A DNA stretch of 64,000 bases, taken from positions 496,001 through 560,000 of the forward strand of contig WLWQ01000002.1 of NCBI GenBank assembly GCA_012103535.1, written 5' to 3'. The DNA comes from Pseudomonadales bacterium. GTDB taxonomy: Bacteria > Pseudomonadota > Gammaproteobacteria > Pseudomonadales > Pseudohongiellaceae. Of this stretch, positions 1-64,000 are shown in pieces (the first letter of the stretch is position 1; the number at the start of each line of letters is the position of its first letter). Position numbers and translations under genes: made by a program. The notes under the pieces are model-generated. The model was not told the origin of the DNA, made no database searches, and worked only from the letters and a program-made list of their open reading frames with translations.

Positions 1-267
1 CGATTTTATGGGTCGAGCCAGATGAAAGTGACTGAACGCTTCACTCGGACTGCAGATGATTCGATTCTCTATCAATTCACTGTTGAAGACCCAGAGAACT
101 ATTCACAGCCCTGGAGTGGAGAGCTGCCGATGAATCTTAGCGGTGAGCAGATGTTTGAATATGCTTGTCATGAAGGCAACTACGCACTTTCCGGAATTCT
201 CGCCGGAGCGCGGCGAGCAGACTTCGACGGAGTCGATTATGCGCCCACCGATCCTGGCAGGCAGTAA
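1..267 (+). CDS. C-terminal part of a conserved hypothetical protein (5' truncated by window edge)
   Basis: The reading frame is open from the first base of the window to a TAA at 265-267, so the first ATG at 22 is probably internal. The visible 88 residues contain an ILYQFTVEDP segment, a QPWSGELPM segment and a YACHEGNYALSGILAGAR ending. From memory, this kind of tail occurs at the end of uncharacterised exported proteins in Proteobacteria and Acidobacteria. No catalytic motif is visible and I propose no function. A strong bidirectional terminator follows directly. The frame call is fairly sure; the product is unknown. Confidence 0.75.
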   Translation, partial: RFYGSSQMKVTERFTRTADDSILYQFTVEDPENYSQPWSGELPMNLSGEQMFEYACHEGNYALSGILAGARRADFDGVDYAPTDPGRQ

Positions 268-280
268 TTCGCAAACAAAT

Positions 281-307
281 AAAAAAGGGCCGCTTTGGCC
301 CTTTTTT
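281..307. terminator. Bidirectional rho-independent terminator
   Basis: An 11-bp perfect stem (281-291 pairing with 297-307) has GGGCC/GGCCC at its top, a 5-base loop, and A and T runs at its two ends. It can therefore stop transcription from both sides. It lies between the convergent ends of the truncated gene and the acyl-CoA synthetase gene. Confidence 0.9.
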
Positions 308-319
308 ACTTTTCGCCGA

Positions 320-1954
320 TTATCTTAAATCCGGCAACTGATAACCTTCTTTATCCAGTCGTGCCCGTATCGTTTTCTTATCGATTTTACCAGTAGAGGT
401 CAACGGAATGTTGTCTGTTGAAATTACTTCATCTGGAAGCTGCCATTTCGCGAATATACTACTGCAATGATCGATGACTGCATCCGGATTCAGTTCTGAA
501 CCTTCATTCATGATTACCAAAGCCACAGGACGCTCATCCCATTTCGGATGAGGCTGAGCCACTACTGCAGCCTGGGCAACATCTGGCATAGCAACAATGT
601 GGTTTTCCAGATCAACCGAAGAAATCCATTCACCACCTGACTTAATCAAGTCCTTGGATCGATCCGAAATAATGATGTACTGCTCGGAATCAATCTTGGC
701 GACATCACCGGTTACCAACCACCCGTCATGAAATTTATCTGGTTGTGGATCATTAAAGTACTCGGCGGCAATCCAGGGACCTCTAATGCAGAGTTCACCA
801 ACCGCTTCACCATCATGGGGAAGTCGATTCCATTCTTCATCAAAAATTTCAATTTCCAATCCAGCCATGGCTAAACCCGCCTTGGCAACATTTTCAAATT
901 GCTCGTCTTCCGACATAGTAATCTGCGAACGTTTGGAAACCTTACGTGAAAGTGTGCCGAGTGGGTTTGTTTCTGTCATTCCCCAGCCCTGAATCATCTC
1001 GACGTTATATTTGTCCCAATACCAGCGCATCATCTCAACAGGAGGCGCTGAGCCGCCACAGGTCATCCTGCCAAGAATGCTGAGGTCATGCTTATCTGGA
1101 TTGGCTTCCAATGCTGCGCGCACCCCTTGCCAGATCGTTGGCACACCTGCGGATACAGTTACTTCTTCTTCCTCCATCAGTTTCAGGAACACATCTGGCA
1201 ACATGAAGCGATGTGGCATTACTTGCTTACAGCCAAGCATGGATGCTGCAAATGGCAAGCCCCATCCCATGGCATGAAACATAGGCACAATGCCTAACAG
1301 TGAATCCAGTGAAGACAGTCCCATTGAATCAGTCAGCGATTCGGTCAAGGTATGCAGGTAAGTAGACCGATTGGTGTACATCACTCCCTTGGGTTTGCCA
1401 GTAGTCCCTGAGGTATAACAGAGGCCCATCGGTGAGTTCTCATCAATTTCAGGCCAATCGTATACGGTGGGCTGGTCCTTAATAAAATCATCGTAATCGA
1501 TCTGATTTTTAAATGAGCTTTCGCCGCCTTCGCCATGGCGGCAAATTACCAGCAGTTCAACGCAGGGAATCTTGTCCCACAATGGTTCTAGCAGAGGCAA
1601 CAAATCTTCATCAGCGAATATAACTTTGTCACAGGCGTGATTAATGATGTATTCCAGATCGGCTGGTGAAAGTCGGATATTCAAGGTATGCAGCACGGAG
1701 CCCATAGATGGAACGCCCTGATAAAGCTCCAGGTGGTAGTAGTTATTCCACATAAAACTACCGATGCGATCACCCACTTCTACCCCATGGTTTTTTAGTG
1801 CGTGAGCAACTTGATTCGCTCGATCCCAGGTTTGTTTCAGTGTTTGCCTGTGGGTACCTTCAGCTTGCTGAGTCACTACTTCAATGTCTGGATCCAGGAT
1901 TGCTCCTCGTCCAAGAATTTTCGACATCAGCAGAGGCGTTTGTTGCATTGTCAT
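320..1954 (-). CDS. AlkK-like medium/long-chain fatty acyl-CoA synthetase
   Basis: AMP-forming acyl-CoA ligase of 544 residues, the usual length of the AlkK/medium-chain group. It would activate a carboxylic acid as the acyl-adenylate and transfer it to CoA in the cytoplasm, as the entry step to beta-oxidation. The phosphate-binding motif [12 protein letters not shown] is at residues 180-191. [10 protein letters not shown] segment fits the adenine-binding motif, and the C-terminal catalytic lysine is K523 in STGKIDKK. The start at 1954 has AGGA close upstream. The gene is alone on its strand and divergent from the dehalogenase gene, with 558 bp of repeat-bearing sequence between. The exact chain length or substrate cannot be read from the sequence; DmdB-like propionate ligases are close relatives. 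Confidence 0.9.
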
Positions 1955-2096
1955 TCCTGTCTTCTCCCGTATTACTTATTGGTCTCTGGATAAGGTGCGG
2001 AATGGGAGAATACTAATAAGTGGGGGCATGATCAAATTGATGCTTTATAGAATTGAATTAAGAAAAAAATCTCAATTGTTGTATTTCAGAGATGGC

Positions 2097-2195
2097 GGGA
2101 TAGGGGCATTGGTTTTTCGCTCCGATGGGCCATCCCTGGCCCTCCCGCGTTCCCGTCCTTGGACGCTAGTCGCAAAAAACCAATGTCCCTATCCC
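2097..2195. repeat. Long intergenic palindrome with TCCC-loop core (copy 1)
   Basis: The arms at 2097-2120 and 2171-2195 are inverted repeats of about 24 bases with one mismatch and one inserted base. Inside lies a smaller hairpin, GGGCCA-TCCC-TGGCCC, at 2127-2142, followed by CTCCCGCG. The 13-mer GACGCTAGTCGCA at 2162-2174 recurs at 32980-32992. No credible coding frame covers it. It shares its core, but not its arms, with the element at 2307-2414. The two elements account for most of the 558-bp gap 1955-2512; I see nothing else identifiable there. Confidence 0.8.
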
Positions 2196-2306
2196 TATAG
2201 AACTGATCATGAAGGGGAGGGGAGCGTGGGAAGCATGTTGCTAGGGCAACACGCTGCTGTCGCCGAAATTAATAAGTTAGAGCTGTCCAGTTTAAGCAGT
2301 GAAGAA

Positions 2307-2414
2307 GTCTGGAGAAGGGAAGGAATTTAAGAGAGCGAATAGCGCCAGGGATGAAGCGCGGGACGGGCCAGGGATGGCCCACTGAACACACGTAATTCCT
2401 TCCCTTCTCCAGAC
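2307..2414. repeat. Long intergenic palindrome with TCCC-loop core (copy 2, inverted)
   Basis: The arms at 2307-2327 and 2394-2414 are a perfect 21-bp inverted repeat. The core GGGCCA-GGGA-TGGCCC at 2365-2380, together with the flanking CGCGGGAC, is the reverse complement of the core of the element at 2097-2195. A second partial hairpin with the same loop (GCGCCA-GGGA-TGAAGCGC) begins near 2343. The arm sequence is unrelated to that of copy 1. Confidence 0.8.
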
Positions 2415-2512
2415 GTGTTTAGTACTCGAGTTTTAAGTTAGCCAGTGTTGGATTTGAAATGTAAAAGTCCCCGGTTTATGCTCGGACTCCTTTGTATTAG
2501 CTGGGAAACATA

Positions 2513-3397
2513 ATGATTAGCGCCAAGGAACATCCGAAGAAAACCGTTTCTGTGAACGGGAAAACCATGAGCTATGTGGAGATGGGTGAGGGTGATCCCA
2601 TTGTCTTTCAGCATGGCAATCCTACTTCTTCCTATTTGTGGCGGAACATCATGCCTCATCTGGCTGATCAGGGCCGTTGTATTGCGATTGATTTAATTGG
2701 GATGGGGGATTCGGATAAGCTGGATGATTCTGGTCCTGACCGTTACACACTGATGGAACATCGCGACTATTGGGATGGGGCGCTTGATGCAATTGGTGTT
2801 AAGGATAACGTTACCCTGGTTATTCATGACTGGGGCTCGGCCCTGGGTTTCGATTGGGCAAATCGGCATCGAGAAGCGGTAATGGGCATTGCTTATATGG
2901 AAGGCATTGTTCGACCGGTGTCTTGGGATGATTGGCCTGAGGCTGCGCGAGGAGTTTTTCAAGGATTTCGTTCTCCAGCCGGAGAAGACATGGTTTTGGA
3001 GAAAAATGTATTCGTGGAAAGAGTGCTACCTGGCTCTATAATCAGAGAATTAACTGAAGAGGAAATGGGGGTATACCGGAAGCCGTTTGCTAACGCCGGT
3101 GAAGATCGTCGCCCAACCCTGACTTGGCCTCGACAAATTCCAATTGAAGGAGAACCAGAAGAGGTGGTTGAGCTCGTGCAAAGTTATGCGGATTGGCTTT
3201 CACAATCCAATGTGCCTAAGTTGTTTATTAATGCTGAGCCTGGTGCCATTCTAATTGGCCCACAACGTGAATTTTGTCGCTCATGGCCAAATCAGAAAGA
3301 GGTGACAGTAGCTGGTAATCATTTTTTACAGGAAGACTCTCCTGACGAAATTGGGCAAGCTATTGCAGAATGGCGCAGAGAGTTTAACAATGCGTGA
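2513..3397 (+). CDS. Haloalkane dehalogenase (HLD-II, LinB/DhaA-like)
   Basis: Alpha/beta hydrolase of 294 residues that should cleave carbon-halogen bonds of haloalkanes to an alcohol and halide in the cytoplasm. All five subfamily II signature residues are present at a constant offset of two from LinB numbering. They are nucleophile D106 in HDWGSALG, halide-binding N36 in HGNPTSS, halide-binding W107, acid E130 in YMEGIV, and base H270 in GNHFLQED. The cap region contains the expected FQGFRSP segment. There is no signal peptide. It is followed after 24 bp by a gene for an exported acidic protein on the same strand. The complete catalytic pentad makes a generic hydrolase unlikely; the natural substrate is unknown. 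Confidence 0.93.
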
Positions 3398-3421
3398 CCA
3401 TACGGCGAATGAGCAGGATTC

Positions 3422-4036
3422 ATGAAGCTATTTGATTTTCCAATTAGTCGAACTCAGGTACTTCTGCAGCATGGAGTATTGCTGTGTGTTGCTGTGCTAA
3501 GTTTTTCGTTTCTCAACGCGCAGGGGAATATTGGTTCGCAGATGGTTGGTGCATGGGTAATCAACGATGACCTGTCTGACAACTCAGATGACCAAGTGGA
3601 AGAAGCGATAGAAGCTGGAGGTGGTGATGGTGGCCGTGGATTCTTCAATCGGCGTGAAGATTTTTATCGCGGCGGGCCGCCAGAGCACGAGCTCTATGAC
3701 CGACTCACTTACGATGATGTATTAAGTATCGAATTTTCCGAACCTGAATTTCGCTTCACCTATGAGGACAATTACATAAGAGTATTCCACACCGATGGTC
3801 GCCGACGCCGCACGACAGCCAATGACTTTTTTGAAGGTGGTGGATCAGATTGGTCGGAAGGGAATATTGAAGTGGAAGCTCTGGTTGTTGAAGCCAGACC
3901 GCGTGACGGCGGATTCGCTACAGAAATTTATACGTTGGAGAATGACGGCAATCGGCTGCGCATCGAAATGCTGATCCAACCACTCTCGTTCCGAGAACCA
4001 ATCGAACTCGTACGCTACTACGATCGCGTAGAATAA
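3422..4036 (+). CDS. Exported acidic/Gly-rich hypothetical protein
   Basis: A protein of 204 residues with an N-terminal hydrophobic segment (about residues 14-33, ending SFLNAQG) that looks like a signal peptide. The mature part begins with GAWVINDDLSDNSDD. It has an Asp/Glu-rich stretch, then a Gly/Arg-rich patch (GGGDGGRGFFNRRED), and ends with beta-strand-like sequence resembling lipocalin-type small exported proteins. I recognise no named family. It follows the dehalogenase gene by 24 bp and may be co-transcribed with it. It converges on the DsbA-fold gene with no spacing between the two stop codons. Confidence 0.7.
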   Translation: MKLFDFPISRTQVLLQHGVLLCVAVLSFSFLNAQGNIGSQMVGAWVINDDLSDNSDDQVEEAIEAGGGDGGRGFFNRREDFYRGGPPEHELYDRLTYDDVLSIEFSEPEFRFTYEDNYIRVFHTDGRRRRTTANDFFEGGGSDWSEGNIEVEALVVEARPRDGGFATEIYTLENDGNRLRIEMLIQPLSFREPIELVRYYDRVE

Positions 4037-4645
4037 CTATTGTTGAGAAGAAATCTCTTCTTCAACATCCCGCAAACGGTCCTTACCAAAAAACATTTCA
4101 TTACCAACGAAGAATGTTGGCGAACCGAAATTGCCTTTTTCAACGGATGCCGAGGTGCTATCAATTAGCATTTGCTTAACTGCAGGATCTTGCGTGCCAG
4201 CGATGATGTCAGCAGTAGGCAGGCCGTATTCGTTCAGTGCTTCTTCGATCACGGCCGGATCACTCATGTTTAACCCGCGTTCCCACATGCATTGATACAT
4301 GGCTTCGATATAGTCTGCTTCAAAGTCTTTTCCTAATGCGTAGCAGGCGTCACGCATTATGTGCAGAGTGTTGACTGGAAAATGGGGATTGCGCGCATAT
4401 TTGTCAATGGTGTGTTTGGCGATAAAGCGTTTCGTCTCTCGTGAGTTGTATTCCTTCTTATTTTTAACTTCTGCAAATTGTTCCATCGGAGATCTGTTAT
4501 TGGTTGCCTTAAAAACACCGCCTAGCAGAATCGGAACGTATTTAAACTTTATACCTGTTCTTGCCTCGATTCCTGGAATCACACGATGACTAAAATAGGT
4601 ATTTGGGCTTGCGAAATCATAATGAAACTCTACTTCTACTGCCAT
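4037..4645 (-). CDS. DsbA-fold 2-hydroxychromene-2-carboxylate isomerase / kappa-class GST-like protein
   Basis: A protein of 202 residues of the thioredoxin-fold family that includes HCCA isomerase and kappa GST. HCCA isomerase is a glutathione-dependent isomerase of aromatic degradation. The N-terminal motif HYDFASPNTYF and the late FGSPTFFVGNEMFFGKDRL segment, with its cis-Pro SPTF, are diagnostic. The catalytic residue is Ser-type (DFASP) rather than a CxxC pair. It is cytoplasmic, with no signal peptide. Its ATG overlaps the stop of the upstream methyltransferase-like gene as TAATG, so translation is probably coupled. It is the last gene of the 11659-4037 run and the only member without an export signal. 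The substrate is unknown. Confidence 0.88.
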   Translation of the reverse strand: MAVEVEFHYDFASPNTYFSHRVIPGIEARTGIKFKYVPILLGGVFKATNNRSPMEQFAEVKNKKEYNSRETKRFIAKHTIDKYARNPHFPVNTLHIMRDACYALGKDFEADYIEAMYQCMWERGLNMSDPAVIEEALNEYGLPTADIIAGTQDPAVKQMLIDSTSASVEKGNFGSPTFFVGNEMFFGKDRLRDVEEEISSQQ

Positions 4646-5469
4646 TAGTCTGGTTTCCTGAATTTCAAGGTCATGCGATCGCTCTCACCAATGGCAGTAT
4701 ATTGATCTCGGTTCTCATCGCCGAGTCTATAGCTCGGAGGTAGAGTCCAGACTCCCGCCGGATATTCCGTTGCATCCTTTGGATTGGCATTTAATTCTGA
4801 AGAGGCAACAAATTCGAAACCTGCTTTGGCGGCGATTTCTTTTACATACTCTTCTGAGACATAGCCAGTAGTTTCCATGACTTCCATACTAGCGCCAGGT
4901 AATGCTCGGTGTTCAACTACTCCAAGAATGCCGCCGGGTTTTAATGCCGCATAAAACGTTTCAAAGTATTCGAGTTCCTGGCCAACCATTATCCAGTTAT
5001 GCACATTCCGAAATGTCATGGCGAGGTCTGCACTTTCCGGTGGGGCTATGGCTACTTCATGAGGCGGGTCGATATGTCTTACCGTAATCTTGCCGTAAAT
5101 CTCCGGGTTGTCCGCTAATTTTCGCTCAAAGCCCTCTAGACTGTTAGCCGCATAGTTCAAAGCTGAGTTAGGCGAAAAATGTGCCGCATAAAATTTGCCT
5201 TCGGCAGCCACATAGGGGGCAATGATTTCTGTGTACCATCCACCGGCTGGTAAGATTTCAATTACTGTCATGTCTTTCTGCAGGCCAAAAAATTCCATAG
5301 TTTCCACTGGATGTCTCGGTTCGTTGCGAGCTCTATTTTCTTCGCTGCGATGATGTCCGTTCACTATTGCGCCAAGAGTAAGCTCACTACCCAAATGGTG
5401 ATCTGCAAACACTGAAGTGGGAACAATAATCGCGAGTGTTAGAAACGCGGCCTTAATGTATTTAGTCAT
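4645..5469 (-). CDS. Exported methyltransferase-fold protein (COG4798-like), paralogue A
   Basis: A protein of 274 residues with a clear signal peptide (residues 1-22, cleavage after SVFA) before a SAM-methyltransferase-like domain. The motif I equivalent is VIEILPAGGWYTEIIAPY. The motif LAMTFRNVHNW and the late strand KPGGILGVVEHRA are typical of the COG4798 predicted methyltransferases. The C-terminus ends GVWTLPPSYRLG and SDRMTLKFRKP, almost identical to the end of the paralogue at 8954-9790. SAM is not expected in the periplasm, so the activity there is puzzling. It is the fifth gene of the operon, 37 bp after the NHL gene, and is coupled to the DsbA-fold gene. The family call is strong; the reaction is unknown. 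Confidence 0.87.
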   Translation of the reverse strand: MTKYIKAAFLTLAIIVPTSVFADHHLGSELTLGAIVNGHHRSEENRARNEPRHPVETMEFFGLQKDMTVIEILPAGGWYTEIIAPYVAAEGKFYAAHFSPNSALNYAANSLEGFERKLADNPEIYGKITVRHIDPPHEVAIAPPESADLAMTFRNVHNWIMVGQELEYFETFYAALKPGGILGVVEHRALPGASMEVMETTGYVSEEYVKEIAAKAGFEFVASSELNANPKDATEYPAGVWTLPPSYRLGDENRDQYTAIGESDRMTLKFRKPD

Positions 5470-5506
5470 AATCTTAGCTCCGAAAAAGTCCTTTAGTTAG
5501 CACGTC

Positions 5507-6526
5507 CTAATTACGAACGTACTTGCTTACTTTTCTGTCGCCAACACTGGCGCCCCAAATCACCCCGTTGTCATCCACTGCAATACCTTCAGGAAAACTG
5601 GTGCCGCCATGTGGTCCCGGGTCGGGAATAAAATCGATAATTTCTCCATCCAGAGTGCCAACATAAATTCCTCGATGCCAACCAGGATTAAAACCGTATT
5701 GGCCTTCTGCTGCTCGTGATTCGGAATCCACTGCATAGAGCATATTGTCATGGATTCTTACGCCGCTAGGTCTGCCCCAGTGAGCCCAGATAGCTTTCAA
5801 AGTGCCGTCAGGATTCAGTATATGCATGCGATTATTGGTGCGATCACCTACATAGATGTTGCCTCGCTCATCGACGGCAATGGCATGGGGCCCTTCAAAT
5901 TGCAGTGGACCGTAACCTTTTTCACCCCAGGCTTCGATAAATTCACCTTCGGCGGTCATGTGTACAATGCGCCGATTTGAATCGGGATCAATGTGGCCAT
6001 CGACTATATATAGAGTGCCATCTGGCCCGATCGCTAAATCGGAAGGCTCATTAAATTCGCCAGGGCCATCGCCGCGGATACCCGGTTCACCTAGTTCAAT
6101 CAGAATTTCTCCCTGCTGATTGAATTTGAAAATTTGATTGCCTTTCTCACCGTCGATCACACCGGCATCAATAATCCAGAGATTGTCGTCGTCATCAACG
6201 ATAATTCCGTGGGGCCAGACGAACATTCCAGCACCAAAACTGGTGAGAATCTCTCCTTCCGGGTTGAACTTCAAAATGGGATCTACATTGTTCTCTTCGC
6301 AGGCGCCCTGATTACCGCCGCAGCGTTCAAATACCCAGATATTGCCTTGGGAATCGATGTCTATGGCATTGCCTGATCCCATTTGTCGCCCATCAGGCAT
6401 TTGCACCAGGTTTTCATGCATAGAGTAGTTATTTGGGTAATCCGGCAGCACGGTATTTTGCTGTGCATGTGCCGCAAGTGTGGCTGCCAGAGCAATTGTG
6501 AAAATACCAAATTTTCTGAAGTTCAT
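5507..6526 (-). CDS. Exported NHL-repeat beta-propeller protein
   Basis: A protein of 339 residues with a signal peptide (about residues 1-21, ending AAHAQ). At least five NHL-type blades follow, with signatures such as GNAIDIDSQGNIWVFE, HGIIVDDDDNLWIID, PSDLAIGPDGTLYIVD, PHAIAVDERGNIYVGD and FPEGIAVDDNGVIWGA. Six-bladed propellers of this kind include peptidyl-amidoglycolate lyases, lactonases and pure binding scaffolds; I see nothing that decides between these. It is likely periplasmic. It lies between the DUF5916 gene (92 bp upstream) and methyltransferase paralogue A (37 bp downstream) in the same run, so it probably acts on the same substrate. Confidence 0.88.
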   Translation of the reverse strand: MNFRKFGIFTIALAATLAAHAQQNTVLPDYPNNYSMHENLVQMPDGRQMGSGNAIDIDSQGNIWVFERCGGNQGACEENNVDPILKFNPEGEILTSFGAGMFVWPHGIIVDDDDNLWIIDAGVIDGEKGNQIFKFNQQGEILIELGEPGIRGDGPGEFNEPSDLAIGPDGTLYIVDGHIDPDSNRRIVHMTAEGEFIEAWGEKGYGPLQFEGPHAIAVDERGNIYVGDRTNNRMHILNPDGTLKAIWAHWGRPSGVRIHDNMLYAVDSESRAAEGQYGFNPGWHRGIYVGTLDGEIIDFIPDPGPHGGTSFPEGIAVDDNGVIWGASVGDRKVSKYVRN

Positions 6527-6618
6527 TGTTGTTTCTCTGCTTTTCTTATTAAGGATTGGATATAGATTAAATGTACGTTGCTTTTAACTCAACTAAGTCC
6601 TGCGCTATTTTTTTAAAA

Positions 6619-8886
6619 TCAAATCTGAAAGAGTCGATTAATTTTTATTGCCCAACCTTGATTGCGCAGCTCAAAGCTGTCTGGTCGGTCAAATGGATTG
6701 GTGTCTCGATCATCGCTATAAACAACGAACAATTCACTACCTGGCGCCCACTCCCAGCGGAAGCGAAAATTGGAACTTAGTGAGTTTTGAGTAGAGTTGT
6801 ATTGTACGAGACCACTAAAATACATACGCGGAGAAATGGTGTACGTGACCCTTACTCGCCCAAGCTCGGTGCGGAAATCTCCTTCAGGTAATTTTACCTT
6901 GTTAAAAGAGTAACTCGGTTCCACGGATAGCTGCGGCGATAATTCAATTCTGCCAGCACTGAAACCTATTGCTTCATTGGTGCCGCTCCAGAAATCTCCA
7001 CCTCGATAAGAGAGTCTTCCGCTAAAGTCTCGCTGTGTTCCCCAGCGATACGAAACTTCATAGCTGGTGAAATTGTAGTCGCCGGGTTGAAGAGCCACAT
7101 CCGGTGCGATTTGGAAAGGTCTTGTGAGCATTTCGAACTCATCATTCAGGCTGATCTGGAAAGCGTCACCTTGTTCAAACTCGGTGGTAAAGCTTAAGCC
7201 GTGAGCTCGAGTCTCGAGGACGTCTTCATCGGCTGACCAATAAGATTCAGTGTGGGCCAACAACACGAAGCGCCTAATATTTTCACTCGATGCAATGCGG
7301 GGGCTGAAGCGAGCGAAGCCATCGAATTGTTTAAAGTTGTCGCGCCGCTTGAATCCTATTTCAGGATTAAAATTGTCTTCTACCACAACGTAACCTGTTC
7401 CGAGCCCGTAGCGATCCCCATCATAGGTAAAGTTACCCATGTAACTCTTGTCCTCGCCGCTTAGTCCTGGCGTATCAGTTTTTGCAGCGTAAGTAGCAAT
7501 TTCAAAGTCATCCAGGAAATTAAATTGTCCATCGATGCCATAAAGTTGATTCGATCCGTCGCCAGTTACAGATTCTGATCTGTCAGTTACAAGTACGCCG
7601 ACTCTACTGCGGCTTAGTATGTCTCGCTTAATTCGCAACACCGAAAATTCGGTGGATTCAATCCCATCAATGTCACTGCCGTCAGTTCCAATGGTGAGTG
7701 CGCCAATATCAAAGTCTCCAATCTTTCCGGTTAGACGACCACCGGCGTTTATGGGCACAATCTGCCCCTGCTCCAAACCAATGCGTCTACTAAAGAACAT
7801 CGTAGGAACGTCTAAAGTTCGAGGTGCGGTGAAATCAAAATTACCTTCACCTTCAGGAAAAAATTCCCGCTTTTCCGGAAAAAACAAATTAAAGCGAGTG
7901 AGGTTTACCTGGCGTTCATCGACTTCCACCTGGGCAAAATCCGTATTGTAGGTAAAGTCCGCGGTAAGGTTATTAGTAAGACCAAGTTTTACATCAAGAC
8001 CAGCTTCGCCATCGAAGTCATCATTAAAAGGAGGAGAGGCAAGTCTATTCGTGGTTACGGTGCCTAAGCCATAGGGTTTTATTTCCAGATTAAAATTCCG
8101 TGGTGGCACTTCGAGTTCAGTTAAGTCAGCAGCTTCTGAAATACGCCACATCCCGGCAACAAGACTATTGCCCAAGGCTGCAGAGATCGGAATTTCAGTT
8201 AAATAAGACGCTTCATTAAGGCGCCGAATAATTCGACGAAACTGTAACCCCCAGGTTTGTTCGGCTCCTGGATCGTAGCGCAAAGAGCGAAACGGGATCT
8301 CCATCTCTACTGTCCAACCACCATCGAAACGCCCAACCCGTGAATCCCAGACGATATTCCAATCAAAGTTGACGCCTCGACCTCGGTCGCCTTCATTAGA
8401 GATTGCAAAATCCGAAAATCCACCAATAGGTGAGACCAAAAACGCAACGCCGTTTCGTCGGTCGAGAAAGGTATCCAGCATTACCGAAAACGAATCATTG
8501 GTGCGTAGTTGAAAAGTGTCGCGGCGCATTTCATTGGCAACCCAATCTTCTTCCGGCACAGACTCGTAATTTTTGGCAGTGACATAGATGGCATCGTCAT
8601 CGTAGAAAACCCAGACTTCAGTTTTCTCGCTGGCCTGATCACCTTCATCGGGAATTTGTTGAATGAAATCAGTAATTGGTGCGACGTTAGAATAAATAGC
8701 TTCATCCAATTCGCCATCGATGGTGATATCGCCATCGAATCTTACTGCACGAACTGTTATTCGGCCGTCAGCATTTTCGCCAACGACAACTTCTTGAGCG
8801 CTTGAAGTAATTACAGTGAACTGCAATCCGAGGGCAGCAATTATTAGCAGCAAGAGCCGCTGTGGCTTAGATTGTAAAAGGGGCAA
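6619..8886 (-). CDS. DUF5916 outer-membrane protein with N-terminal CBM9-like domain
   Basis: A protein of 755 residues with a signal peptide (about 1-31, ending SSAQE). The N-terminal domain (about 45-230) resembles the CBM9-like fold: RFDGDITIDGELDEAIY, then VWVFYDDDAIYVTAK and GWTVEMEIPFRSLRYDPG. The rest is DUF5916, recognised by FFPEKREFFPEGEGNFDF and FFSRRIGLEQGQIVPI, and consists of alternating aromatic beta-strands expected of an outer-membrane barrel. It ends with INRLFQI, a terminal aromatic barrel signature. The family often neighbours catabolic or peptidase genes, but its function is not established. Here it could be the surface binding or uptake component for the substrate handled by the other exported members. 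Confidence 0.9.
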   Translation of the reverse strand: MPLLQSKPQRLLLLIIAALGLQFTVITSSAQEVVVGENADGRITVRAVRFDGDITIDGELDEAIYSNVAPITDFIQQIPDEGDQASEKTEVWVFYDDDAIYVTAKNYESVPEEDWVANEMRRDTFQLRTNDSFSVMLDTFLDRRNGVAFLVSPIGGFSDFAISNEGDRGRGVNFDWNIVWDSRVGRFDGGWTVEMEIPFRSLRYDPGAEQTWGLQFRRIIRRLNEASYLTEIPISAALGNSLVAGMWRISEAADLTELEVPPRNFNLEIKPYGLGTVTTNRLASPPFNDDFDGEAGLDVKLGLTNNLTADFTYNTDFAQVEVDERQVNLTRFNLFFPEKREFFPEGEGNFDFTAPRTLDVPTMFFSRRIGLEQGQIVPINAGGRLTGKIGDFDIGALTIGTDGSDIDGIESTEFSVLRIKRDILSRSRVGVLVTDRSESVTGDGSNQLYGIDGQFNFLDDFEIATYAAKTDTPGLSGEDKSYMGNFTYDGDRYGLGTGYVVVEDNFNPEIGFKRRDNFKQFDGFARFSPRIASSENIRRFVLLAHTESYWSADEDVLETRAHGLSFTTEFEQGDAFQISLNDEFEMLTRPFQIAPDVALQPGDYNFTSYEVSYRWGTQRDFSGRLSYRGGDFWSGTNEAIGFSAGRIELSPQLSVEPSYSFNKVKLPEGDFRTELGRVRVTYTISPRMYFSGLVQYNSTQNSLSSNFRFRWEWAPGSELFVVYSDDRDTNPFDRPDSFELRNQGWAIKINRLFQI

Positions 8887-8953
8887 TTTTTTTACTACTT
8901 TATTGGTGAATAGTGAATGCTCGAAGCAGCCGCGTTCAAAACGCAGATTATAT

Positions 8954-9790
8954 TCACAGCGGTTTGCGGAACTTCAACGTCATGCGATCGGACTCACCAA
9001 TGGAAGTGTATTTCGCTCGATCCGTTTCACCCATTCTGTAACTCGGTGGTAATGTCCAGACACCTTCCGGGTGATCCTTGGTATCATTTGCATTGGCATT
9101 AATTTCAGAGGCAGCAACGGTTTCGAAGCCGGCGGCTAGAGCAACCTGTTTAACGTGGGCTTCGCTGACATAACCGCTATCGATCATTTCCTGAAAAGTG
9201 GCACTGTCCGGAGCGCGGTGTTCTACCACACCTAAAATTCCGCCTGGTTTGAGCGCGGCGTAAAAAGTAGCGAAAAACTCCTGATCCAACCCCAGACCCA
9301 TCCAGTTATGCACATTACGAAAAGTGAGCGCCATGTCAGCACCTTCCTGGGGACCAATGGCTGTCTCATTCGGTGGTAATAAATGACGCACAATCGCTTT
9401 GCCGTAAAGTTCAGCATCGCCAGCCAACATCGCTTCGAAGTTTTCTAAACTGCGTCGTTGAAAATCGTTTCCCGAATTAGGTGAAAAATGGGCACCATAG
9501 TAGCGGCCATGATCGCGCATATAGGGTGCGAGGATTTCTGTATACCAGGCGCCGGAAGGACCGATCTCGATCAGAGTCATGTCTGGGGTGAGGCCAAAAA
9601 ATTCCAGAGTCTCTATTGGGTGTCTAAATTCATTGCGAGCGATATTTTGCGGACTGCGATGATTACCCGTCATTACTTCTTCAATAGTAAGAAGAGATGC
9701 GCCGCCATGATGATCGGCAGATACTCCGAACCAACTCAGCAAGGAGAAGCTTATAAAAGCAATTAGACTTGTCGTTTTTAGTCTCGTCAT
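8954..9790 (-). CDS. Exported methyltransferase-fold protein (COG4798-like), paralogue B
   Basis: This is a close paralogue of the protein at 4645-5469, with the same order of elements: signal peptide, ADHHGG, HRSPQNIARNEFRHPIETL, a motif I-like IEIGPSGAWYTEILAPY, LTFRNVHNWMGLG, KPGGILGVVEHRAP and SDRMTLKFRKPL. I chose the ATG at 9790 over the one at 9796. It aligns with the paralogue's N-terminus and has GAGA at a usable distance, whereas AAGAGA directly abuts the earlier ATG. Two exported copies of this fold flanking a propeller and an outer-membrane protein suggest either two sequential steps or a heteromer. The gene follows the Ldi-like gene by 30 bp. Confidence 0.87.
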   Translation of the reverse strand: MTRLKTTSLIAFISFSLLSWFGVSADHHGGASLLTIEEVMTGNHRSPQNIARNEFRHPIETLEFFGLTPDMTLIEIGPSGAWYTEILAPYMRDHGRYYGAHFSPNSGNDFQRRSLENFEAMLAGDAELYGKAIVRHLLPPNETAIGPQEGADMALTFRNVHNWMGLGLDQEFFATFYAALKPGGILGVVEHRAPDSATFQEMIDSGYVSEAHVKQVALAAGFETVAASEINANANDTKDHPEGVWTLPPSYRMGETDRAKYTSIGESDRMTLKFRKPL

Positions 9791-9820
9791 TTCCATTCTC
9801 TTGTTACTAGATAAATATTC

Positions 9821-11659
9821 TTAAGTGGGTCCTGCACAGCAAGGACATCCTGTTACTTTACTAGTCATCACTGATTCGGCAGCTTTCGCATTCTGCTCTG
9901 CCGTACGTCTTATCGTCGAAGCTGAGGCTGCGCTGGCAATTGTAGAAGGATCTGGTTGGTTGAATGCTACTGTCTGCCCGAAATATCCAGTGTAGATTTC
10001 GTATTGGTGCTCCCCAATATCGGTTGGTACGCGAATGGAATTTGTATCAATTACCTGGACATTACTAACGGTTGTTCCATCGCGTATGACAATAGCTTCC
10101 TCGGCATTAGGCAGATTAGTAATCTGCCAGCTCGTAGACTGACCGGAGGCATTACGATCGCCAACGTAAGTGCCTATATGCAGAACGCCGCTTTCCTTGT
10201 CATTCCAGGCTTTGTCCACACCCAGGTTTGGATAGTCTACGCCTTCGAGTGTTGGAGCCGTGTACTTGTCCAAGTTTTTCACTTTAAAAGCTTCTATCCA
10301 GTCTCCTTCGCCAATCTCATTGATCATCTGTTGGGCTGAAGCTTGACCTCTTGGCCAAGGCTCACCGTTATTAAACCACCAACCAAATCTATCCATGTTT
10401 TCGCCAAACCATTTTGGTTCGGAGAATTGTTCGGCAGCAGCAGCAAGGCGCTCAACTGCGACACTGTCGCCCAGGGCTTTGGCCATCACCATGCCTTGTG
10501 CACTGGGAGTAATTTCTCGTGCTGGGTCGTGCCATCCGCTTGCATTGGCAACTGCTTCGTAAATTTGCGTTGCAAGTTCCGGCGATTGTGGCAGTAAATA
10601 GAATGCTGCTCCGGTACCTGCTCCGGCACCGGGAAAGTTCACCTTGAATTCTTCCAGCGGATCGTAATAGAGGGTCATCCACTCGATCTGATTCTGATTG
10701 TTAATTCCCATGTAATTGTCACGGGTAAACTCAACCCAATCTTCGAAAGCGCCATGGGCATTGGTCACTCCTAATTGATCAGACAGATAAATTCCCAGAC
10801 CTGCAGCGCTGTTGCAGATCGGCCAAACCTTGGTGTTCTCGCAATGGGGTCCTTCTGGATGATCGATATATTGCTGATGCAGATGTTCAACGATGCGTGG
10901 TTGTGTCCACTCAAAATGTTCATTCTCGTAACCAGCGATTTCCCAAGGCCGCTCCCATTTATCATCGCCAGAAACATACTTATAAATTGAAAGAAGCAGA
11001 TTTAACCAACCCCGAAAGAAAAGGTTGCCATCAGCGCCGATTGGATCCCGCTGCAAGCCCCAGGGTTCCACACCGTTTGCGGTCCAGCCTGGTCTATCGT
11101 AATTACCGCGAACTCGCTCCGGCCATGCCTGATATCCCGGCGCATTGCCTGCGTTATAGTTTTCCCGTTCGGGACTCGGCCCAATAAAAGTATTCCAGTC
11201 GATAGCGGCCCAATAAGAGGTATGTCGGGTTGCCAGTTCATCCAAAACACGGGTATAGACCTCGCGCCAAGCCGGAGTTTGGTCAGCCATAAGCAATACA
11301 GCATAGCTGGAATCGGAAAGATCAAAGCGCGGATAGCTAAGCATTGGTGCGGCAGAGTATTGATCCCACCAGGGGTGGGGACGGTCGTCCCGCACCGTAA
11401 AGTCGATTTCTCCCCTTGGGATGTTGATACCCCAGGGCCGTTCGATGTTTTCGGAGTAATCCCAGTTATCAGCGGTGGTCGCTTTTTCCCATATGAAACG
11501 CATCCAGCCTTTGGTGCGCTCATTGTGACTGGGATAAAGGTTAGCGGAACTCCTACGCTGGGTTGTGCTGGTGCAAGCGGCCAGCCCAGCCGATCCGCCG
11601 ATTACCGCCGCAGACGACTTAAGAAAACCACGTCTTGATTGCTTAAATTGCGTACCCAT
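9821..11659 (-). CDS. Tat-exported linalool dehydratase/isomerase-like protein
   Basis: A protein of 612 residues, much longer than Castellaniella linalool dehydratase/isomerase (about 400). It starts with a Tat signal (SRRGFLK, residues 8-14) followed by LAAC (26-29), a possible lipobox, so it may be a Tat lipoprotein. The central (alpha/alpha)6-type region resembles Ldi. FFRGWLNLLLSIYKYVSG (about 214-231) matches its helix, and C273 and C282 (HCENTKVWPICN) reproduce the nine-residue spacing of the two active-site cysteines of Ldi. The His that I recall in the Ldi GHLNL segment is Trp218 here. The C-terminus carries an extra domain of beta type and ends in a CPCC cluster. It is the promoter-proximal gene of the six-gene run. 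A hydratase, dehydratase or isomerase of terpenoid-like alcohols is inferred, not shown. Confidence 0.8.
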   Translation of the reverse strand: MGTQFKQSRRGFLKSSAAVIGGSAGLAACTSTTQRRSSANLYPSHNERTKGWMRFIWEKATTADNWDYSENIERPWGINIPRGEIDFTVRDDRPHPWWDQYSAAPMLSYPRFDLSDSSYAVLLMADQTPAWREVYTRVLDELATRHTSYWAAIDWNTFIGPSPERENYNAGNAPGYQAWPERVRGNYDRPGWTANGVEPWGLQRDPIGADGNLFFRGWLNLLLSIYKYVSGDDKWERPWEIAGYENEHFEWTQPRIVEHLHQQYIDHPEGPHCENTKVWPICNSAAGLGIYLSDQLGVTNAHGAFEDWVEFTRDNYMGINNQNQIEWMTLYYDPLEEFKVNFPGAGAGTGAAFYLLPQSPELATQIYEAVANASGWHDPAREITPSAQGMVMAKALGDSVAVERLAAAAEQFSEPKWFGENMDRFGWWFNNGEPWPRGQASAQQMINEIGEGDWIEAFKVKNLDKYTAPTLEGVDYPNLGVDKAWNDKESGVLHIGTYVGDRNASGQSTSWQITNLPNAEEAIVIRDGTTVSNVQVIDTNSIRVPTDIGEHQYEIYTGYFGQTVAFNQPDPSTIASAASASTIRRTAEQNAKAAESVMTSKVTGCPCCAGPT

Positions 11660-11763
11660 AGAGACATCGACCCCTGATTAAAGCTAAGTCGAAATTACCA
11701 TCTACTGCTGTATTGCTCCAGAACAATACCGCAACAAAGGGTTACAAAGGGCTTCTGAAATTC

Positions 11764-12078
11764 TTAGTTAATACTGATGGAAGGTACGTAGCGACCGTGA
11801 TTGTAGCCGCAGAAATGTTGCGGTAAATCGGGATGATTAATCTTGCTGGGTTCTTGTTCCGGTTGCAGGTTCTCTTCTGCTTCGTAGGTTTCATAGGCAG
11901 TATTGTGAACCAAGATTCGAAACCAGGGCTTATTGCGCGGCGGCCGACTCTTGGCGACTTGATCGTACCATTCTTCGCTTAACCGAAATTCCGGGTCAAC
12001 ATCTACAATGACGCCTCGGTAGCCATAGAGTCGGTGCTGCACCACCTGTCCCAGGTGGAAGTTTCCTTTTAAAGTCAT
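11764..12078 (-). CDS. hspQ: Heat shock protein HspQ (YccV-like)
   Basis: A protein of 104 residues matching HspQ in length and motifs: FHLGQVVQHRLYGYRGVIVD at the N-terminus, PEFRLSEEWYD and PWFRILVHN. In E. coli, HspQ is a heat-induced hemimethylated-DNA-binding protein that acts as a Lon specificity-enhancing factor. It is cytoplasmic. AAGGA precedes the ATG by about 6 bases. The 5' leader contains two hairpins (12096-12112 and 12123-12139). It is on the same strand as the six-gene operon and 104 bp upstream of it, but nothing else links them. The C-terminus (HFCGYNHGRYVP) differs from the enterobacterial version. Confidence 0.88.
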   Translation of the reverse strand: MTLKGNFHLGQVVQHRLYGYRGVIVDVDPEFRLSEEWYDQVAKSRPPRNKPWFRILVHNTAYETYEAEENLQPEQEPSKINHPDLPQHFCGYNHGRYVPSISIN

Positions 12079-12095
12079 AACAATCCTTGTTACCA

Positions 12096-12139
12096 GAACA
12101 CATCCTGTGTTCCTTTACTGCTCCTATATTCAGTATAGG
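12096..12139 (-). promoter_or_regulatory. Two adjacent hairpins in the hspQ leader
   Basis: GAACAC-ATCCT-GTGTTC (12096-12112) and CCTATA-TTCAG-TATAGG (12123-12139) are perfect 6-bp stems with 5-base loops. They lie between the hspQ start and the divergent thioesterase gene. They could be operator sites or mRNA structures. The function is a guess. Confidence 0.4.
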
Positions 12140-12228
12140 TAGAGCATTGAACTATCGCCAACTATCGAAGCCAGAAAAATTAAGATAGGCTAGGGAGCCT
12201 CTGAATAATTCTATGACAGCTCTGGCCT

Positions 12229-12624
12229 GTGGCAAACCCATTCAAATTACAGATGAAAGTTCGCGATTACGAGTGTGATATGCAAGGGATTGTTAATAAC
12301 GCCGTTTATCAGAACTATTTGGAATGGGCGCGGCATGAATATTTATCCAGTCGAGGAGTTAGTTTCGCCGAACTTACGCAACAAGGTGTAATCATTGTTA
12401 TGGTTCGAGCTGAAATTGATTACAAACAATCCCTGCGAGCAGGAGACGAATTTAAAGTAAGTGTCATTGCCAGTCGGCCTTCAAAAGTTAGATTGATGTT
12501 CGATCAGGAAATTCGAAAATTGCCAGCAGAAGAGCTAATGGTAAAGGCGCTGATTACGACCACCGCAGTAAATGATAGGAATAAGCCTTATTTTCCTGCG
12601 GAACTCGAGAACTTAATGGAATAA
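12229..12624 (+). CDS. YbgC/FadM-like acyl-CoA thioesterase (hotdog fold)
   Basis: A 4-hydroxybenzoyl-CoA thioesterase-family protein of 131 residues that would hydrolyse an acyl-CoA in the cytoplasm. The signature VRDYECDMQGIVNNAVYQNYLEWAR contains the catalytic Asp of the family (YECDMQGIVNN). The strand EIDYKQSLRAGDEF and the late RLMFDQEI complete the hotdog pattern. No ATG suits the frame, and the first plausible start is GTG at 12229, without a clear Shine-Dalgarno site, so the exact start is uncertain. It is divergent from hspQ and followed by the oppositely oriented STAS gene. Confidence 0.85.
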   Translation: MANPFKLQMKVRDYECDMQGIVNNAVYQNYLEWARHEYLSSRGVSFAELTQQGVIIVMVRAEIDYKQSLRAGDEFKVSVIASRPSKVRLMFDQEIRKLPAEELMVKALITTTAVNDRNKPYFPAELENLME

Positions 12625-12718
12625 AAAAGCTCTCAAACAAAGTGTAAAGGCATAATGAACGAACAGGATGTTCCGTCGTTTTAATAGGGAGCTGTATCAC
12701 GAAGTAATTTGAAATTAA

Positions 12719-13054
12719 CTAAAGCGCTTTGAGGGCAAAAAGCTCGTCAAATTTGCAGGTGTGGAGTAGCTTATAGACATCTGGTTTGGCATTGACAATG
12801 GCTACATCAGAATCGTCGCCACCTGCATGATTGCGTAGTAGTAACAACATGCCGAGTGCAGAACTGTCGATGGACGTAACTTCCAGCGCATCTATAACAA
12901 ATTTTCCGGGAACTGGTTCGACGCTTTCGTAAGCATCTTGAAATTCCTGATGACAAGTGTAGTCAAATTTTCCGAGCAAGATTAACGTGAGAGTTTTTTT
13001 ATCGTCGGAAAGTTGTGAATTTATATCCACGCAATAAAACCTGTGGCTGATCAC
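12719..13054 (-). CDS. STAS-domain protein (anti-sigma-factor antagonist-like)
   Basis: A protein of 111 residues, all one STAS domain. The features are LTLILLGKFDYTCHQEFQDAY, then the core strand GKFVIDALEVTSIDSSALGMLLLLR with the serine pair that in SpoIIAA-like proteins holds the phosphorylation site, and a C-terminal FDELFAL helix. Such proteins bind an anti-sigma or switch kinase and are released by a PP2C phosphatase. No kinase or phosphatase partner lies nearby, so it is an orphan here. It is divergent from the DUF255 gene, with 48 bp between the starts. Confidence 0.85.
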   Translation of the reverse strand: MISHRFYCVDINSQLSDDKKTLTLILLGKFDYTCHQEFQDAYESVEPVPGKFVIDALEVTSIDSSALGMLLLLRNHAGGDDSDVAIVNAKPDVYKLLHTCKFDELFALKAL

Positions 13055-13102
13055 TAGTTTTTAATTAGAAGTAATACTTCAGTTTAGCATAATAAAAAAT
13101 CC

Positions 13103-15427
13103 ATGAAAGATACGCCTAAAAATCATTCTATTGAAACTCAATTGCGCAACATCGAATCCGTAAAAGACGGAAGCTATGACAAACGCACCGAACATCTTAA
13201 TGAAGATGGTTCCGCAATTTTTATTAATAGACTCATAAGAGAAGACTCTCCCTATCTGCTTCAACATGCACACAATCCAGTCGATTGGTTTCCATGGGGT
13301 ACAGAGGCATTCGAAGCCGCCCAACAACAAGGCAAACCAATATTCCTGTCGATTGGTTATTCAACCTGCCATTGGTGTCACGTAATGGAAGTTGAAAGTT
13401 TCGACAATGTAGAAATTGCCAAGGTGTTAAACGAGCATTTTATTTCCATCAAAATGGATCGTGAGCAGTATCCTGATATCGATGAAGCTTACATGACTGG
13501 TGTACAAATCATGTCAGGGCATGGAGGGTGGCCCATGTCTAATTTCTTGCTCGATGATGGCCGCCCATTTTTTGGTGCGACATACTTTCCACCGCCAACA
13601 TTTATGAAGTTGCTGCTACAGATCGTGGAAGCATGGAATGAAAAATTAAGTGAATTGGAATCCAGTGCCACACAAATTGGCGAAGCTATCGACAGAATTC
13701 TAAGTGAACGCAAACAGGCGAATAGCTTAGATTCAGAAATCTACAACTTTACCAGTCAGGCATTATTCCAAAGAGAGGATAAGAGTCTCGGTGGACTGGC
13801 GGGAGCACCGAAGTTTCCTCAAGAACCTCTGCTATTTTTTATGCTCGACCGAGCATTGCGCCAGCGTCATCTAACTGCCATGGAATTTGCCGATCGAAGC
13901 TTGGACGCGATGGGTCGAGGTGGGATCTATGATCAGGTAGCGGGGGGGTTTCATCGCTACAGCGTTGATGCCGAATGGCTTGTACCTCATTTTGAGAAGA
14001 TGCTTTATAACCAGTCGCAGCTAAGCCTCGCCTATCTAAATGCCTACCGGCTCTCAGGAAAACAATTCTTTAAACGAATTTGTTTTCAAACTTTGGAATA
14101 CGTTCTAAGAGATATGCAACTCCCTGAAGGGGGATTCTATTCAGCCACAGACGCAGATAGTGAAGGCGCAGAAGGTATTTTCTTTCTCTGGTCGGTGGAT
14201 CAATTAGAAGAAGCGTTGTCAGAGGAAGAGGCGCAGCAAATCATTGAGAATTATGGAGTAAGTGAGCTGGGGAATTTTGAAGGCTCTAATATACTTAATT
14301 TTTCAAAACCTTTTTCCGAGTATGAGAAGCAATACGGTGCGGATTTCTCAACGAACCTGGACGCGATCCTGAATAAACTTTACCTGGTGCGCGAGCAGCG
14401 CGAACACCCGCTCCGGGATGACAAACTGATAGTAGGCTGGGCTTCGGCAATGATCTCTTCTCTGGCGCATGCTGGAGACTACTACAATCGATTGCATTGG
14501 ATTGAGGCTGCTGAAAAAGCGGCGCATGTAATACTCTCAAACAATGTAAGCGCCGATGGTCACTTGCACCGAATCTATTTGAACGGCATTACTTCGATAG
14601 AAGGGCAACTCGAAGACTATGCCAATTTAATCGAGGCACTAATTGTACTTTTTGATGTTACTGCTTCCACGGAGCATCTGCTGCGGGCCGACAAGTTGAT
14701 GGAAACCTGTTTACAAGAGTTTTGGGATGAAACAGAAAAAGGATTTTTTCTCAGCCCTGAAAATCAGCTTGGCCCGCAGCTGACTCGTTCCCGCAATGCC
14801 AGCGACGGAGCAACCTTATCACCCATAGCAACTGCACTAGCTTGTTTGATTAGTCTGCGTGATCGAGCGGCCTACCTGGAAGAAGATAGGGAAAATTTCT
14901 ATCGAGAAAAAGTGGATCAATGTATTGCCTCACTTGTAGGGGACATAAATGACAATGCCATTAGTCACACGAGTATGCTGAGGCAGCTGGCTAATTTTAA
15001 TGATGGCAGTATGGCGCTAGTACAGCACGTTGAATCCGGATTGGCGAAAGTTCACGCTCGACTATTAAGTTCGGAAGATTCACAAACAAAAAATATTAGT
15101 CTAGTAATTGAAATCGCAGAGGCATGGCATATCACGGCACCTGGCGCAGGCTCAGGTGACTTTAAGCCTTTACAGATTCGCCTGGCAGAAGATGAGAAGC
15201 ACTGGTCACTTGATGAAATAGATTATCCGGAAGGTCATGGTCATGTCAAAGGCATTGATGATGAGCATATTCCCTTCTATGAAAGCCAAGTGAAGCTGGA
15301 ATTAGTGTTGCAACGAACGCAGGTTCCGGAGGACGGACTCTGTTTCAGCGCGCAGCTCGAATGTGAGATTCAACTCTGTGACGAACAGAGTTGTCGACTT
15401 CCAAAAACCTTGAAAATCAGAATCTAA
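13103..15427 (+). CDS. DUF255 thioredoxin-domain protein (YyaL/SPATA20-like) fused to a DsbD-type domain
   Basis: A protein of 774 residues, longer than the usual 600-700. The N-terminal DUF255 domain has [20 protein letters not shown] and the redox motif C89-H-W-C92 in STCHWCHVM. It continues into the six-hairpin barrel region ([29 protein letters not shown]). From about residue 665 the sequence changes to a beta-rich domain with [18 protein letters not shown] and [14 protein letters not shown]. This resembles the N-terminal DsbD/DsbC-corrector domain with its Cys pair. There is no signal peptide. The fusion suggests a thiol-disulfide role. Its stop codon shares four bases (CTAA, 15424-15427) with the convergent hydrolase gene. 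Confidence 0.88.
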
Positions 15428-16563
15428 TTCAGATAGCTCGCTTCTTCGAAATCAGCAGCAAGAGAAGTTTCTAACTGTTCTTTTGCGGCGCTACGAATGT
15501 CTTCTGTTTCGCCGAAGACAGATTCAAAAAATGCCAGCTCTGCTATTTCTAGAATCATAGCCTGGCGACCTGGATGCGAGGCTTCCAATGGGGGCATTTT
15601 TTCGCAAACTGCAGGCGCAGACGGATCCAATAGCACTACTTCTGCCTCTGTTCCAAACGCCATAAATACATCGTCAGTGCCTTCATCTAAAACTGAGAGC
15701 ACTCCCTGACAACCGATAGAGTCTGGATTATGCATAAAGCGAAAGACTGGGTCGGCAATTGCCATAAATCCAAGGTGAGAACCGCCAGCTATTGTTACCA
15801 AAGAAGAATTTCTGATGCGTTCTGGCACAAGCAATCCATTCGTTTCATAGTCTATTAAAGCGTCAGCTGTACCGTAGATTCCAAGAAAGGGAATGTTTCT
15901 GGTGCTATAAAACTGTGGTGTAAATGCATTGATCGGACCAGCAATGGAGATGGCAGCGCTTATGCGCGGATCTCGCCAACGAGGATGATAGGTGGCAAGC
16001 ACAGTAGTCAATCCGCCAAGTGAATAGCCTGATAGTCCGATGCGATTGGGATCGATGCTGCCAGCGAAAGGCTTCTCTTCACCGCTGAGGTTTAATACTG
16101 AATCGATTAAGAAAGAAACGTCTGCAGGTTGATTAACTACATCATTAGCATTGGCTCCACCCTCAGTACCTCCATTGGTAAGCGGGTAGTTTGCTGCAAC
16201 AACGATGTAGCCGTTGCTTGCCAGGCGTTCTGCGACATTCACTAACTCAGATCCTTGCGACATGATTCCATGACTATGGACAATTAATGGCAGCGGCTCT
16301 GGTAAATCTTCGGGATACCAAATCCAGGTCTGAAAACTTCGATTAGGTTTTCCAGGGAAGCCTCGATTTTCTTCAGTGAGGCGAGATTCATCGATAAAAA
16401 CAAATTCCGCTGTGCCAACGGAATGAGGGCCATCTTCTAACCAGCTGGCGGAGGCAGAATCTGAACCAAGTCGCTGCGGGCCCGTAGCGATGTAAACCAC
16501 GATAACCAGGACGACGGCAGTGACGAGCAGGCCAGCCAGGCCTTTTAGAATTTTTTTGAACAT
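15424..16563 (-). CDS. Membrane-anchored alpha/beta hydrolase (PAF-acetylhydrolase/chlorophyllase-like)
   Basis: A protein of 379 residues from the chosen ATG at 16563, which has GGGGGA five bases upstream. A longer frame to 16662 would run into the neighbouring permease gene and destroys the signal region. Residues 1-25 form a signal anchor ([23 protein letters not shown]). The hydrolase core has [20 protein letters not shown], the nucleophile elbow SGYSLGGL, and a later AGGSHLGF that may hold the catalytic His. The active site should face the periplasm. The substrate (an ester or phospholipid) is unknown. It follows the permease gene by 71 bp. Confidence 0.82.
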
Positions 16564-16634
16564 GACTTCCCCCGAAATCGTAATACTTCGGATTGAAGTA
16601 TATAGAAGAAAGCAATTGAATAAACCAGGCGCTA

Positions 16635-17612
16635 CTAGCTTGCACTTAGATTGATTAGCCACCCAAGCAGGAATACCTGCGGCACAGTAATAAGGGGAAG
16701 AAACAAGGCCGTCTTTAAAGATTTTGTTGCATCTTTTAGCACCATTATTTCCGTGTAATCAGTGGCGACACCTCCCATTAAAAAAGCAAAGCTATTAACA
16801 GGTGCACCTGCTCGCGTAAGAATGTCAGCGGCTATGGGTGTAGAGCCTTCGGAACACACTTCCAGAATAGTGGCAACGAACAAGGTAATACCAAGCCCAA
16901 GCAGAGTAGGGCCGAAAATTAGTTCAAATTGATCTGGCGATACGAATGCTCTCACCAGGCTGGCTAGAATAACGCCAAACAATATCCAGCGGACAACCAT
17001 GCGCGAATCTTTAACACCACTCACTAACATGTTACCGATAAACTCTGAGGTAAAGCTTGTAGCGGAAAGCTCCTGCTTTGCTTCTCGCCAAAATTGAAAG
17101 CCCGGGGGTATGTCTATTTGTTGCGGATTTTTAGGCAGGATACTTTTATCAACTAAGGTATCGAAGATTACACCGGTGATAAATGCGATCACCATCGACA
17201 ATAAAATAAAGGCAACGGTCCAGGATATTCCAATTAGCGCAATCAGAATCAATGTAAGAGAAAAGGAATTCCATGGGCTCGCCACCAGGAACGCCATTAC
17301 CTGGCCTGCACTGGCGCCTCGTTCATAGAGCTTGGCGGCAACCATGAGTATCCCATGACTACAAAGATCAAGTAGTATCCCGGCAAAAGTTGCCCGCCAA
17401 ATACCTTTTACGCCGGTTTTGGTGCCTAGGGCAGCCATAACAAATTCACGTGGCACTTTTCCGAGAATTCCAATCATAATCATCCCAATGACAACACCCC
17501 ACCAAACGGTATTCACCAGTTCGAATATCGAATGATTGAGCGTTTGCATCCAGCTAAGTTCGGGTAAGAAATTGGGAATAAGCCAATGACTGAGATAAGA
17601 AATTAGAACCAA
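16635..17612 (-). CDS. ArsP_1/DUF318-family permease (possibly N-terminally truncated)
   Basis: A protein of 325 residues with about eight hydrophobic segments. It is recognised by LLDLCSHGILMVAAKLYERG, FLVASPWNSFSLT and LEVCSEGSTPIAADI, the repeated CSHG/CSEG half-motifs of this permease family; some relatives export organoarsenicals. The only start downstream of the last stop is TTG at 17610-17612, with no clear Shine-Dalgarno site. The same frame continues upstream across a TGA (17634-17636) into a His/Cys-containing 27-codon segment beginning with ATG at 17717. This may be the original N-terminus. It is divergent from the copper locus, so a metal or metalloid substrate is plausible but unproven. 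Confidence 0.8.
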   Translation of the reverse strand: MVLISYLSHWLIPNFLPELSWMQTLNHSIFELVNTVWWGVVIGMIMIGILGKVPREFVMAALGTKTGVKGIWRATFAGILLDLCSHGILMVAAKLYERGASAGQVMAFLVASPWNSFSLTLILIALIGISWTVAFILLSMVIAFITGVIFDTLVDKSILPKNPQQIDIPPGFQFWREAKQELSATSFTSEFIGNMLVSGVKDSRMVVRWILFGVILASLVRAFVSPDQFELIFGPTLLGLGITLFVATILEVCSEGSTPIAADILTRAGAPVNSFAFLMGGVATDYTEIMVLKDATKSLKTALFLPLITVPQVFLLGWLINLSAS

Positions 17613-17633
17613 TGTTGCAGTAATTCTTAAAAA

Positions 17634-17717
17634 TCAATCCGCTTTGCTTTCTTCCTGGTGACAGTGATTGGCGCTATGTTGCGACGAGTCAACTGTCTTT
17701 TGAATTGGATTTGTCAT
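17634..17717 (-). other. Putative original N-terminus of the permease, cut off by in-frame TGA
   Basis: A 27-codon frame from ATG (17715-17717) encodes a polar peptide containing SSQHSANHCHQEESKAD. It ends at TGA (17634-17636) in the same frame as the permease. Beyond the TGA the frame reads FLRITATLV, then LISYLSHWL at the annotated TTG start, with no further stop. From memory, relatives often begin with a short His/Cys-rich tail before the first membrane segment, so TGA in place of TGG (Trp) would be a single-base nonsense change. A sequencing error is also possible. Confidence 0.55.
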
Positions 17718-17743
17718 AATCAAAGTAGCACTTCATCTGGACT

Positions 17744-17780
17744 GGAATTAGTCTTTAAACAAACGATTGAAACTAATTCC
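17744..17780. promoter_or_regulatory. Inverted repeat between permease and copper genes
   Basis: GGAATTAGT (17744-17752) and ACTAATTCC (17772-17780) form a perfect 9-bp inverted repeat with a 19-base gap. It is placed in the divergent intergenic region of the permease and the copper genes. The spacing fits a dimeric regulator site, but it does not match a CueR-type box. The role is inferred from position only. Confidence 0.4.
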
Positions 17781-17879
17781 AACTGTTCAGGGTCATATTG
17801 AATGTACCAAGACTACACTTTAGAGTAGATATCAGGTCAATGGGAATCAGTTGAGCTAGGTCAAAAAAAAGAGTAGGGT

Positions 17880-18287
17880 TTGCTCGTGTGCTATTGGACT
17901 TCAACTTTGATAAACCTTAGAAAATCCAAACTTATATCGCTGTTCCTGGCGTTCTTGCTAGTTGCGAACAGTAGCTTTGCTTTGGAAATTTTAACCCATG
18001 ATGCACACCAGCATTCTGAAATTGCAGGTATGCATGCAGGCCACGACATGACGATAGCTGCAATGGGCATGATGGAGCAAGAGGGCGATGAATTAGCACA
18101 TTATGAGCCGGCAAATCACAGTGGCGAAGACTGTATTTGTGATGAAATTTGCTGCTTAAATACAGTCGATTTTGGGACTCTGCTGCTGGAAAACAACCCA
18201 ATTCCAGATGAGCCTGGTCAATCAGTTAGCGCATCAAACTATCAGTCAATTTCACTGGATCTGCTCCTTCCTCCACCAACACGATAA
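17880..18287 (+). CDS. Exported His/Met/Cys-rich small protein of the copper locus
   Basis: A protein of up to 135 residues. The frame has no ATG start: TTG at 17880 gives the longest form, and a TTG near 17910 (before INLRKSK) is an equally good choice. A signal peptide (KLISLFLAFLLVANSSFA) precedes a mature region rich in metal ligands: THDAHQHSEIAGMHAGHDM, AAMGMM and a CICDEICC cluster. It probably binds copper in the periplasm. I recognise no specific family, although it resembles DUF2946-type proteins found beside copper-resistance genes. The gene ends 48 bp before the multicopper oxidase gene, on the same strand. Confidence 0.7.
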   Translation: MLVCYWTSTLINLRKSKLISLFLAFLLVANSSFALEILTHDAHQHSEIAGMHAGHDMTIAAMGMMEQEGDELAHYEPANHSGEDCICDEICCLNTVDFGTLLLENNPIPDEPGQSVSASNYQSISLDLLLPPPTR

Positions 18288-18335
18288 ACATCTCTAGCTT
18301 TGTTTTCCTAACGTTTGTTTATAAGGAGATAGATC

Positions 18336-20384
18336 GTGTTTGCGCGTGTCCTATTATTTTTGCTTTTCTATTCCACTTATTCAACGGCGGCGACTGTTGA
18401 GTACGAATTTGAAATAGATACCAAGCAAATCAATATCACTGGTAATTCAGTTACAGCGTTGGCCATTGCAGATCAGATTCCGGCACCAACCTTAAGGGCT
18501 GAGGTCGGCGATGTATTGCGAGCGACTTTTCATAACAGGCTTTCAGAAACCACATCGGTGCATTGGCATGGCATTTTGTTGCCGGGAATTCAAGACGGAG
18601 TTCCCTACTTGAACACCCAGCCAATTCCACCCGGTGGATCCCATACTTTTGAATTCCCCATCCTTCATGCCGGGACCTACTGGTATCACTCCCACACGGA
18701 TTTACAAATTCAAAAAGGTATTTATGGCGCGCTAGTGTTATCTGAGCCCAGTGAAGAATCCCAGATTCAAGATGAAGTCGTTCTTCTTTCCGACTGGATC
18801 GATGATGAAGCCGAGTCTGTGCTGCACAATCTGAAATCAGCAGACGATTTTTATGCATTTAAAAAAGATGCAGTGCAATCCTGGCAGGGTGTGATTGCCA
18901 ATGGTTTGCCAGCAATCAGGAATCGACTCAATGGTTCTTACAGTCGCATGGGTCCAATGGATCTTGCAGATGTGGGCTATGACGCGTTTCTAGTCAACGG
19001 AGCCCAGGAGTCTGTGGTTGAGCTGCAGGATAGGAGTAGCGATGTCATAAAGCTGCGTCTGATAAATGGCTCAACTTCCAGTATTTTCGATGTGGAGTAT
19101 GCAGGCGGTCCGATGCAAGTCCTTGCTGCTGATGGATTGGATATTGAACCCATACTGGTTCAGAGACTTCGCATGTCTACTGCCGAGACTTACGACGTGC
19201 TGGTTCCCATTGAGCCAGGCAAGTCTTTTGAACTCCGTTCCACTTCATTCGACGGCACAGGTTTTAGTAGTTTGTATGTCGGTGAGGGTGAGCGCGTCGC
19301 GGCGCCCACTGTAGCCGCACCCAATCTCTATTTGATGTCACACGGTGAAATGGATATGGACATGTTCATGCCAATGCCCGAGATGGAAATGCAAATGGAA
19401 ACGGAAGATCATTCCCAGCACGGTATAGATCACAGCGCACCTGTTATTGCTCACATGATGAGTTACGAAGATATCGTTTCTTTGGAAGACACTTCGCTTC
19501 CGGCAGACCAGGAATGGCGTGACATTGAACTCGAATTAACCGGTAACATGGAACGTTACGTCTGGAGTTTTAATGGCAAAACAGCCAGTGAGGATCCGCA
19601 AGTTTGGATTCGTCGCGGCGAGAATGTGCGATTTCATTTGACCAATGACATGATGATGCACCATCCCCTTCATCTTCATGGCCACTTCTTTCGCGTAGTA
19701 AATCGCCATGGTGCACGTAGTCCACTCAAACACACAGTAAATGTTCCGCCAATGGCTTCGGTAATCATTGAATTTAATGCCAATGAATCTGCCGATTGGC
19801 TTTTTCATTGTCATAATCAGTTCTATATGAAAACTGGTATGAATCGGGTTGTAAGTTATGAAGGCAGCAGTAATTTCACGCCGGAGATTAGTCAGCTCAT
19901 TCAACCTTACCAGCGCTGGTTCAATCTAAATGAGTTCCATATGATGTCGTCGTTCATGGATTATGAATTCGCCTTGGGCAATGAGCGGCATGAAATTGAT
20001 TTCGAATTGGACGCCGATCTCTCGGATACCTTCGAAATTCATTTAACCTATAACTATCACATCAATAGATTCGTCTCTGCATTTGCGGGCGTAGAAAGCA
20101 GGGAGCATCATCACGAAGACAGTCATGACATTGCCATCACGGGTCTAAACGTCACCTTGCCTATGCTGATCGATAGCGAATGGCGGGTGGATGATCACGG
20201 CGATTTTAGGCTGGAGTTAGAATCAGAAATCCCGATCACGAAGCGCTTTGGTTTCGATTGGCGATGGAATACAGACAACGAATATCGTTACGGAGTTAAC
20301 TATCGATTAAACAATCGCTGGTCGATTACTGTGCATACCGACACGGAGTATGGAGATGGGATTGGATTCCAGTTCTTTTACTGA
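18336..20384 (+). CDS. Multicopper oxidase (CopA-like) fused to a C-terminal beta-strand-rich domain
   Basis: A protein of 682 residues starting with GTG at 18336 behind AAGGAG (7-base spacing), with a short signal peptide ending STAA. The cupredoxin copper motifs are HWHG (76-79), WYHSH (116-120), HPLHLHGH (443-450) and HCHNQFYMKTGM (491-502). The last should read HCHxxxHxxxGM; the second type 1 copper His is Tyr497 (codon TAT). A Met-rich loop (GEMDMDMFMPMPEMEMQME) near residues 337-355 fits copper handling. After about residue 530 the sequence switches to alternating strands (DFELDADLSDTFEIHLTY to DGIGFQFFY), resembling a CopB-like outer-membrane barrel and ending in aromatic residues. Cuprous oxidase and resistance function is inferred. 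Confidence 0.88.
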   Translation: MFARVLLFLLFYSTYSTAATVEYEFEIDTKQINITGNSVTALAIADQIPAPTLRAEVGDVLRATFHNRLSETTSVHWHGILLPGIQDGVPYLNTQPIPPGGSHTFEFPILHAGTYWYHSHTDLQIQKGIYGALVLSEPSEESQIQDEVVLLSDWIDDEAESVLHNLKSADDFYAFKKDAVQSWQGVIANGLPAIRNRLNGSYSRMGPMDLADVGYDAFLVNGAQESVVELQDRSSDVIKLRLINGSTSSIFDVEYAGGPMQVLAADGLDIEPILVQRLRMSTAETYDVLVPIEPGKSFELRSTSFDGTGFSSLYVGEGERVAAPTVAAPNLYLMSHGEMDMDMFMPMPEMEMQMETEDHSQHGIDHSAPVIAHMMSYEDIVSLEDTSLPADQEWRDIELELTGNMERYVWSFNGKTASEDPQVWIRRGENVRFHLTNDMMMHHPLHLHGHFFRVVNRHGARSPLKHTVNVPPMASVIIEFNANESADWLFHCHNQFYMKTGMNRVVSYEGSSNFTPEISQLIQPYQRWFNLNEFHMMSSFMDYEFALGNERHEIDFELDADLSDTFEIHLTYNYHINRFVSAFAGVESREHHHEDSHDIAITGLNVTLPMLIDSEWRVDDHGDFRLELESEIPITKRFGFDWRWNTDNEYRYGVNYRLNNRWSITVHTDTEYGDGIGFQFFY

Positions 20385-20457
20385 TTTCATCAAGCACATG
20401 ATTGCATTGTCGCGTTTTTTTCAATGATGTATTGGAATTGTTTACTTCACAAATTTT

Positions 20458-20660
20458 TGGCAGGCAGTAAATGGTATTGGTAGTAGTTATTAACCATCCT
20501 TGGTAGTTCGTTCCTGCCAGCCCATCCTTGGGCTGGCGTTCATTCCTATTGAAGCGCTGCTTCAATTCGCTACACGATCGGAATTCACCCATCCCTGGGC
20601 CGTCGTTCAGCCCTACTGAAGCTTTCGCTTTAGTTCGCTTTGCGACCGGGCTTCACCCAT
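20458..20660. repeat. Tandem 67-68 bp intergenic hairpin repeats
   Basis: Two head-to-tail units start with CCCATCCTTGGG at 20521 and CCCATCCCTGGG at 20588; a third begins CCCAT at 20656. Units share the order palindrome, GGC/CGTCGTTCA, a CTGAAGC-type hairpin, TTCGCT, then a GGAATTCA/GGGCTTCA end. Preceding bases 20493-20506 hold a similar ACCA-TCCT-TGGT hairpin, and GGCAGG/CCTGCC (20459 and 20513) bracket that part. The repeat fills most of the 328-bp gap between the oxidase and cobB genes. I see no gene in it. Confidence 0.75.
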
Positions 20661-20712
20661 TACTTCCAAGAAGTTTCAGGATAGATGAATAATTTTTAAT
20701 TGAAGCGAGAAT

Positions 20713-21414
20713 TTAGGTTAGTAGGCCTTCAAAATAACGCGGGACTACTTCGGTGGCCTGCCCGTAAACATGGGCATCGAATGAAGAACCCGTTTCTTCC
20801 AGATTGAGCTCAACTGTGTGTGCTCGGCGAATCTTTGCAGTCTGATAGAAACTGGACGCAGGGTAGACATTGCCCGATGTGCCGATCGCAACAAATATGT
20901 CGCAAGCTTCTAATGCCATATTGATCTGGTTCATGTGAAATGGCATTTCACCAAACCACACAACATGAGGGCGCAAATTCCCGGGTGAGCGACAGCATTG
21001 GCATTGGGTATCGAAATTTAAGCTCTCGCGAATATCGAATACCATTTGCGAATTTAAACAGCGCATTTTTAAGAGCTCGCCATGCATGTGCAGAACATTC
21101 CGACTGCCGGCGCGTTCATGCAGGTTATCGATATTTTGCGTGACTAATAGAAAATTCCCTTCAAACTCATGTTCGAATTTTGCCAGGGCAGTATGGGCAG
21201 CATTGGGATTTATATCATCCGACAGTACCTGTTCGCGGCGCTGATTGTAGAATTCATAAACCAGTTGTGGGTTCCGGGCAAAACCTTCTGGAGTTGCAAC
21301 TTCATCTACCGGGTGGTTTGCCCACAAACCATCCGCAGCCCGGAAGGTTTCTATTCCTGATTCGGCGGAGATTCCCGCACCGGTAAGGACGACAATTGAA
21401 CTGGGCTTTTCCAT
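20713..21414 (-). CDS. cobB: Sir2-family NAD-dependent protein deacylase
   Basis: A class III sirtuin of 233 residues from the ATG at 21414. A longer frame reaches 21474, but the family begins just before VVLTGAGISAESGI, so the later start is preferred; it lacks an obvious Shine-Dalgarno site. The motifs are GAGISAESGIETFR, the Tyr/Arg pair in YEFYNQRR that binds succinyl groups, TQNIDNLHERAG with the catalytic HMHG, and a zinc site (C in MRCLNS, then CQCC). RPHVVWFGEMPF is typical of CobB. It removes acetyl and succinyl groups from lysines, linking NAD status to metabolism. It is a single gene, convergent with the copper operon and divergent from bcp. Confidence 0.92.
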   Translation of the reverse strand: MEKPSSIVVLTGAGISAESGIETFRAADGLWANHPVDEVATPEGFARNPQLVYEFYNQRREQVLSDDINPNAAHTALAKFEHEFEGNFLLVTQNIDNLHERAGSRNVLHMHGELLKMRCLNSQMVFDIRESLNFDTQCQCCRSPGNLRPHVVWFGEMPFHMNQINMALEACDIFVAIGTSGNVYPASSFYQTAKIRRAHTVELNLEETGSSFDAHVYGQATEVVPRYFEGLLT

Positions 21415-21643
21415 GGGGCGAATGTTAGCAAAAGAATCGAATACGTAGTACAAACAAGGTAGTTTAAAGAACATAGCGCATACATGATTGCCCGCCGCAA
21501 TTGGGATAGACTTTGTTCAAAGTAGACAGTGAGTCTGATGGCTGCAAAACTACAGTAGCGATTCCTGAGCCGTGAAATCTGGCGTGCCAGGAAGAACGCT
21601 TTTTCCAAGTTAGGAACAATAACGACACATTAGTGGAACTGAT

Positions 21644-22114
21644 ATGGCAACAATCAAGATAGGAAACGCAGCACCTGCATTTTCATTGCAGGATCAAAAT
21701 GGAAAGAAAGTCAGCTTAAAGGATTTCAAGGGCAAGAAAAATGTCGTGCTTTACTTCTATCCCAAAGCCATGACCCCAGGTTGTACTGTTCAGGCTTGCG
21801 GTCTTCGTGACAGTAAGAAAGATTTGGCAAAACACAGTGCCGTAGCATTAGGTGTGTCTCCCGATCCCGTTGCCAGACTAAAGAAGTTTGAAGACAAGGA
21901 AGATCTTAATTTTGTCTTATTGTCTGACAAGGACCATGGGATTGCGGACAAATATGGCGTATGGGGTCTTAAGAAATTCATGGGCCGTGAGTTCATGGGA
22001 ATTATTCGCTCTACATTTATCATCGATAAACAAGGCAAGCTTGCCCACATCATGGATAAAGTGAAAACCAAATCCCATCATGATGATGTCATCGAAATCC
22101 TGAAATCGCTTTAA
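21644..22114 (+). CDS. bcp: Thiol peroxidase, bacterioferritin comigratory protein (PrxQ/BCP)
   Basis: A peroxiredoxin of 156 residues that reduces peroxides with thioredoxin in the cytoplasm. The peroxidatic cysteine is C47 in MTPGCTVQAC and the resolving cysteine is C52, the five-residue spacing of alpha-type BCPs. The usual Glu of CTxEAC is Gln here. VLYFYPKAMTPGCT and FGVWG-like YGVWGLKKFMGREFMGI are also present, as is the RSTFIIDKQG strand. It is the first gene of a tight operon: ybfF starts 4 bp after its stop. Confidence 0.93.
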   Translation: MATIKIGNAAPAFSLQDQNGKKVSLKDFKGKKNVVLYFYPKAMTPGCTVQACGLRDSKKDLAKHSAVALGVSPDPVARLKKFEDKEDLNFVLLSDKDHGIADKYGVWGLKKFMGREFMGIIRSTFIIDKQGKLAHIMDKVKTKSHHDDVIEILKSL

Positions 22115-22118
22115 GGGC

Positions 22119-22904
22119 ATGCAGCTAAATTTTAGACAGTATTCCGAAGCGGGCGCTCCGCTCATCATATTGCATGGCTTATTTGGCAGTCTTGGGAACT
22201 GGGGAGCCCATAGCAAATATTTCTCAGAACAATTCGCGGTAATTGGAGTAGATTTAAGAAACCACGGCGAGTCCCCGCATGATGTAGAGCTAAATTATCC
22301 AGTTATGGCCCAAGATGTGCTCGAGCTAATGGAACAGCTCAACATCGCATCTGCTAACTTTATTGGCCATTCCATGGGAGGCAAGGTAGCGATGGAATTG
22401 GCATTATCTGCAGCTGACAAAGTCGACAAACTGCTGGTGGTTGATATTGCACCGGTTGACTACCCGGAAGCCGCGGATGGCCACCTACGCGTTATTGACG
22501 GAATGAAAGCCTTGGATTTTGATACCATTGGCAACCGCAAAGATGCTGAAAGTTTTCTTGAAGACTTTATCATTGACGAGCCTACCCGAAAATTTGTACT
22601 TACTAACCTGGAGCGAAAGAGCGAAGGAAAATACGGTTGGCGTTTAAACCTGGGTGCAATCGAAAAAAATTACAATCGCTTGCGGGAGAAGCCTGGCGGC
22701 ACAAAACCGTTTAGTAAGCCGACTCTTTTCGTAAAAGGATCGCAATCCAATTATATTCAGGAGCAGCATAAGCAGGAAATTCTGCAATTGTTCCCGAATG
22801 CACAAGTGAAAATAATTATGCAAGCTGGCCATTGGTTGCATGCAGACAAGCCACAAGCGTTTCAGAAAATAGCCCTGGATTTTCTGCAGGCAGGAGAAAG
22901 TTAA
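22119..22904 (+). CDS. ybfF: Alpha/beta-fold esterase YbfF
   Basis: A hydrolase of 261 residues resembling E. coli YbfF, a soluble esterase acting on short acyl and acyl-CoA-like esters. The oxyanion segment ILHGLFGSLGNWG and VDLRNHGESPH come first. The nucleophile is S85 in IGHSMGGKVAM, and the C-terminal AGHWLHADKP holds the catalytic His. It starts 4 bp after bcp and ends one base before pdxJ, so the three genes are almost certainly one transcript. No export signal. Confidence 0.88.
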   Translation: MQLNFRQYSEAGAPLIILHGLFGSLGNWGAHSKYFSEQFAVIGVDLRNHGESPHDVELNYPVMAQDVLELMEQLNIASANFIGHSMGGKVAMELALSAADKVDKLLVVDIAPVDYPEAADGHLRVIDGMKALDFDTIGNRKDAESFLEDFIIDEPTRKFVLTNLERKSEGKYGWRLNLGAIEKNYNRLREKPGGTKPFSKPTLFVKGSQSNYIQEQHKQEILQLFPNAQVKIIMQAGHWLHADKPQAFQKIALDFLQAGES

Positions 22905-22905
22905 A

Positions 22906-23634
22906 ATGACAATGCTCAGCGTAAACCTTAACAAAATTGCATTGTTAAGAAATTCACGCGGTCGCGATTTTCCCAATGTCGTTGAGTTTGCAGAACGAGT
23001 TATAGGATTAGGAGTTCGTGGTATTACCGTGCATCCGCGGCCAGATGAAAGACACATTACTCGACAGGACGTGAAAGACTTGAGTGAATTCCTAAGCGCT
23101 ATCGATAATGTTGAATTTAATATCGAAGGTTACCCTTCTGCGGAGTTTTTGAATCTCGTTTTTGATGCAAGTCCCGATCAATGCACCTTGGTTCCCGATG
23201 AGCCAGGTCAACTTACTTCGGATCACGGTTGGCAAGTGGCGCGAAACGAAAGCTTGTTAAAAGAAGTATTGGGAAAAATACATGGTGAAGGAATTCGCAG
23301 CAGCTTGTTCCTTGATCCGGTTCCCGCTTATATAGATGAAGTCACAGGAGTTGGTGCGAACAGGATTGAACTTTATACCGAAGAGTACGCATCGAACTTT
23401 AATACTCCCCATCAGGAGAAAACCTGGCAGGAGTATGTGGATACAGCAGCCCGTGCTACTGAGGCTGGAATCGGTATAAATGCAGGCCATGATCTCGACT
23501 TAACCAATCTGGCAAAATTTCTGGAAATTCCGAATATTCTTGAGGTATCAATTGGGCATGCTTTGATTGTCGAATGCCTGGAGCAGGGTGTAGAAAGTGT
23601 CATTAATCAATACCTTGCAATTACTGCAGCCTAG
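22906..23634 (+). CDS. pdxJ: Pyridoxine 5'-phosphate synthase
   Basis: A TIM-barrel enzyme of 242 residues condensing 1-deoxyxylulose 5-phosphate with 3-amino-2-oxopropyl phosphate to give pyridoxine phosphate. LSVNLNKIALLRNSRG, ITVHPRPDERHI, FNIEGYPS, ELYTEEYA and GINAGHDLDLTNL are diagnostic. The HPRPDERHI form and the LSVNLNKIALLRN start resemble the Bacteroidetes-type enzyme more than the enterobacterial HLREDRRHI type. It is also not next to recO/acpS, the common gammaproteobacterial setting. AGGAG lies 9 bases upstream of the ATG. The other vitamin B6 gene in the window is pdxH at 33040. Confidence 0.93.
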   Translation: MTMLSVNLNKIALLRNSRGRDFPNVVEFAERVIGLGVRGITVHPRPDERHITRQDVKDLSEFLSAIDNVEFNIEGYPSAEFLNLVFDASPDQCTLVPDEPGQLTSDHGWQVARNESLLKEVLGKIHGEGIRSSLFLDPVPAYIDEVTGVGANRIELYTEEYASNFNTPHQEKTWQEYVDTAARATEAGIGINAGHDLDLTNLAKFLEIPNILEVSIGHALIVECLEQGVESVINQYLAITAA

Positions 23635-23733
23635 TTATTGCTAACAGTTATTAGATATTTTTAGAGATTCAGATAAGGTGGGATATCCGCAGAGTCAGAT
23701 TAGCGGAGATACTGAAAACCTCCAGAGATTCAA

Positions 23734-24312
23734 ATGATTCACATCGGTAAAAATGCAGCGCTTCTTCTCGCGCGTTTCACATTGTGCTTGTTCGTCATCT
23801 GGTCAAATGCAGCAGTGGCAGCGGAATTTGAGAATGCACGAATCGCCGCAGAACTATTCTCATCGTCTGAAAATCTTTCCCATCAAATAGACGATGCACG
23901 GGGCTACGACAAGGTAAAAATTCAGGCAGGTCGCCTTGGTCGAGAAGCTATGCAATTAGCGGATGCCATTAATAGAGGGAGAAGCGTTTCCTTCGTGGAA
24001 TCTCAGATTAAAGCTGTTTTCCGCCGTTATGGCAGACTGGAAACAAGTTTTTTGAGAGCAAACTATGCATCCCCTGATCCACAGCTGTACAGTAAAGTTG
24101 CAGAAATTAGTGACCTATATGTCTCATTGAGTATCGAAGTTCAACGATCGACTTCTTACAGTCGACATCCGAATGTCTATTTGTTCACGCCACCTTTTAT
24201 AACAGAACACACTATCTCTAATGATTGGCTTCCACGGGTTCGTATAAATCCCAATGGGACTAATGCTGACCAAGAGCGAGCACAGCCGCAAAGCGATCCC
24301 GAAAATCAGTAG
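23734..24312 (+). CDS. Exported helical hypothetical protein
   Basis: A protein of 192 residues with a signal peptide (about 1-30, RFTLCLFVIWSNAAVAA). The mature part is mainly helical: ENARIAAELFSSSENLSHQI, then GRLGREAMQLADAINRGRS and VAEISDLYVSLSIEVQRS, followed by a Pro-rich, probably unordered C-terminus. The Asp/His/Met ligands expected of a four-helix cytochrome are not evident. I do not recognise a family. It stands alone between pdxJ and the zinc-ribbon membrane protein, with a possible terminator downstream. Confidence 0.65.
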   Translation: MIHIGKNAALLLARFTLCLFVIWSNAAVAAEFENARIAAELFSSSENLSHQIDDARGYDKVKIQAGRLGREAMQLADAINRGRSVSFVESQIKAVFRRYGRLETSFLRANYASPDPQLYSKVAEISDLYVSLSIEVQRSTSYSRHPNVYLFTPPFITEHTISNDWLPRVRINPNGTNADQERAQPQSDPENQ

Positions 24313-24334
24313 TCAGGTCGATATCGGATAATTT

Positions 24335-24363
24335 AAAAACGGGAGCTTCGACACTCGTTTTTT
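24335..24363 (+). terminator. Possible rho-independent terminator
   Basis: AAAAACG-GG-AG (24335-24345) can pair with CTCGTTTTTT (from 24354) around a CTTCGACA loop, with a two-base bulge, and is followed by T-rich sequence. It lies 22 bp after the stop of the exported helical protein. The bulge makes the call moderate. Confidence 0.45.
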
Positions 24364-24398
24364 ATTGTCATTAGCGACAGGTTCACTACACTGTTTCT

Positions 24399-25154
24399 AT
24401 GTACATTACCTGCCCAAAATGTAACTACAAACGTCAGGACACGGATAAGTCATCGAAAGATGAGTGCCCCAGCTGTGGGCTAATTTTCAGCAAATGGTTA
24501 CAGAACCTGGTTGATGAGCCGGAGCACGGTGATTTCGAGAATACGATTTCGCAGAGAACTAATTTTGGACCGTCATTGCTGAAGTTCTTTTTCAGACCAC
24601 GAGAATCGATAGGCAAACCTGAACTGTTTGGATATGGAATTTTGTGGCTGGTGTTTGCCTGGTGGGGTATTGGTTTTGTCATGATGGACTTTCAAACCAG
24701 TGAGATCATGCGTTCCTGGTTTCACAATGTAGATCTCATATTTCACGAAGCAGGGCACATGATATTCATGCCTTTTGGAAGAATTATGTCGATCATGGGA
24801 GGTAGTCTTTTTCAAATACTGGTACCTCTAATTTTGATGTTTGCCTTCCTAATTAAAAACAAAGATAGTTTTGGTGCTTCACTGAGTTTGTGGTGGGTAG
24901 AACAAAGTATGATGGATATAGCACCTTACATCGCCGATGCTCGAGCATTGCGGCTGCCACTACTTGGAGGAACCACAGGAGCTGACTCCATTGGTCGCCA
25001 TGATTGGCGCATGATATTGGGGAATTGGGGACAATTGCAGAACGATACGCAAATTGCTGCTACTGTGGATTTTTTGGAGTCAGGTGTCTTATTAATTGCC
25101 CTGGCATGGGGTGTAATCATGCTCTTTATATACTCTCGCAATCTGATAGATTAA
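24399..25154 (+). CDS. Membrane protein with N-terminal zinc ribbon and HEAGH motif
   Basis: A protein of 251 residues. The N-terminus is a treble-clef/zinc-ribbon type module (CPKC and, sixteen residues on, CPSC within the first 27 residues). After a polar linker come hydrophobic segments (WLVFAWWGIGFVMMDF, SLFQILVPLILMFAFLI, and a C-terminal VLLIALAWGVIMLFIYS). Between the first two is IFHEAGHMIFMPFG, which has the HExxH zinc motif of site-2-type peptidases (M50). The usual second motif (NxxPxxPLDGG) is not visible, so proteolysis is uncertain; IGRHDWRMILG is a further conserved-looking segment. It is cytoplasmic-membrane located. Function unknown. Confidence 0.75.
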   Translation: MYITCPKCNYKRQDTDKSSKDECPSCGLIFSKWLQNLVDEPEHGDFENTISQRTNFGPSLLKFFFRPRESIGKPELFGYGILWLVFAWWGIGFVMMDFQTSEIMRSWFHNVDLIFHEAGHMIFMPFGRIMSIMGGSLFQILVPLILMFAFLIKNKDSFGASLSLWWVEQSMMDIAPYIADARALRLPLLGGTTGADSIGRHDWRMILGNWGQLQNDTQIAATVDFLESGVLLIALAWGVIMLFIYSRNLID

Positions 25155-25185
25155 AATTCGGCCTTTTCCTCAGGCGGTTTCACCT

Positions 25186-26490
25186 TTGTCTCTAGCGACT
25201 AATCGTATTTACTACGGCTACTGGATTGTCGTGGCTGGATTTGTTACCCAATTTATTGCGGTTGGGATGGCAAATTATGTCGTGGGATCTTTCATGATCC
25301 CCATGACTGAGGAATTCGGTTGGACCAGAGCCGAATTCACTGCTTCCCGTTCTCTTGGTCAAATAGTAATGGCATTTACCGGTTTCATGATCGGTGCCCA
25401 GATCGATCGTTTCGGTGGGCGGCCATTCATCATCGCTGGTGCTTTTATCTTAGCGGGAGCAACTTTCAGTCTGGGCAGCATTACCACTTTAGTTCAGTGG
25501 TGGCTTATTAATGGAATCATTCTAACGGTAGGAGCTGCGCTGATCGGTAATTTGGTGATCAACGTGAGCCTGGGAAAATGGTTCGTAGAAAGGCGAGGTC
25601 GAGCCGTTGCCATCGCCGGTATGGGAATCTCACTGGGAGGAATCGTATTACCACCAATTGCTACCTGGTTAGTTGATGTGTTTGGTTGGCGCGCTTCTTG
25701 GCAAATTCTCGGTTTAGCAACAGTAATTGTCACGCTGCCGATGGCAGGCCTGGTAAAAAGGCGACCGGAAGATTTTCAACTCCATCCAGATGGAAAGTCT
25801 CAAGAAGAAATGGATGCGGGTCACGGTGCCGCTGCCAAAGCTGATTTTGAAAAATCTATGACTCGTGCTCAGGCTATGCGCACGTCAAGTTTCTATTTTT
25901 TAGTACTAGCATTTGGATTGTTTCAAATTTCCATTACCACAATGCTGATTCAAACTATTCCATTAATGACCGACGCTGGTTATTCCCGACTAGTCGCATC
26001 CTCTATGATTTCAATCGCTTCGGTACCTGCGTTTCCGAGCAAACCTTTCTGGGGTGACTTAATCGACAAATACAATCCTAAAAAACTTGCTGCATTGGGC
26101 GCAGCAATTTCTGGATTGTCAGTCATCCTGATAGTTTTTAGTGTTGCTTATCGTATAGATGCGCTGGTCTATGCTGGATTTCTAATAATGGGAATTGGCT
26201 GGGGTGGTTTATTGCCCTTGCAGGAAGTTATCTGGGCTACATCCTTCGGCAGGCGCTATTTAGGTTCTGTTCGATCTACCGCCATGCCGTTTACTTTCGG
26301 CATGTCTGCTTTCGGTCCGATTCTTGTCGCTTATTACTACGATGTAGCAGGAAACTACAATTTGGCGCTAATCGCGCTGGGACTTTGTAACCTGGCTTCA
26401 GCGCTAATGCTGTTCAGAAACAACGATACTAAGACGCTGCATACTAGGGATAATCCGCTAATTTCCTCGGTGCGTGACACTGCGGGTTAA
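25186..26490 (+). CDS. Major facilitator superfamily transporter (OFA/monocarboxylate-like)
   Basis: A protein of 434 residues with twelve predicted membrane segments. The N-terminal YYGYWIVVAGFVTQFIAVG and FGWTRAEFTASRSLGQ, and the loop motif GAQIDRFGGRPFI, are typical of MFS carriers related to oxalate/formate and monocarboxylate transporters. A middle loop (KRRPEDFQLHPDGK) separates the two halves, and the second half holds SKPFWGDLIDKYNPKK. The first plausible start is TTG at 25186, with no ATG nearby, so the N-terminus is uncertain by a few residues. The substrate is unknown. It has no obvious operon partner. Confidence 0.88.
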   Translation: MSLATNRIYYGYWIVVAGFVTQFIAVGMANYVVGSFMIPMTEEFGWTRAEFTASRSLGQIVMAFTGFMIGAQIDRFGGRPFIIAGAFILAGATFSLGSITTLVQWWLINGIILTVGAALIGNLVINVSLGKWFVERRGRAVAIAGMGISLGGIVLPPIATWLVDVFGWRASWQILGLATVIVTLPMAGLVKRRPEDFQLHPDGKSQEEMDAGHGAAAKADFEKSMTRAQAMRTSSFYFLVLAFGLFQISITTMLIQTIPLMTDAGYSRLVASSMISIASVPAFPSKPFWGDLIDKYNPKKLAALGAAISGLSVILIVFSVAYRIDALVYAGFLIMGIGWGGLLPLQEVIWATSFGRRYLGSVRSTAMPFTFGMSAFGPILVAYYYDVAGNYNLALIALGLCNLASALMLFRNNDTKTLHTRDNPLISSVRDTAG

Positions 26491-26585
26491 CTGCCACTTT
26501 TATTAGTGTGACTTCGATCACATATTAAGTCCATTCCCCCTCTAAAATACTCGCTCTCGCTCACATATAGTGAGAAAAGTTAGAC

Positions 26586-27062
26586 ATGCCCCCAAGGATC
26601 GGGAGCGTTGTCTCACTACTTTCAAATAGCGCAGAAACAAAAATAATGAATACTTTGCAGTGTGAAATTCCTGATATTAGATTGACTAAGCCCAGTGGCT
26701 TAGCATCGCGCCTGTTTTTCAAAGTTTATAATGGGCCAAATGCAATTGCGTTTGCTCAGTTAAGCACACATGCAGTGAATGAACATCGAAACGCTAAACC
26801 TATTGAATCCGAAATAGATAAAGCGCCAGGTGTAAGCTATTGCCTCAAAAATATCGAAGTGTCGCAGTACTATCGAAACAAAGGAATTGGATCGGCGCTT
26901 CTGGAAGAAGTTATTTCTTTCTGTAAAGATCAGCGCGTCTCTACCTTATATGGAGAAGCCAAGGGTGATATTGAAACCTTGCGACGCTGGTATGAAGATA
27001 AAGGATTTGAACTGGATGAGGTTGACAACATTCAGTTGTCGCTCGCGGCATTAACTGCCTAA
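26586..27062 (+). CDS. GNAT-family N-acetyltransferase
   Basis: A protein of up to 158 residues; an internal ATG at 26646 (MNTLQCEIPD) is an equally likely start. The acetyl-CoA binding motif is QYYRNKGIGSALLEEVI, followed by a GDIETLRRWYEDKGFEL helix-strand typical of the last part of GNAT domains. The acceptor substrate cannot be predicted. Its stop codon shares CTAA (27059-27062) with the convergent tesA gene. Confidence 0.8.
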   Translation: MPPRIGSVVSLLSNSAETKIMNTLQCEIPDIRLTKPSGLASRLFFKVYNGPNAIAFAQLSTHAVNEHRNAKPIESEIDKAPGVSYCLKNIEVSQYYRNKGIGSALLEEVISFCKDQRVSTLYGEAKGDIETLRRWYEDKGFELDEVDNIQLSLAALTA

Positions 27063-27688
27063 GATTTCTTCAGCATTGGCTCTAAATGCGGCCAAACATT
27101 TTCCAAAATCATAAACTGTGCTTCTGCTCTGGGATGAATGCCATCGTTCTGCATTAGTTCCGGTTGTTGGGGTATGCCATCAATCAAAAATGGAACTAGC
27201 GGCAGGACATCTTCTTTCGCAATTTCTCCAAACACTTCAAAAAATGGTTCGGTGTAGCGGGGGCCGTAATTGGGAGGAATTTGGATTCCAGCCAGTAACA
27301 CTTCAGCTCCAGAAGATCGAATCATCTCAATCATTTTCTGCAGATTAGCTTTCATCAGCTCAATTGGCAGTCCCCGCAATCCATCATTACCCCCAAGTTC
27401 CAGAATAACCAGATCCGGGGCGAAGCTATCTAGCATTGCCGGGAGGCGTTCGAGTCCACCGGTTGTTGTTTCGCCGCTGACACTGCCATTGGTAACACGA
27501 TAAGGCCATTTTTCAGAATCTATCTTCTCTTCGAGTAGTGTTACCCAGCCCTGTTCTTCACTGATTCCATAGGCGGCACTGAGGCTGTCTCCATAAACCA
27601 GCAGAGAATAGCTCTCGTCCGCCGCAGTTGCCAGTTGGGGCAAGAGGACGAAAACTAGGACCGATAAACTGAAAATACGGGCTTTCAT
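27059..27688 (-). CDS. tesA: Arylesterase / acyl-CoA thioesterase I (SGNH hydrolase)
   Basis: An exported esterase of 209 residues. The signal peptide (about 1-22, LPQLATAA) is followed by block I GDSLSAAYGI, block II GSVSGETTTGGLERLP, block III LELGGNDGLRG and block V DGIHPRAEAQ, with the catalytic Ser, Asp and His in place. TesA is a periplasmic lysophospholipase, thioesterase and arylesterase. It is divergent from ybbA-ybbP, the standard gammaproteobacterial arrangement, with 164 bp between starts. Confidence 0.94.
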   Translation of the reverse strand: MKARIFSLSVLVFVLLPQLATAADESYSLLVYGDSLSAAYGISEEQGWVTLLEEKIDSEKWPYRVTNGSVSGETTTGGLERLPAMLDSFAPDLVILELGGNDGLRGLPIELMKANLQKMIEMIRSSGAEVLLAGIQIPPNYGPRYTEPFFEVFGEIAKEDVLPLVPFLIDGIPQQPELMQNDGIHPRAEAQFMILENVWPHLEPMLKKS

Positions 27689-27852
27689 CGCGTTATATAC
27701 TTTCGAAATTCAAGATTATGGTAAACCAGTTTTATGCAATTTGCGTACTTTAATAGACTAAGCAACCTCTGACCACTAATGCGACAGAACTCCAACCTTC
27801 TTTACACTAATTCGACTATAATGCTGGCTGTTTTGTCCACGGAAAATGAAAC

Positions 27853-28542
27853 ATGATTGAAACAAGGAATCTGGTTAAAGCTGTAGATACCAGCGAAGGT
27901 GTTCTTACGATTCTCAAAGGAATCAATATTCGCATAGAAGCCGGAGAGTCTGTTGCTATTGTCGGTGCTTCCGGATCAGGTAAGTCCACTTTATTAGGGC
28001 TAATGGCGGGATTAGATGGAGCTTCATCCGGAGAGATTATTTTGGATGAACATGTTCTTTCTGAATTAGATGAAGAGCAGCGAGCAATTTTGCGTGGGCA
28101 GGTTGTGGGGTTTGTGTTTCAGTCGTTTCAATTACTGCCCAGTTTAACGGCACTGGAAAATGTCATGCTGCCAATCGAATTGAAAGGTGATCCTCAAGCA
28201 AGAGAGAAAGCAAGCAATTTATTAGACAGGGTAGGTCTGGCTGAACGCTGGCATCACTATCCAAATCAACTTTCCGGCGGAGAACAGCAAAGAGTCGCAA
28301 TCGCTCGAGCATTCGCAACAGAAGCCCGGGTACTTTTCGCAGATGAACCAACTGGAAATTTAGACACTGCCACTGGTTCAAAAGTGGTGGACTTATTATT
28401 TGAACTCAATCGAGAATTCTCAACTACATTAATATTGGTTACCCATGATGAGCGCTTGGCCGCTCGCTGTGATCGCCAGGTGCGCCTGGTAGCCGGCGAA
28501 GTTGTTGATGCTGAACAAACCGAGGAAGCAGTTAGTGCCTGA
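27853..28542 (+). CDS. ybbA: ABC transporter ATP-binding protein YbbA
   Basis: An ATPase of 229 residues of the LolD/MacB class. Walker A is GASGSGKSTLLGLMAGL, the Q-loop is FVFQSFQLLPSLTALENV, the signature is LSGGEQQRVAIARAF, Walker B is VLFADEPTGNLD and the H-loop is LVTHDERLA. It should power the partner permease YbbP, whose start overlaps its end by 8 bp. The pair is thought to act in an envelope or toxic-compound release function; the substrate is not established. Confidence 0.94.
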   Translation: MIETRNLVKAVDTSEGVLTILKGINIRIEAGESVAIVGASGSGKSTLLGLMAGLDGASSGEIILDEHVLSELDEEQRAILRGQVVGFVFQSFQLLPSLTALENVMLPIELKGDPQAREKASNLLDRVGLAERWHHYPNQLSGGEQQRVAIARAFATEARVLFADEPTGNLDTATGSKVVDLLFELNREFSTTLILVTHDERLAARCDRQVRLVAGEVVDAEQTEEAVSA

Positions 28543-31219
28543 ATCCAGTAGCGCAAAACTTACTGACAGCAAGCCATTGAGCAATCTATTTGCTCTTGCC
28601 CTGCGTTTGCTCTGGCGAGATTGGCAGGGCGGCGAGTTGAGGCTTCTTTTTGTAGCGCTGGTGATGGCCGTAACTTCCGTGACTGGCATTGCCTTGTTTA
28701 CCGATCGGTTGGAAAAGGCTTTGCTGTTGGAATCGGCGAACATGTTAGCGGCAGATCGAATAGTTAGCGGTCGCGGCGATCTGCCGAGAGAAGTAATCGA
28801 GGAAGGGCAGGCACGTGGCCTGCGTACTGCAGAAATTATTTCCTTTGCCTCCATGGCTTTTTCTAACAGCGGAAATATGCTCGTTTCGGCAAAGGCGGTT
28901 ACCGATGCCTATCCACTGCGTGGCGATGTCATCATAGCTGATGAACCATTTGTGCGTGGCAGACCTGTTCAAACTGGCCCCCCGCCAGGAGAAGTCTGGT
29001 TGGAATCCCGGGCATTGCCTGCATTAGAAATCGACGTGGGCGATACCATCTTCGTTGGTGAAGCCGAGCTTAATGTAAGCCAGATAATCATTGCCGAGCC
29101 TGACCGAACTGGCGGCAGTATGATGGATAGTGCTGGTCCTCGCTTGATGTTGCACATGGATGATCTCGAGCAGACCAACGTAGTTCAGTTAGGCAGTCGA
29201 GTCAGTTATCGGTATCTTTTTGCCGCAGATACGATAGAAGAACTGGACTCATTCGAAGAATGGTTTAGGGCAAGAGAAGAATGGCGCGGTCGTTACTACA
29301 TGCGTGACATTCGTGAAGAAAGTGAAGAAGTAGCAGAAGCGCTTGAGCGAGCGGAAAGTTTCCTGTTGCTCGGTTCTCTGTTTGCAGTTTTGCTTGCTGG
29401 TGTCGCCATTGCTCTAACTGCGAAACGTTACAGTGAACGTCACTATGATTATGTAGCCATACTAAAGACCTTTGGCTGCACTTCCGGCCAAATTTCATTT
29501 ATCTATTTAACTATTCAATTAGTGCTTGCCACCGGTGCAGTAGTGGTTGGATGGTTCCTGGGCTGGTTAGTACATCGAATAATTCTGGTGTTTCTCGAAT
29601 CATTATTGTTAGTCAGCTTGCCACAACCCGACTTACAGCCTTATGTGGTTGGCGCCTTAACAGCCTTTATTTGTTTGCTCGCTTTTGCATTACCTCCATT
29701 ACTGGCATTGCGCGAGACTCCACCGTTAAGAGTGCTACGCAAAGACATGAGCCAACAAAAAATAGGCGCTAACGTGCTCTACGTTTTTGGCATCTTGGGT
29801 ACCATCTTCCTGGTTTATTGGTACAGTCAGGATTTCGAGCTAACTGCTATCCTGGTAGTTTCCGTTTCGGCAATCGCGATTTTTCTATCGCTGATTTCCT
29901 ATTTTTTCTTACGTTCAAGCGGCTCGGCGGGGATGAAGGCTGGCAGCGCCTGGTTGCTCGCAATGACCGCGGCGCGCAGGCGGCGCAAGCAGAATGTGCT
30001 GCAGGTTATGGTGTTTTCAGTCACCATCATGTCGCTGCTTATTCTCACCTTGTTACGTACAGACTTGATCGAAGAATGGCAGGCGCAACTACCGGAAAAC
30101 ACGCCTAATCATTTCATGATGAATATTACCCAGGGGCAGATTGAGGGTATCGAAAATTTCTTCGCGGAAAACGGCATTGAGGGCAATCAGTTCTATCCAT
30201 TGATTAGCGCGCGAGTTACTCGGATCAATGGGGATATACCGGAACCAGGGGATGAAGAACAAGTGTCGGTCGGTGGTGGAACTTTAACTGAGAATGCGCA
30301 ATTAGATGATGTGGATTTGGATGAAGGCGTAGCAGACACATTAACGACTCCTCAAACAGATGCACCGCCAGTCAACACAGAAGAGGCCACAACAGGTGGC
30401 AGGCGTGTGCGAGGCGGCTTAAGTCGGCGCCAGGTTACGTGGGCGGAAGAATTGCCGAATGATAATCTAGTAACGGATGGCGACTGGTGGGGAGTAGAGT
30501 CTGAGCCTGGCTATGTCTCTATAGAACAAGAATATGCCGGATGGTTAGGTCTGCAAATAGGTGACAGATTAGAATTCGAAGTTAATCAACAAGTAGTTAC
30601 CGCCGAGGTTTCAAGTTTTCGCAGCGTCCGCTGGGATAACATGCAGCCTAACTTCTTTATTATTTTTTCACCAGGCACTATTGATCATATTGGTGCAACT
30701 TTTCTTTCCACTGCATTGATGGAGCAGGAACAGAAAATACTTCTTAATGATCTTATTCGTCTGTTCCCAACCATGGTAATCATCGAGATCGATGAGCTGA
30801 TTGAGCAAATACAAACCATCATCGCTCAAGTTACTTCGGCAATCGAATTAATCTCTATCTTGGTGTTGCTGTGTGGTGCGCTAGTGTTACTTGCTTGTGT
30901 TAACGCTTCTCTCGATGAACGCTTTCACGAGAATGCAATATTGCGAACCCTGGGTGCAGGAAGAAAACTGATTCTTACCAGCTTATTGATCGAATTCGCC
31001 AGTATCGGATTAGTCGCTGGTCTTATCGCTACCATAGGTGCAGAAGCGTCGGTTTACTATTTGCAAGAAGAAGTATTCGAGCAAGAATTCGCTCTTCACT
31101 ACTGGGTATGGATTGCAGGACCGCTGTTGGGTATGTTGATCATTGCAGGTCTCGGAGTAAATTCCACACGCAAGGTAGTCAATATAAGCCCGCTAAACGT
31201 TCTGCGGCGCGTTATCTAG
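28535..31219 (+). CDS. ybbP: ABC transporter permease YbbP (FtsX-like) with an extra acidic insertion
   Basis: A protein of 894 residues from GTG at 28535, chosen because GAGGAAG lies six bases upstream and the overlap with ybbA favours coupling; an open frame extends further to 28502. It has two FtsX/MacB-type domains with four membrane segments in each half (for example LLLGSLFAVLLAGVAIALTA and ISILVLLCGALVLLACVNA). A stretch at about residues 570-630 is rich in Asp, Glu and Thr (QLDDVDLDEGVADTLTT and on). It interrupts the periplasmic domain just before the conserved VTWAEELP, making the protein longer than the usual 800-850 residues. It works with YbbA. Confidence 0.92.
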   Translation: MPESSSAKLTDSKPLSNLFALALRLLWRDWQGGELRLLFVALVMAVTSVTGIALFTDRLEKALLLESANMLAADRIVSGRGDLPREVIEEGQARGLRTAEIISFASMAFSNSGNMLVSAKAVTDAYPLRGDVIIADEPFVRGRPVQTGPPPGEVWLESRALPALEIDVGDTIFVGEAELNVSQIIIAEPDRTGGSMMDSAGPRLMLHMDDLEQTNVVQLGSRVSYRYLFAADTIEELDSFEEWFRAREEWRGRYYMRDIREESEEVAEALERAESFLLLGSLFAVLLAGVAIALTAKRYSERHYDYVAILKTFGCTSGQISFIYLTIQLVLATGAVVVGWFLGWLVHRIILVFLESLLLVSLPQPDLQPYVVGALTAFICLLAFALPPLLALRETPPLRVLRKDMSQQKIGANVLYVFGILGTIFLVYWYSQDFELTAILVVSVSAIAIFLSLISYFFLRSSGSAGMKAGSAWLLAMTAARRRRKQNVLQVMVFSVTIMSLLILTLLRTDLIEEWQAQLPENTPNHFMMNITQGQIEGIENFFAENGIEGNQFYPLISARVTRINGDIPEPGDEEQVSVGGGTLTENAQLDDVDLDEGVADTLTTPQTDAPPVNTEEATTGGRRVRGGLSRRQVTWAEELPNDNLVTDGDWWGVESEPGYVSIEQEYAGWLGLQIGDRLEFEVNQQVVTAEVSSFRSVRWDNMQPNFFIIFSPGTIDHIGATFLSTALMEQEQKILLNDLIRLFPTMVIIEIDELIEQIQTIIAQVTSAIELISILVLLCGALVLLACVNASLDERFHENAILRTLGAGRKLILTSLLIEFASIGLVAGLIATIGAEASVYYLQEEVFEQEFALHYWVWIAGPLLGMLIIAGLGVNSTRKVVNISPLNVLRRVI

Positions 31220-31256
31220 TTTATATTATTTCAGTTTCAATCTAACTGTTTTCTGC

Positions 31257-32102
31257 CTAAGCAAATCTTCTAATGATATTTTGGATGGGTGTTAGATAAC
31301 TCGTTCCAAACAACAATAGATGATTAAGCAAGTGATAGAGATTATAAAGTGGAATTCGTTCTCGCCATTCGCTATCGATGCCGGAATTACTTTCATAACT
31401 CTCATAAAATAATTGGGAAAAGCCACCAAACAAATCGGTCATTGCCAGTTCAGCTTCCGCCCATCCCCAATAGGCGGCGGGATCTATGAGAGCGGGTCTG
31501 CCATTTTCAGCACAATGAACATTACCGTTCCAAAGATCGCCGTGAATTAGTACCGCATCCTGTTGCGGAATCCATCGCGGTAAGTTTGCGGCAATCGATT
31601 CCAATGCGCTAAGGTCTTGCCGATCCAGAAGATTGCGATGAAATGCCGATGACGCGAGTTTTAATAGGCGATAGTTGGCAAAGAACTCAAATCCGTCTCT
31701 ACCTATGGTGTTTTGTTGAGGTGTTGAACCACAATAGTTATCAACACTAAAACCAAATTCTGCGACTGCTTCCTCATGCAACTGCGCCAATCCTTCACCC
31801 AGCAATTTCCAATAGGAATCTGATTCCGTGCCTTCTCCTAAATCTTCGATTAGTAGAAAGTCTTCCTCTACGTGGATTACATCTGGAATCTTCAATGCTT
31901 TTCTTGCGGCCAATGCCTGCAATCCAATCGCTTCGGCTTGAAACATATCTGCTGGGGCATCAGAGTTTTCTTTCAGAAAGACTGTTGTTCCCAGATCAAG
32001 ATGCAGCCGGATAGAGTTGTTTATGCATCCTCCGCCTACCGCTTCTCGACGAACAATATTGCCGAATCCATTTTCGATTAACCAGACGTCGACTCTGCTC
32101 AT
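31257..32102 (-). CDS. Fructosamine kinase-like protein
   Basis: A protein of 281 residues of the fructosamine/ketosamine-3-kinase family (YniA in E. coli), an aminoglycoside-phosphotransferase fold. Family members phosphorylate sugar-amine adducts on proteins and so start deglycation. The catalytic loop is LIHGDLWNGNVH, with the metal-binding LIDPAAYWGWAEAELAMTDLFGGF. N-terminal GGGCINNSIRL corresponds to the nucleotide-binding region. Cytoplasmic and alone on its strand. Confidence 0.9.
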   Translation of the reverse strand: MSRVDVWLIENGFGNIVRREAVGGGCINNSIRLHLDLGTTVFLKENSDAPADMFQAEAIGLQALAARKALKIPDVIHVEEDFLLIEDLGEGTESDSYWKLLGEGLAQLHEEAVAEFGFSVDNYCGSTPQQNTIGRDGFEFFANYRLLKLASSAFHRNLLDRQDLSALESIAANLPRWIPQQDAVLIHGDLWNGNVHCAENGRPALIDPAAYWGWAEAELAMTDLFGGFSQLFYESYESNSGIDSEWRERIPLYNLYHLLNHLLLFGTSYLTPIQNIIRRFA

Positions 32103-32219
32103 TGCTTCAGTTTACGCCTTTCCCAAATCCTGTAAATGGTGGTGATAGGAGCTAGTTACGTCGGCAGGGGAAGAGGTATAATTGCCGTTCCCGAAAAACT
32201 ACATTATGTAGGTATTGTT

Positions 32220-32852
32220 ATGAAAACCACGATGTTCTCTACGTTGCGCGGCGTTTGTATTGCCGCTGGAGTGCTGGTATTCACCGTTGTAACGGCAAAC
32301 GTTTCAGCTCAATCCCAAAAGGAAGTGACAGAAGAAGAGTGTGTATACGGTGACTGCGATTCGGGCCGCGGTACGCTGAATCTAAAAACACCCTGGGGAC
32401 TTGGTGAGTATGTCGGCAGTTTCAAAGAGGGAGAATTCCACGGTTATGGACGCCTGGAAATCCCTATCTCATTTCTTGATAGAGAGATTTATGTTGGAAA
32501 CTGGGTAAGCGGTATTCGCGAGGGTCGCGGCACTCACTGGAATGGGAATGGCAAACTCTATATCGGAAATTGGCGTAATAATAAACGCCATGGTCAAGGC
32601 TCCTATTTTTTTAATCTTGCTGAATGGCGGGAAAACGAACATTCGGAGTTTTGGCTAAAGGAAAATGTCGAAAACTACACCGGTGAATTCTTTGAAGATC
32701 ATTATCAAGGTCAAGGAACTTATCGTTGGCCTGATGGCCAGAAATATATTGGTGGGTTCTTTGCCAGTGATAAACATGGAGAAGGAACCTTTTACTACAC
32801 GACTGGCACGGCTAGACAACAATATTGGCAATACGGCGATCTTATTCGTTAG
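32220..32852 (+). CDS. Exported MORN-repeat protein
   Basis: A protein of 210 residues from the ATG at 32220, chosen because a good signal peptide follows directly (TTMFSTLRGVCIAAGVLVFT, ending VSAQ). The upstream frame to 32136 has no signal. The mature part has four to five MORN units: EYVGSFKEGEFHGYGRL, YVGNWVSGIREGRGTHW, YIGNWRNNKRHGQGSYFF, YTGEFFEDHYQGQGTYRW and YIGGFFASDKHGEGTFYY. A CVYGDCDSGRG segment precedes them. MORN repeats bind lipids or proteins. The partner is unknown. Confidence 0.82.
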   Translation: MKTTMFSTLRGVCIAAGVLVFTVVTANVSAQSQKEVTEEECVYGDCDSGRGTLNLKTPWGLGEYVGSFKEGEFHGYGRLEIPISFLDREIYVGNWVSGIREGRGTHWNGNGKLYIGNWRNNKRHGQGSYFFNLAEWRENEHSEFWLKENVENYTGEFFEDHYQGQGTYRWPDGQKYIGGFFASDKHGEGTFYYTTGTARQQYWQYGDLIR

Positions 32853-32890
32853 CAATATGTTGAGAAAGCAGTTGCGCTAGCGACTACTAC

Positions 32891-33000
32891 GTTTAAAAAG
32901 TGTCTTAAACTGCATTCGTATTAGCTTTACGTGTTGCGTTTACGGCACTTTTTGCCTTGTATTTCTATCGCTTTCGATCGACGCTAGTCGCAGTGTCGTT
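32891..33000. repeat. Small intergenic hairpin cluster
   Basis: GTTTAA-AAAGTGTC-TTAAAC (32891-32910), GGCA-CTTTT-TGCC (32944-32956) and an ATCG/CGAT palindrome near 32967-32980 lie in the gap between the MORN and pdxH genes. The 13-mer GACGCTAGTCGCA at 32980-32992 also occurs at 2162-2174. This links the cluster to the other hairpin regions. No coding frame is credible here. Confidence 0.5.
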
Positions 33001-33039
33001 TTAATTGTATTAGTTGATTAAATAGTTGATAAGTTTGCT

Positions 33040-33675
33040 ATGGATTTGGAATCACTAAGAAGAGAGTACCTGCACGGTGGATTGAGCCGCGAAGATCTGG
33101 CGGATGATCCCCATGATCAGTTTAGCCTCTGGATGCAACAGGCACTGGATTTAAAAATCCATGATCCAACAGCAATGACAATCGCCACAGTTTCTGAAGA
33201 TGGGCAGCCAAGCCAAAGAATAGTTTTATTGAAACATTTCGATAAAGATGGTTTTGTGTTCTACACCAACTACAGTAGTCGAAAGTCCAAAGAACTGGGT
33301 GGTAATCCCAAAATCAGTTTGCACTTTCCGTGGAACGACATAGATCGACAAGTAAAAATTTGCGGCGAAGCGAACAAGATTTCTGCGGCAGAATCGCTGA
33401 AGTATTTTGTTACACGGCCCAAAGAGAGCAAGATTGCTGCACTCGCTTCCAAACAAAGCGATGTATTGAGTTCTCGATCGTTTTTATTGAATCAGTTCGA
33501 ATCACTAAAACAAAAATTCAAAGACGGTGAGGTACCACTTCCGGATTACTGGGGCGGTTATCGCGTTGTGGCGCAGGAAATAGAATTTTGGCAGGGTGGT
33601 GCCAATCGTCTTCATGACCGCTTTCGCTATTTGCGCTCAGTAGATAGCTGGCAAATAGATCGTTTAGCGCCTTGA
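33040..33675 (+). CDS. pdxH: Pyridoxamine 5'-phosphate oxidase
   Basis: An FMN enzyme of 211 residues oxidising pyridoxine or pyridoxamine phosphate to pyridoxal phosphate. Recognised by the N-terminal LRREYLHGGLSREDL, then TVSEDGQPSQRIVLLKHFDKDGFVFYTNYSSRKSKEL (in two conserved blocks), and the C-terminal GGYRVVAQEIEFWQGGANRLHDR and RLAP end. Length is standard. It is a single gene; the last codons are followed directly by a hairpin-rich intergenic region. Confidence 0.95.
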   Translation: MDLESLRREYLHGGLSREDLADDPHDQFSLWMQQALDLKIHDPTAMTIATVSEDGQPSQRIVLLKHFDKDGFVFYTNYSSRKSKELGGNPKISLHFPWNDIDRQVKICGEANKISAAESLKYFVTRPKESKIAALASKQSDVLSSRSFLLNQFESLKQKFKDGEVPLPDYWGGYRVVAQEIEFWQGGANRLHDRFRYLRSVDSWQIDRLAP

Positions 33676-33681
33676 TATTGC

Positions 33682-33908
33682 GTCAAAGTTCATCCTTGAA
33701 CTTTGACTTTGTCGTCGCCAATTCGCTGGCGAAAAAGGCCGCTCTTAGACTTCCTGTCTTCGCGGCACTTGTGCGTCCTGCACGTCGCGTGGTTTTCCTT
33801 GCGATTTGGCTCCTCGCATCCGCTCTGCGGATGGCAGTGGTTTCCAGCCATCAATCAAAGATTGATGTCGTTCAGCTGCGCAAAACGCTAGCGCGTTTTG
33901 ATCGCTTG
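33682..33908. repeat. Chain of intergenic hairpins
   Basis: Successive palindromes fill the 277-bp gap between pdxH and the phosphofructokinase gene. They include GTCAAAGTTCA-TCCT-TGAACTTTGAC (33682-33707), CGCCA/TGGCG (around 33717-33731), GTGC-GTCCT-GCAC, CATCCGC-TCT-GCGGATG (around 33818-33834), CATCAATC-AAA-GATTGATG and CAAAACGC/GCGTTTTG. The link GTCGTTCAG is shared with the tandem repeats near 20602. A 90-codon frame across it has hairpin-driven composition and is not accepted as a gene. Confidence 0.65.
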
Positions 33909-33952
33909 CTTCACCCCTATACTGCTAGTGAGTCTTTTTCATAATTGATGGC

Positions 33953-35215
33953 TCACTTAGGCTTCCATTTTTTTAATTTCTTCTTCTCCAATTCTTTCTT
34001 CAGCCGCGCATACTGAGGGATTCCATTCTTATAGTTTGGATAGTCTTCGCCCTGGATAAGCGGTGCAAAGTATTCCTTTGCTTTATCGGTAATATGGAAG
34101 CCATCCCTGGTGATGTAGCTTCGCGGCATCATTTTTTCTACATTGGCAACGTTTGCTAACTTTGCTTCTCCTACACGCCAGGAGTATTTCTTGCCTTTAC
34201 CGCGAACGATCGTCGGCATGATGGCATTCTTGCCTTTTAGGGCGTACTCAACTGCTGCTTTTCCAACAGCATAGGCTTGGTCGACGTCAGTTTTTGAAGC
34301 GATGTGCCGCGCGGATCTTTGCAGGTAATCTGCTACTGCCCAGTGATACTTATAGCCAAGCTCGTCTTTGATCATGTTGGCAACAAAAGGTGCAACACCG
34401 CCAAGTTGAACATGGCCGAAAGCATCTTTACCGCCGGATTCCGCAAGAAAACTACCGTCTTTGTTTTGCGCACCTTCGGAAACAACGATGGCACAGTAAC
34501 CATACTTGTTTACGCAGCTTTTCACCTTGCGCAAAAATTTTTCACGATCGAAAGGAATTTCTGGAAAGAGAATAATGTGGGGCGCATCGCCATCTTGCTC
34601 AGAGGCTAAGCCAGCAGCACCAGCGATCCAGCCAGCGTGACGACCCATCACTTCCATGACAAATACTTTAGTTGAACTTTCACACATCGATGCTACGTCC
34701 AATCCGGCTTCTCGTATCGACACGGCAACGTATTTAGCAACAGAACCGAACCCAGGACAGTTGTCTGTAATAGGTAAATCATTATCGACAGTTTTGGGAA
34801 CGCCAATACAGGTGATCGGGAATCCCATGTCCAGGCTGAATTGGGAAACTTTATTCGCGGTATCTTGTGAATCGCCGCCACCGTTATAAAGGAAGTAGCG
34901 AATATTATGTGCGCGAAAAACCTCCATTAAGCGTTCATATTCAAGTCGGTTCTCAGCAAGTGATTTGAGCTTGTAGCGACAGGAGCCAAAAGCCCCGGCC
35001 GGTGTTGTGCGCAATGCGGCGATGGCTTTGCTTGATTCTTTATTCGTGTCGACTAAATCTTCATTTAACGCGCCAACAATCCCGTTTAACCCTGCATAGA
35101 CTTTGCCAATCTTGTCTCGATTTTGTCGGGCTGTTTCGATTACACCGCAGGCACTGGCATTGATTACTGAAGTGACCCCGCCGGACTGGGCATAAAATAG
35201 ATTGGCTTTACTCAT
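33953..35215 (-). CDS. pfp: Pyrophosphate-dependent 6-phosphofructokinase
   Basis: A protein of 420 residues from the ATG at 35215, preferred to 35251 because the family starts close to ANLFYAQSGGVTSVINAS. It phosphorylates fructose 6-phosphate, probably with pyrophosphate, and the reaction is then reversible. Motifs are YNGGGDSQDTANKVSQF, GVPKTVDNDLPITD (with the catalytic TVDND), VEVMGRHAGWIAG-type VMEVMGRHAGW, and a C-terminal LKKELEKKKLKKWKPK basic tail. The PKTVDND form is typical of PPi-type enzymes. It is divergent from ubiX. Confidence 0.88.
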   Translation of the reverse strand: MSKANLFYAQSGGVTSVINASACGVIETARQNRDKIGKVYAGLNGIVGALNEDLVDTNKESSKAIAALRTTPAGAFGSCRYKLKSLAENRLEYERLMEVFRAHNIRYFLYNGGGDSQDTANKVSQFSLDMGFPITCIGVPKTVDNDLPITDNCPGFGSVAKYVAVSIREAGLDVASMCESSTKVFVMEVMGRHAGWIAGAAGLASEQDGDAPHIILFPEIPFDREKFLRKVKSCVNKYGYCAIVVSEGAQNKDGSFLAESGGKDAFGHVQLGGVAPFVANMIKDELGYKYHWAVADYLQRSARHIASKTDVDQAYAVGKAAVEYALKGKNAIMPTIVRGKGKKYSWRVGEAKLANVANVEKMMPRSYITRDGFHITDKAKEYFAPLIQGEDYPNYKNGIPQYARLKKELEKKKLKKWKPK

Positions 35216-35329
35216 AGGGCTGATGTCGCTACTGCTGAAGGAAAGCGACATGTTACTAAGCCCCGCTGGTGCTTGCCAGTGGACACTTGTGATGCAACAA
35301 TCTCTCCCCCATTTTTTGAGTTACCTGCA

Positions 35330-35911
35330 ATGCAGCTAATCGTAGGGATGTCTGGGGCCAGTGGAGTAATTTATGGCATCCGCTTGCTCGAAGTACTTAA
35401 ATCAGAACCGGATATTGAAACTCATCTGGTGATGTCGGATTCCGCCAAAATGAATATTGGCTTGGAAACCGATTGGAATGCTGGCGATGTAAGAGCCTTA
35501 GCTGACTATGTGCATTCTAATAAAGACATCGCCGCGAACATTGCCAGTGGTTCGTTTCGAACGGCTGGCATGATTGTGGCTCCGTGCTCAATAAAAACCT
35601 TATCTGCTATTGCCAATTCTTATGCTGATTCATTGCTGGTGCGAGCGGCCGATGTGGTTTTGAAAGAGCAGCGACGCCTGGTATTGGTTCCGCGGGAAAC
35701 CCCCCTGCATACTGGTCACTGTGAGCTATTAGTGAAAGCGAGTCAGATTGGAGCGGTGATCGCACCTCCCATGCCGGCTCACTACATAAAGCCCCAGTCC
35801 GTGGACGATTTGGTGGATCACCATGTTGGGCGAGTATTAGATCTATTCGATATCGATCCTGGTTTGGTTAAACGCTGGCAGGGATCTCGCGCTGAAAACA
35901 ACGAATCCTGA
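35330..35911 (+). CDS. ubiX: Flavin prenyltransferase UbiX
   Basis: A protein of 193 residues from the ATG at 35330, where the family begins (MQLIVGMSGASGVIYGIRLLE); a longer frame to 35273 adds an unrelated leader. It attaches dimethylallyl phosphate to FMN to make prenylated FMN, the cofactor of UbiD in ubiquinone synthesis. Further motifs are FRTAGMIVAPCSIKTL, ADVVLKEQRRLVLVPRETPL and GAVIAPPMPAHYIKP. No ubiD is in view. Confidence 0.94.
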   Translation: MQLIVGMSGASGVIYGIRLLEVLKSEPDIETHLVMSDSAKMNIGLETDWNAGDVRALADYVHSNKDIAANIASGSFRTAGMIVAPCSIKTLSAIANSYADSLLVRAADVVLKEQRRLVLVPRETPLHTGHCELLVKASQIGAVIAPPMPAHYIKPQSVDDLVDHHVGRVLDLFDIDPGLVKRWQGSRAENNES

Positions 35912-36079
35912 TCGACTAGTTCTCATTAGTATTATGACTATCCCAAGGCAGTAGACATCTGCCTGCTGCACTTTTATTCTGTCAATTCTCTCTGTGGGCT
36001 AAAAAATTAGAATTAATCGTAAACTCGAAAAAACTGGTGAAAGACTTTTTTGGTCTTTTAATGTTGAGTGGAATTAAAC

Positions 36080-37483
36080 ATGAAAAAAAGAAATACACTA
36101 TTTGGAATCAGCTTGTTTTTTATTGCCAGCGCAAGTGCTCAAGTCACTGAGCCTGATTGGAGCGCAGTAGAAGATGAAACCTTGGAACATTTCCGTGCCT
36201 TGCTGCAATTCGATACCAGCGATCCGCCGGGTAGGGAGTTGCCGGCAGCGGAATACATTCGTGACGTGCTGGAAGCAGAAGGTATTCCGGTGGAAATGCT
36301 TTACAACAATCCTGAACGCCCGAATGTGCTGGCCAGGCTTGAAGGTAACGGCAGCAAGGAGCCATTGCTAATGATGGCCCACACCGATGTAGTCAATGTT
36401 GATCCGGAAAAATGGACCTTTCCACCATTCAGTGCGACTGTGGATGGCGGCTATGTGTATGGTCGCGGTGCTGTAGATGACAAAGACAATCTGGCTGCTG
36501 CCTTAATGGTCATGCTGGAATTGAAACGTCAAAACGTAGCCCTGGATAGGGATGTGATTTTTCTGGCGGAATCAGGCGAAGAGGGAGCCGTGGAATACGG
36601 AATCGATTTCATGGTGAATGAGCACTTCGACAAGATAGCTGCCGAATTCTGTCTGGCTGAAGGCGGCTCAGTCGCCAGGGTGAACCGGGAAGTTCAATAT
36701 GCTGGCGTACAAACCGTGGAAAAGATTCCCTATCGAGTTGAATTGGTTGCGACAGGAGTCGCGGGACATGGTTCGGTTCCCCTGCAAACCAATTCAGTGG
36801 TACGGCTCGCGCAAGCTGTCGCCAATGTCGCTGAATGGCGCACACCGATTCGGCTCAATGAAACAACTGCGGCTTATTTCGAAAGACTCGCATCGATTTC
36901 CCCAGCCGACGCGGCAGAGCGCTATCTCAATGTGCTGGGTCCGGGTCTGGCCAGTGATTCTGATGAGTATTTTCTAGCGAACGAACCGCGCCATGCATCA
37001 ATGCTGCGCAGTTCTCTCTCTCCCAATATTTTTGATGCGGGATATCGCATCAACGTAATTCCTTCGGAATCTAGAGCCAGTGTAGATTTTCGCGCCTTGC
37101 CGGATGAAGACATTGCTGAGTTTCTCAACGAAATTCGTCGAGTAGTTAATGACGATGCAGTCGAAGTTAGCCTTGGCGTTCGCAATACCCGGCCTCCTGG
37201 ACAGGCCAGTTTGAATACTGAGGCTTTTGCAGCCATCGAAGCGGGAGTTAATGAGCATTATGGCGTAATTACTTTGCCAACCATGAGTACCGGCGCTACC
37301 GACATGGCTTATTTACGCAATCGCGGTATTCAGTGCTACGGCATAGGACCGGCAATCGACCGGGAAGATGCCGCATTGGGCTACGGTGCCCACAGCGATC
37401 AGGAAAGAATTTTAATTAGCGAATTACACCGCTTTGTCCGGTTTAATTGGGATGTAGTGATCGATATTGCTGCAAGTCAATAG
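36080..37483 (+). CDS. Exported M20-family metallopeptidase
   Basis: A protein of 467 residues from the ATG at 36080; a GTG four codons earlier is less likely. Signal peptide: KKRNTLFGISLFFIASASAQ. Catalytic zinc motifs of M20/M28-type carboxypeptidases: MAHTDVVNVD, GRGAVDDKDNLAA, FLAESGEEGA, and LAEGG further on; the dimerisation domain is around residues 215-330, with VAGHGSVP, and GATDMAYLRNRGIQCYGIGP ends the catalytic core. It should remove amino acids or hydrolyse dipeptide or acyl-amino-acid substrates in the periplasm. Alone on its strand. Confidence 0.9.
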   Translation: MKKRNTLFGISLFFIASASAQVTEPDWSAVEDETLEHFRALLQFDTSDPPGRELPAAEYIRDVLEAEGIPVEMLYNNPERPNVLARLEGNGSKEPLLMMAHTDVVNVDPEKWTFPPFSATVDGGYVYGRGAVDDKDNLAAALMVMLELKRQNVALDRDVIFLAESGEEGAVEYGIDFMVNEHFDKIAAEFCLAEGGSVARVNREVQYAGVQTVEKIPYRVELVATGVAGHGSVPLQTNSVVRLAQAVANVAEWRTPIRLNETTAAYFERLASISPADAAERYLNVLGPGLASDSDEYFLANEPRHASMLRSSLSPNIFDAGYRINVIPSESRASVDFRALPDEDIAEFLNEIRRVVNDDAVEVSLGVRNTRPPGQASLNTEAFAAIEAGVNEHYGVITLPTMSTGATDMAYLRNRGIQCYGIGPAIDREDAALGYGAHSDQERILISELHRFVRFNWDVVIDIAASQ

Positions 37484-37667
37484 AAGGAGTTTTGCATTGG
37501 GTAAGTAGTATCGATCTGTCTAGATGACCCAATGTGGAAAAACCTGGGAACATTTCTGCGAAGTATTAGACGAAACGGCCTATTCAGGGTTGACTGAAGG
37601 TTTAGAGGGTGGTCTTCTTGGTCGATAATGAAAGAGACAGACACATAATGCCAATAGCGAGGATGTC

Positions 37668-37901
37668 ATGCTAGATCAAAGCACGGGTTTCGCCAAATAC
37701 TCGAAAAATCTTTGTTGGATAGTTTCGTTTATAGGGTTGTTGCTTTCCATACTCACTTTTACTGGTGATTCAGGCAATGCTACCGTCGGTGGTTTTCTAT
37801 GGTTAGCGCTGGCTTTTGCATTCGCGATCTCTGCAATTTCCTTATCCAAGAGGGAAGAGCGTGGAGAAGTTGCTTCGACTACTGAGTCGACAGGCGAATA
37901 G
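37668..37901 (+). CDS. Small two-helix membrane protein
   Basis: A protein of 77 residues with two hydrophobic segments (NLCWIVSFIGLLLSILTF and GGFLWLALAFAFAISAISL) and a charged C-terminus (SKREERGEVASTTES). GAGG lies five bases before the ATG. I recognise no family. It ends 22 bp before the convergent TIGR02444-type gene. A small hairpin (CATTGGGT/ACCCAATG, 37495-37534) is the only other structure in the gap upstream. Confidence 0.55.
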   Translation: MLDQSTGFAKYSKNLCWIVSFIGLLLSILTFTGDSGNATVGGFLWLALAFAFAISAISLSKREERGEVASTTESTGE

Positions 37902-37922
37902 CGAGGACTACATTTCAAATGC

Positions 37923-38441
37923 TCATTCTTTCGAAGAATCCTGTATTGCTTTAACAAGCAACTGGAGTTGCGCGCTAATATCTTCTTGCATCTCAATTCC
38001 GTCAGCTTCGAGTAGTTTTGACAAATAATTCTTGGCGCGATCTTCTCTAAATACCATATTCATTGCGTTAAATTCTGGTACACAGTCTTCGATAAATTCC
38101 TGCTGATATTTTTCAGCAGCTAGTTCATCCATTTTTATTCGGTCTCTCAGTACAGAAAATTGTGAATTCCGCGAATGTTGATTAATTTCAGTTTTCATCC
38201 AATGGCGGGCCTCCCGCAGCGGCTGCACTACCTGCGCTTTCCATTGCTTGGAAAAATTCAGAATCCTCTGCCAAGCTTCATTAGAAACTTCTGTTTCGAA
38301 GTGGGCACTCCAGCAACAGAAAAGTAGGAGGTTTACGTCGAGTTGATAACTATCCTGCAATCGCAAGCAAAGTTGGGCAACCCCATCTCTATCATATATT
38401 TGATTGGAGAAATCCCAGAAGCTGGTCGATTGCATAGTCAT
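37923..38441 (-). CDS. TIGR02444-family protein
   Basis: A protein of 172 residues typical of gammaproteobacteria: FWDFSNQIYDRDGVAQLCLRLQD at the N-terminus, VNLLLFCCWSAH, and WKAQVVQPLREARHWMK. Helical and cytoplasmic. The family is conserved but of unknown function. It is divergent from mpl, and the short intergenic region suggests overlapping promoters. Confidence 0.85.
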   Translation of the reverse strand: MTMQSTSFWDFSNQIYDRDGVAQLCLRLQDSYQLDVNLLLFCCWSAHFETEVSNEAWQRILNFSKQWKAQVVQPLREARHWMKTEINQHSRNSQFSVLRDRIKMDELAAEKYQQEFIEDCVPEFNAMNMVFREDRAKNYLSKLLEADGIEMQEDISAQLQLLVKAIQDSSKE

Positions 38442-38547
38442 GGAACTTTTCTTGATGGAACTATTCTTGGATGAAGACCCCTATGCTATCGAAGATTTAT
38501 CCCCATAACAGCAATCGGATTTCCCAACCCCTGGGGAACTGCGTCTG

Positions 38548-39993
38548 ATGCACGTCCATATATTAGGAATCTGCGGCACCTTCATGGGTAGTTTGGCGGT
38601 GCTGGCCAAGCAATTGGGTTATCGAGTCAGTGGCAGTGATGTCAACGTCTACCCGCCGATGAGCACGCAATTGCAGGTACTTGGAATCGATCTGGAGGAG
38701 GGATATCGGCCAGAACATCTGCGACCGTCTCCTGATCTGGTCATTATCGGCAATGCCCTGTCCCGGGGTAATCCTGCCGTCGAATACATTTTAAATGAAG
38801 GCTTGAACTACATGTCGGGCCCGCAATGGCTCTCGCAATTTGTGCTGCATGATAAATGGGTGCTGGGAGTCGCCGGAACTCATGGTAAAACTACAACCAG
38901 CGCCTTGTTAGCCTGGATACTGGAAAATGCTGGCATGAAACCGGGTTATCTAATTGGCGGTGTGACAAACAATTTTCCCCAATCTGCCAGCCTCGGCGAC
39001 TCTGCTTTTTTTGTGGTTGAGGCTGATGAATACGACAGTGCATTTTTTGATAAGCGCTCAAAGTTCGTTCACTACGCGCCTCGCACCACAATTTTAAACA
39101 ACCTGGAATTCGATCACGCCGATATTTTCGATAATTTGGAAGACATCGAAAAACAATTCCACCATTTGATTCGAACGGTGCCTGGCAATGGCCTAATAAT
39201 TTCTCCACACGGCGATTCTGCTATCGAAGTGGTGCTCCGAATGGGATGCTGGACGCGCCGGCAGCAATTTGGAATCGCTATTCCTGAAGAGATTTGCAAG
39301 AAGCTCGCTGCCAATGGGGGAGTATTCTGGAATGCAAGCCTGGAGAATAAGCAAGGTTCAGAATTCGAATTGATTAAGTACGGTCAAGGCTCGACCGGGG
39401 AAGTAATGAATCGTAAAGTCTTAAAATGGAATATGACCGGCTTGCACAATGTAAAAAATGCTGTCGCTGCGATTGCTGCTGCTCATCATGTAGGTGTGGA
39501 CGTGGCAACCGCAATTGAAGCCGTCGAAGAATTTAAGGGAGTTAAGCGGCGGATGGAGTTAAGGGGAACGGTGGAAGGAGTTAACATCTATGATGACTTT
39601 GCCCATCATCCTACCGCCATCGAATCAACACTAAATGGGATAGCCGCACAAATAAAATCTGAAGGCGGCTCCAAACGATTAATAGCAGTGATCGAACCGC
39701 GTTCTGCCACCATGAAGTCCGGTATTCATCAGGATGAACTTAACCACGCCTGTCGGGCAGCGGATCTGGTCATTTGGTACAAATCAGACGATTGTAAGAT
39801 TAATTTCCAGTCTTTGCTGGGAGAAAGCAAAGTGCCAGCTTATGCCTTCGTTGCAGTCGGTGAAATCATTACCTATTTGGAAGAAAATAGTTTGCCCGGT
39901 GACCAGATAGTTATTATGAGCAATGGGGGCTTTGAAGGGATTCACGAAAAACTGCTGCAGCGATTACAAATTGGCCCCTCGACATTAAACTAG
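38548..39993 (+). CDS. mpl: UDP-N-acetylmuramate:L-Ala-gamma-D-Glu-meso-DAP ligase
   Basis: A Mur-ligase-family enzyme of 481 residues that recycles murein tripeptide by joining it to UDP-MurNAc. The N-terminal MHVHILGICGTFMGSLAVLA is the UDP-binding Rossmann segment, specific to Mpl. The ATP loop is GVAGTHGKTTTSALLAWIL, followed by EADEYDSAFFDKRSKFVHY and NNLEFDHADIF, and DDFAHHPTAI in the C-terminal domain. It is the first gene of a plus-strand series through 42559. GGGGAA lies 11 bases before the ATG. Confidence 0.96.
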   Translation: MHVHILGICGTFMGSLAVLAKQLGYRVSGSDVNVYPPMSTQLQVLGIDLEEGYRPEHLRPSPDLVIIGNALSRGNPAVEYILNEGLNYMSGPQWLSQFVLHDKWVLGVAGTHGKTTTSALLAWILENAGMKPGYLIGGVTNNFPQSASLGDSAFFVVEADEYDSAFFDKRSKFVHYAPRTTILNNLEFDHADIFDNLEDIEKQFHHLIRTVPGNGLIISPHGDSAIEVVLRMGCWTRRQQFGIAIPEEICKKLAANGGVFWNASLENKQGSEFELIKYGQGSTGEVMNRKVLKWNMTGLHNVKNAVAAIAAAHHVGVDVATAIEAVEEFKGVKRRMELRGTVEGVNIYDDFAHHPTAIESTLNGIAAQIKSEGGSKRLIAVIEPRSATMKSGIHQDELNHACRAADLVIWYKSDDCKINFQSLLGESKVPAYAFVAVGEIITYLEENSLPGDQIVIMSNGGFEGIHEKLLQRLQIGPSTLN

Positions 39994-40066
39994 CCAGCGC
40001 CGTTCAATCCATTGCAAAATAGAGGCGAAAACCTTCGCCTTATTCTCATTCACGCCCAGAGGCAGA

Positions 40067-40681
40067 ATGTCAGAAGTTAAACAAATACCTCTTTTCCCTT
40101 TGCGAATGGTACTTTTTCCCGGCGGGCGAATGGATTTACAAATTTTTGAGCGGCGCTATGTCGATTTAGTAAGCGATTGCATGAAAAGTGAATCTGGATT
40201 CGGAATCTGTTTACTTAAGTCCGGTGAAGAAGTTATTCAAGACGGAACTCAACAGACTATTCACCGCACCGGTACTTACGCGAACATCATAGACTGGGAT
40301 CAGTTGGAAAACGGATTGCTTGGGATTACCGTTGAAGGATCCACTAAGTTTAAAATTGTAGATTGTTGGCAGGCGGATTCAGGTGTACTGCAAGCGGAAG
40401 TTGAATTCAGTCGCACCGAATCGGTGGGATTTGAAACAATTCCCCTCGATGATGAATTCTCCGGCCTATCTGATCTATTGCAAAATCTGGAAAACCACCC
40501 TCTGGTAGAGCAGAAAAACCTGGCTATCAACTACAATAACCTCTGGGATTTGGGCTGGCGCTTAAGTGAATTAATTCCCATTGAAGTGGAGCAACGCCAA
40601 CAATTACTGGAGCTTGATGATCCTTGGGAAAGGATTGAAAGTATTGAGGAACTGGTCTCAGATCTCGCTAATAATACCTAG
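40067..40681 (+). CDS. LON N-terminal (substrate-binding) domain protein
   Basis: A protein of 204 residues consisting of the LON substrate-binding domain without the ATPase or protease parts. IPLFPLRMVLFPGGRMDLQIFERRY, GFGICLLKSGEEV and IVDCWQ are typical of the stand-alone family found next to mpl and ubiquinone genes in gammaproteobacteria. Its role is unknown; in Lon this domain selects substrates. It starts 73 bp after mpl, in the same direction. Confidence 0.88.
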   Translation: MSEVKQIPLFPLRMVLFPGGRMDLQIFERRYVDLVSDCMKSESGFGICLLKSGEEVIQDGTQQTIHRTGTYANIIDWDQLENGLLGITVEGSTKFKIVDCWQADSGVLQAEVEFSRTESVGFETIPLDDEFSGLSDLLQNLENHPLVEQKNLAINYNNLWDLGWRLSELIPIEVEQRQQLLELDDPWERIESIEELVSDLANNT

Positions 40682-40749
40682 GTTGGCTAGCCTAATACTC
40701 CCTACTCGCGCATAAAGTGCGGCCCTGATCGAAGAATTGCGGCTCGATT

Positions 40750-40968
40750 ATGCTGGCTCAATTTGTGGATGTGTCAAACTGGAGCGCGGAGCAATGGCTG
40801 GCCGCCTGCATTCTGGCCTTTATTGTAGTAACAGCACTGGTGGTACTGCATAGATCTGTAAAAATATTTCAGCTAGCCAAAAAATCGAAATACGAACCCA
40901 ACCTGAGGCCGCTACGCCGGGTCAGATCTAACTTAAAATCCACGGTTGCAGAAGAAGACGTTGAGTAA
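40750..40968 (+). CDS. Small single-helix membrane protein
   Basis: A protein of 72 residues. One membrane segment (WLAACILAFIVVTALVVL) is followed by a basic tail (HRSVKIFQLAKKSKYEPN, LRPLRRVRSNLKS). No family is recognised and no clear Shine-Dalgarno site precedes the ATG. Position between the LON-domain and protease genes on the same strand, with short spacers, is the main support. Confidence 0.55.
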   Translation: MLAQFVDVSNWSAEQWLAACILAFIVVTALVVLHRSVKIFQLAKKSKYEPNLRPLRRVRSNLKSTVAEEDVE

Positions 40969-40981
40969 GTAATTAGTAGCA

Positions 40982-41779
40982 ATGAATTTCAGAGTAATCC
41001 TTAGTCTGCTTGTTCTAATTTTTGCTTTTAATAGCTACGGCATAATCGTGCGTCATGACGTTGCTGCTGGTGACTATGAAATTAGAAATAGCGAATTGCC
41101 GGCGGTATTCTTTCTCGAGCGACAGGGAATTAGAAGAGTTTGCGCTGCTACGGTTATTCATGAGCGCTGGGCAATTACAGCGGCCCATTGCGTTAACGAA
41201 ACAACTTTGGGCAATACCATTGAGAACGGGCGACGCTTCGCTGTCGAAGTCGCTAACGAAACCCGAGAAATCGACACAGTATTACTGCATCCGGAAATAA
41301 CCAATGAAGTTAATCCAGAAGTCGATCTTGCCCTGTTGCGCTTTCGAAATCCTTCAATTATTCCCCGCCCAATTCGACCTTACGCTGAATCAAATGAAGA
41401 GGGTGAAGTTGTCACATTGGTTGGCTGGGGATATTTTGGATTAGGTACCACCGGTCGCCAGTTCGACAATGGTACTAAGCGCAGGGCAGAAAACAGAATT
41501 TCTACGGCGGATACAAAGCTTCGCTTTGTTTTTAATGATCCGCGAGACCGCACTCAAGAATCATTGCCACTGGAAGGCATGCTTGGATTAGGTGACAGCG
41601 GAGGTCCCGCATTAATTTCTATTGAAAATGAGTTCAAGCTGGCCGGTGTCGCCATCGGTGAAGCAGGGGGTGAACAATTCACCGAAGAAACTCAAGGCAA
41701 ATACGGTTCCGTAGCAGTATACGAAAGAATCTCGCGACATATAGACTGGATTCAAACAATCATCGGAAGCGAAAGTTAG
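40982..41779 (+). CDS. Exported trypsin-like serine protease (S1)
   Basis: A protein of 265 residues with a signal peptide (about 1-20, VILSLLVLIFAFNSYG). The complete chymotrypsin triad is visible: H69 in TAAHC, D115 in VDLALLRF and S206 in GDSGGPAL. The specificity pocket residue before GDSGGP is not an obvious Asp (ML-GLGDSGG), so trypsin-like cleavage is not assured. There is no PDZ domain, unlike DegP. It is probably periplasmic or secreted. It starts 13 bp after the small membrane protein. Confidence 0.88.
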   Translation: MNFRVILSLLVLIFAFNSYGIIVRHDVAAGDYEIRNSELPAVFFLERQGIRRVCAATVIHERWAITAAHCVNETTLGNTIENGRRFAVEVANETREIDTVLLHPEITNEVNPEVDLALLRFRNPSIIPRPIRPYAESNEEGEVVTLVGWGYFGLGTTGRQFDNGTKRRAENRISTADTKLRFVFNDPRDRTQESLPLEGMLGLGDSGGPALISIENEFKLAGVAIGEAGGEQFTEETQGKYGSVAVYERISRHIDWIQTIIGSES

Positions 41780-41794
41780 TGGATTGGGTAATCA

Positions 41795-42559
41795 ATGATT
41801 AAGAAGATAGTTATCTCTTTAGTTTTTCTAATTTTGCTGGTCGGCGGCGGACTGTTTTACTATTTCGACAGCATTGTTAAAAGTGGTGTGGAAGTAGTCG
41901 GTACTCAGGTGTTGGGTTCCGAAGTTAGTGTCGAATCAGTATCAGTTTCTCCTCTAAATGGAATGGGATCAATAAGCGGCCTGAGCATAGCTAATCCCGA
42001 AGGATTTGATTCTGATTACGCATTTCAGCTCGAAGAAATGTCTGTAGTTTTAAATACCTCCACCGTATTTGAAGACGTCTTAGTGATTGATAGTATCACC
42101 ATCGTTCAACCTCAGATTACCTATGAAACCCGCATTGTTTCAGACAATATTCGCGCACTGATCGAAAATATTTCCAGCGATTCTTCAGGAAGTTCTGCTG
42201 CTGAATCCAGTACTGAATCTGGTGGGCGACGAATCGTAATTCGTGAATTTCGCATGCTTGATCCACAGTTAAATCTAGTAGCAGCAGTTGTTAATGCGCC
42301 ATTTCAGCTTCCAGACGTTGAGTTGAATGATATTGGTGCGGAAGATAATTCAACTACTGTGTCTGATGCGCTGCGACTAATACTTTCAACCCTTAGTCGT
42401 TCGATTCTGAGTTCCAATTTACCCAGTATCGATGACCTCAGAAATGAGGTGGAAGGCCGCCTGCAGGATGGCGTCGAAGCGTTGGAGTCAAGACTGGATA
42501 ATTCAGTTGAGGATGCGGCCGAGGAAGTCACTGATCGATTGCACAGTATTTTAAACTAG
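41795..42559 (+). CDS. AsmA/DUF748-like membrane-anchored protein
   Basis: A protein of 254 residues with an N-terminal anchor (KKIVISLVFLILLVGGGLFYYF). It then has the AsmA-like pattern VKSGVEVVGTQVLGSEVSVE, LNGMGSISGLSIANPEGF and VLVIDSITIVQPQITYE. A Ser-rich linker (SSDSSGSSAAESSTES) and a helical C-terminus (VEDAAEEVTDRL) follow. This suggests a periplasmic beta-taco protein of the AsmA group, which are linked to lipid transport and outer-membrane maintenance; the protein is much shorter than AsmA itself. Its stop shares CTAG (42556-42559) with the convergent ydcF-like gene. Confidence 0.75.
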   Translation: MIKKIVISLVFLILLVGGGLFYYFDSIVKSGVEVVGTQVLGSEVSVESVSVSPLNGMGSISGLSIANPEGFDSDYAFQLEEMSVVLNTSTVFEDVLVIDSITIVQPQITYETRIVSDNIRALIENISSDSSGSSAAESSTESGGRRIVIREFRMLDPQLNLVAAVVNAPFQLPDVELNDIGAEDNSTTVSDALRLILSTLSRSILSSNLPSIDDLRNEVEGRLQDGVEALESRLDNSVEDAAEEVTDRLHSILN

Positions 42560-43407
42560 GCGCTTTCTTCGTTGTTTTCAGGTTCTGGTGCTACGCTGCA
42601 GTTGTAATCCTGTCCCGGCAGGAATTGACTGGTACGACCTGTAACACGGTACGCCACCAGTCCCACCCATTCTCGAATTGCTGTTCCCAGCGTTCCGAGA
42701 TTGCCTCCGAAACTGAATTCTACTCGTAAGAGATCACCTTTCTTGGAGTAATGATCGACTGGATAAGGAATGACTGGCCAGTCTAATTGACAAAAAATTC
42801 CCACAGAGCGGGGCATATGAAAGGCGGAAGTAATTAATATCCATTGCTCGCCGGGATTGGGTGAAATCAGCTCTTTGCTATAAATCGCGTTTTCATAAGT
42901 ATTTCTTGATTCGCTCTCATAAATAATCGCTCTATCTGAAAATCCCAATTGATCAAACAAATATTGAGCATATTCTGCTGCTTTGTATTCCTGTTCAGTT
43001 ACAGATCCAGTACCCCCAGTAAAAATTAACTGAGCATTTGGATAGAGATTTCCCAAGTAAGCAAAGTTAGTTAATCGATCCGCGCCGGGCCCGAGTTCTA
43101 CCTGATTCCATGCATACGAGTGATAGGGCGATATAGCTCCTCCCAAAACGATAATGCCGTCGACATCCTGCGGCAGAGCTGTATTTGAAGTGAATCGATT
43201 CTCCAATGGCGAGATTAGCCATTCTCCTACCGGTAGAAAGCCAATAATGATTAATAGAAAGGCACAGATTGAGAGCAATCGCCTGGATATTTTTTGCCAG
43301 CCAAAAAGCAGACATAACCAGGCGGAAACCCCGAGAATAACGATCAGGCTATCGGGCGAAATGACTGCCCAAATGAGTTTAGAAGCGATGAAAAATACAG
43401 TATCCAT
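42556..43407 (-). CDS. YdcF/ElyC-like DUF218 protein
   Basis: A protein of 283 residues with two N-terminal membrane segments (SLIVILGVSAWLCLLFGW and SICAFLLIIIGFLPVGEWL). A DUF218 domain follows: GIIVLGGAIS, NAQLIFTGGTGSVTEQEYKAAEYA and YESESRNTYENAIYSKELI, with ILITSAFHMPRSVGIF. ElyC in E. coli affects peptidoglycan precursor synthesis, and YdcF binds SAM. Which role applies here is unclear. It is convergent with the AsmA-like gene. Confidence 0.88.
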   Translation of the reverse strand: MDTVFFIASKLIWAVISPDSLIVILGVSAWLCLLFGWQKISRRLLSICAFLLIIIGFLPVGEWLISPLENRFTSNTALPQDVDGIIVLGGAISPYHSYAWNQVELGPGADRLTNFAYLGNLYPNAQLIFTGGTGSVTEQEYKAAEYAQYLFDQLGFSDRAIIYESESRNTYENAIYSKELISPNPGEQWILITSAFHMPRSVGIFCQLDWPVIPYPVDHYSKKGDLLRVEFSFGGNLGTLGTAIREWVGLVAYRVTGRTSQFLPGQDYNCSVAPEPENNEESA

Positions 43408-43552
43408 AAATCAGTGTTTCGCCAGTTTATTGCGTTGGCTTACATAGCAAATCGGCACATTGCTGAATTTTTAGACCAATGCTTAGAATGTCCAATTGAA
43501 TTTGCTACTATCCCTCAAGTTTTGACAGATTAACTAAAACAGGAGAATTAGC

Positions 43553-44035
43553 ATGACAATCCAGGTTGGAGATCAAGTTCCGGCAGCTACTTTTAAGGTA
43601 ATGACGGTCGACGGACCCAAAGATTTGAGCAGCGATGAAGTATTTAGTGGAAAAAAAGTGGTTTTCTTCGCCGTTCCAGGAGCGTTTACGCCAGGCTGTT
43701 CGATGACTCATCTACCAGGATTTGTTGTTAATGCTGACGCCATAAAAGGCAAGGGAGCAGATTCTATTGCATGCATGGCTGTGAATGATGCTTTTGTAAT
43801 GGGCGCATGGGGACAGGCTCAAAACGCGGAAGAAATTCTAATGCTGGCTGATGGCAACGGTGAATTTACTAAAGCGCTTGGGCTAGAGCTTGATGCCAGT
43901 GGTTTTGGTATGGGAAGTAGAGCACAACGCTTTGGCATGATCGTCGATAATGGCACAATATCTTATTTGGGAATCGAGGCACCTGGTGAAATAAAAGCCA
44001 GTTCTGCTGAAACTATGCTTGAGCAGCTAGGCTAA
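43553..44035 (+). CDS. Prx5-type peroxiredoxin
   Basis: A protein of 160 residues of the Prx5/Tsa family that reduces hydroperoxides. The peroxidatic Cys is in PGAFTPGCSMTHLPGF; the resolving Cys position and a fused glutaredoxin domain are absent, so a separate thiol donor is needed. VNDAFVMGAWGQ and GMGSRAQRFGMIVDNGTI are further family motifs. AGGAG precedes the ATG by eight bases. A terminator-like hairpin follows the stop. Confidence 0.92.
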   Translation: MTIQVGDQVPAATFKVMTVDGPKDLSSDEVFSGKKVVFFAVPGAFTPGCSMTHLPGFVVNADAIKGKGADSIACMAVNDAFVMGAWGQAQNAEEILMLADGNGEFTKALGLELDASGFGMGSRAQRFGMIVDNGTISYLGIEAPGEIKASSAETMLEQLG

Positions 44036-44037
44036 TT

Positions 44038-44056
44038 AAGGGACCAAGTGTCCCTT
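44038..44056 (+). terminator. Probable terminator after the peroxiredoxin gene
   Basis: AAGGGAC (44038-44044) pairs perfectly with GTCCCTT (44050-44056) around a 5-base loop, followed by TT. The short T-run makes it weaker than the others in this window. Confidence 0.55.
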
Positions 44057-44095
44057 TTAAGAAAAATAAAGAATAAATAGCAAGCCAGGAATCAA

Positions 44096-44806
44096 ATGAT
44101 TACTCAACATCTCGATTACAGTGATGGTGATACCCTGCTCGAGGCCTATATCGCCTACGAAGAAACCGACATGCAAAAACCCTTGGTTCTGGTGGCGCAT
44201 GATTGGAGTGGGCGTAGGGAATTTGCCTGCAAAGCGGCGGAAAGAATTGCCGCTATGGGCTATATAGGATTCGCCTTAGACATGTATGGTAAAGGCGTAT
44301 TCGGTGCCGATGGAGATGTAGAGCTGAATTCATCTCTGATGAATCCTCTGGCCTCGGATCGAGGAGCTCTGCGGCAAAGGATCAGAGCGGCTCTCGTGGC
44401 AGGAAGAAACATTCCGCAGGTGGACCCTACCAAAGTTGCCGCAATGGGCTATTGTTTCGGCGGCATGTGCGTGCTGGAACTGGCCAGATCCGGTGCAGAC
44501 GTCCAAGGTGTGGTTAGCATTCATGGGATCTTTGCGCCTGGAGAGGTAGCGAATGAGGCAATCAAAGCAAAGGTGCTATGTCTGCACGGTCATGATGATC
44601 CAATGGTGCCTCCAGAGCAGGTACTTGCTTTTGAAACAGAAATGAATGAAGCGGGGGTCGACTGGCAAATGCACGCCTATGGTCAAACCATGCATGCCTT
44701 TACCAATCCTGCAGCTAATAATCCAGATTTTGGGACCGTTTACAGCGCAGTTGCTGAAAAGCGGACTTATCAATCTCTGGCAAATTTCCTGGATGAGATT
44801 CTTTAA
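44096..44806 (+). CDS. Dienelactone hydrolase-family protein
   Basis: An alpha/beta hydrolase of 236 residues. The nucleophile is Cys in GYCFGGMCVLELA, as in carboxymethylenebutenolidase. The acid and base lie in LHGHDDPMVPP and GQTMHAFTNPAANNP. VAHDWSGRREFACKAAERIA and DMYGKGVFG are typical of the family. It may open lactones from aromatic breakdown or act as a general esterase. No signal peptide. It precedes the anion transporter gene by 31 bp. Confidence 0.9.
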   Translation: MITQHLDYSDGDTLLEAYIAYEETDMQKPLVLVAHDWSGRREFACKAAERIAAMGYIGFALDMYGKGVFGADGDVELNSSLMNPLASDRGALRQRIRAALVAGRNIPQVDPTKVAAMGYCFGGMCVLELARSGADVQGVVSIHGIFAPGEVANEAIKAKVLCLHGHDDPMVPPEQVLAFETEMNEAGVDWQMHAYGQTMHAFTNPAANNPDFGTVYSAVAEKRTYQSLANFLDEIL

Positions 44807-44837
44807 GTATTCCAACTAATCAAAAACAAAAAAAATA

Positions 44838-46538
44838 ATGACTGATACGGCTAATTCAGAATCCGCCAATCCTATTGTTGTGCCTACTAGATCGAAGATA
44901 GGTCTGTGGCTCGGGCCGGCGGTGTTCCTGTTCATGTTGCTTTTCGTGGATCTCGATCCGAACAACCCCTTAGTAACTCGAATGGCTGCCATCATTTTGC
45001 TGATGGCAATCTGGTGGATTACCGAAGCGATCCCACTTTCTGCTACCGCCTTGTTGCCAATTGTGCTCTTTCCCTTAATGGGAATTATGCGTGGGCGAGA
45101 GCTACCTGCCGGGAACCGAATCGATCTAGAAACCGCGAGCTTTGCCGAAGGATTTTCTGCCAGCGATTTCGACATCATTTTTCCGAATGTCGCTAATCAA
45201 TACATGGATTGGATCATCCTGCTTTTCATGGGCGGCTTCATAGTGGCCGTGGCAGTGGAGAAATGGAATTTACATAAGCGCATAGCGTTGCACACTCTGC
45301 GCATCATCGGTGGTCAGCCTCATCGCCTGGTGTTGGGCTTTATGGTGGCAACTGGCTTTCTCTCCATGTGGTTATCCAATACGGCTACAGCATTGATGAT
45401 GATGCCCATGGGTATGTCATTGGTCCTGCTTTACGAAGAACTTAATAGGAAAATTGTTGCGGAAGGAGGAATCGAAGATCCTCGAGCGGAAAACTTTTCA
45501 TTAACTCTGCTTCTAGGAATTGCCTATGGTGCGTCTATTGGTGGTTTTGCAACTTTGATTGGAACGCCGCCTAACGGCATATTGATTACGCAAATGTCCC
45601 AGCTCTTTCCAGAGGCGCCAGAGATCACATTTTCCACCTGGATGCTGTTCGCCCTACCGATGAGCTTTGTTTATATGCTAATCGCCTGGGTGTTACTAAC
45701 ACGATTCGTGTTTCCGCTTCCTTCCAGCACACCATTTAGCGGAAAAGATTTCATTCAGAATGAAATCGCTATACTGGGGCCAATGTCCACCGAAGAAAAA
45801 CGAGTGACAGCGGTGTTTGCGACTTTCGCCATATTGTTGATGACTCGCAAAGAAAGGCTCTTCGGGGAAGAAATCGATTTGTTTGGATGGAGTTATTATT
45901 TGGATAACTTTTTAAGGTCGATAGGCACTGAACCGGTTGGCTATTTGATCGATGATGGCAGTGTTTCTATTGCAGTTGCTTTAACCCTGTTCATGATCCC
46001 TGCCGGTAAAGAGATCGGGGGTCGCTTAATGGATTGGGAAGACGCTAAGCGGGTTCCCTGGGGTATCCTCATATTGTTCGGTGGTGGCTTAGCCATTGCG
46101 AAGGGATTCGGAACCTCGGGCTTGTCAGACTATGTGGCCGTTCTGCTAGGGGATTTGTTGGGTGATGCAGAGCCACTGATAATTGTGATGAGTACCGTTG
46201 CATTCATCACGGGATTAACGGAAGTTGCTTCCAATACTGCAACAATATCATTGTCACTGCCGATCATGGCAAGTCTGTCTCAGGCTATCGAAGCGCATCC
46301 TTTGCTCTTGCTAATACCGACAACTCTGGCGGCTTCATGTGCATTCATGCTGCCAGTTTCGACACCACCCAATGCGATAATTTATGGTTCTGGTCGAGTT
46401 CCGATTATGAAAATGGTTATTGCCGGCATCTGGCTCGACATATTGTCGGTGTTCCTCCTTACTCTGTTTGTTTATACCCTCGGGCATCTAACATTCGATG
46501 TGCTGAGTGGATTCCCAGCGTGGGCAATACCTAATTAG
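44838..46538 (+). CDS. DASS/SLC13-family sodium-coupled anion transporter
   Basis: A protein of 566 residues with about 11 to 12 membrane segments. The two SNT sodium-site motifs are SNTATALMMMPMGMS and SNTATISLSLPIM, each paired with a Pro-rich hairpin motif, IGTPPNGI and STPPNAIIYGSG. WWITEAIPLSATALLP is the typical first-segment motif. Family members import dicarboxylates such as succinate, citrate or sulfate with sodium; which anion applies cannot be read here. A hairpin follows the gene. Confidence 0.92.
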   Translation: MTDTANSESANPIVVPTRSKIGLWLGPAVFLFMLLFVDLDPNNPLVTRMAAIILLMAIWWITEAIPLSATALLPIVLFPLMGIMRGRELPAGNRIDLETASFAEGFSASDFDIIFPNVANQYMDWIILLFMGGFIVAVAVEKWNLHKRIALHTLRIIGGQPHRLVLGFMVATGFLSMWLSNTATALMMMPMGMSLVLLYEELNRKIVAEGGIEDPRAENFSLTLLLGIAYGASIGGFATLIGTPPNGILITQMSQLFPEAPEITFSTWMLFALPMSFVYMLIAWVLLTRFVFPLPSSTPFSGKDFIQNEIAILGPMSTEEKRVTAVFATFAILLMTRKERLFGEEIDLFGWSYYLDNFLRSIGTEPVGYLIDDGSVSIAVALTLFMIPAGKEIGGRLMDWEDAKRVPWGILILFGGGLAIAKGFGTSGLSDYVAVLLGDLLGDAEPLIIVMSTVAFITGLTEVASNTATISLSLPIMASLSQAIEAHPLLLLIPTTLAASCAFMLPVSTPPNAIIYGSGRVPIMKMVIAGIWLDILSVFLLTLFVYTLGHLTFDVLSGFPAWAIPN

Positions 46539-46575
46539 CTAGCTTATTGATTTAGTAAAAATAATAGACCAGGTC

Positions 46576-46602
46576 GCAAAAACCTCAGCTGGGTGTTTTT
46601 GC
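46576..46602 (+). terminator. Terminator-like hairpin
   Basis: GCAAAAAC (46576-46583) and GTTTTTGC (46595-46602) form a perfect 8-bp stem with an 11-base loop, 37 bp after the transporter stop. It is T-rich in the second arm but lacks a long T-run after the stem. Confidence 0.45.
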
Positions 46603-46614
46603 TACTGCGGCTTT

Positions 46615-47403
46615 ATGCTAATGTTCGACATCAGGTCGATATTTTCCGCCCTGAGGCGAGTCAAAGTATCGATTTATCAGGGACTTAGAGAATTAGAGCA
46701 TTACCCTAAAAGTATGAATGATCACCACAAAATTGAAGAGAAGGAAATTGATCCTTGTCCCGCTGGCGATGACAATTGCACGAACCTTGAAGAAGTTCAG
46801 CGACTTCGAGAAGAGGTTAAGCAGTTGGCGGCCATGGTGCGCACTGACGAATTAACCGGCCTTTTTAATTATCGCTATTTCGCACAGGCACTCAGTCTGG
46901 AAATGGAACGTACCCGTCGTTCTGGTCAGCCTACATGTTTAATCATGTGCGATCTCGATCATTTCAAATCCATTAACGATGTTCACGGCCACGAAGTAGG
47001 GAATGTAGTTCTTTCCCATATTGCCAGCTTGATCAGAAAGACTATCCGTCGATTGGATATTCCCTGTCGCTACGGTGGTGAGGAATTCGCACTAATACTT
47101 CCCGATACCACGCTTCGACAAGGCGTGCGCTTCGCTAATCGTCTTCGACTCATCGTTGAAAATTCTCCGGTGAAAGCGAGTGATCTGGTGCTTGGCATCG
47201 AAGCCAGTTTTGGAGTCGATATTTATAGTCGCGGTAATCAGCTCACAGAAAAAGAATTCGTCGACAAAGTCGATGGATTTCTCTACGAGGCCAAGCAAGG
47301 AGGACGAAACAAAGTGTGTCATGCAGATTACGACAAGGAAGAAGGTGTGAGCAGCGATGAGAAAGAAGCGCTGACAAGCGCCTTTGATTCTCAGTCAGAC
47401 TAA
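46615..47403 (+). CDS. Diguanylate cyclase (GGDEF)
   Basis: A protein of 262 residues. After a polar N-terminus and a short coiled coil (NLEEVQRLREEVKQLAAMV) comes a full GGDEF domain: TDELTGLFNYRYFAQAL, CDLDHFKSINDVHGHEVGN, and the active site RYGGEEFALILPD. The inhibitory RxxD site is present as RRLD five residues before GGEEF. It makes cyclic di-GMP. There is no sensor domain or membrane segment, so input may come through the coiled coil. An internal ATG at 46714 (MNDHHK) is an alternative start. Its stop shares CTAA (47400-47403) with nudL. Confidence 0.92.
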   Translation: MLMFDIRSIFSALRRVKVSIYQGLRELEHYPKSMNDHHKIEEKEIDPCPAGDDNCTNLEEVQRLREEVKQLAAMVRTDELTGLFNYRYFAQALSLEMERTRRSGQPTCLIMCDLDHFKSINDVHGHEVGNVVLSHIASLIRKTIRRLDIPCRYGGEEFALILPDTTLRQGVRFANRLRLIVENSPVKASDLVLGIEASFGVDIYSRGNQLTEKEFVDKVDGFLYEAKQGGRNKVCHADYDKEEGVSSDEKEALTSAFDSQSD

Positions 47404-48038
47404 TCCCCGAATTCAGAAATTTCATTGGCAAGATGGTACAAGATCGCTGCCGTCGCTCCCCAGATTCGATAATCCTCGTAGTGCAATTCTAAAATAGTTC
47501 TCGGAGCGCCTTTATATTCTACCGATGATTTTTGATAGGCGCTGGTGTCTAGCACCAAATCTAAAGGTGTATAAAATATATCAGCAACTTCTTCTGGCTG
47601 TGCTACAAATTCCAAATCGTTTTCAATGATGCCAACGATAGGTGTAATAAGAAATCCTGATGGCAAGGCAAGAGTTCCTAGCCGTCCGATAACTTCAACT
47701 TGATCTGATTGCAGCCCAATTTCTTCTTCACTTTCTCGCAGCGCGGTGGCACTGGCATCGTCGTCATGATCTTCCTGAGTGCCACCGGGCAGACTAATCT
47801 GTCCGGCATGGCTTTTTAAGTTTTCCGATCGAACGGTTAGCACTAGCTGACTTTCGGCATTGTGTTCATGCCGCGTAATTGGCAGTAAAACTGCAGCAGA
47901 GCGTAACTCACTCTCATCCTTGACTGATCGATACACTTCCAATTCCGGGTGGGAAATACGCGCCGGATCCTCGGCCTGATTCGACGCAAAATAATCGAGC
48001 AGGAATTCGTAGTGGTTCTTTTCGTTGCTATTTGTCAA
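47400..48038 (-). CDS. nudL: CoA pyrophosphatase (NUDIX)
   Basis: A protein of 212 residues of the NudL group. The subfamily motif VLTVRSENLKSHAGQISLPGG leads into the Nudix box (ATALRESEEEIGLQSDQVEVIG), and LLPITRHEHNAESQ precedes it. The enzyme cleaves CoA and its derivatives to phosphopantetheine and 3',5'-ADP. Cytoplasmic. It is convergent with the diguanylate cyclase gene and lies downstream of the terminator of the TonB-receptor gene. Confidence 0.93.
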   Translation of the reverse strand: MTNSNEKNHYEFLLDYFASNQAEDPARISHPELEVYRSVKDESELRSAAVLLPITRHEHNAESQLVLTVRSENLKSHAGQISLPGGTQEDHDDDASATALRESEEEIGLQSDQVEVIGRLGTLALPSGFLITPIVGIIENDLEFVAQPEEVADIFYTPLDLVLDTSAYQKSSVEYKGAPRTILELHYEDYRIWGATAAILYHLANEISEFGD

Positions 48039-48066
48039 ATTGCACTCTTAATAAATTTGCTGAATA

Positions 48067-48094
48067 AAAAATGCCGACTCACGCCGGCATTTTT
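48067..48094 (-). terminator. Rho-independent terminator of the TonB-receptor gene
   Basis: A 10-bp perfect stem (AAAAATGCCG, 48067-48076, with CGGCATTTTT, 48085-48094) has an 8-base loop. Reading on the minus strand, it follows the receptor stop by 23 bp and ends in a T-run. It may also act on the plus strand. Confidence 0.88.
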
Positions 48095-48117
48095 TAGTTC
48101 ATTGTAATGACTGGTAT

Positions 48118-50202
48118 TTATCGATAATTCCAGGTGAAACCAGCGAATATTCGTGCTGGTTCGCCAGGGAAGTAGCGATCTCCGGTAAACGTAGTCCAGT
48201 CAGCGCGCTCTGCGTATTTCTCATCAGTTAGATTCATTACGTTTAGATACAACAGTAAATCATCGCTGGCATTATATTGCATACGCAGATTAACCAGATC
48301 ATGGCCGCCGTAATCGGCAGTATTTTCCGGGTTAGTGTAGTAGTCACCCATGTGCGCCCATTCCAGTTCTGCTAACCAATCGTCATTAGGGCGATAGGTG
48401 AAACGCACATTTCCGAAAGTATTTGGCGCTGTATCGATATCGTTGCCGTTGATATTAATACCACCGGATACTAAATCGTTTTCATAGGTATGCTCTGCAA
48501 TATTTAGCAAGCCCCGAATAGTAAAACGATCAGAAAGGCTGTAGCCAACACCAATTTCCACTCCTCGGTGCTCTGTTTCGCTTCCATTCAGATTGGTTCG
48601 CGAGCTATCACGTAAAATTTCGTTCTCTTTCTGCATCCAATAGGCAGAAGCAGTGTAATCCCAGTCACTGCCAGCACCGCGGAATGCAATCTCGTAGCTG
48701 TCTAATTCAACAGAATCCAGATCGGCAATGGTTTGCGATCCCTGTAAGCGATAAAGCTCGGTAGCCTGTGGTGCTCGAACGCCACGCTGGGCACGAAGTT
48801 GCAGACTGTTATTGTCATTTAGCTGATAGCTCAATCCGAGTTTCGGAGAAATATCGTCGAAGCTGTCATCACGATCCGCCGGGCGCGAATAGCGGCAACC
48901 ACCGAAGCCACAAGCAACACCTTGATCGTCGGTGCGCCCGTCAAGCATCTGGTTGTCATACTCGTACTTCATTTTTTCCGCGCGGGCGCCAATGGATAGA
49001 TCCCAGTTCTCAGAAAGTGCTACATCGTAGTTGGCAAACAGGGCAATCTGGCGCGCTTCCACTTCGTAATCGTAGTGAGCACCGGCCGGAATTGTTCTTC
49101 TCAAGAACAAGGGTCCTTGAGTTGGATTTGGTTGGAACTGCAAGAGATTGCCGTCCGTGCTTTCCACATCCAAGCCATAAGAAAATTCTGCATCACCACC
49201 AAGATCTGTGTACGCAGCTAGTTGGATACCGAGGCTGCGATGTTCCGTGTCTTCGATTGGCTGGCCGGGTAAGAAGTGCTGCACGAAGTTCATGTTAACT
49301 TCGCGAAAATAAGGAGTCGCAGTATAGAGGGTATCCCCTGATTCATAAGAGAAGCGCGTCCAGATACGACCGTTTACACTATCTCGATAGGCTTCAGGAT
49401 TAGGGTTCGAATCTCTTAGATTAGTATCTTCATAAGCGTCGGTGCCTACGACGAATCCTGCCGTTTCCTGATTCAGGTTAATGTAGCTGATGCCTCCATC
49501 CATCTGCACGCCATTGTCCAGAGTGTATTCATAAAGCCAGCTTAATTTTTGCTGATCAACACCTGAATCATCGCGATAACCTTCTTCACTCACTCCAGTG
49601 ATATGGAGTGACTGGGCGAAATTTCCATAATCTCGACCATATGCTGCTTTAATTCGAGAAGATCCGCGAGGACCAGCTTCTAAAGTCAGTTCTCCCACAT
49701 CACCTGGGCTTGGTAATACAACATTAACCAGTCCGTGTAACGCATTCGAACCCCAGAAAGCACTGGCGGGTCCGCGAATAACTTCCAAACTTGCGGCAGC
49801 CTCTGAATGGACGTCGAACATTTCGTTAACATTACAGAATCCTGCAGACCGTACTGGAATACCATTTTCAGCTACAAGGAACGCACCACAAGCACCAGCT
49901 CCGGTAAGTACAGGAGAACGGATTGCCATTAAGCTCTCTTGACCATTGTTTCGATGTCCACTTACACCAGGGATTCGGGCCAAGGCTTCCTGATAATGGG
50001 TGTGGGCAATGAGATCCAGTTCTTCTTCGGTGATCACTGAAACTGAAGCATTAACATCCGCCAGGCCTTCTGATCGGCGGCTAGTTGAAAATACTTCGAT
50101 CTCTTCGATCGCTTGCTGACCACTCTGTGACTGCCCTAAAACAGGGGCGGCAGCCATTGCGGTAGCTGTAGCAATACTGGAAACCAGTAGTTTACGTATC
50201 AT
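48118..50202 (-). CDS. TonB-dependent outer-membrane receptor
   Basis: A receptor of 694 residues from the ATG at 50202. This start has GGAG six bases upstream and a signal peptide (IRKLLVSSIATATAMAAAPV); the longer frame to 50277 begins inside the 25-bp repeats and has no ribosome site. IEEIEVFSTSRR is a TonB-box-like start, followed by the plug (LARIPGVSGHRNNGQESL, SLEVIRGPASAFWGSNAL) and a 22-stranded-type barrel ending ARIFAGFTWNYR with a terminal aromatic-Arg. The plug has FLVAENGIPVRSAGFCNVNE. The ligand is unknown; siderophores, copper chelates or lipids are all possible. No cobalamin riboswitch is seen. Confidence 0.93.
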   Translation of the reverse strand: MIRKLLVSSIATATAMAAAPVLGQSQSGQQAIEEIEVFSTSRRSEGLADVNASVSVITEEELDLIAHTHYQEALARIPGVSGHRNNGQESLMAIRSPVLTGAGACGAFLVAENGIPVRSAGFCNVNEMFDVHSEAAASLEVIRGPASAFWGSNALHGLVNVVLPSPGDVGELTLEAGPRGSSRIKAAYGRDYGNFAQSLHITGVSEEGYRDDSGVDQQKLSWLYEYTLDNGVQMDGGISYINLNQETAGFVVGTDAYEDTNLRDSNPNPEAYRDSVNGRIWTRFSYESGDTLYTATPYFREVNMNFVQHFLPGQPIEDTEHRSLGIQLAAYTDLGGDAEFSYGLDVESTDGNLLQFQPNPTQGPLFLRRTIPAGAHYDYEVEARQIALFANYDVALSENWDLSIGARAEKMKYEYDNQMLDGRTDDQGVACGFGGCRYSRPADRDDSFDDISPKLGLSYQLNDNNSLQLRAQRGVRAPQATELYRLQGSQTIADLDSVELDSYEIAFRGAGSDWDYTASAYWMQKENEILRDSSRTNLNGSETEHRGVEIGVGYSLSDRFTIRGLLNIAEHTYENDLVSGGININGNDIDTAPNTFGNVRFTYRPNDDWLAELEWAHMGDYYTNPENTADYGGHDLVNLRMQYNASDDLLLYLNVMNLTDEKYAERADWTTFTGDRYFPGEPARIFAGFTWNYR

Positions 50203-50240
50203 GTGTCTCTCCGTTGGTATTTTAATGTTCTTGTCCGTTG

Positions 50241-50405
50241 TTCTACGGCTATTCAATTTGAATGGCTCTACGGCCATTGGTTTAGGATGGCTCTACGGCC
50301 ATTCTAAGAGAATGGTTCTACGGCCATTCTTCGAAATGACTCTACGGCCATTCATTTAAAATTGCTCTACGGCCATTTTTGAAAATGGCTCTACGGTAGT
50401 TTTTC
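50241..50405 (-). repeat. 25-bp tandem repeat array in the receptor gene leader
   Basis: Seven head-to-tail units (starts at 50241, 50266, 50291, 50316, 50340, 50365 and a partial at 50389) have a conserved block CTCTACGGCCAT and a variable spacer of about 13 bases. Most spacers are palindromic, as in CCATTCT-AAG-AGAATGG (unit 3) and CCATTTT-TG-AAAATGG (unit 6). The array ends 39 bp upstream of the receptor start codon. Of the 428-bp gap 50203-50630, only the array and the receptor leader were recognised; 50406-50630 shows nothing beyond the ribosome site of the next gene. Confidence 0.85.
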
Positions 50406-50630
50406 TAAAAAACGAATGTCAGATCATGCTCAACTGGAGTTGAATCCAGAGGGTAATTTTTGTTGGCTGATCCCACAAAAGCTCGCAAATATATCACAGA
50501 AAATGTAACAAATCTCACGTCTTTGCACCGTCGAGCGAGACCACGTAAACTAGCTCTCCGTTTGTGGAACGCCCTATATCTGGGGCTTTCACGGCCTACC
50601 ATAAAATATTGAAAGGGAGAGTAAGGAGAA

Positions 50631-51617
50631 ATGCGCACAAGAGTTACAGAGATGCTGGGCATCCAACATCCAGTCGTTCAGGGAGGTATGCAATGGGTTG
50701 GATTAGCTGAGCTGGCATCGGCAGTCTCTAATGCGGGAGGTTTAGGTATTCTCACCGGACTTACTCAACCGACTCCAGAAGATTTACAGAAAGAAATTCA
50801 GCGCTGTCGCGACATGACCGACAAACCCTTCGCTGTAAATCTTACGATTTTGCCAACTATTAAACCGGTGCCTTATGAAGAATATGCGCAAGCTATTGTC
50901 GATTCCGGAATCAAGATCGTAGAAACAGCCGGTCGCAATCCAGAACCTTTTCTTCCTTTGTTTAAAGGTGCGGGCATCAAAGTTATTCATAAATGCACTT
51001 CGATTCGACACTCATTAAAAGCCGAAAAAATAGGTTGCGATATGGTAAGCGTAGATGGCTTCGAATGTGCTGGTCATCCTGGGGAAGACGATGTTACCAA
51101 CATGATTCTGTTACCACTCGCCGCCCGCCGGCTCAAAATTCCTTTTCTCGCCTCCGGTGGTCTCGGCGATGGTCGTGGTCTCGCTGCAGCCTTAGCGATG
51201 GGCGCAGATGGAATTAACATGGGCACCCGCTTTATGGTTACTCAAGAAGCACCTATTCATGAAAAGGTGAAACAAGCCATGGTTGATGCTACTGAATTAG
51301 ATACGTCACTAATCTACCGAACCTTAAGAAACACAGCACGAGTTTTCAAAAACAGCATCGCCGAACAAGTCGTTGAAATTGAGCAGCAGCCGGGTGATAC
51401 AAAATTTGAAGACATACAGCCCTTGGTTGCAGGAGTGAAAGGTAGAGAGCTATTCGATACCGGTGAACTGGATAAAGGCATCTGGTCAGCGGGGATGGTT
51501 GTAGGTTTAATCGATGACATACCGACAGTTGAAGAATTGATTACACGAATCGTCGACGACGCAGAAGAAATCATAAACGAAAGACTTGGAAGAGCAGTTT
51601 CCGCAGATGCCGGATAG
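50631..51617 (+). CDS. Nitronate monooxygenase / 2-nitropropane dioxygenase-like FMN enzyme
   Basis: A TIM-barrel FMN protein of 328 residues. The N-terminal IQHPVVQGGMQWVGLAELAS, SNAGGLGILTG, then DGFECAGHPGEDDVTN (with the active-site His of the family) and ASGGLGDGRGLAAALAMGADGINMGTRF are diagnostic. It oxidises nitronates such as propionate-3-nitronate to aldehydes; some relatives are enoyl reductases. AAGGAG is very close to the ATG. First gene of a four-gene run (next start 11 bp after its stop). Confidence 0.88.
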   Translation: MRTRVTEMLGIQHPVVQGGMQWVGLAELASAVSNAGGLGILTGLTQPTPEDLQKEIQRCRDMTDKPFAVNLTILPTIKPVPYEEYAQAIVDSGIKIVETAGRNPEPFLPLFKGAGIKVIHKCTSIRHSLKAEKIGCDMVSVDGFECAGHPGEDDVTNMILLPLAARRLKIPFLASGGLGDGRGLAAALAMGADGINMGTRFMVTQEAPIHEKVKQAMVDATELDTSLIYRTLRNTARVFKNSIAEQVVEIEQQPGDTKFEDIQPLVAGVKGRELFDTGELDKGIWSAGMVVGLIDDIPTVEELITRIVDDAEEIINERLGRAVSADAG

Positions 51618-51628
51618 GAATTCAATAG

Positions 51629-52432
51629 ATGCAAGTTAAAGATAGAGTTGTTGTAGTAACCGGCGCGGCCAGTGGAATTGGCAAAGCCTTGTGTGAACGC
51701 TTCGCCAATGAAGGAGCATCGGCTATTGTCGTTACTGATATAAATAGCGAAGGAGTTAGAGCCACTGTCAGCGATATCAATGATCAAACCCAGACTCTTG
51801 GCATAACCTGCGATGTTGGTAAAGAAGAGGAGGTTGAAGAGCTAGTGGCTAAAACGTTAGATGCTTTTGGCCACATCGATTTGTTCTGTTCCAACGCGGG
51901 AATTTTTACGCCTGGTGGTGAAAACATTGCAACCGATAAATGGCAGGCAATCTGGGATATTAATCTTATGTCCCATGTATTTGCGGCAAGAGCCGTGCTG
52001 CCAGGAATGTTGGAACGAGGAGAAGGCTATCTCCTGAATACTTCATCCGCTGCGGGTTTGCTTAATCAAGTTGGCTCGGCTCCCTACGCCGTTACCAAGC
52101 ATGCTGCCATTGGTTTTGCAGAATGGTTATCCATTACCTATGGCAATAAAGGAATTAGGGTTTCAGTACTTTGTCCGCAGGCAGTTCGTACGGCAATGAC
52201 GGCTGGCGGCGACGGTGGCGTGGCAGGTTTGGATGGGATGCTTGAGCCCGAGCAGCTGGCAAATACGGTCATTGAAACGCTTGCGGATGAGCGCTTCCTA
52301 GTATTGCCGCATCCAGAGGTGCTAACCTACATGCGGCGTAAGACCGATGACTATGATCGCTGGTTGGGCGGAATGCGTCGCTTACAGGATCGTTTCGAAG
52401 ACATTTATAAGAGTCGAGAAAAATCCGATTAA
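51629..52432 (+). CDS. Short-chain dehydrogenase/reductase
   Basis: A classical SDR of 267 residues. The cofactor motif is TGAASGIGKALCERFA; CSNAGIF (the NAG motif), LLNTSSAAG with the catalytic Ser, and YAVTKHAAIGFAEWL with the Tyr/Lys pair follow. SVLCPQAVRTAMT is the PG-motif region. Which alcohol or ketone it acts on is unknown. It starts 11 bp after the nitronate monooxygenase gene, so the products may be metabolised in one pathway. Confidence 0.9.
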   Translation: MQVKDRVVVVTGAASGIGKALCERFANEGASAIVVTDINSEGVRATVSDINDQTQTLGITCDVGKEEEVEELVAKTLDAFGHIDLFCSNAGIFTPGGENIATDKWQAIWDINLMSHVFAARAVLPGMLERGEGYLLNTSSAAGLLNQVGSAPYAVTKHAAIGFAEWLSITYGNKGIRVSVLCPQAVRTAMTAGGDGGVAGLDGMLEPEQLANTVIETLADERFLVLPHPEVLTYMRRKTDDYDRWLGGMRRLQDRFEDIYKSREKSD

Positions 52433-52469
52433 TAAAATAAATCGCCACAAAAAATAGAAGGGATAAAAC

Positions 52470-53147
52470 ATGAAAAAAGCACAAGCTCTCATTCTCTTTG
52501 CTTCTCTTCTTATCTCCTCCCTGGTTGCGGCTCAAGAAAGAATCACACTGGATGATGGATCAGTACTCGGCGTGTTTATGGTGAGACCTGCCGAGACAAC
52601 CGATTCGCCTGCACCACTTGTGGTATTGATGGGTGGTGGACCAGGTAACGCTTCTATTTCAAGGGATACTTCAATCTGGTTAGGTGGAGGCTTCGCTGAA
52701 AGAGGCTTTAATGTTGTAGTACCTATATCACCCAATAATCGCGCCTTCCGCGGTGAAGAAAACAATCACAAAGTAGAGCAGCTAATCGTTGAACTGCAAA
52801 AGAGAGATTACATAACGTCAGGCAAAGTTCTTCTGGCGGGCATTTCCAATGGTGGCATGTCGGCCTTGGAAATCGCGCGACGCAATCCACAAAATTATTT
52901 TGGTGTAGCGGCGGTGCCTGCATTAGCAACCTCGGTTGTGGATAATCGACCACTAGCGGGATTCCCGGTCTATCTCAGAATTGGCGGCGCCGACCAATTG
53001 GGCTGGGCTGATCGCTTCGGCGAAACAGTAGATGCATTGACCGAAGCTGGAGTTGATTTAGATGCGGCGATTCTAGATAGTGCGCCACACATGTTTCGAA
53101 TGAACTGGGAATCATTAGATGCCTGGTTAGAAAAAGTAACGCAGTAG
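52470..53147 (+). CDS. Exported alpha/beta hydrolase
   Basis: A protein of 225 residues with a signal peptide (KKAQALILFASLLISSLVAA). The oxyanion region is VLMGGGPGNAS, the nucleophile elbow is AGISNGGMSALEIA, and the probable catalytic His is in SAPHMFR near the end. It resembles dienelactone-hydrolase or esterase proteins. It is probably periplasmic. Third gene of the nitronate monooxygenase run. Confidence 0.82.
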   Translation: MKKAQALILFASLLISSLVAAQERITLDDGSVLGVFMVRPAETTDSPAPLVVLMGGGPGNASISRDTSIWLGGGFAERGFNVVVPISPNNRAFRGEENNHKVEQLIVELQKRDYITSGKVLLAGISNGGMSALEIARRNPQNYFGVAAVPALATSVVDNRPLAGFPVYLRIGGADQLGWADRFGETVDALTEAGVDLDAAILDSAPHMFRMNWESLDAWLEKVTQ

Positions 53148-53180
53148 ATTTTTTAAGTTTTATAAAGAGTGGAGTAAATA

Positions 53181-53669
53181 ATGAGGAAGTTAATTAAAGC
53201 CCTAGTGGCATCATCTTTGGTCGTCATGGCCAGTAGTGTTTTCGCTGGACCACCTGCCACTATCGAGCAACTTAGCTGGATGACAGGAAACTGGGCAGGC
53301 AATTTAGGTCCTAACCAATTGGAAGAAAACTGGATTTCAACCGAAGGTCGTTCACTAATGGCCGCAGTCCGCATGACTGGAGCCGACGCCACCAGTATGT
53401 TTGAAGTAATTACTATCGAAGAAGTTGAAGGCTCACTGGTTCTTCACATCCAACAGTGGGATGCTGGCTTTCAATCACGCACGGAAACTGCACAAAAACT
53501 GGAACTCGTTGAGATCACTGCGAACTCAGTAAAATTTGAAGACGTGTCAGGATTCGGGATGCCTACCCTCGGCTACAGCAATCCAGACGCGGATACATTT
53601 ATGATCCATGTCGGCCAGGAAGGCGGTAACACCTTCGATATCGAATTGAAGGCTCGAAGTATTTGGTAA
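53181..53669 (+). CDS. Exported DUF6265-type protein
   Basis: A protein of 162 residues with a signal peptide (KLIKALVASSLVVMASSVFA). IEQLSWMTGNWAG and the beta-strand ladder (LVLHIQQWDAG, KLELVEITANSVKFEDV) match the DUF6265 lipocalin-like group. It probably binds a small hydrophobic molecule; function is unproven. Fourth gene of the run, closed by the terminator after it. Confidence 0.8.
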   Translation: MRKLIKALVASSLVVMASSVFAGPPATIEQLSWMTGNWAGNLGPNQLEENWISTEGRSLMAAVRMTGADATSMFEVITIEEVEGSLVLHIQQWDAGFQSRTETAQKLELVEITANSVKFEDVSGFGMPTLGYSNPDADTFMIHVGQEGGNTFDIELKARSIW

Positions 53670-53690
53670 CATTTCGAATTTTCGAATATG

Positions 53691-53716
53691 AAAAGGGATT
53701 CATTCGAATCCTTTTT
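53691..53716 (+). terminator. Rho-independent terminator
   Basis: AAAAGGGATTC (53691-53701) pairs with GAATCCTTTTT (53706-53716), with one G-T pair, around an ATTC loop, and is followed by more T. It closes the nitronate monooxygenase operon and could also serve the convergent DUF1272 gene. Confidence 0.85.
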
Positions 53717-53722
53717 TTTGTT

Positions 53723-54031
53723 TCATCTTTGTTCGGGGGAAGTGTTTTTTATTGTATTTACGAATGTAGAAATATCATCTCTGCTTCGTTTCGTAACGAC
53801 GCGTTTTTCTGACGCGGGTTGATGCTTAAGTCCTATACCTTCCCGATGGGCGATGCTCGGTCTTATGGGACGTTGCACGAAACCACCTCCGCAATTCGGG
53901 CACACATTTCTTAATTCATTATCAACACATGATTTGCAAAATGTACATTCATAACTGCAGATGCAGGCATCCGTACAATTCGGCGGTAAGTCTTTATTAC
54001 AAAGTTCGCAGTTTGGTCTAATCTCTAACAT
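53723..54031 (-). CDS. DUF1272 zinc-ribbon protein
   Basis: A protein of 102 residues. The N-terminal half is DUF1272, with the Cys pairs CELC, CICS, CTFCKSC and CPNC arranged as two zinc sites, then GGGFVQRPIRP. The C-terminal part (about 65-102) is polar and unassigned. Unknown function. It starts 5 bp after the stop of the next gene upstream on the same strand, so the two are probably one transcript. Confidence 0.85.
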   Translation of the reverse strand: MLEIRPNCELCNKDLPPNCTDACICSYECTFCKSCVDNELRNVCPNCGGGFVQRPIRPSIAHREGIGLKHQPASEKRVVTKRSRDDISTFVNTIKNTSPEQR

Positions 54032-54035
54032 TGCA

Positions 54036-54353
54036 TTACTTGTTTAGCATAATTGCCTGATCGACATAGTATAGAATTTCTTTCTTGTTAATTTTTTCTA
54101 AGCTAAGAACGCGCATCCGTTTAGTTTCACCATGGAGAAGCCCATGCTTGTCTTCCATTAGCGCACCTTTAAGAAATCCGATGTCAATACCATGGGGCAT
54201 GGTGCGCATGTGGCACAAAGCTGATCCGTTGAAAGAATAGGTAGTGATTTTTTCTTTCTTGGTTTCTTCTACGCCATCGATTGCCAATAACATGTCCCTG
54301 GTTTTTAGAAACATATCTTTATTGGGTGATGCCAGATCTTTATCGAATTGCAT
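54036..54353 (-). CDS. DUF1801/YdhG-like small protein
   Basis: A protein of 105 residues. FLKTRDMLLAIDGVEETKKE, YSFNGSALCHMRTMPHGIDIGFLKGA and HGLLHGETKRMRVL fit the DUF1801 (YdhG-like) domain. No catalytic residues are known for the family. It precedes the DUF1272 gene and follows a long palindromic intergenic element. Confidence 0.75.
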   Translation of the reverse strand: MQFDKDLASPNKDMFLKTRDMLLAIDGVEETKKEKITTYSFNGSALCHMRTMPHGIDIGFLKGALMEDKHGLLHGETKRMRVLSLEKINKKEILYYVDQAIMLNK

Positions 54354-54407
54354 TTAACGATTCTACCAGTCTTATAAAAAACGAGAATATTTCTTTGAGG
54401 TCGAGGC

Positions 54408-54465
54408 GCGAGGAAAAACTCAAATGGAGTGTACATTAATACATGAGTATTGAATTTTTCCTCGC
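54408..54465. repeat. Long palindromic intergenic element
   Basis: The arms at 54408-54423 and 54450-54465 are inverted repeats matching at 15 of 16 positions (GCGAGGAAAAACTCAA / TTGAATTTTTCCTCGC). Between them lie GGAGTGTAC and TACATGAG in opposed order. From memory this resembles a short structured sequence dispersed in several gammaproteobacteria. It sits between the DUF1801-like and VOC genes. Confidence 0.65.
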
Positions 54466-54495
54466 AACGAAGAGATCGGAGAAATAGGCCGTTTT

Positions 54496-54900
54496 CTAGC
54501 TATTTTCTAACAACTCTACCCAGTTGCCGTCGGGATCTTCTACAAAAGCGATTGCTACTCCTTCGCGAATTGTTCGAATAGGAACCACAACCTTGCCGCC
54601 AGCTGCTTCCACTTTGCCAACGATGCCTTCGAGGTCTGGTACATGGATCGTCCAATAACGGTATCCGCTCGCTGCACGAATTCCACCTGGTTCAGCTTCA
54701 GCTGCAGGTGCAGGATCAAGTGCGATTACCTTGACGATGCTGTCCCCCACCTTGAATCGATTCATGGTGCCACCGCCGGGCATTGGGATCGTCGCTTCTA
54801 GATCCAGGCCCAGTGATTCGCCATAGAAAGTCATCATGGCATCGATGTCTTTGGCAATAATGCCGATGTCGATGGAGTTCTTTTGTACTTCAATTCCCAT
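54496..54900 (-). CDS. VOC-family (glyoxalase/dioxygenase-fold) protein
   Basis: A protein of 134 residues with the paired beta-alpha-beta-beta-beta units of the vicinal oxygen chelate fold: DIGIIAKDIDAMMTFYGESLGLDL, RYWTIHVPDLEGIVGKVEAAGG and AIAFVEDPDGNWVELLE. The C-terminal Glu of WVELLE is a typical metal ligand. Substrate unknown. It lies 65 bp downstream of the aldehyde dehydrogenase gene. Confidence 0.88.
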   Translation of the reverse strand: MGIEVQKNSIDIGIIAKDIDAMMTFYGESLGLDLEATIPMPGGGTMNRFKVGDSIVKVIALDPAPAAEAEPGGIRAASGYRYWTIHVPDLEGIVGKVEAAGGKVVVPIRTIREGVAIAFVEDPDGNWVELLENS

Positions 54901-54964
54901 AGGATTGTTCCTTCTTGTCCTTAGTAAGTCACTTAGAATTTGATTAGTGAGCTACGCTTCAGAT

Positions 54965-56404
54965 TTATGCTTCTTTAGCAACCGCTCCCATCATGGCTTT
55001 GGTTTCGAGAAATTCTTCGAATCCTTCGACGCCCCATTCGCGACCATTACCGGATTGTTTATAACCGCCGAAGGGTGCGGCGAAGTCCGGACCGGCACCA
55101 TTAATATGCACATTACCTGTACGAAGTTGGCGGGCAACAGACTGGGCGTGTTCCGGATCGCCGGATACATAACCCGACAAGCCATAATCTGTGTCGTTAG
55201 CGATGCTAATTGCATCAGAATCATCGTCGTAAGCAATAATAGAAAGAACCGGGCCAAAAATTTCTTCCCTGGCTACCGTCATGTCGTTGCTGACATTGGC
55301 AAAAACAGTAGGTTGAACGTAATAGCCCTTATCCAATCCTTCAGGGCGGCCTGGACCACCGGTTATAAGTTCAGCACCTTCTTCAATGCCTTTCTCTATC
55401 AGTCCTTGAATCTTATTGAATTGCAATTCACTCACGACTGGACCCAGGCGAGTAGTCTCCGCTTGCGGATCACCTACGACAGATTTAGCAGCGGCAGCTT
55501 TGGCCACTTCAATAGCTTCTGCCATGCGAGCTTTTGGTACCAGCATTCGGGTTGGCGCATTACAGGATTGGCCGCTGTTGCCAAAACAACCCGCGACACC
55601 GCCTGCGACAGCTCGACCAAAATCTGGGGCATCGTCGAGAATAATATTAGCTGACTTACCGCCCAATTCTTGGGTAACTCGCTTGATACCATCGGCAGCA
55701 GCTTTCGCCACTTCGCGGCCGGCACGAGTGGAGCCAGTAAAAGAAACTAAATCGATGTCCGGATGGGCAGAGATCGCCGCACCAACGGTAGGTCCGTCAC
55801 CGTTAACCAGATTAAATACGCCGGCTGGCAGGCCGGATTCGGCGATAACCTCAGCCAGAATATAGGCGCTGACGGGAGCGATTTCGCTCGGCTTCAATAC
55901 CATGGTGCAACCGGCTGCGATTGCTGGGGCCACTTTGCAAGCGATCTGATTCAATGGCCAATTCCAGGGTGTGATGAATCCACAGACTCCGGCGGGTTCC
56001 TTCACAATCTTCGTCGTACCCCTGATTTCTTCAAATTCGTAACTTTCCAGCACGCCCAAAGTACTCATGAAATGACCGAGCCCGCTTCCGAGTTGGGCTG
56101 TTTTAGACAGACCCATAGGTGCCCCCATTTCATTTGAAATTGCTATTGCCATCTCTTCGCCACGTGCTTTTAATCCAGAAATGATGTTGCTGATGACAGT
56201 TTTACGTTCTTCGATGGAAGACTGTGACCATTTTTCGAATGCAGCTCGAGCAGCCTTGGCAGCAGCATCGACATCGTCGGCATTGCCCAGGCTGATAGTG
56301 GCAAATGCTTCTTCGTTAGCTGGGTTGATGACTTCCAATGTATCTCTGCCGCCGGGCTCTACCCATTCGCCATTGATAAAGAATTTGTTGTAGGCCGTGG
56401 TCAT
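54965..56404 (-). CDS. Aldehyde dehydrogenase family protein
   Basis: An NAD(P)-dependent dehydrogenase of 479 residues. The catalytic Glu is in VTQELGGKSANII and the catalytic Cys in NSGQSCNAPTR. Other motifs are FITPWNWPLNQIACKVAPA, FTGSTRAGREVAKAA, and EIFGPVLSII with GYKQSGNGREWG. The length is standard. It oxidises an aldehyde to an acid; substrate cannot be assigned. It is the first gene of the 56404-53723 series. Confidence 0.94.
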   Translation of the reverse strand: MTTAYNKFFINGEWVEPGGRDTLEVINPANEEAFATISLGNADDVDAAAKAARAAFEKWSQSSIEERKTVISNIISGLKARGEEMAIAISNEMGAPMGLSKTAQLGSGLGHFMSTLGVLESYEFEEIRGTTKIVKEPAGVCGFITPWNWPLNQIACKVAPAIAAGCTMVLKPSEIAPVSAYILAEVIAESGLPAGVFNLVNGDGPTVGAAISAHPDIDLVSFTGSTRAGREVAKAAADGIKRVTQELGGKSANIILDDAPDFGRAVAGGVAGCFGNSGQSCNAPTRMLVPKARMAEAIEVAKAAAAKSVVGDPQAETTRLGPVVSELQFNKIQGLIEKGIEEGAELITGGPGRPEGLDKGYYVQPTVFANVSNDMTVAREEIFGPVLSIIAYDDDSDAISIANDTDYGLSGYVSGDPEHAQSVARQLRTGNVHINGAGPDFAAPFGGYKQSGNGREWGVEGFEEFLETKAMMGAVAKEA

Positions 56405-56582
56405 TTTCTAACTCCTATTAATATGCACTGCGGAAATCTTTCTAAAAAAGGTTGTTTCTGTACGTGCCGAGGCGGGCTAGTATACCTGAGAATTAAAATC
56501 AGAAAGAAGAATCAGCCGATAAAAAATTGAAGAAGAGAAAGGGTGCTGATTTAAGACACAAGCTAATTGGAGAATATTCTTA

Positions 56583-57332
56583 GTGATTGCTTCTATCAGT
56601 CGAGCGATTGGTACACGACTGGCGAGTTTTTTATCGAAAGCGCAAAAGGGGTATCAGCGACTCGACACGGTGAGTATCGATGATGTTGCTACCGTCCTAA
56701 AGACCGGCGATATTGTTCTGGTTGAAGGTAATACCAGGATTAGTATCGCAATTAAATACTTAACCCAGTCTTCCTGGTCTCATGCCTGCCTGTTTATCGG
56801 TAACGCAGGCGATAGCGCCGACCAGGAAACCTTGTTAGAAGCGGATCTCATGGACGGGGTTAGAATCGTCAGCCTCAAGCACTATGAAGACTTCAATTTA
56901 CGCATCTGTCGACCGGCAAATTTGACTGAGCAAGACCGAGAGAGTCTCTTACACTATGCCAAATCAAAGTTAGGTCATAAATATGATCTAAAAAATGTTA
57001 TTGATTTGATCCGTTACATTATTCAAAAGCCGCCAGTCCCGAATCGTTATCGGCGCGCTATGATTTCCTTGGGAAGTGGAGAACCTACTAAGGTAATTTG
57101 CTCGACCCTGATTGCAGAGTCGTTCCAATCGATCGATTATCCAATCTTGCCAAAGCGAGATGGTGAGCAGGGCACAGAAGGGGAAGTGCCGCAGTTTTAC
57201 AGACACCATTTCACCCACTTTACGCCGCGAGACTTTGACCTATCACCTTATTTCGAGGTAATTAAGCCAACCCTGGAAAAGGGCTTCGATTATCGCAATC
57301 TACATTGGAAAGATCAGAGCGAGGAAGCTTGA
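56583..57332 (+). CDS. YiiX/YebB-like permuted NlpC/P60 cysteine hydrolase
   Basis: A protein of 249 residues from GTG at 56583. DIVLVEGNTRISIAIKYLT, the His motif SSWSHACLFIG, LGHKYDLKNVIDLIRY, and the Cys motif KVICSTLIAESFQ are characteristic of the permuted papain-like fold. Such enzymes hydrolyse amide or ester bonds of lipids or peptidoglycan. No signal peptide. It converges on the S41-like gene with an 8-bp gap. Confidence 0.85.
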   Translation: MIASISRAIGTRLASFLSKAQKGYQRLDTVSIDDVATVLKTGDIVLVEGNTRISIAIKYLTQSSWSHACLFIGNAGDSADQETLLEADLMDGVRIVSLKHYEDFNLRICRPANLTEQDRESLLHYAKSKLGHKYDLKNVIDLIRYIIQKPPVPNRYRRAMISLGSGEPTKVICSTLIAESFQSIDYPILPKRDGEQGTEGEVPQFYRHHFTHFTPRDFDLSPYFEVIKPTLEKGFDYRNLHWKDQSEEA

Positions 57333-57339
57333 GAGTTTG

Positions 57340-58389
57340 TCAAATAATGCCGAGTAGTGCATTCACTGCGGCATCGTACTGGGGATCGCCGCGAGTCGTG
57401 CTTTCATAAGGAAAAGGAACCTCAATCTCCGGTCGATTGCCCACATCTTCAAAGCGCTTACCATCTATAAGTATTTCTTGAGCTGCGCGGTAATTAATTG
57501 AAGTTGCATCAGCACTGCGCTCAACAAAAAAACTTCCTATTCTTCCTGGTGTTGCGCTACCCAGGCTTACAACCCGTTCTAACTTGTCGAGTTGATAGGC
57601 AAAAAGTTCCGGTCCTCCCTGCGTATCTTCATTTAATAGTACAGCGATTGGTTTGCGGTAGTTGTTAAACTCAAGATTGGGAGAAATTTCAGCAAAGTTA
57701 AAATTGAGGTCTGCTGGCTCACTGACAGTGAAATAGTTTTCTTTGTCATTAAACACTAAATCCAGATGCTGTGAATCCAGAAAACCAAAACTATTGCGCA
57801 GGTCAAAAATTATTCCGTCACAATGATCCAGGCTGCTTAGCAATTCCTGATAGTTAATCATGTCGCTGGTGCTGCGGCTAAGTGCCCAGAACCGAATATA
57901 ACCGATTATTTTATTACCGGCGGAAAATTCCAGCACTGAATTTGCGGTGGCGCTGCGATAGCTATCGAAAAGATTTTCAAAAACTGGCCTTAAGGTGATT
58001 GCAGAAGTGCTATTACCCCGTTGCACGCGGAGTTCATGTGCGCGGGTAGTCGGTAGATAAGCGCCGTAGGAGTCTTGCTCGACATTAAAGGAATGAATGG
58101 GATGGAAGGGCTCGCTATCTACCGTCTGAATTATGTCGCCTCTTTCTATTCCTGCGGCGTGCGCGGGATAGCCTTCCAACACCGCAGTAATCAAATATTC
58201 TGAATTCTGGTAGCGAACTTGAATGCCGATATGGTTGAGCGCTATTCGGCTTTTTGTATCCCCGGCGAGAAAAGACTGGAGTAAGTAAAAATCGAGATCT
58301 TCTGTAGTAATTGCACCCTGGTTATTTAGCTGGCTGTAACTGAAACTTGCAATTACGCTGAAGCCAAATAGAAGTAATATCCGAATCAT
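57340..58389 (-). CDS. S41-like PDZ protein lacking the catalytic serine
   Basis: A protein of 349 residues with a signal peptide (IRILLLFGFSVIASFSYSQ), a PDZ domain (about 45-130, with AHAAGIERGDIIQTVDSEPF) and an S41 core. The nucleophile region reads LLNEDTQGGPELFAYQL; where active enzymes have Ser (TASASE or TxSGxE), Gly258-Gly259-Pro260 stand. The downstream lysine (TxGK) is Arg in TPGRIG. It is probably a catalytically inactive relative that binds peptides. It begins 2 bp after the GST gene on the same strand and is likely co-transcribed with it. Confidence 0.85.
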   Translation of the reverse strand: MIRILLLFGFSVIASFSYSQLNNQGAITTEDLDFYLLQSFLAGDTKSRIALNHIGIQVRYQNSEYLITAVLEGYPAHAAGIERGDIIQTVDSEPFHPIHSFNVEQDSYGAYLPTTRAHELRVQRGNSTSAITLRPVFENLFDSYRSATANSVLEFSAGNKIIGYIRFWALSRSTSDMINYQELLSSLDHCDGIIFDLRNSFGFLDSQHLDLVFNDKENYFTVSEPADLNFNFAEISPNLEFNNYRKPIAVLLNEDTQGGPELFAYQLDKLERVVSLGSATPGRIGSFFVERSADATSINYRAAQEILIDGKRFEDVGNRPEIEVPFPYESTTRGDPQYDAAVNALLGII

Positions 58390-58391
58390 AG

Positions 58392-59015
58392 TTAGCTGAT
58401 TAGGTCCATGGCGCGCTTTGCTGCCGGACGGTCGTAGTGTCTATTGCGTAAATCCACATACTTTTGTGGTACGTCAAATTCGAATCGGATTGCCCAATTA
58501 AAAGTCTGAGCGAGCAGTATGTCTACCATGCTGAACTTATTGGCAATGGCGAACTCATCATCTCCTAACAAATGGTCTAAGGCATTTATAGCTTTAGCAA
58601 ATTCAAATTTCGCAGTATCAAACATTTGCGGTATACGTTGTTCTTCAGGTAGAGCGAACATGTGTTTACCTTTACTCCAAAGAGGCTGTTCAAGCTCAGC
58701 GAGCACGAACGAAACCAATTCGTCATGTTTTGCCAGAACCTGATCGTCTTCGCTCGGGATCAGCCCAGAATCAGGTGCTTTCCGTGCAATGTAATTAAGA
58801 ATGGCAACACTTTCCGTCAAGGTCATATCGCCATCGACTAGTGATGGCACTTTGCCTTGTACATTGACAGCGAGATAGTTTGGATTCTGAGCGCTGTCGG
58901 GTACAGCCGCTTCAGTGCGCAATTTTACTGGAACGTACTCGTACTCGAGCCCACTTTCTTCCAATGCCCACAAACACCTGAATGATCTGCTTTGCTGCAT
59001 TCCGTAGAGTTTCAT
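58392..59015 (-). CDS. Glutathione S-transferase
   Basis: A protein of 207 residues. The thioredoxin-like N-terminal domain has LYGMQQSRSFRCLWALEE (catalytic Ser candidates) and GKVPSLVDGDMTLTESVAILNYIA. The helical domain has IANKFSMVDILLAQTFNWA. It conjugates glutathione to electrophiles or acts as a peroxidase or isomerase. AGGAAGGG lies just before the ATG. The downstream S41-like gene is 2 bp away. Confidence 0.9.
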   Translation of the reverse strand: MKLYGMQQSRSFRCLWALEESGLEYEYVPVKLRTEAAVPDSAQNPNYLAVNVQGKVPSLVDGDMTLTESVAILNYIARKAPDSGLIPSEDDQVLAKHDELVSFVLAELEQPLWSKGKHMFALPEEQRIPQMFDTAKFEFAKAINALDHLLGDDEFAIANKFSMVDILLAQTFNWAIRFEFDVPQKYVDLRNRHYDRPAAKRAMDLIS

Positions 59016-59032
59016 TTTCCCTTCCTGAATAA

Positions 59033-59067
59033 AAAATGGTGCGATTGAAAATCAATCGCACCATTTT
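59033..59067 (-). terminator. Strong terminator of the lectin-like gene
   Basis: A perfect 15-bp stem (59033-59047 with 59053-59067) and a 5-base loop; the minus-strand reading ends in a run of six T. It follows the stop of the lectin-like gene by 29 bp and lies directly upstream of the GST gene. Confidence 0.92.
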
Positions 59068-59096
59068 GTGTGTGCGTAGAAATTAACGCTGACTAT

Positions 59097-59750
59097 TTAA
59101 TCAATTGCGAAACAATAAAAATAGCCGTTTCCACCAGTTCCAACCAGATCTTCCTGGCTGCATCCGCGCGAACCGTGTGCGCTGTTCCAGGAAGTGGGAT
59201 TAGCGCCACCACCGGTGCGATCGAAGTGACCGACATGGGCAGAACCTGCACCACTACTAGTCCAGTTATTGCAGGTATGGTTTGAACCATCATCAACGGT
59301 GCGACCATCTAAGGTTGAACCCGTAAGAATGTCGTGCTGATTTGGTGTGTCGCCACGACCTAAAATGGTGTCACCACTTTCGGAAAGCGATCCCTGCTTG
59401 TTCAAGTTGTTGCTTGGCCCGTGAAGCACATTGAGGTTTGACGCAACTTCAACTCCATTAGCGTTATACCAGGGTCCGAAACCAATTCGATCTCTAGCAT
59501 TTATGGCTGGCGAGTTTGCCGTAGCGTGTACGCTCAAATAGGCGCGCCAGGTTTTACCGCGGGAACCCGCCGCCGAAGCCAGGGCATCGCAGTGCGCATC
59601 TGCACCGGCTAATCCACCCAGATTCGCACCATCACCAGATCCAACACTGGTAATGAAGAAGCTCATTTCATTATCTTGAGAATTTACCGCGGTAAAGGTA
59701 GCTGCTGCAGTTATCAAAGCAGCTGATGTGAACAATAAAGTTTTCTTCAT
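59097..59750 (-). CDS. Exported lectin-like (C-type lectin/endostatin-fold) protein
   Basis: A protein of 217 residues with a signal peptide (KKTLLFTSAALITAAATFTA). The mature part is a single domain with GGLAGADAHCDALASAAG, TWRAYLSVHA, NARDRIGFGPWYNANGV, GRGDTPNQHDILTGSTLDG, TCNNWTSSGAGSAHVGH and a Cys near the end (CSQEDLVGTGGNGYFYCFA). The same motif order is known in many Proteobacteria under the name lectin. Two disulfides are likely. Ligand unknown. Confidence 0.85.
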   Translation of the reverse strand: MKKTLLFTSAALITAAATFTAVNSQDNEMSFFITSVGSGDGANLGGLAGADAHCDALASAAGSRGKTWRAYLSVHATANSPAINARDRIGFGPWYNANGVEVASNLNVLHGPSNNLNKQGSLSESGDTILGRGDTPNQHDILTGSTLDGRTVDDGSNHTCNNWTSSGAGSAHVGHFDRTGGGANPTSWNSAHGSRGCSQEDLVGTGGNGYFYCFAID

Positions 59751-59884
59751 CGATTTACTCCTCGATTGTTATCTAACTTCTAATTCTTGGTTCTAGTTTT
59801 TCTATTTCTATTAAATTCTTTTGCCACCGCAAGGGGACTAGCAGTTTACTTGGTCCCCAGTGCTAATGGAATCGGGCTATACCT

Positions 59885-61870
59885 CTAATTAGGCAAGGCC
59901 ATCGCAGTTAAAGAGCTTCCGGTCTGCAAAATGATGTGTTGCTTGCCATTGTGCACCCATGAACTCATGCCATAGCGAGTTGTCGCTGGTACTTCTACCC
60001 GTGCCAGTTCTTCACCACTCTGCTTATCGACAGCAAACAGATGGGGTGTGCCACCACTATCAACATTGGTATAAACCAGCATATTGCCAGTTACCACCAT
60101 CTGTCCAACTGCTCCAGAACCGGTATTGCCGATGTCCACACCCTCCAGCGCAGGCAGATTGCGAATGCGATCAGGTGTATCACCAGCCGGTAGCATCCAC
60201 AAATGATCGCCGCTGTTCATGTCGATCGCTGTAATCCTGCTATAGGGAGGCTTCCATAAAGGAATTCCGGCAGGGTGACGCGGTGAAGGTCCACCGCTGG
60301 CCGCAGCATACTGCGACAGGGTGACACCAGTCGGCGCGTCGTAATAAGTATCAGCTTCTTCCCCTGAAACCAGTCTGCGAGCACCGCAACTATAGCGAGA
60401 CATGATGTACATGACGCCAGACTCAGGATCTGCAACTGGTGGGTGGGTGATGTTCACTGCACCAGAAGGGCACATTAGTGCTGATTGCTTACCCGAAGGA
60501 TCATTGGCGCGCATGGGTGGATTAAAAAGCGGGCCCATCTGGAATTCTGCGACAGCTTGCAATGCCTGCTGTTTTAACTCCGGTGTGAAATCCACTAATA
60601 GTTCTTCATTGGAGCCAACATATTCAAATGCCGCAGGCTTTGATGGAATAGGTTGCGTCGGTGACAATTGCTCGCCTGGAACGGTTGAAGCCGGCATCGG
60701 AGTTTCTTCGATTGGCCAGACTGGTTCGCCGGTTTCGCGATTAAACGCGTAAACATAGCCTTGCTTAGTGGCTTGAGCAACGATGGGGCCATTCTCGGTA
60801 TCCAAGAGAATTGGAGCAGTGGGCGTATCGAAGTTCCAAATATCGTGATGCACCATCTGGAAATGCCAGGCGCGTTCGCCGGTTCTAGCATCCAGAGTGA
60901 TCAGGCTGGTGCCATAGAGATTGTCGCCGGGATGATGACCACCGTAGTAATCGATGGTGACTCCATTGGTAGGTATGTAAACCAAACCTAATTCCTGATC
61001 GGCTGAAATCGGTGCCCAGGAGGAGATATCGCCGGTGTATTGCCAGGAATCGTTTTCCCAGGTTTCATGACCGTACTCACCGGGCTGAGGAATTACATTG
61101 AACTTCCAGAGAAAATCACCGGTGCGGGCATCGTAGCCAAGAATGTCCCCAGGCACATTTTCAATTCGTGACTGGTTATAGCCCTGTTCCGCAGAGTTTC
61201 CGACAATCACCACATCATTGACTACGATCGGTGGCGAAGAGGACGTGATATAACCGCGCTCTAAAGGAATTCCTTCATAGGGATCATAGGGGTGACCCAA
61301 ATCCTTGAGTAAGTCGACCACCCCAGTTTCCGGAAAACCTTCAATGGGCACTGCCTCACCGAATCCTTCTAATGGGCGACCGGTTTCAGCATCAAGGGCG
61401 GTAAGGAAAAAGCCCGGTGAAATTACGTAGATTACATCGCGACCATCAATATTGGCATAGCCTACGCCCTTTCCGTAGTCGGCACGCATGGAATATTCCC
61501 AGCGGCCGGTATCGGGTTCACGATAAGACCAAATGGTTGCTCCCGATGCCGGGTCAATAGCAACAACATGACGCCGTGCACCGGCTACGGTGAACAGCTT
61601 GCCATTAATGTAGCTAGGAGTTGAGCGTCCACTTTGTGCCTCGAAACTTGCTCCATTCCATTCCCATGCTACTTCCAGGTCAGCAAAATTTTCCGCAGTG
61701 ATCTGGGTCGCACTGGTGGAACGGGTGTGAGCGAAGTCATTACCCAAGGTTGTCCATTCAACCGAGTCTTGCGCGATCGAACCTGCACTGACCGCCAACG
61801 AAAGGGTGAGCACAGCGAGTCCTTGGATGAGGGACTGGGTGGAACGAAAGAACTGCCAAATTTTTATCAT
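59885..61870 (-). CDS. PQQ-dependent dehydrogenase-like beta-propeller protein
   Basis: A quinoprotein of 661 residues from the ATG at 61870, which has GAGG at a good distance; a longer frame starts at 61897. The signal peptide ends SLAVSAGSIAQ. Propeller motifs repeat with AIDPASGATIWSY, LDAETGRPLEGF, YDARTGDFLWKF, LDARTGERAWHFQMVHHDIWNFD, NRETGEPVWPI and MNSGDHLWMLPAG. WxxW-type docking and HHDIWNFD match PQQ alcohol or glucose dehydrogenases. No haem-c motif is visible, so electrons go to an unseen acceptor. Periplasmic oxidation of an alcohol or sugar is inferred. Confidence 0.88.
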   Translation of the reverse strand: MIKIWQFFRSTQSLIQGLAVLTLSLAVSAGSIAQDSVEWTTLGNDFAHTRSTSATQITAENFADLEVAWEWNGASFEAQSGRSTPSYINGKLFTVAGARRHVVAIDPASGATIWSYREPDTGRWEYSMRADYGKGVGYANIDGRDVIYVISPGFFLTALDAETGRPLEGFGEAVPIEGFPETGVVDLLKDLGHPYDPYEGIPLERGYITSSSPPIVVNDVVIVGNSAEQGYNQSRIENVPGDILGYDARTGDFLWKFNVIPQPGEYGHETWENDSWQYTGDISSWAPISADQELGLVYIPTNGVTIDYYGGHHPGDNLYGTSLITLDARTGERAWHFQMVHHDIWNFDTPTAPILLDTENGPIVAQATKQGYVYAFNRETGEPVWPIEETPMPASTVPGEQLSPTQPIPSKPAAFEYVGSNEELLVDFTPELKQQALQAVAEFQMGPLFNPPMRANDPSGKQSALMCPSGAVNITHPPVADPESGVMYIMSRYSCGARRLVSGEEADTYYDAPTGVTLSQYAAASGGPSPRHPAGIPLWKPPYSRITAIDMNSGDHLWMLPAGDTPDRIRNLPALEGVDIGNTGSGAVGQMVVTGNMLVYTNVDSGGTPHLFAVDKQSGEELARVEVPATTRYGMSSWVHNGKQHIILQTGSSLTAMALPN

Positions 61871-62080
61871 TATAAATACCTCGTTAAGGTTCGGCATACA
61901 CTGTGAAAACAGCGTGTTAAGTTCCTGAAATACTGGGCTTGAGGTTAACGCAGCTGATGCTTTTTGTCATGCAGACAATAGCGAATGAAGGTTCTCGCAA
62001 ACCTAATTCGAGTTCACATGAAAGAATAAATACCGAGTCGTCTAATAAAGGTTGTGTGACACTGCGCTTGCAACAGGAAA

Positions 62081-62374
62081 TCAGTCGTCGTTGACTTTCA
62101 CATCGAAGGCTTTCATTTCTCGACCCACGCTGGCCCAATACTCTTCCAGGTTATCCTGCATGGTCTCGAAAGCTTCATCACTGGCTTCAAGCAGTTCTTC
62201 AAACTTCCCCCGGGTTTTTTTGCTTAAAGCCTGGAGTTTTTGCAAGTTTTCATGCTCTTCAGAGACTAAATCTTCTGCCATTTCTTCAACTTGATCTTTG
62301 AGTTTGTCGATTTCTCGTTCCAAATCTTCCAGTTTTTGTTTCACCTTCACTTCATATTGTTTGCGCTGACTCAT
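62081..62374 (-). CDS. Coiled-coil protein
   Basis: A protein of 97 residues, almost entirely a charged coiled coil: VKVKQKLEDLEREIDKL, QVEEMAEDLVSEEHEN and NLEEYWASVGREMKAFD. It resembles small stress-associated helical proteins. Function unknown. No signal peptide. It lies between the PQQ gene and cysK, divergent from cysK. Confidence 0.65.
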   Translation of the reverse strand: MSQRKQYEVKVKQKLEDLEREIDKLKDQVEEMAEDLVSEEHENLQKLQALSKKTRGKFEELLEASDEAFETMQDNLEEYWASVGREMKAFDVKVNDD

Positions 62375-62544
62375 GCCTGGCCTCCAAGCAATTGGTGGTT
62401 GTGTATGAATGTCAGTGTAAGAGTTGATTAAAATAGCTAATTGATTACGGTCAATAGTCGCAGCAAAAATAGTGGTTTCGGTTTTACTGGCTATTGCCTA
62501 TGATTTGCCATTCGATTTGAGCAGTTGCTGAATAGGAACCCTTC

Positions 62545-63498
62545 ATGATCTACCAAAACATTCTTGAAACGATTGGTAATACGCCAGTCGTAAAACTGCA
62601 ACGAGTGGCGCCAGAAAACCAGAATATCTATGCCAAACTGGAGGCGTTTAATCCTTTGGCTTCGGTTAAAGATCGATTGGCCATCGCCATCATCGAAGAT
62701 GCCGAAAAGAGTGGAGCCCTCCAACCAGGCCAAACCGTGGTGGAGGCGACTTCAGGAAACACGGGTATCGCTCTGGCAATGGTCTGTGCCGCAAAAGGCT
62801 ACCCCTTTGTGGCCACCATGGTGGAAACTTTTTCAGTTGAACGCCGCAAGATCATGAAAGCCCTGGGGGCTAAGGTCATCCTTACTCCGGCGGCAGAAAG
62901 AGGCACTGGTATGGTGCGCAGAGCGGAAGAACTGGCCATGCAACACGGTTGGTTTCTTGCCAGTCAGTTTGAAAATCCTGCCAATCCGGCCTATCACCGC
63001 AATACCACTGGTCCAGAAATACTTAGAGATTTCGCCGGCAAAGATTTTGGCTATTTTGTTACCGGCTGGGGTACCGGCGGCACGCTGACCGGTGCCAGCC
63101 AGATGATTAAGTTGGCGCGCCCGGATGTAAAAATCATTGCCACGGAACCAGAAGCAGCAGCACTGCTTTCCGGTAAAGAGTGGCAACCCCATAAGATTCA
63201 GGGATGGACTCCAGATTTTATTCCCGGCGTTTTAGATAAGAGCGTAGTTGATGAGCTCGTAACGGTTACAGACGACGAAGCGATTTCGACAGCCAAACGT
63301 TTGTCGGCTGAAGAAGGCATATTTTGCGGAATATCTGCCGGTGGCACTATGGCAGCCGCACTCAAAGTCGCGGCCGATGCTCCAGCTAATAGTAGCTTCG
63401 TCGTAATGCTTCCAGATACTGGAGAGCGTTATTTATCTTCACCGTTATTTGCAGACATCTCAGAAGAATCTGATGATGAATGGCTAGGGAGTCTCTAG
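62545..63498 (+). CDS. cysK: O-acetylserine sulfhydrylase (cysteine synthase)
   Basis: A PLP enzyme of 317 residues. The Schiff-base lysine is K42 in NPLASVKDRLA; the substrate loop is TSGNTGIALAM; GTGGTLTGASQM binds the PLP phosphate. HKIQGWTPDFIPGVLD favours CysK over CysM. It makes cysteine from O-acetylserine and sulfide. AGGA precedes the ATG. It is followed at 10 bp by an exported cyclase gene. Confidence 0.94.
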   Translation: MIYQNILETIGNTPVVKLQRVAPENQNIYAKLEAFNPLASVKDRLAIAIIEDAEKSGALQPGQTVVEATSGNTGIALAMVCAAKGYPFVATMVETFSVERRKIMKALGAKVILTPAAERGTGMVRRAEELAMQHGWFLASQFENPANPAYHRNTTGPEILRDFAGKDFGYFVTGWGTGGTLTGASQMIKLARPDVKIIATEPEAAALLSGKEWQPHKIQGWTPDFIPGVLDKSVVDELVTVTDDEAISTAKRLSAEEGIFCGISAGGTMAAALKVAADAPANSSFVVMLPDTGERYLSSPLFADISEESDDEWLGSL

Positions 63499-63507
63499 GA
63501 GAAAGTT

Positions 63508-64000
63508 ATGTATAAGAAAATGAAAATTGTCATAACAATAGCTCTATTGTTTTAAGCTTCATTGTTGAACCAATCTATTGCGCAAGAACAATTAAGCCAG
63601 GAAGAGGTTTATGGCTGGTTTGAAACCCTGTCTAACTGGGGACGCTGGGGAGCTAACGATCAATTGGGCACCGTTAATCTAATTACCGATGAAACCCGGG
63701 TAGCCGCAGCGCAGCTCGTAGAAACCGGTGTGTCTGTTTCCATGGCTCATCCTATTCTTACCGATGCGGCGGCGGACAACGGTAATCCTTATGATCATCG
63801 CATGACTGCTGTTGGCAGCAGCCCGGGCCCCTGGTCTGGTGATTTCATCGGCGTGTCTTACCATGGTTACGCCCATTCTCATCTGGATGCACTCTGTCAT
63901 CGCTTCCAATTCGGCACCATGTATAACGGCTATTCAGAAGACGAAGTCACCGAAGAAGGCTGCGCGCAACTTTCGATTGCGGGATTTGGCAATGGCATTT
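63508..64000 (+). CDS. Cyclase-family (kynurenine formamidase-like) protein with an in-frame stop in the signal peptide (3' truncated)
   Basis: AGGAGA and an ATG at 63508 start a signal-peptide-like reading (KKMKIVITIALLF) that hits TAA at 63553-63555. The same frame then continues without a stop to the window end as ASLLNQSIAQEQ and a mature cyclase domain: WGRWGANDQLGTVNLI, then YHGYAHSHLDALCH, the metal motif of PF04199 cyclases. The TAA could be a TTA (Leu) changed by one base, a real nonsense mutation or a sequencing error. A TTG at 63562 could restart translation without the signal. The family hydrolyses formyl or lactone bonds. Confidence 0.7.

Follow-up and report, generated by a model that had tools for sequence, protein, structure and literature searches.

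An Ldi-like exported protein at the head of a mosaic gene block, with a possible tie to soft-metal chemistry

What does an exported Ldi-like protein do at the head of a compact block of six genes, and do the genes packed behind it share its task? The block lies on the minus strand of the window, by which we mean the whole 64,000-nucleotide stretch of DNA that was analysed. A first-pass annotation had read it as an operon whose products bind or import a hydrophobic alcohol or terpenoid and process it together on the periplasmic side. We revisited this reading through the predicted proteins, the gene order in relatives, gene trees and the genes that accompany Ldi elsewhere.

The six-gene block and its first product

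All six genes were found tightly packed on one strand, at the positions they had been given (Table 1). The first gap measures 24 bp rather than the 30 bp reported before, and the spacing otherwise holds. Export-type starts could be recognised by eye in the five proteins for which they had been claimed, the DsbA-fold protein being the one without. Pfam matches above cut-off were obtained for the Ldi, DUF5916, NHL and DSBA families, with an additional CBM9-like match, below cut-off, in the DUF5916 protein. Protein A had no Pfam match and protein B remained below the cut-off for Methyltransf_23 (16.2 bits; cut-off 27); the AlphaFold model of protein B has a class I methyltransferase (Rossmann) fold, and its sequence identity to protein A suggests the same fold for the latter. 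These are presumably the proteins that the first-pass annotation named COG4798. From its DFASPNTYF start, we take the DsbA-fold protein to belong to the GST-kappa / HCCA-isomerase subfamily. A promoter scan returned 6 sites, fewer than the 13.0 in shuffled sequence, and carries no weight; of the terminator-like minus-strand matches none lies between the six genes and three lie inside genes.

Table 1. Features of the block, of its first product and of the convergent neighbours (positions in the window)
Feature	Position	Strand	Remarks
Haloalkane dehalogenase, convergent neighbour	2513-3397	+	NF002938, 451 bits (cut-off 241); synteny
Exported protein, no family assigned, convergent neighbour	3422-4036	+	Synteny
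Cytoplasmic DsbA-fold protein, presumed GST-kappa / HCCA-isomerase type	4037..4645	-	PF01323, 89.9 bits
Exported methyltransferase-fold protein B, 274 aa	4645..5469	-	
Exported NHL beta-propeller, 339 aa	5507..6526	-	PF01436, 65.3 bits
DUF5916 outer-membrane-type protein, 755 aa	6619..8886	-	TTG start; PF19313, 66.5 bits
Exported, probably methyltransferase-fold protein A, 280 aa	8954..9796	-	57% identity to protein B, from which the fold is predicted
Ldi-like exported enzyme, 612 aa	9821..11659	-	First gene of the block; Tat-type start
(alpha/alpha)6 barrel of Ldi-like protein	residues about 41-464		
Beta domain of Ldi-like protein	residues about 479-556		Followed by a linker
Helix of Ldi-like protein	residues 587-599		Followed by the CPCC tail
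Cys273, counterpart of CmLDI catalytic Cys171	10841..10843	-	Invariant in 30 rows
Cys282, counterpart of CmLDI catalytic Cys180	10814..10816	-	Invariant in 30 rows
C-terminal CPCC tail, Cys605/607/608	9836..9847	-	Conserved in the family

The Ldi-like protein has the LDI fold and, at 47.5 bits against PF18566 (gathering score 26.1), is a member of that superfamily. Alignment places Trp218 and Phe214 at the positions of CmLDI His129 and Met125, two residues that we take to have a role in the LDI active site. The cysteines of the window protein are residues 29, 273, 282, 605, 607 and 608; this set holds the counterparts of the catalytic pair and none for the capping disulfide Cys48-Cys101, in the numbering of PMC6600392, where the catalytic pair is Cys170/179, one lower than the 171/180 of the PDB titles.

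Of 67 Ldi sequences, from the window and 66 further loci, we used 61 for counting tails and building trees; the six left out were split, cut or had no single ORF over 540 aa. The CxCC tail is present in 60 of the 61 full-length rows (CC in 61/61; CCAG in 30/61) and in 0/697 other ORFs of the Ldi loci. It resembles the SCCAG end of mercuric reductase and is disordered in the structure model (pLDDT <50). Farther afield, a Streptomyces homologue with 43% identity is tail-less and has genes for hydrolases and an enoyl-CoA hydratase around it. A PF18566 search of 398 genomes of the phylum gave three matches including the window's own, the other two being tail-less, and a plasmid search for Ldi matched only two Streptomyces records. 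By eye, an SCP2-like carrier without a Pfam match lies beside distant Ldi homologues (P0003; L111:8806-9414), and we gave it no weight in the interpretation.

Gene order and history of the block

To obtain the 66 loci, genome contigs were searched with the Ldi protein as query. The patterns were built from the window protein and favour near relatives, and several locus contigs are short, so that absences of neighbours weigh less. The first-pass annotation had proposed a gene-neighbourhood check and would have given up the operon if the set were never found together; the complete six-gene order recurs at five loci (L006, L007, L008, L031 and L032). Counting full and partial arrangements, 12 loci are of the operon type (L004-L008, L031-L034, L038, L041 and L046), and at nine more (L043, L045, L048, L050, L052-L055 and L062) Ldi is accompanied by protein B, usually with the DsbA-fold gene, giving 21/66 loci together. 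The chromosomal site is fixed in the genus, running from a DUF255 protein and a thioesterase through the operon to the convergent protein, haloalkane dehalogenase and acyl-CoA synthetase. Two neighbour families, c2 and c11, had no Pfam match.

Next, we examined nine stretches (L128-L136) chosen around protein-B matches outside the Ldi loci. The conserved site is present, in part or in full, in seven of them (L128-L134), with Ldi in 0/7; L135 and L136 hold protein B alone. At L128 the genes for protein A, DUF5916, NHL, protein B and the DsbA-fold protein are all present, and the genome concerned (G294) gave no Ldi match. L129 has NHL, protein B, DsbA and a protein A broken in two, likewise without Ldi, while L130 and L132-L134 carry protein B with DsbA and L131 carries protein B.

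A quick tree of the Ldi sequences does not unite the 13 operon-type rows in a single clade (AU p = 2.5e-4) and places the window's group within a 41-row group containing 19 of the 20 MerPT rows. Window-type loci (the window and L005-L008) also fail to form one clade in the DUF5916 (p = 1.9e-4) and NHL (p = 0.0055) trees. Between the window and L031, DUF5916 and NHL are 88% identical and Ldi 68%; between the window and L007 the values are 82% for DUF5916, 86% for NHL and 81% for Ldi. Tree tests and pairwise identities together argue that Ldi and the rest of the operon have no shared history. On these comparisons the block reads as a mosaic: an older operon which, in some lineages, is headed by an Ldi gene with a past of its own. 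Even a tidy operon may thus be composite, its leading gene differing in history from those behind it. The presence of Ldis of different lineages in one slot is a hint of a functional link. The six-gene block described by the first-pass annotation stands and is conserved, but its joint terpenoid pathway fits poorly with an Ldi of different history and with a locus, L128, that has the other five genes without it.

MerP and MerT beside Ldi

Ldi is found as often elsewhere: at 21/66 loci a MerP-like gene with an in-frame UGA directly follows it on the same strand, and MerT comes next, which again departs from a terpenoid pathway. The pair at L030 matches HMA (MerP, 59.1 bits) and PF02411 (MerT, 101.9 bits). 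The other 45/66 loci, including all 12 of the operon type, have no MerPT beside Ldi, and at 24/66, some on contigs cut short, neither MerPT nor a methyltransferase partner adjoins it. MerPT and operon partners stand together beside Ldi at 0/66 loci; at one MerPT locus (L023) a methyltransferase match of 28% lies some 9 kb off on the opposite strand. The CxCC tail is present in loci without MerPT too, and a paralogue without an export signal at L111 still ends in CSCC, which argues that the tail does not serve only for hand-over to MerP.

To count co-occurrence, separate searches were run over the same 137 genomes of the window's family, in which Ldi was found in 63, MerT in 38 and MerA over cut-off in 14. 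UGA-MerP is present in 27/63 Ldi genomes and 0/74 others (Fisher p = 1.7e-11), leaving 36/63 Ldi genomes without it, and within the genus in 27/62 genomes with Ldi and 0/22 without (p = 4e-5). These Fisher values ignore kinship, and many contig loci and counted genomes are the same organisms; the stronger point is the physical adjacency of Ldi and MerPT. UGA-MerP adjoins Ldi in 23 of the 27 genomes, and in G250, G256, G266 and G280 the two lie on different contigs. Among 194 genomes of the order, the sole UGA-MerP match was in a genome that has Ldi (G137).

The UGA sits at the first metal-binding position (NMT-UGA-xxC) and is presumed to encode selenocysteine. It is in frame at 28 of the 45 MerP places in the family (27 genomes), three of which also have TAA or TAG within the matched stretch; the other 17 have no stop. 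A GUUGC-CGUGC-GCA(A/G)C motif, at most a candidate SECIS element, follows the UGA after about 15 nt in the 21 distinct sequences examined, but it lies inside conserved coding sequence and the predicted folds vary. Matches to tRNA-Sec exceeded the cut-off of 47 bits in 93/137 genomes, of which those just over it may include a few other tRNAs, and reached at least 59.5 bits in 86, including the window's own (62.4) and 24 of the 27 UGA-MerP genomes. Three UGA-MerP genomes (G256, G315 and G318, the last 94% complete) gave no tRNA-Sec over the cut-off.

MerA over cut-off is present in only 4/63 Ldi genomes and absent from 23/27 UGA-MerP genomes. Of the 26 Ldi genomes with MerT, 23 have it adjacent to Ldi by coordinates and 22 lack MerA over cut-off. 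MerT without Ldi was found in 12/74 genomes, ten of them with MerA over cut-off; in the remaining two, a MerA fragment lies beside MerT at a contig end (G220) or MerT starts 4 bases into its contig (G320). Within the window's family, then, MerT goes with either MerA or Ldi. In one genome (G273) a second UGA-MerP belongs to a mer operon (L153) that comprises merR, merT, merP and merA, its MerA terminating in SCCAG, and the MerA C-termini at L103-L106 and L124 read SCCAG or SCCAA. In G280 (L154) UGA-MerP adjoins a gene recognised by eye as a YHS-domain metal ATPase, which leaves room for a different metal. The window's genome itself gave no PF02411 match for MerT, with the model that matches 38/137 family genomes, no MerP match at E 1e-8, and a best merA match of 387 bits (cut-off 454).

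Possible roles and comparison with known systems

At a probability of about 0.36, we prefer to read the Ldi-like protein as an exported thiol enzyme whose chemistry is linked to a soft metal, probably mercury, and whose gene has been inserted into an older operon. That operon, for exported methyltransferase-fold, DUF5916 and NHL proteins and a cytoplasmic DsbA-fold protein, would have gained Ldi in some lineages, and its five products might have some role beside it. Within the LDI fold, Cys273 and Cys282 would act on a substrate held by the barrel, with the flexible CxCC tail servicing them in the manner of the CC tail in mercuric reductase. We infer a metal that would most likely be Hg(II) or an organomercurial, bound or freed by the active-site pair and taken up by the tail, from which MerP, with its presumed selenocysteine, and MerT would carry it inward where they are present; in the window's genome the tail would pass its load to another thiol carrier. 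In favour of the metal reading are the invariant Cys pair in an LDI fold, the family-wide tail with its likeness to the MerA end, the same-strand order of Ldi, UGA-MerP and MerT, the confinement of UGA-MerP to Ldi genomes, the way MerT in the family accompanies either MerA or Ldi, the UGA-MerP inside a mer operon and the strong tRNA-Sec matches. Against this metal reading stand the missing MerT and MerP matches in the window's genome, the 36 Ldi genomes without UGA-MerP and the 45 loci without adjoining MerPT, where the tail is nevertheless kept, as well as the three UGA-MerP genomes without tRNA-Sec over cut-off. The tail is disordered in the model and its contact with the active site is only proposed, the setting of the tail-less Streptomyces homologue fits an organic substrate, and import of Hg(II) without MerA makes little sense unless another reductase acts. 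A bolder form of the metal reading strikes us as unlikely: that exported Ldi-like proteins are a new class of (organo)mercury-processing enzymes unrelated to MerB, in which the Cys pair would cleave or bind C-Hg or Hg species in the periplasm, CxCC would remove Hg(II), and selenocysteine MerP and MerT would take over, in oxic marine bacteria mostly without MerA.

An equally probable alternative is that the Ldi-like protein acts as a dehydratase/isomerase on a lipophilic organic alcohol, which need not be a monoterpene. The role of the tail would then be to hold the thiols of the active site in reduced form despite the oxidising surroundings of the periplasm, comparable to the re-reduction of ribonucleotide reductase by a C-terminal cysteine pair, or else to shield them from metal, and MerP/MerT would guard the thiol enzyme against mercury poisoning. 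The LDI fold with its catalytic Cys pair, retention of the tail without MerPT and the distant homologue among hydrolase and enoyl-CoA hydratase genes are all consistent with an organic substrate, as is the account in PMC6600392 of CmLDI as oxygen-sensitive and dependent on reduced Cys170/179. The replacement of His129 and Met125 and the missing capping cysteines speak against it, and taken alone it leaves the confinement of the family's UGA-MerP to Ldi genomes unaccounted for.

It appears quite improbable that chance or co-transfer alone brought Ldi, MerPT and the operon together, without a common function: Ldi does occupy different sites and has neither partner set at 24 loci, but the order is tight and on the same strand, UGA-MerP is confined to Ldi genomes, and Ldis of more than one clade fill the same slot. 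A joint terpenoid pathway of all six proteins is the least credible, since the recurrent gene order and the LDI fold that favour it are offset by the differing gene histories, the Ldi-less L128, the altered active site and methyltransferase-family matches so unspecific that they occur in 136/137 family genomes and ten times in the window's own. We accordingly dropped the monoterpene pathway as the main reading on gene histories, Ldi-less loci and active site, which leave it weakly supported, and, on the same methyltransferase counts, the idea that the methyltransferase partners are the key to function.

If the metal link is true, soft-metal chemistry has been taken up by a fold that, to our knowledge, had so far been met in monoterpene chemistry alone, and surveys of marine bacteria, which usually count mercury genes via merA and merB, would miss these loci. 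Even with an organic substrate, a catalytic Cys pair serviced by a mobile CxCC tail, together with a UGA-encoded metal chaperone devoted to it, would amount to a new variant. Haft and colleagues have reportedly published on selenoprotein neighbourhoods in 2023 and 2025 and may already have described this one. Our literature search, in which many journals were missing, found nothing joining linalool dehydratase with mercury and nothing naming COG4798 or DUF5916.

Compared with the LDI of Castellaniella defragrans (PF18566; PDB 5hlr/5g1u), the window protein is 15% identical, has Trp and Phe for His129 and Met125, lacks the capping cysteines of the cap described in PMC6600392, and adds a Tat-type signal, an extra beta domain and the CxCC tail; its relatives are found with MerPT. 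The 21 loci with MerP and MerT homologues after Ldi recall the mer operon, and the vicinal CC at the C-terminus of the Ldi family recalls MerA, whose terminal Cys pair is a known signature (PMC3466566). Unlike a mer operon, these loci have a UGA in MerP and mostly no MerA, and the window's genome has no MerP/MerT match. MerP as a selenoprotein, along with a putative protein of mercuric transport, already appears in a 2008 table from ocean metagenomes (PMC2398784), and later reviews include a mercuric transport selenoprotein (PMC9312934, PMC13188914). The NCBI model for a MerT/CopZ fusion-like heavy metal transport selenoprotein (NF045683) is matched by the L030 MerT (72 bits) and MerP (77 bits), but these are separate genes, below the 375-bit cut-off, with Ldi upstream. 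By description, the arrangement also resembles the Sao systems (Selenocysteine-assisted organometallic, as named in PMC10418091), which combine selenoproteins and a Cys-Cys end with presumed organometallic chemistry (PMC13188914).

UGA-containing MerP-like genes beside Ldi and elsewhere

In locus L030, a MerP-like gene with an in-frame UGA at its first metal-binding position (UGA-MerP) lies directly between Ldi and MerT, and the same arrangement was found in 20 further loci on genome contigs; we presume that the gene encodes a selenoprotein. UGA-MerP of the same kind as these Ldi-adjacent copies was also observed within the mer operon of L153, where it follows a MerC-like membrane gene (recognized by eye) and precedes merR, merT, merP and merA. 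By eye, the genes adjoining UGA-MerP in L154 encode a thioredoxin-like protein and YHS/heavy-metal-binding proteins, neighbors that point to a wider metal role. The MerT copy after Ldi in L024 is interrupted in frame by a TAG and a TAA stop and is perhaps a decaying gene.

Coordinates of features in the window and related loci
Feature	Locus (genome)	Position	Details
Haloalkane dehalogenase	window	2513-3397	convergent with operon; NF002938, 451 bits
UGA-MerP	L030	11883-12218	
MerT copy	L024 (G289)	10199-10435	
mer operon	L153 (G273)	6101-10240	
UGA-MerP neighborhood	L154 (G280)	27-4082	
Short-chain dehydrogenase-like gene	L128 (G294)	11900-12634	by eye
Ldi paralogue region	L111 (G278)	7152-11273	

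Operon variants and the flanking dehalogenase

Protein B and the DsbA-fold gene are separated in L128 by a short-chain dehydrogenase-like gene that is absent from the window, and three opposite-strand genes separate Ldi from protein A and the rest of the operon in L034, L038 and L041. The window's haloalkane dehalogenase shares 80-94% identity with its counterparts in 10 syntenic loci and 40% in locus L005.

An Ldi paralogue without an export signal

The 554-aa Ldi paralogue of L111 has no export signal and retains a CSCC tail. Its neighbors are a RidA-like protein, DUF899 and a 203-aa protein, the last resembling, by eye, a protein that adjoins the Streptomyces Ldi homologue.
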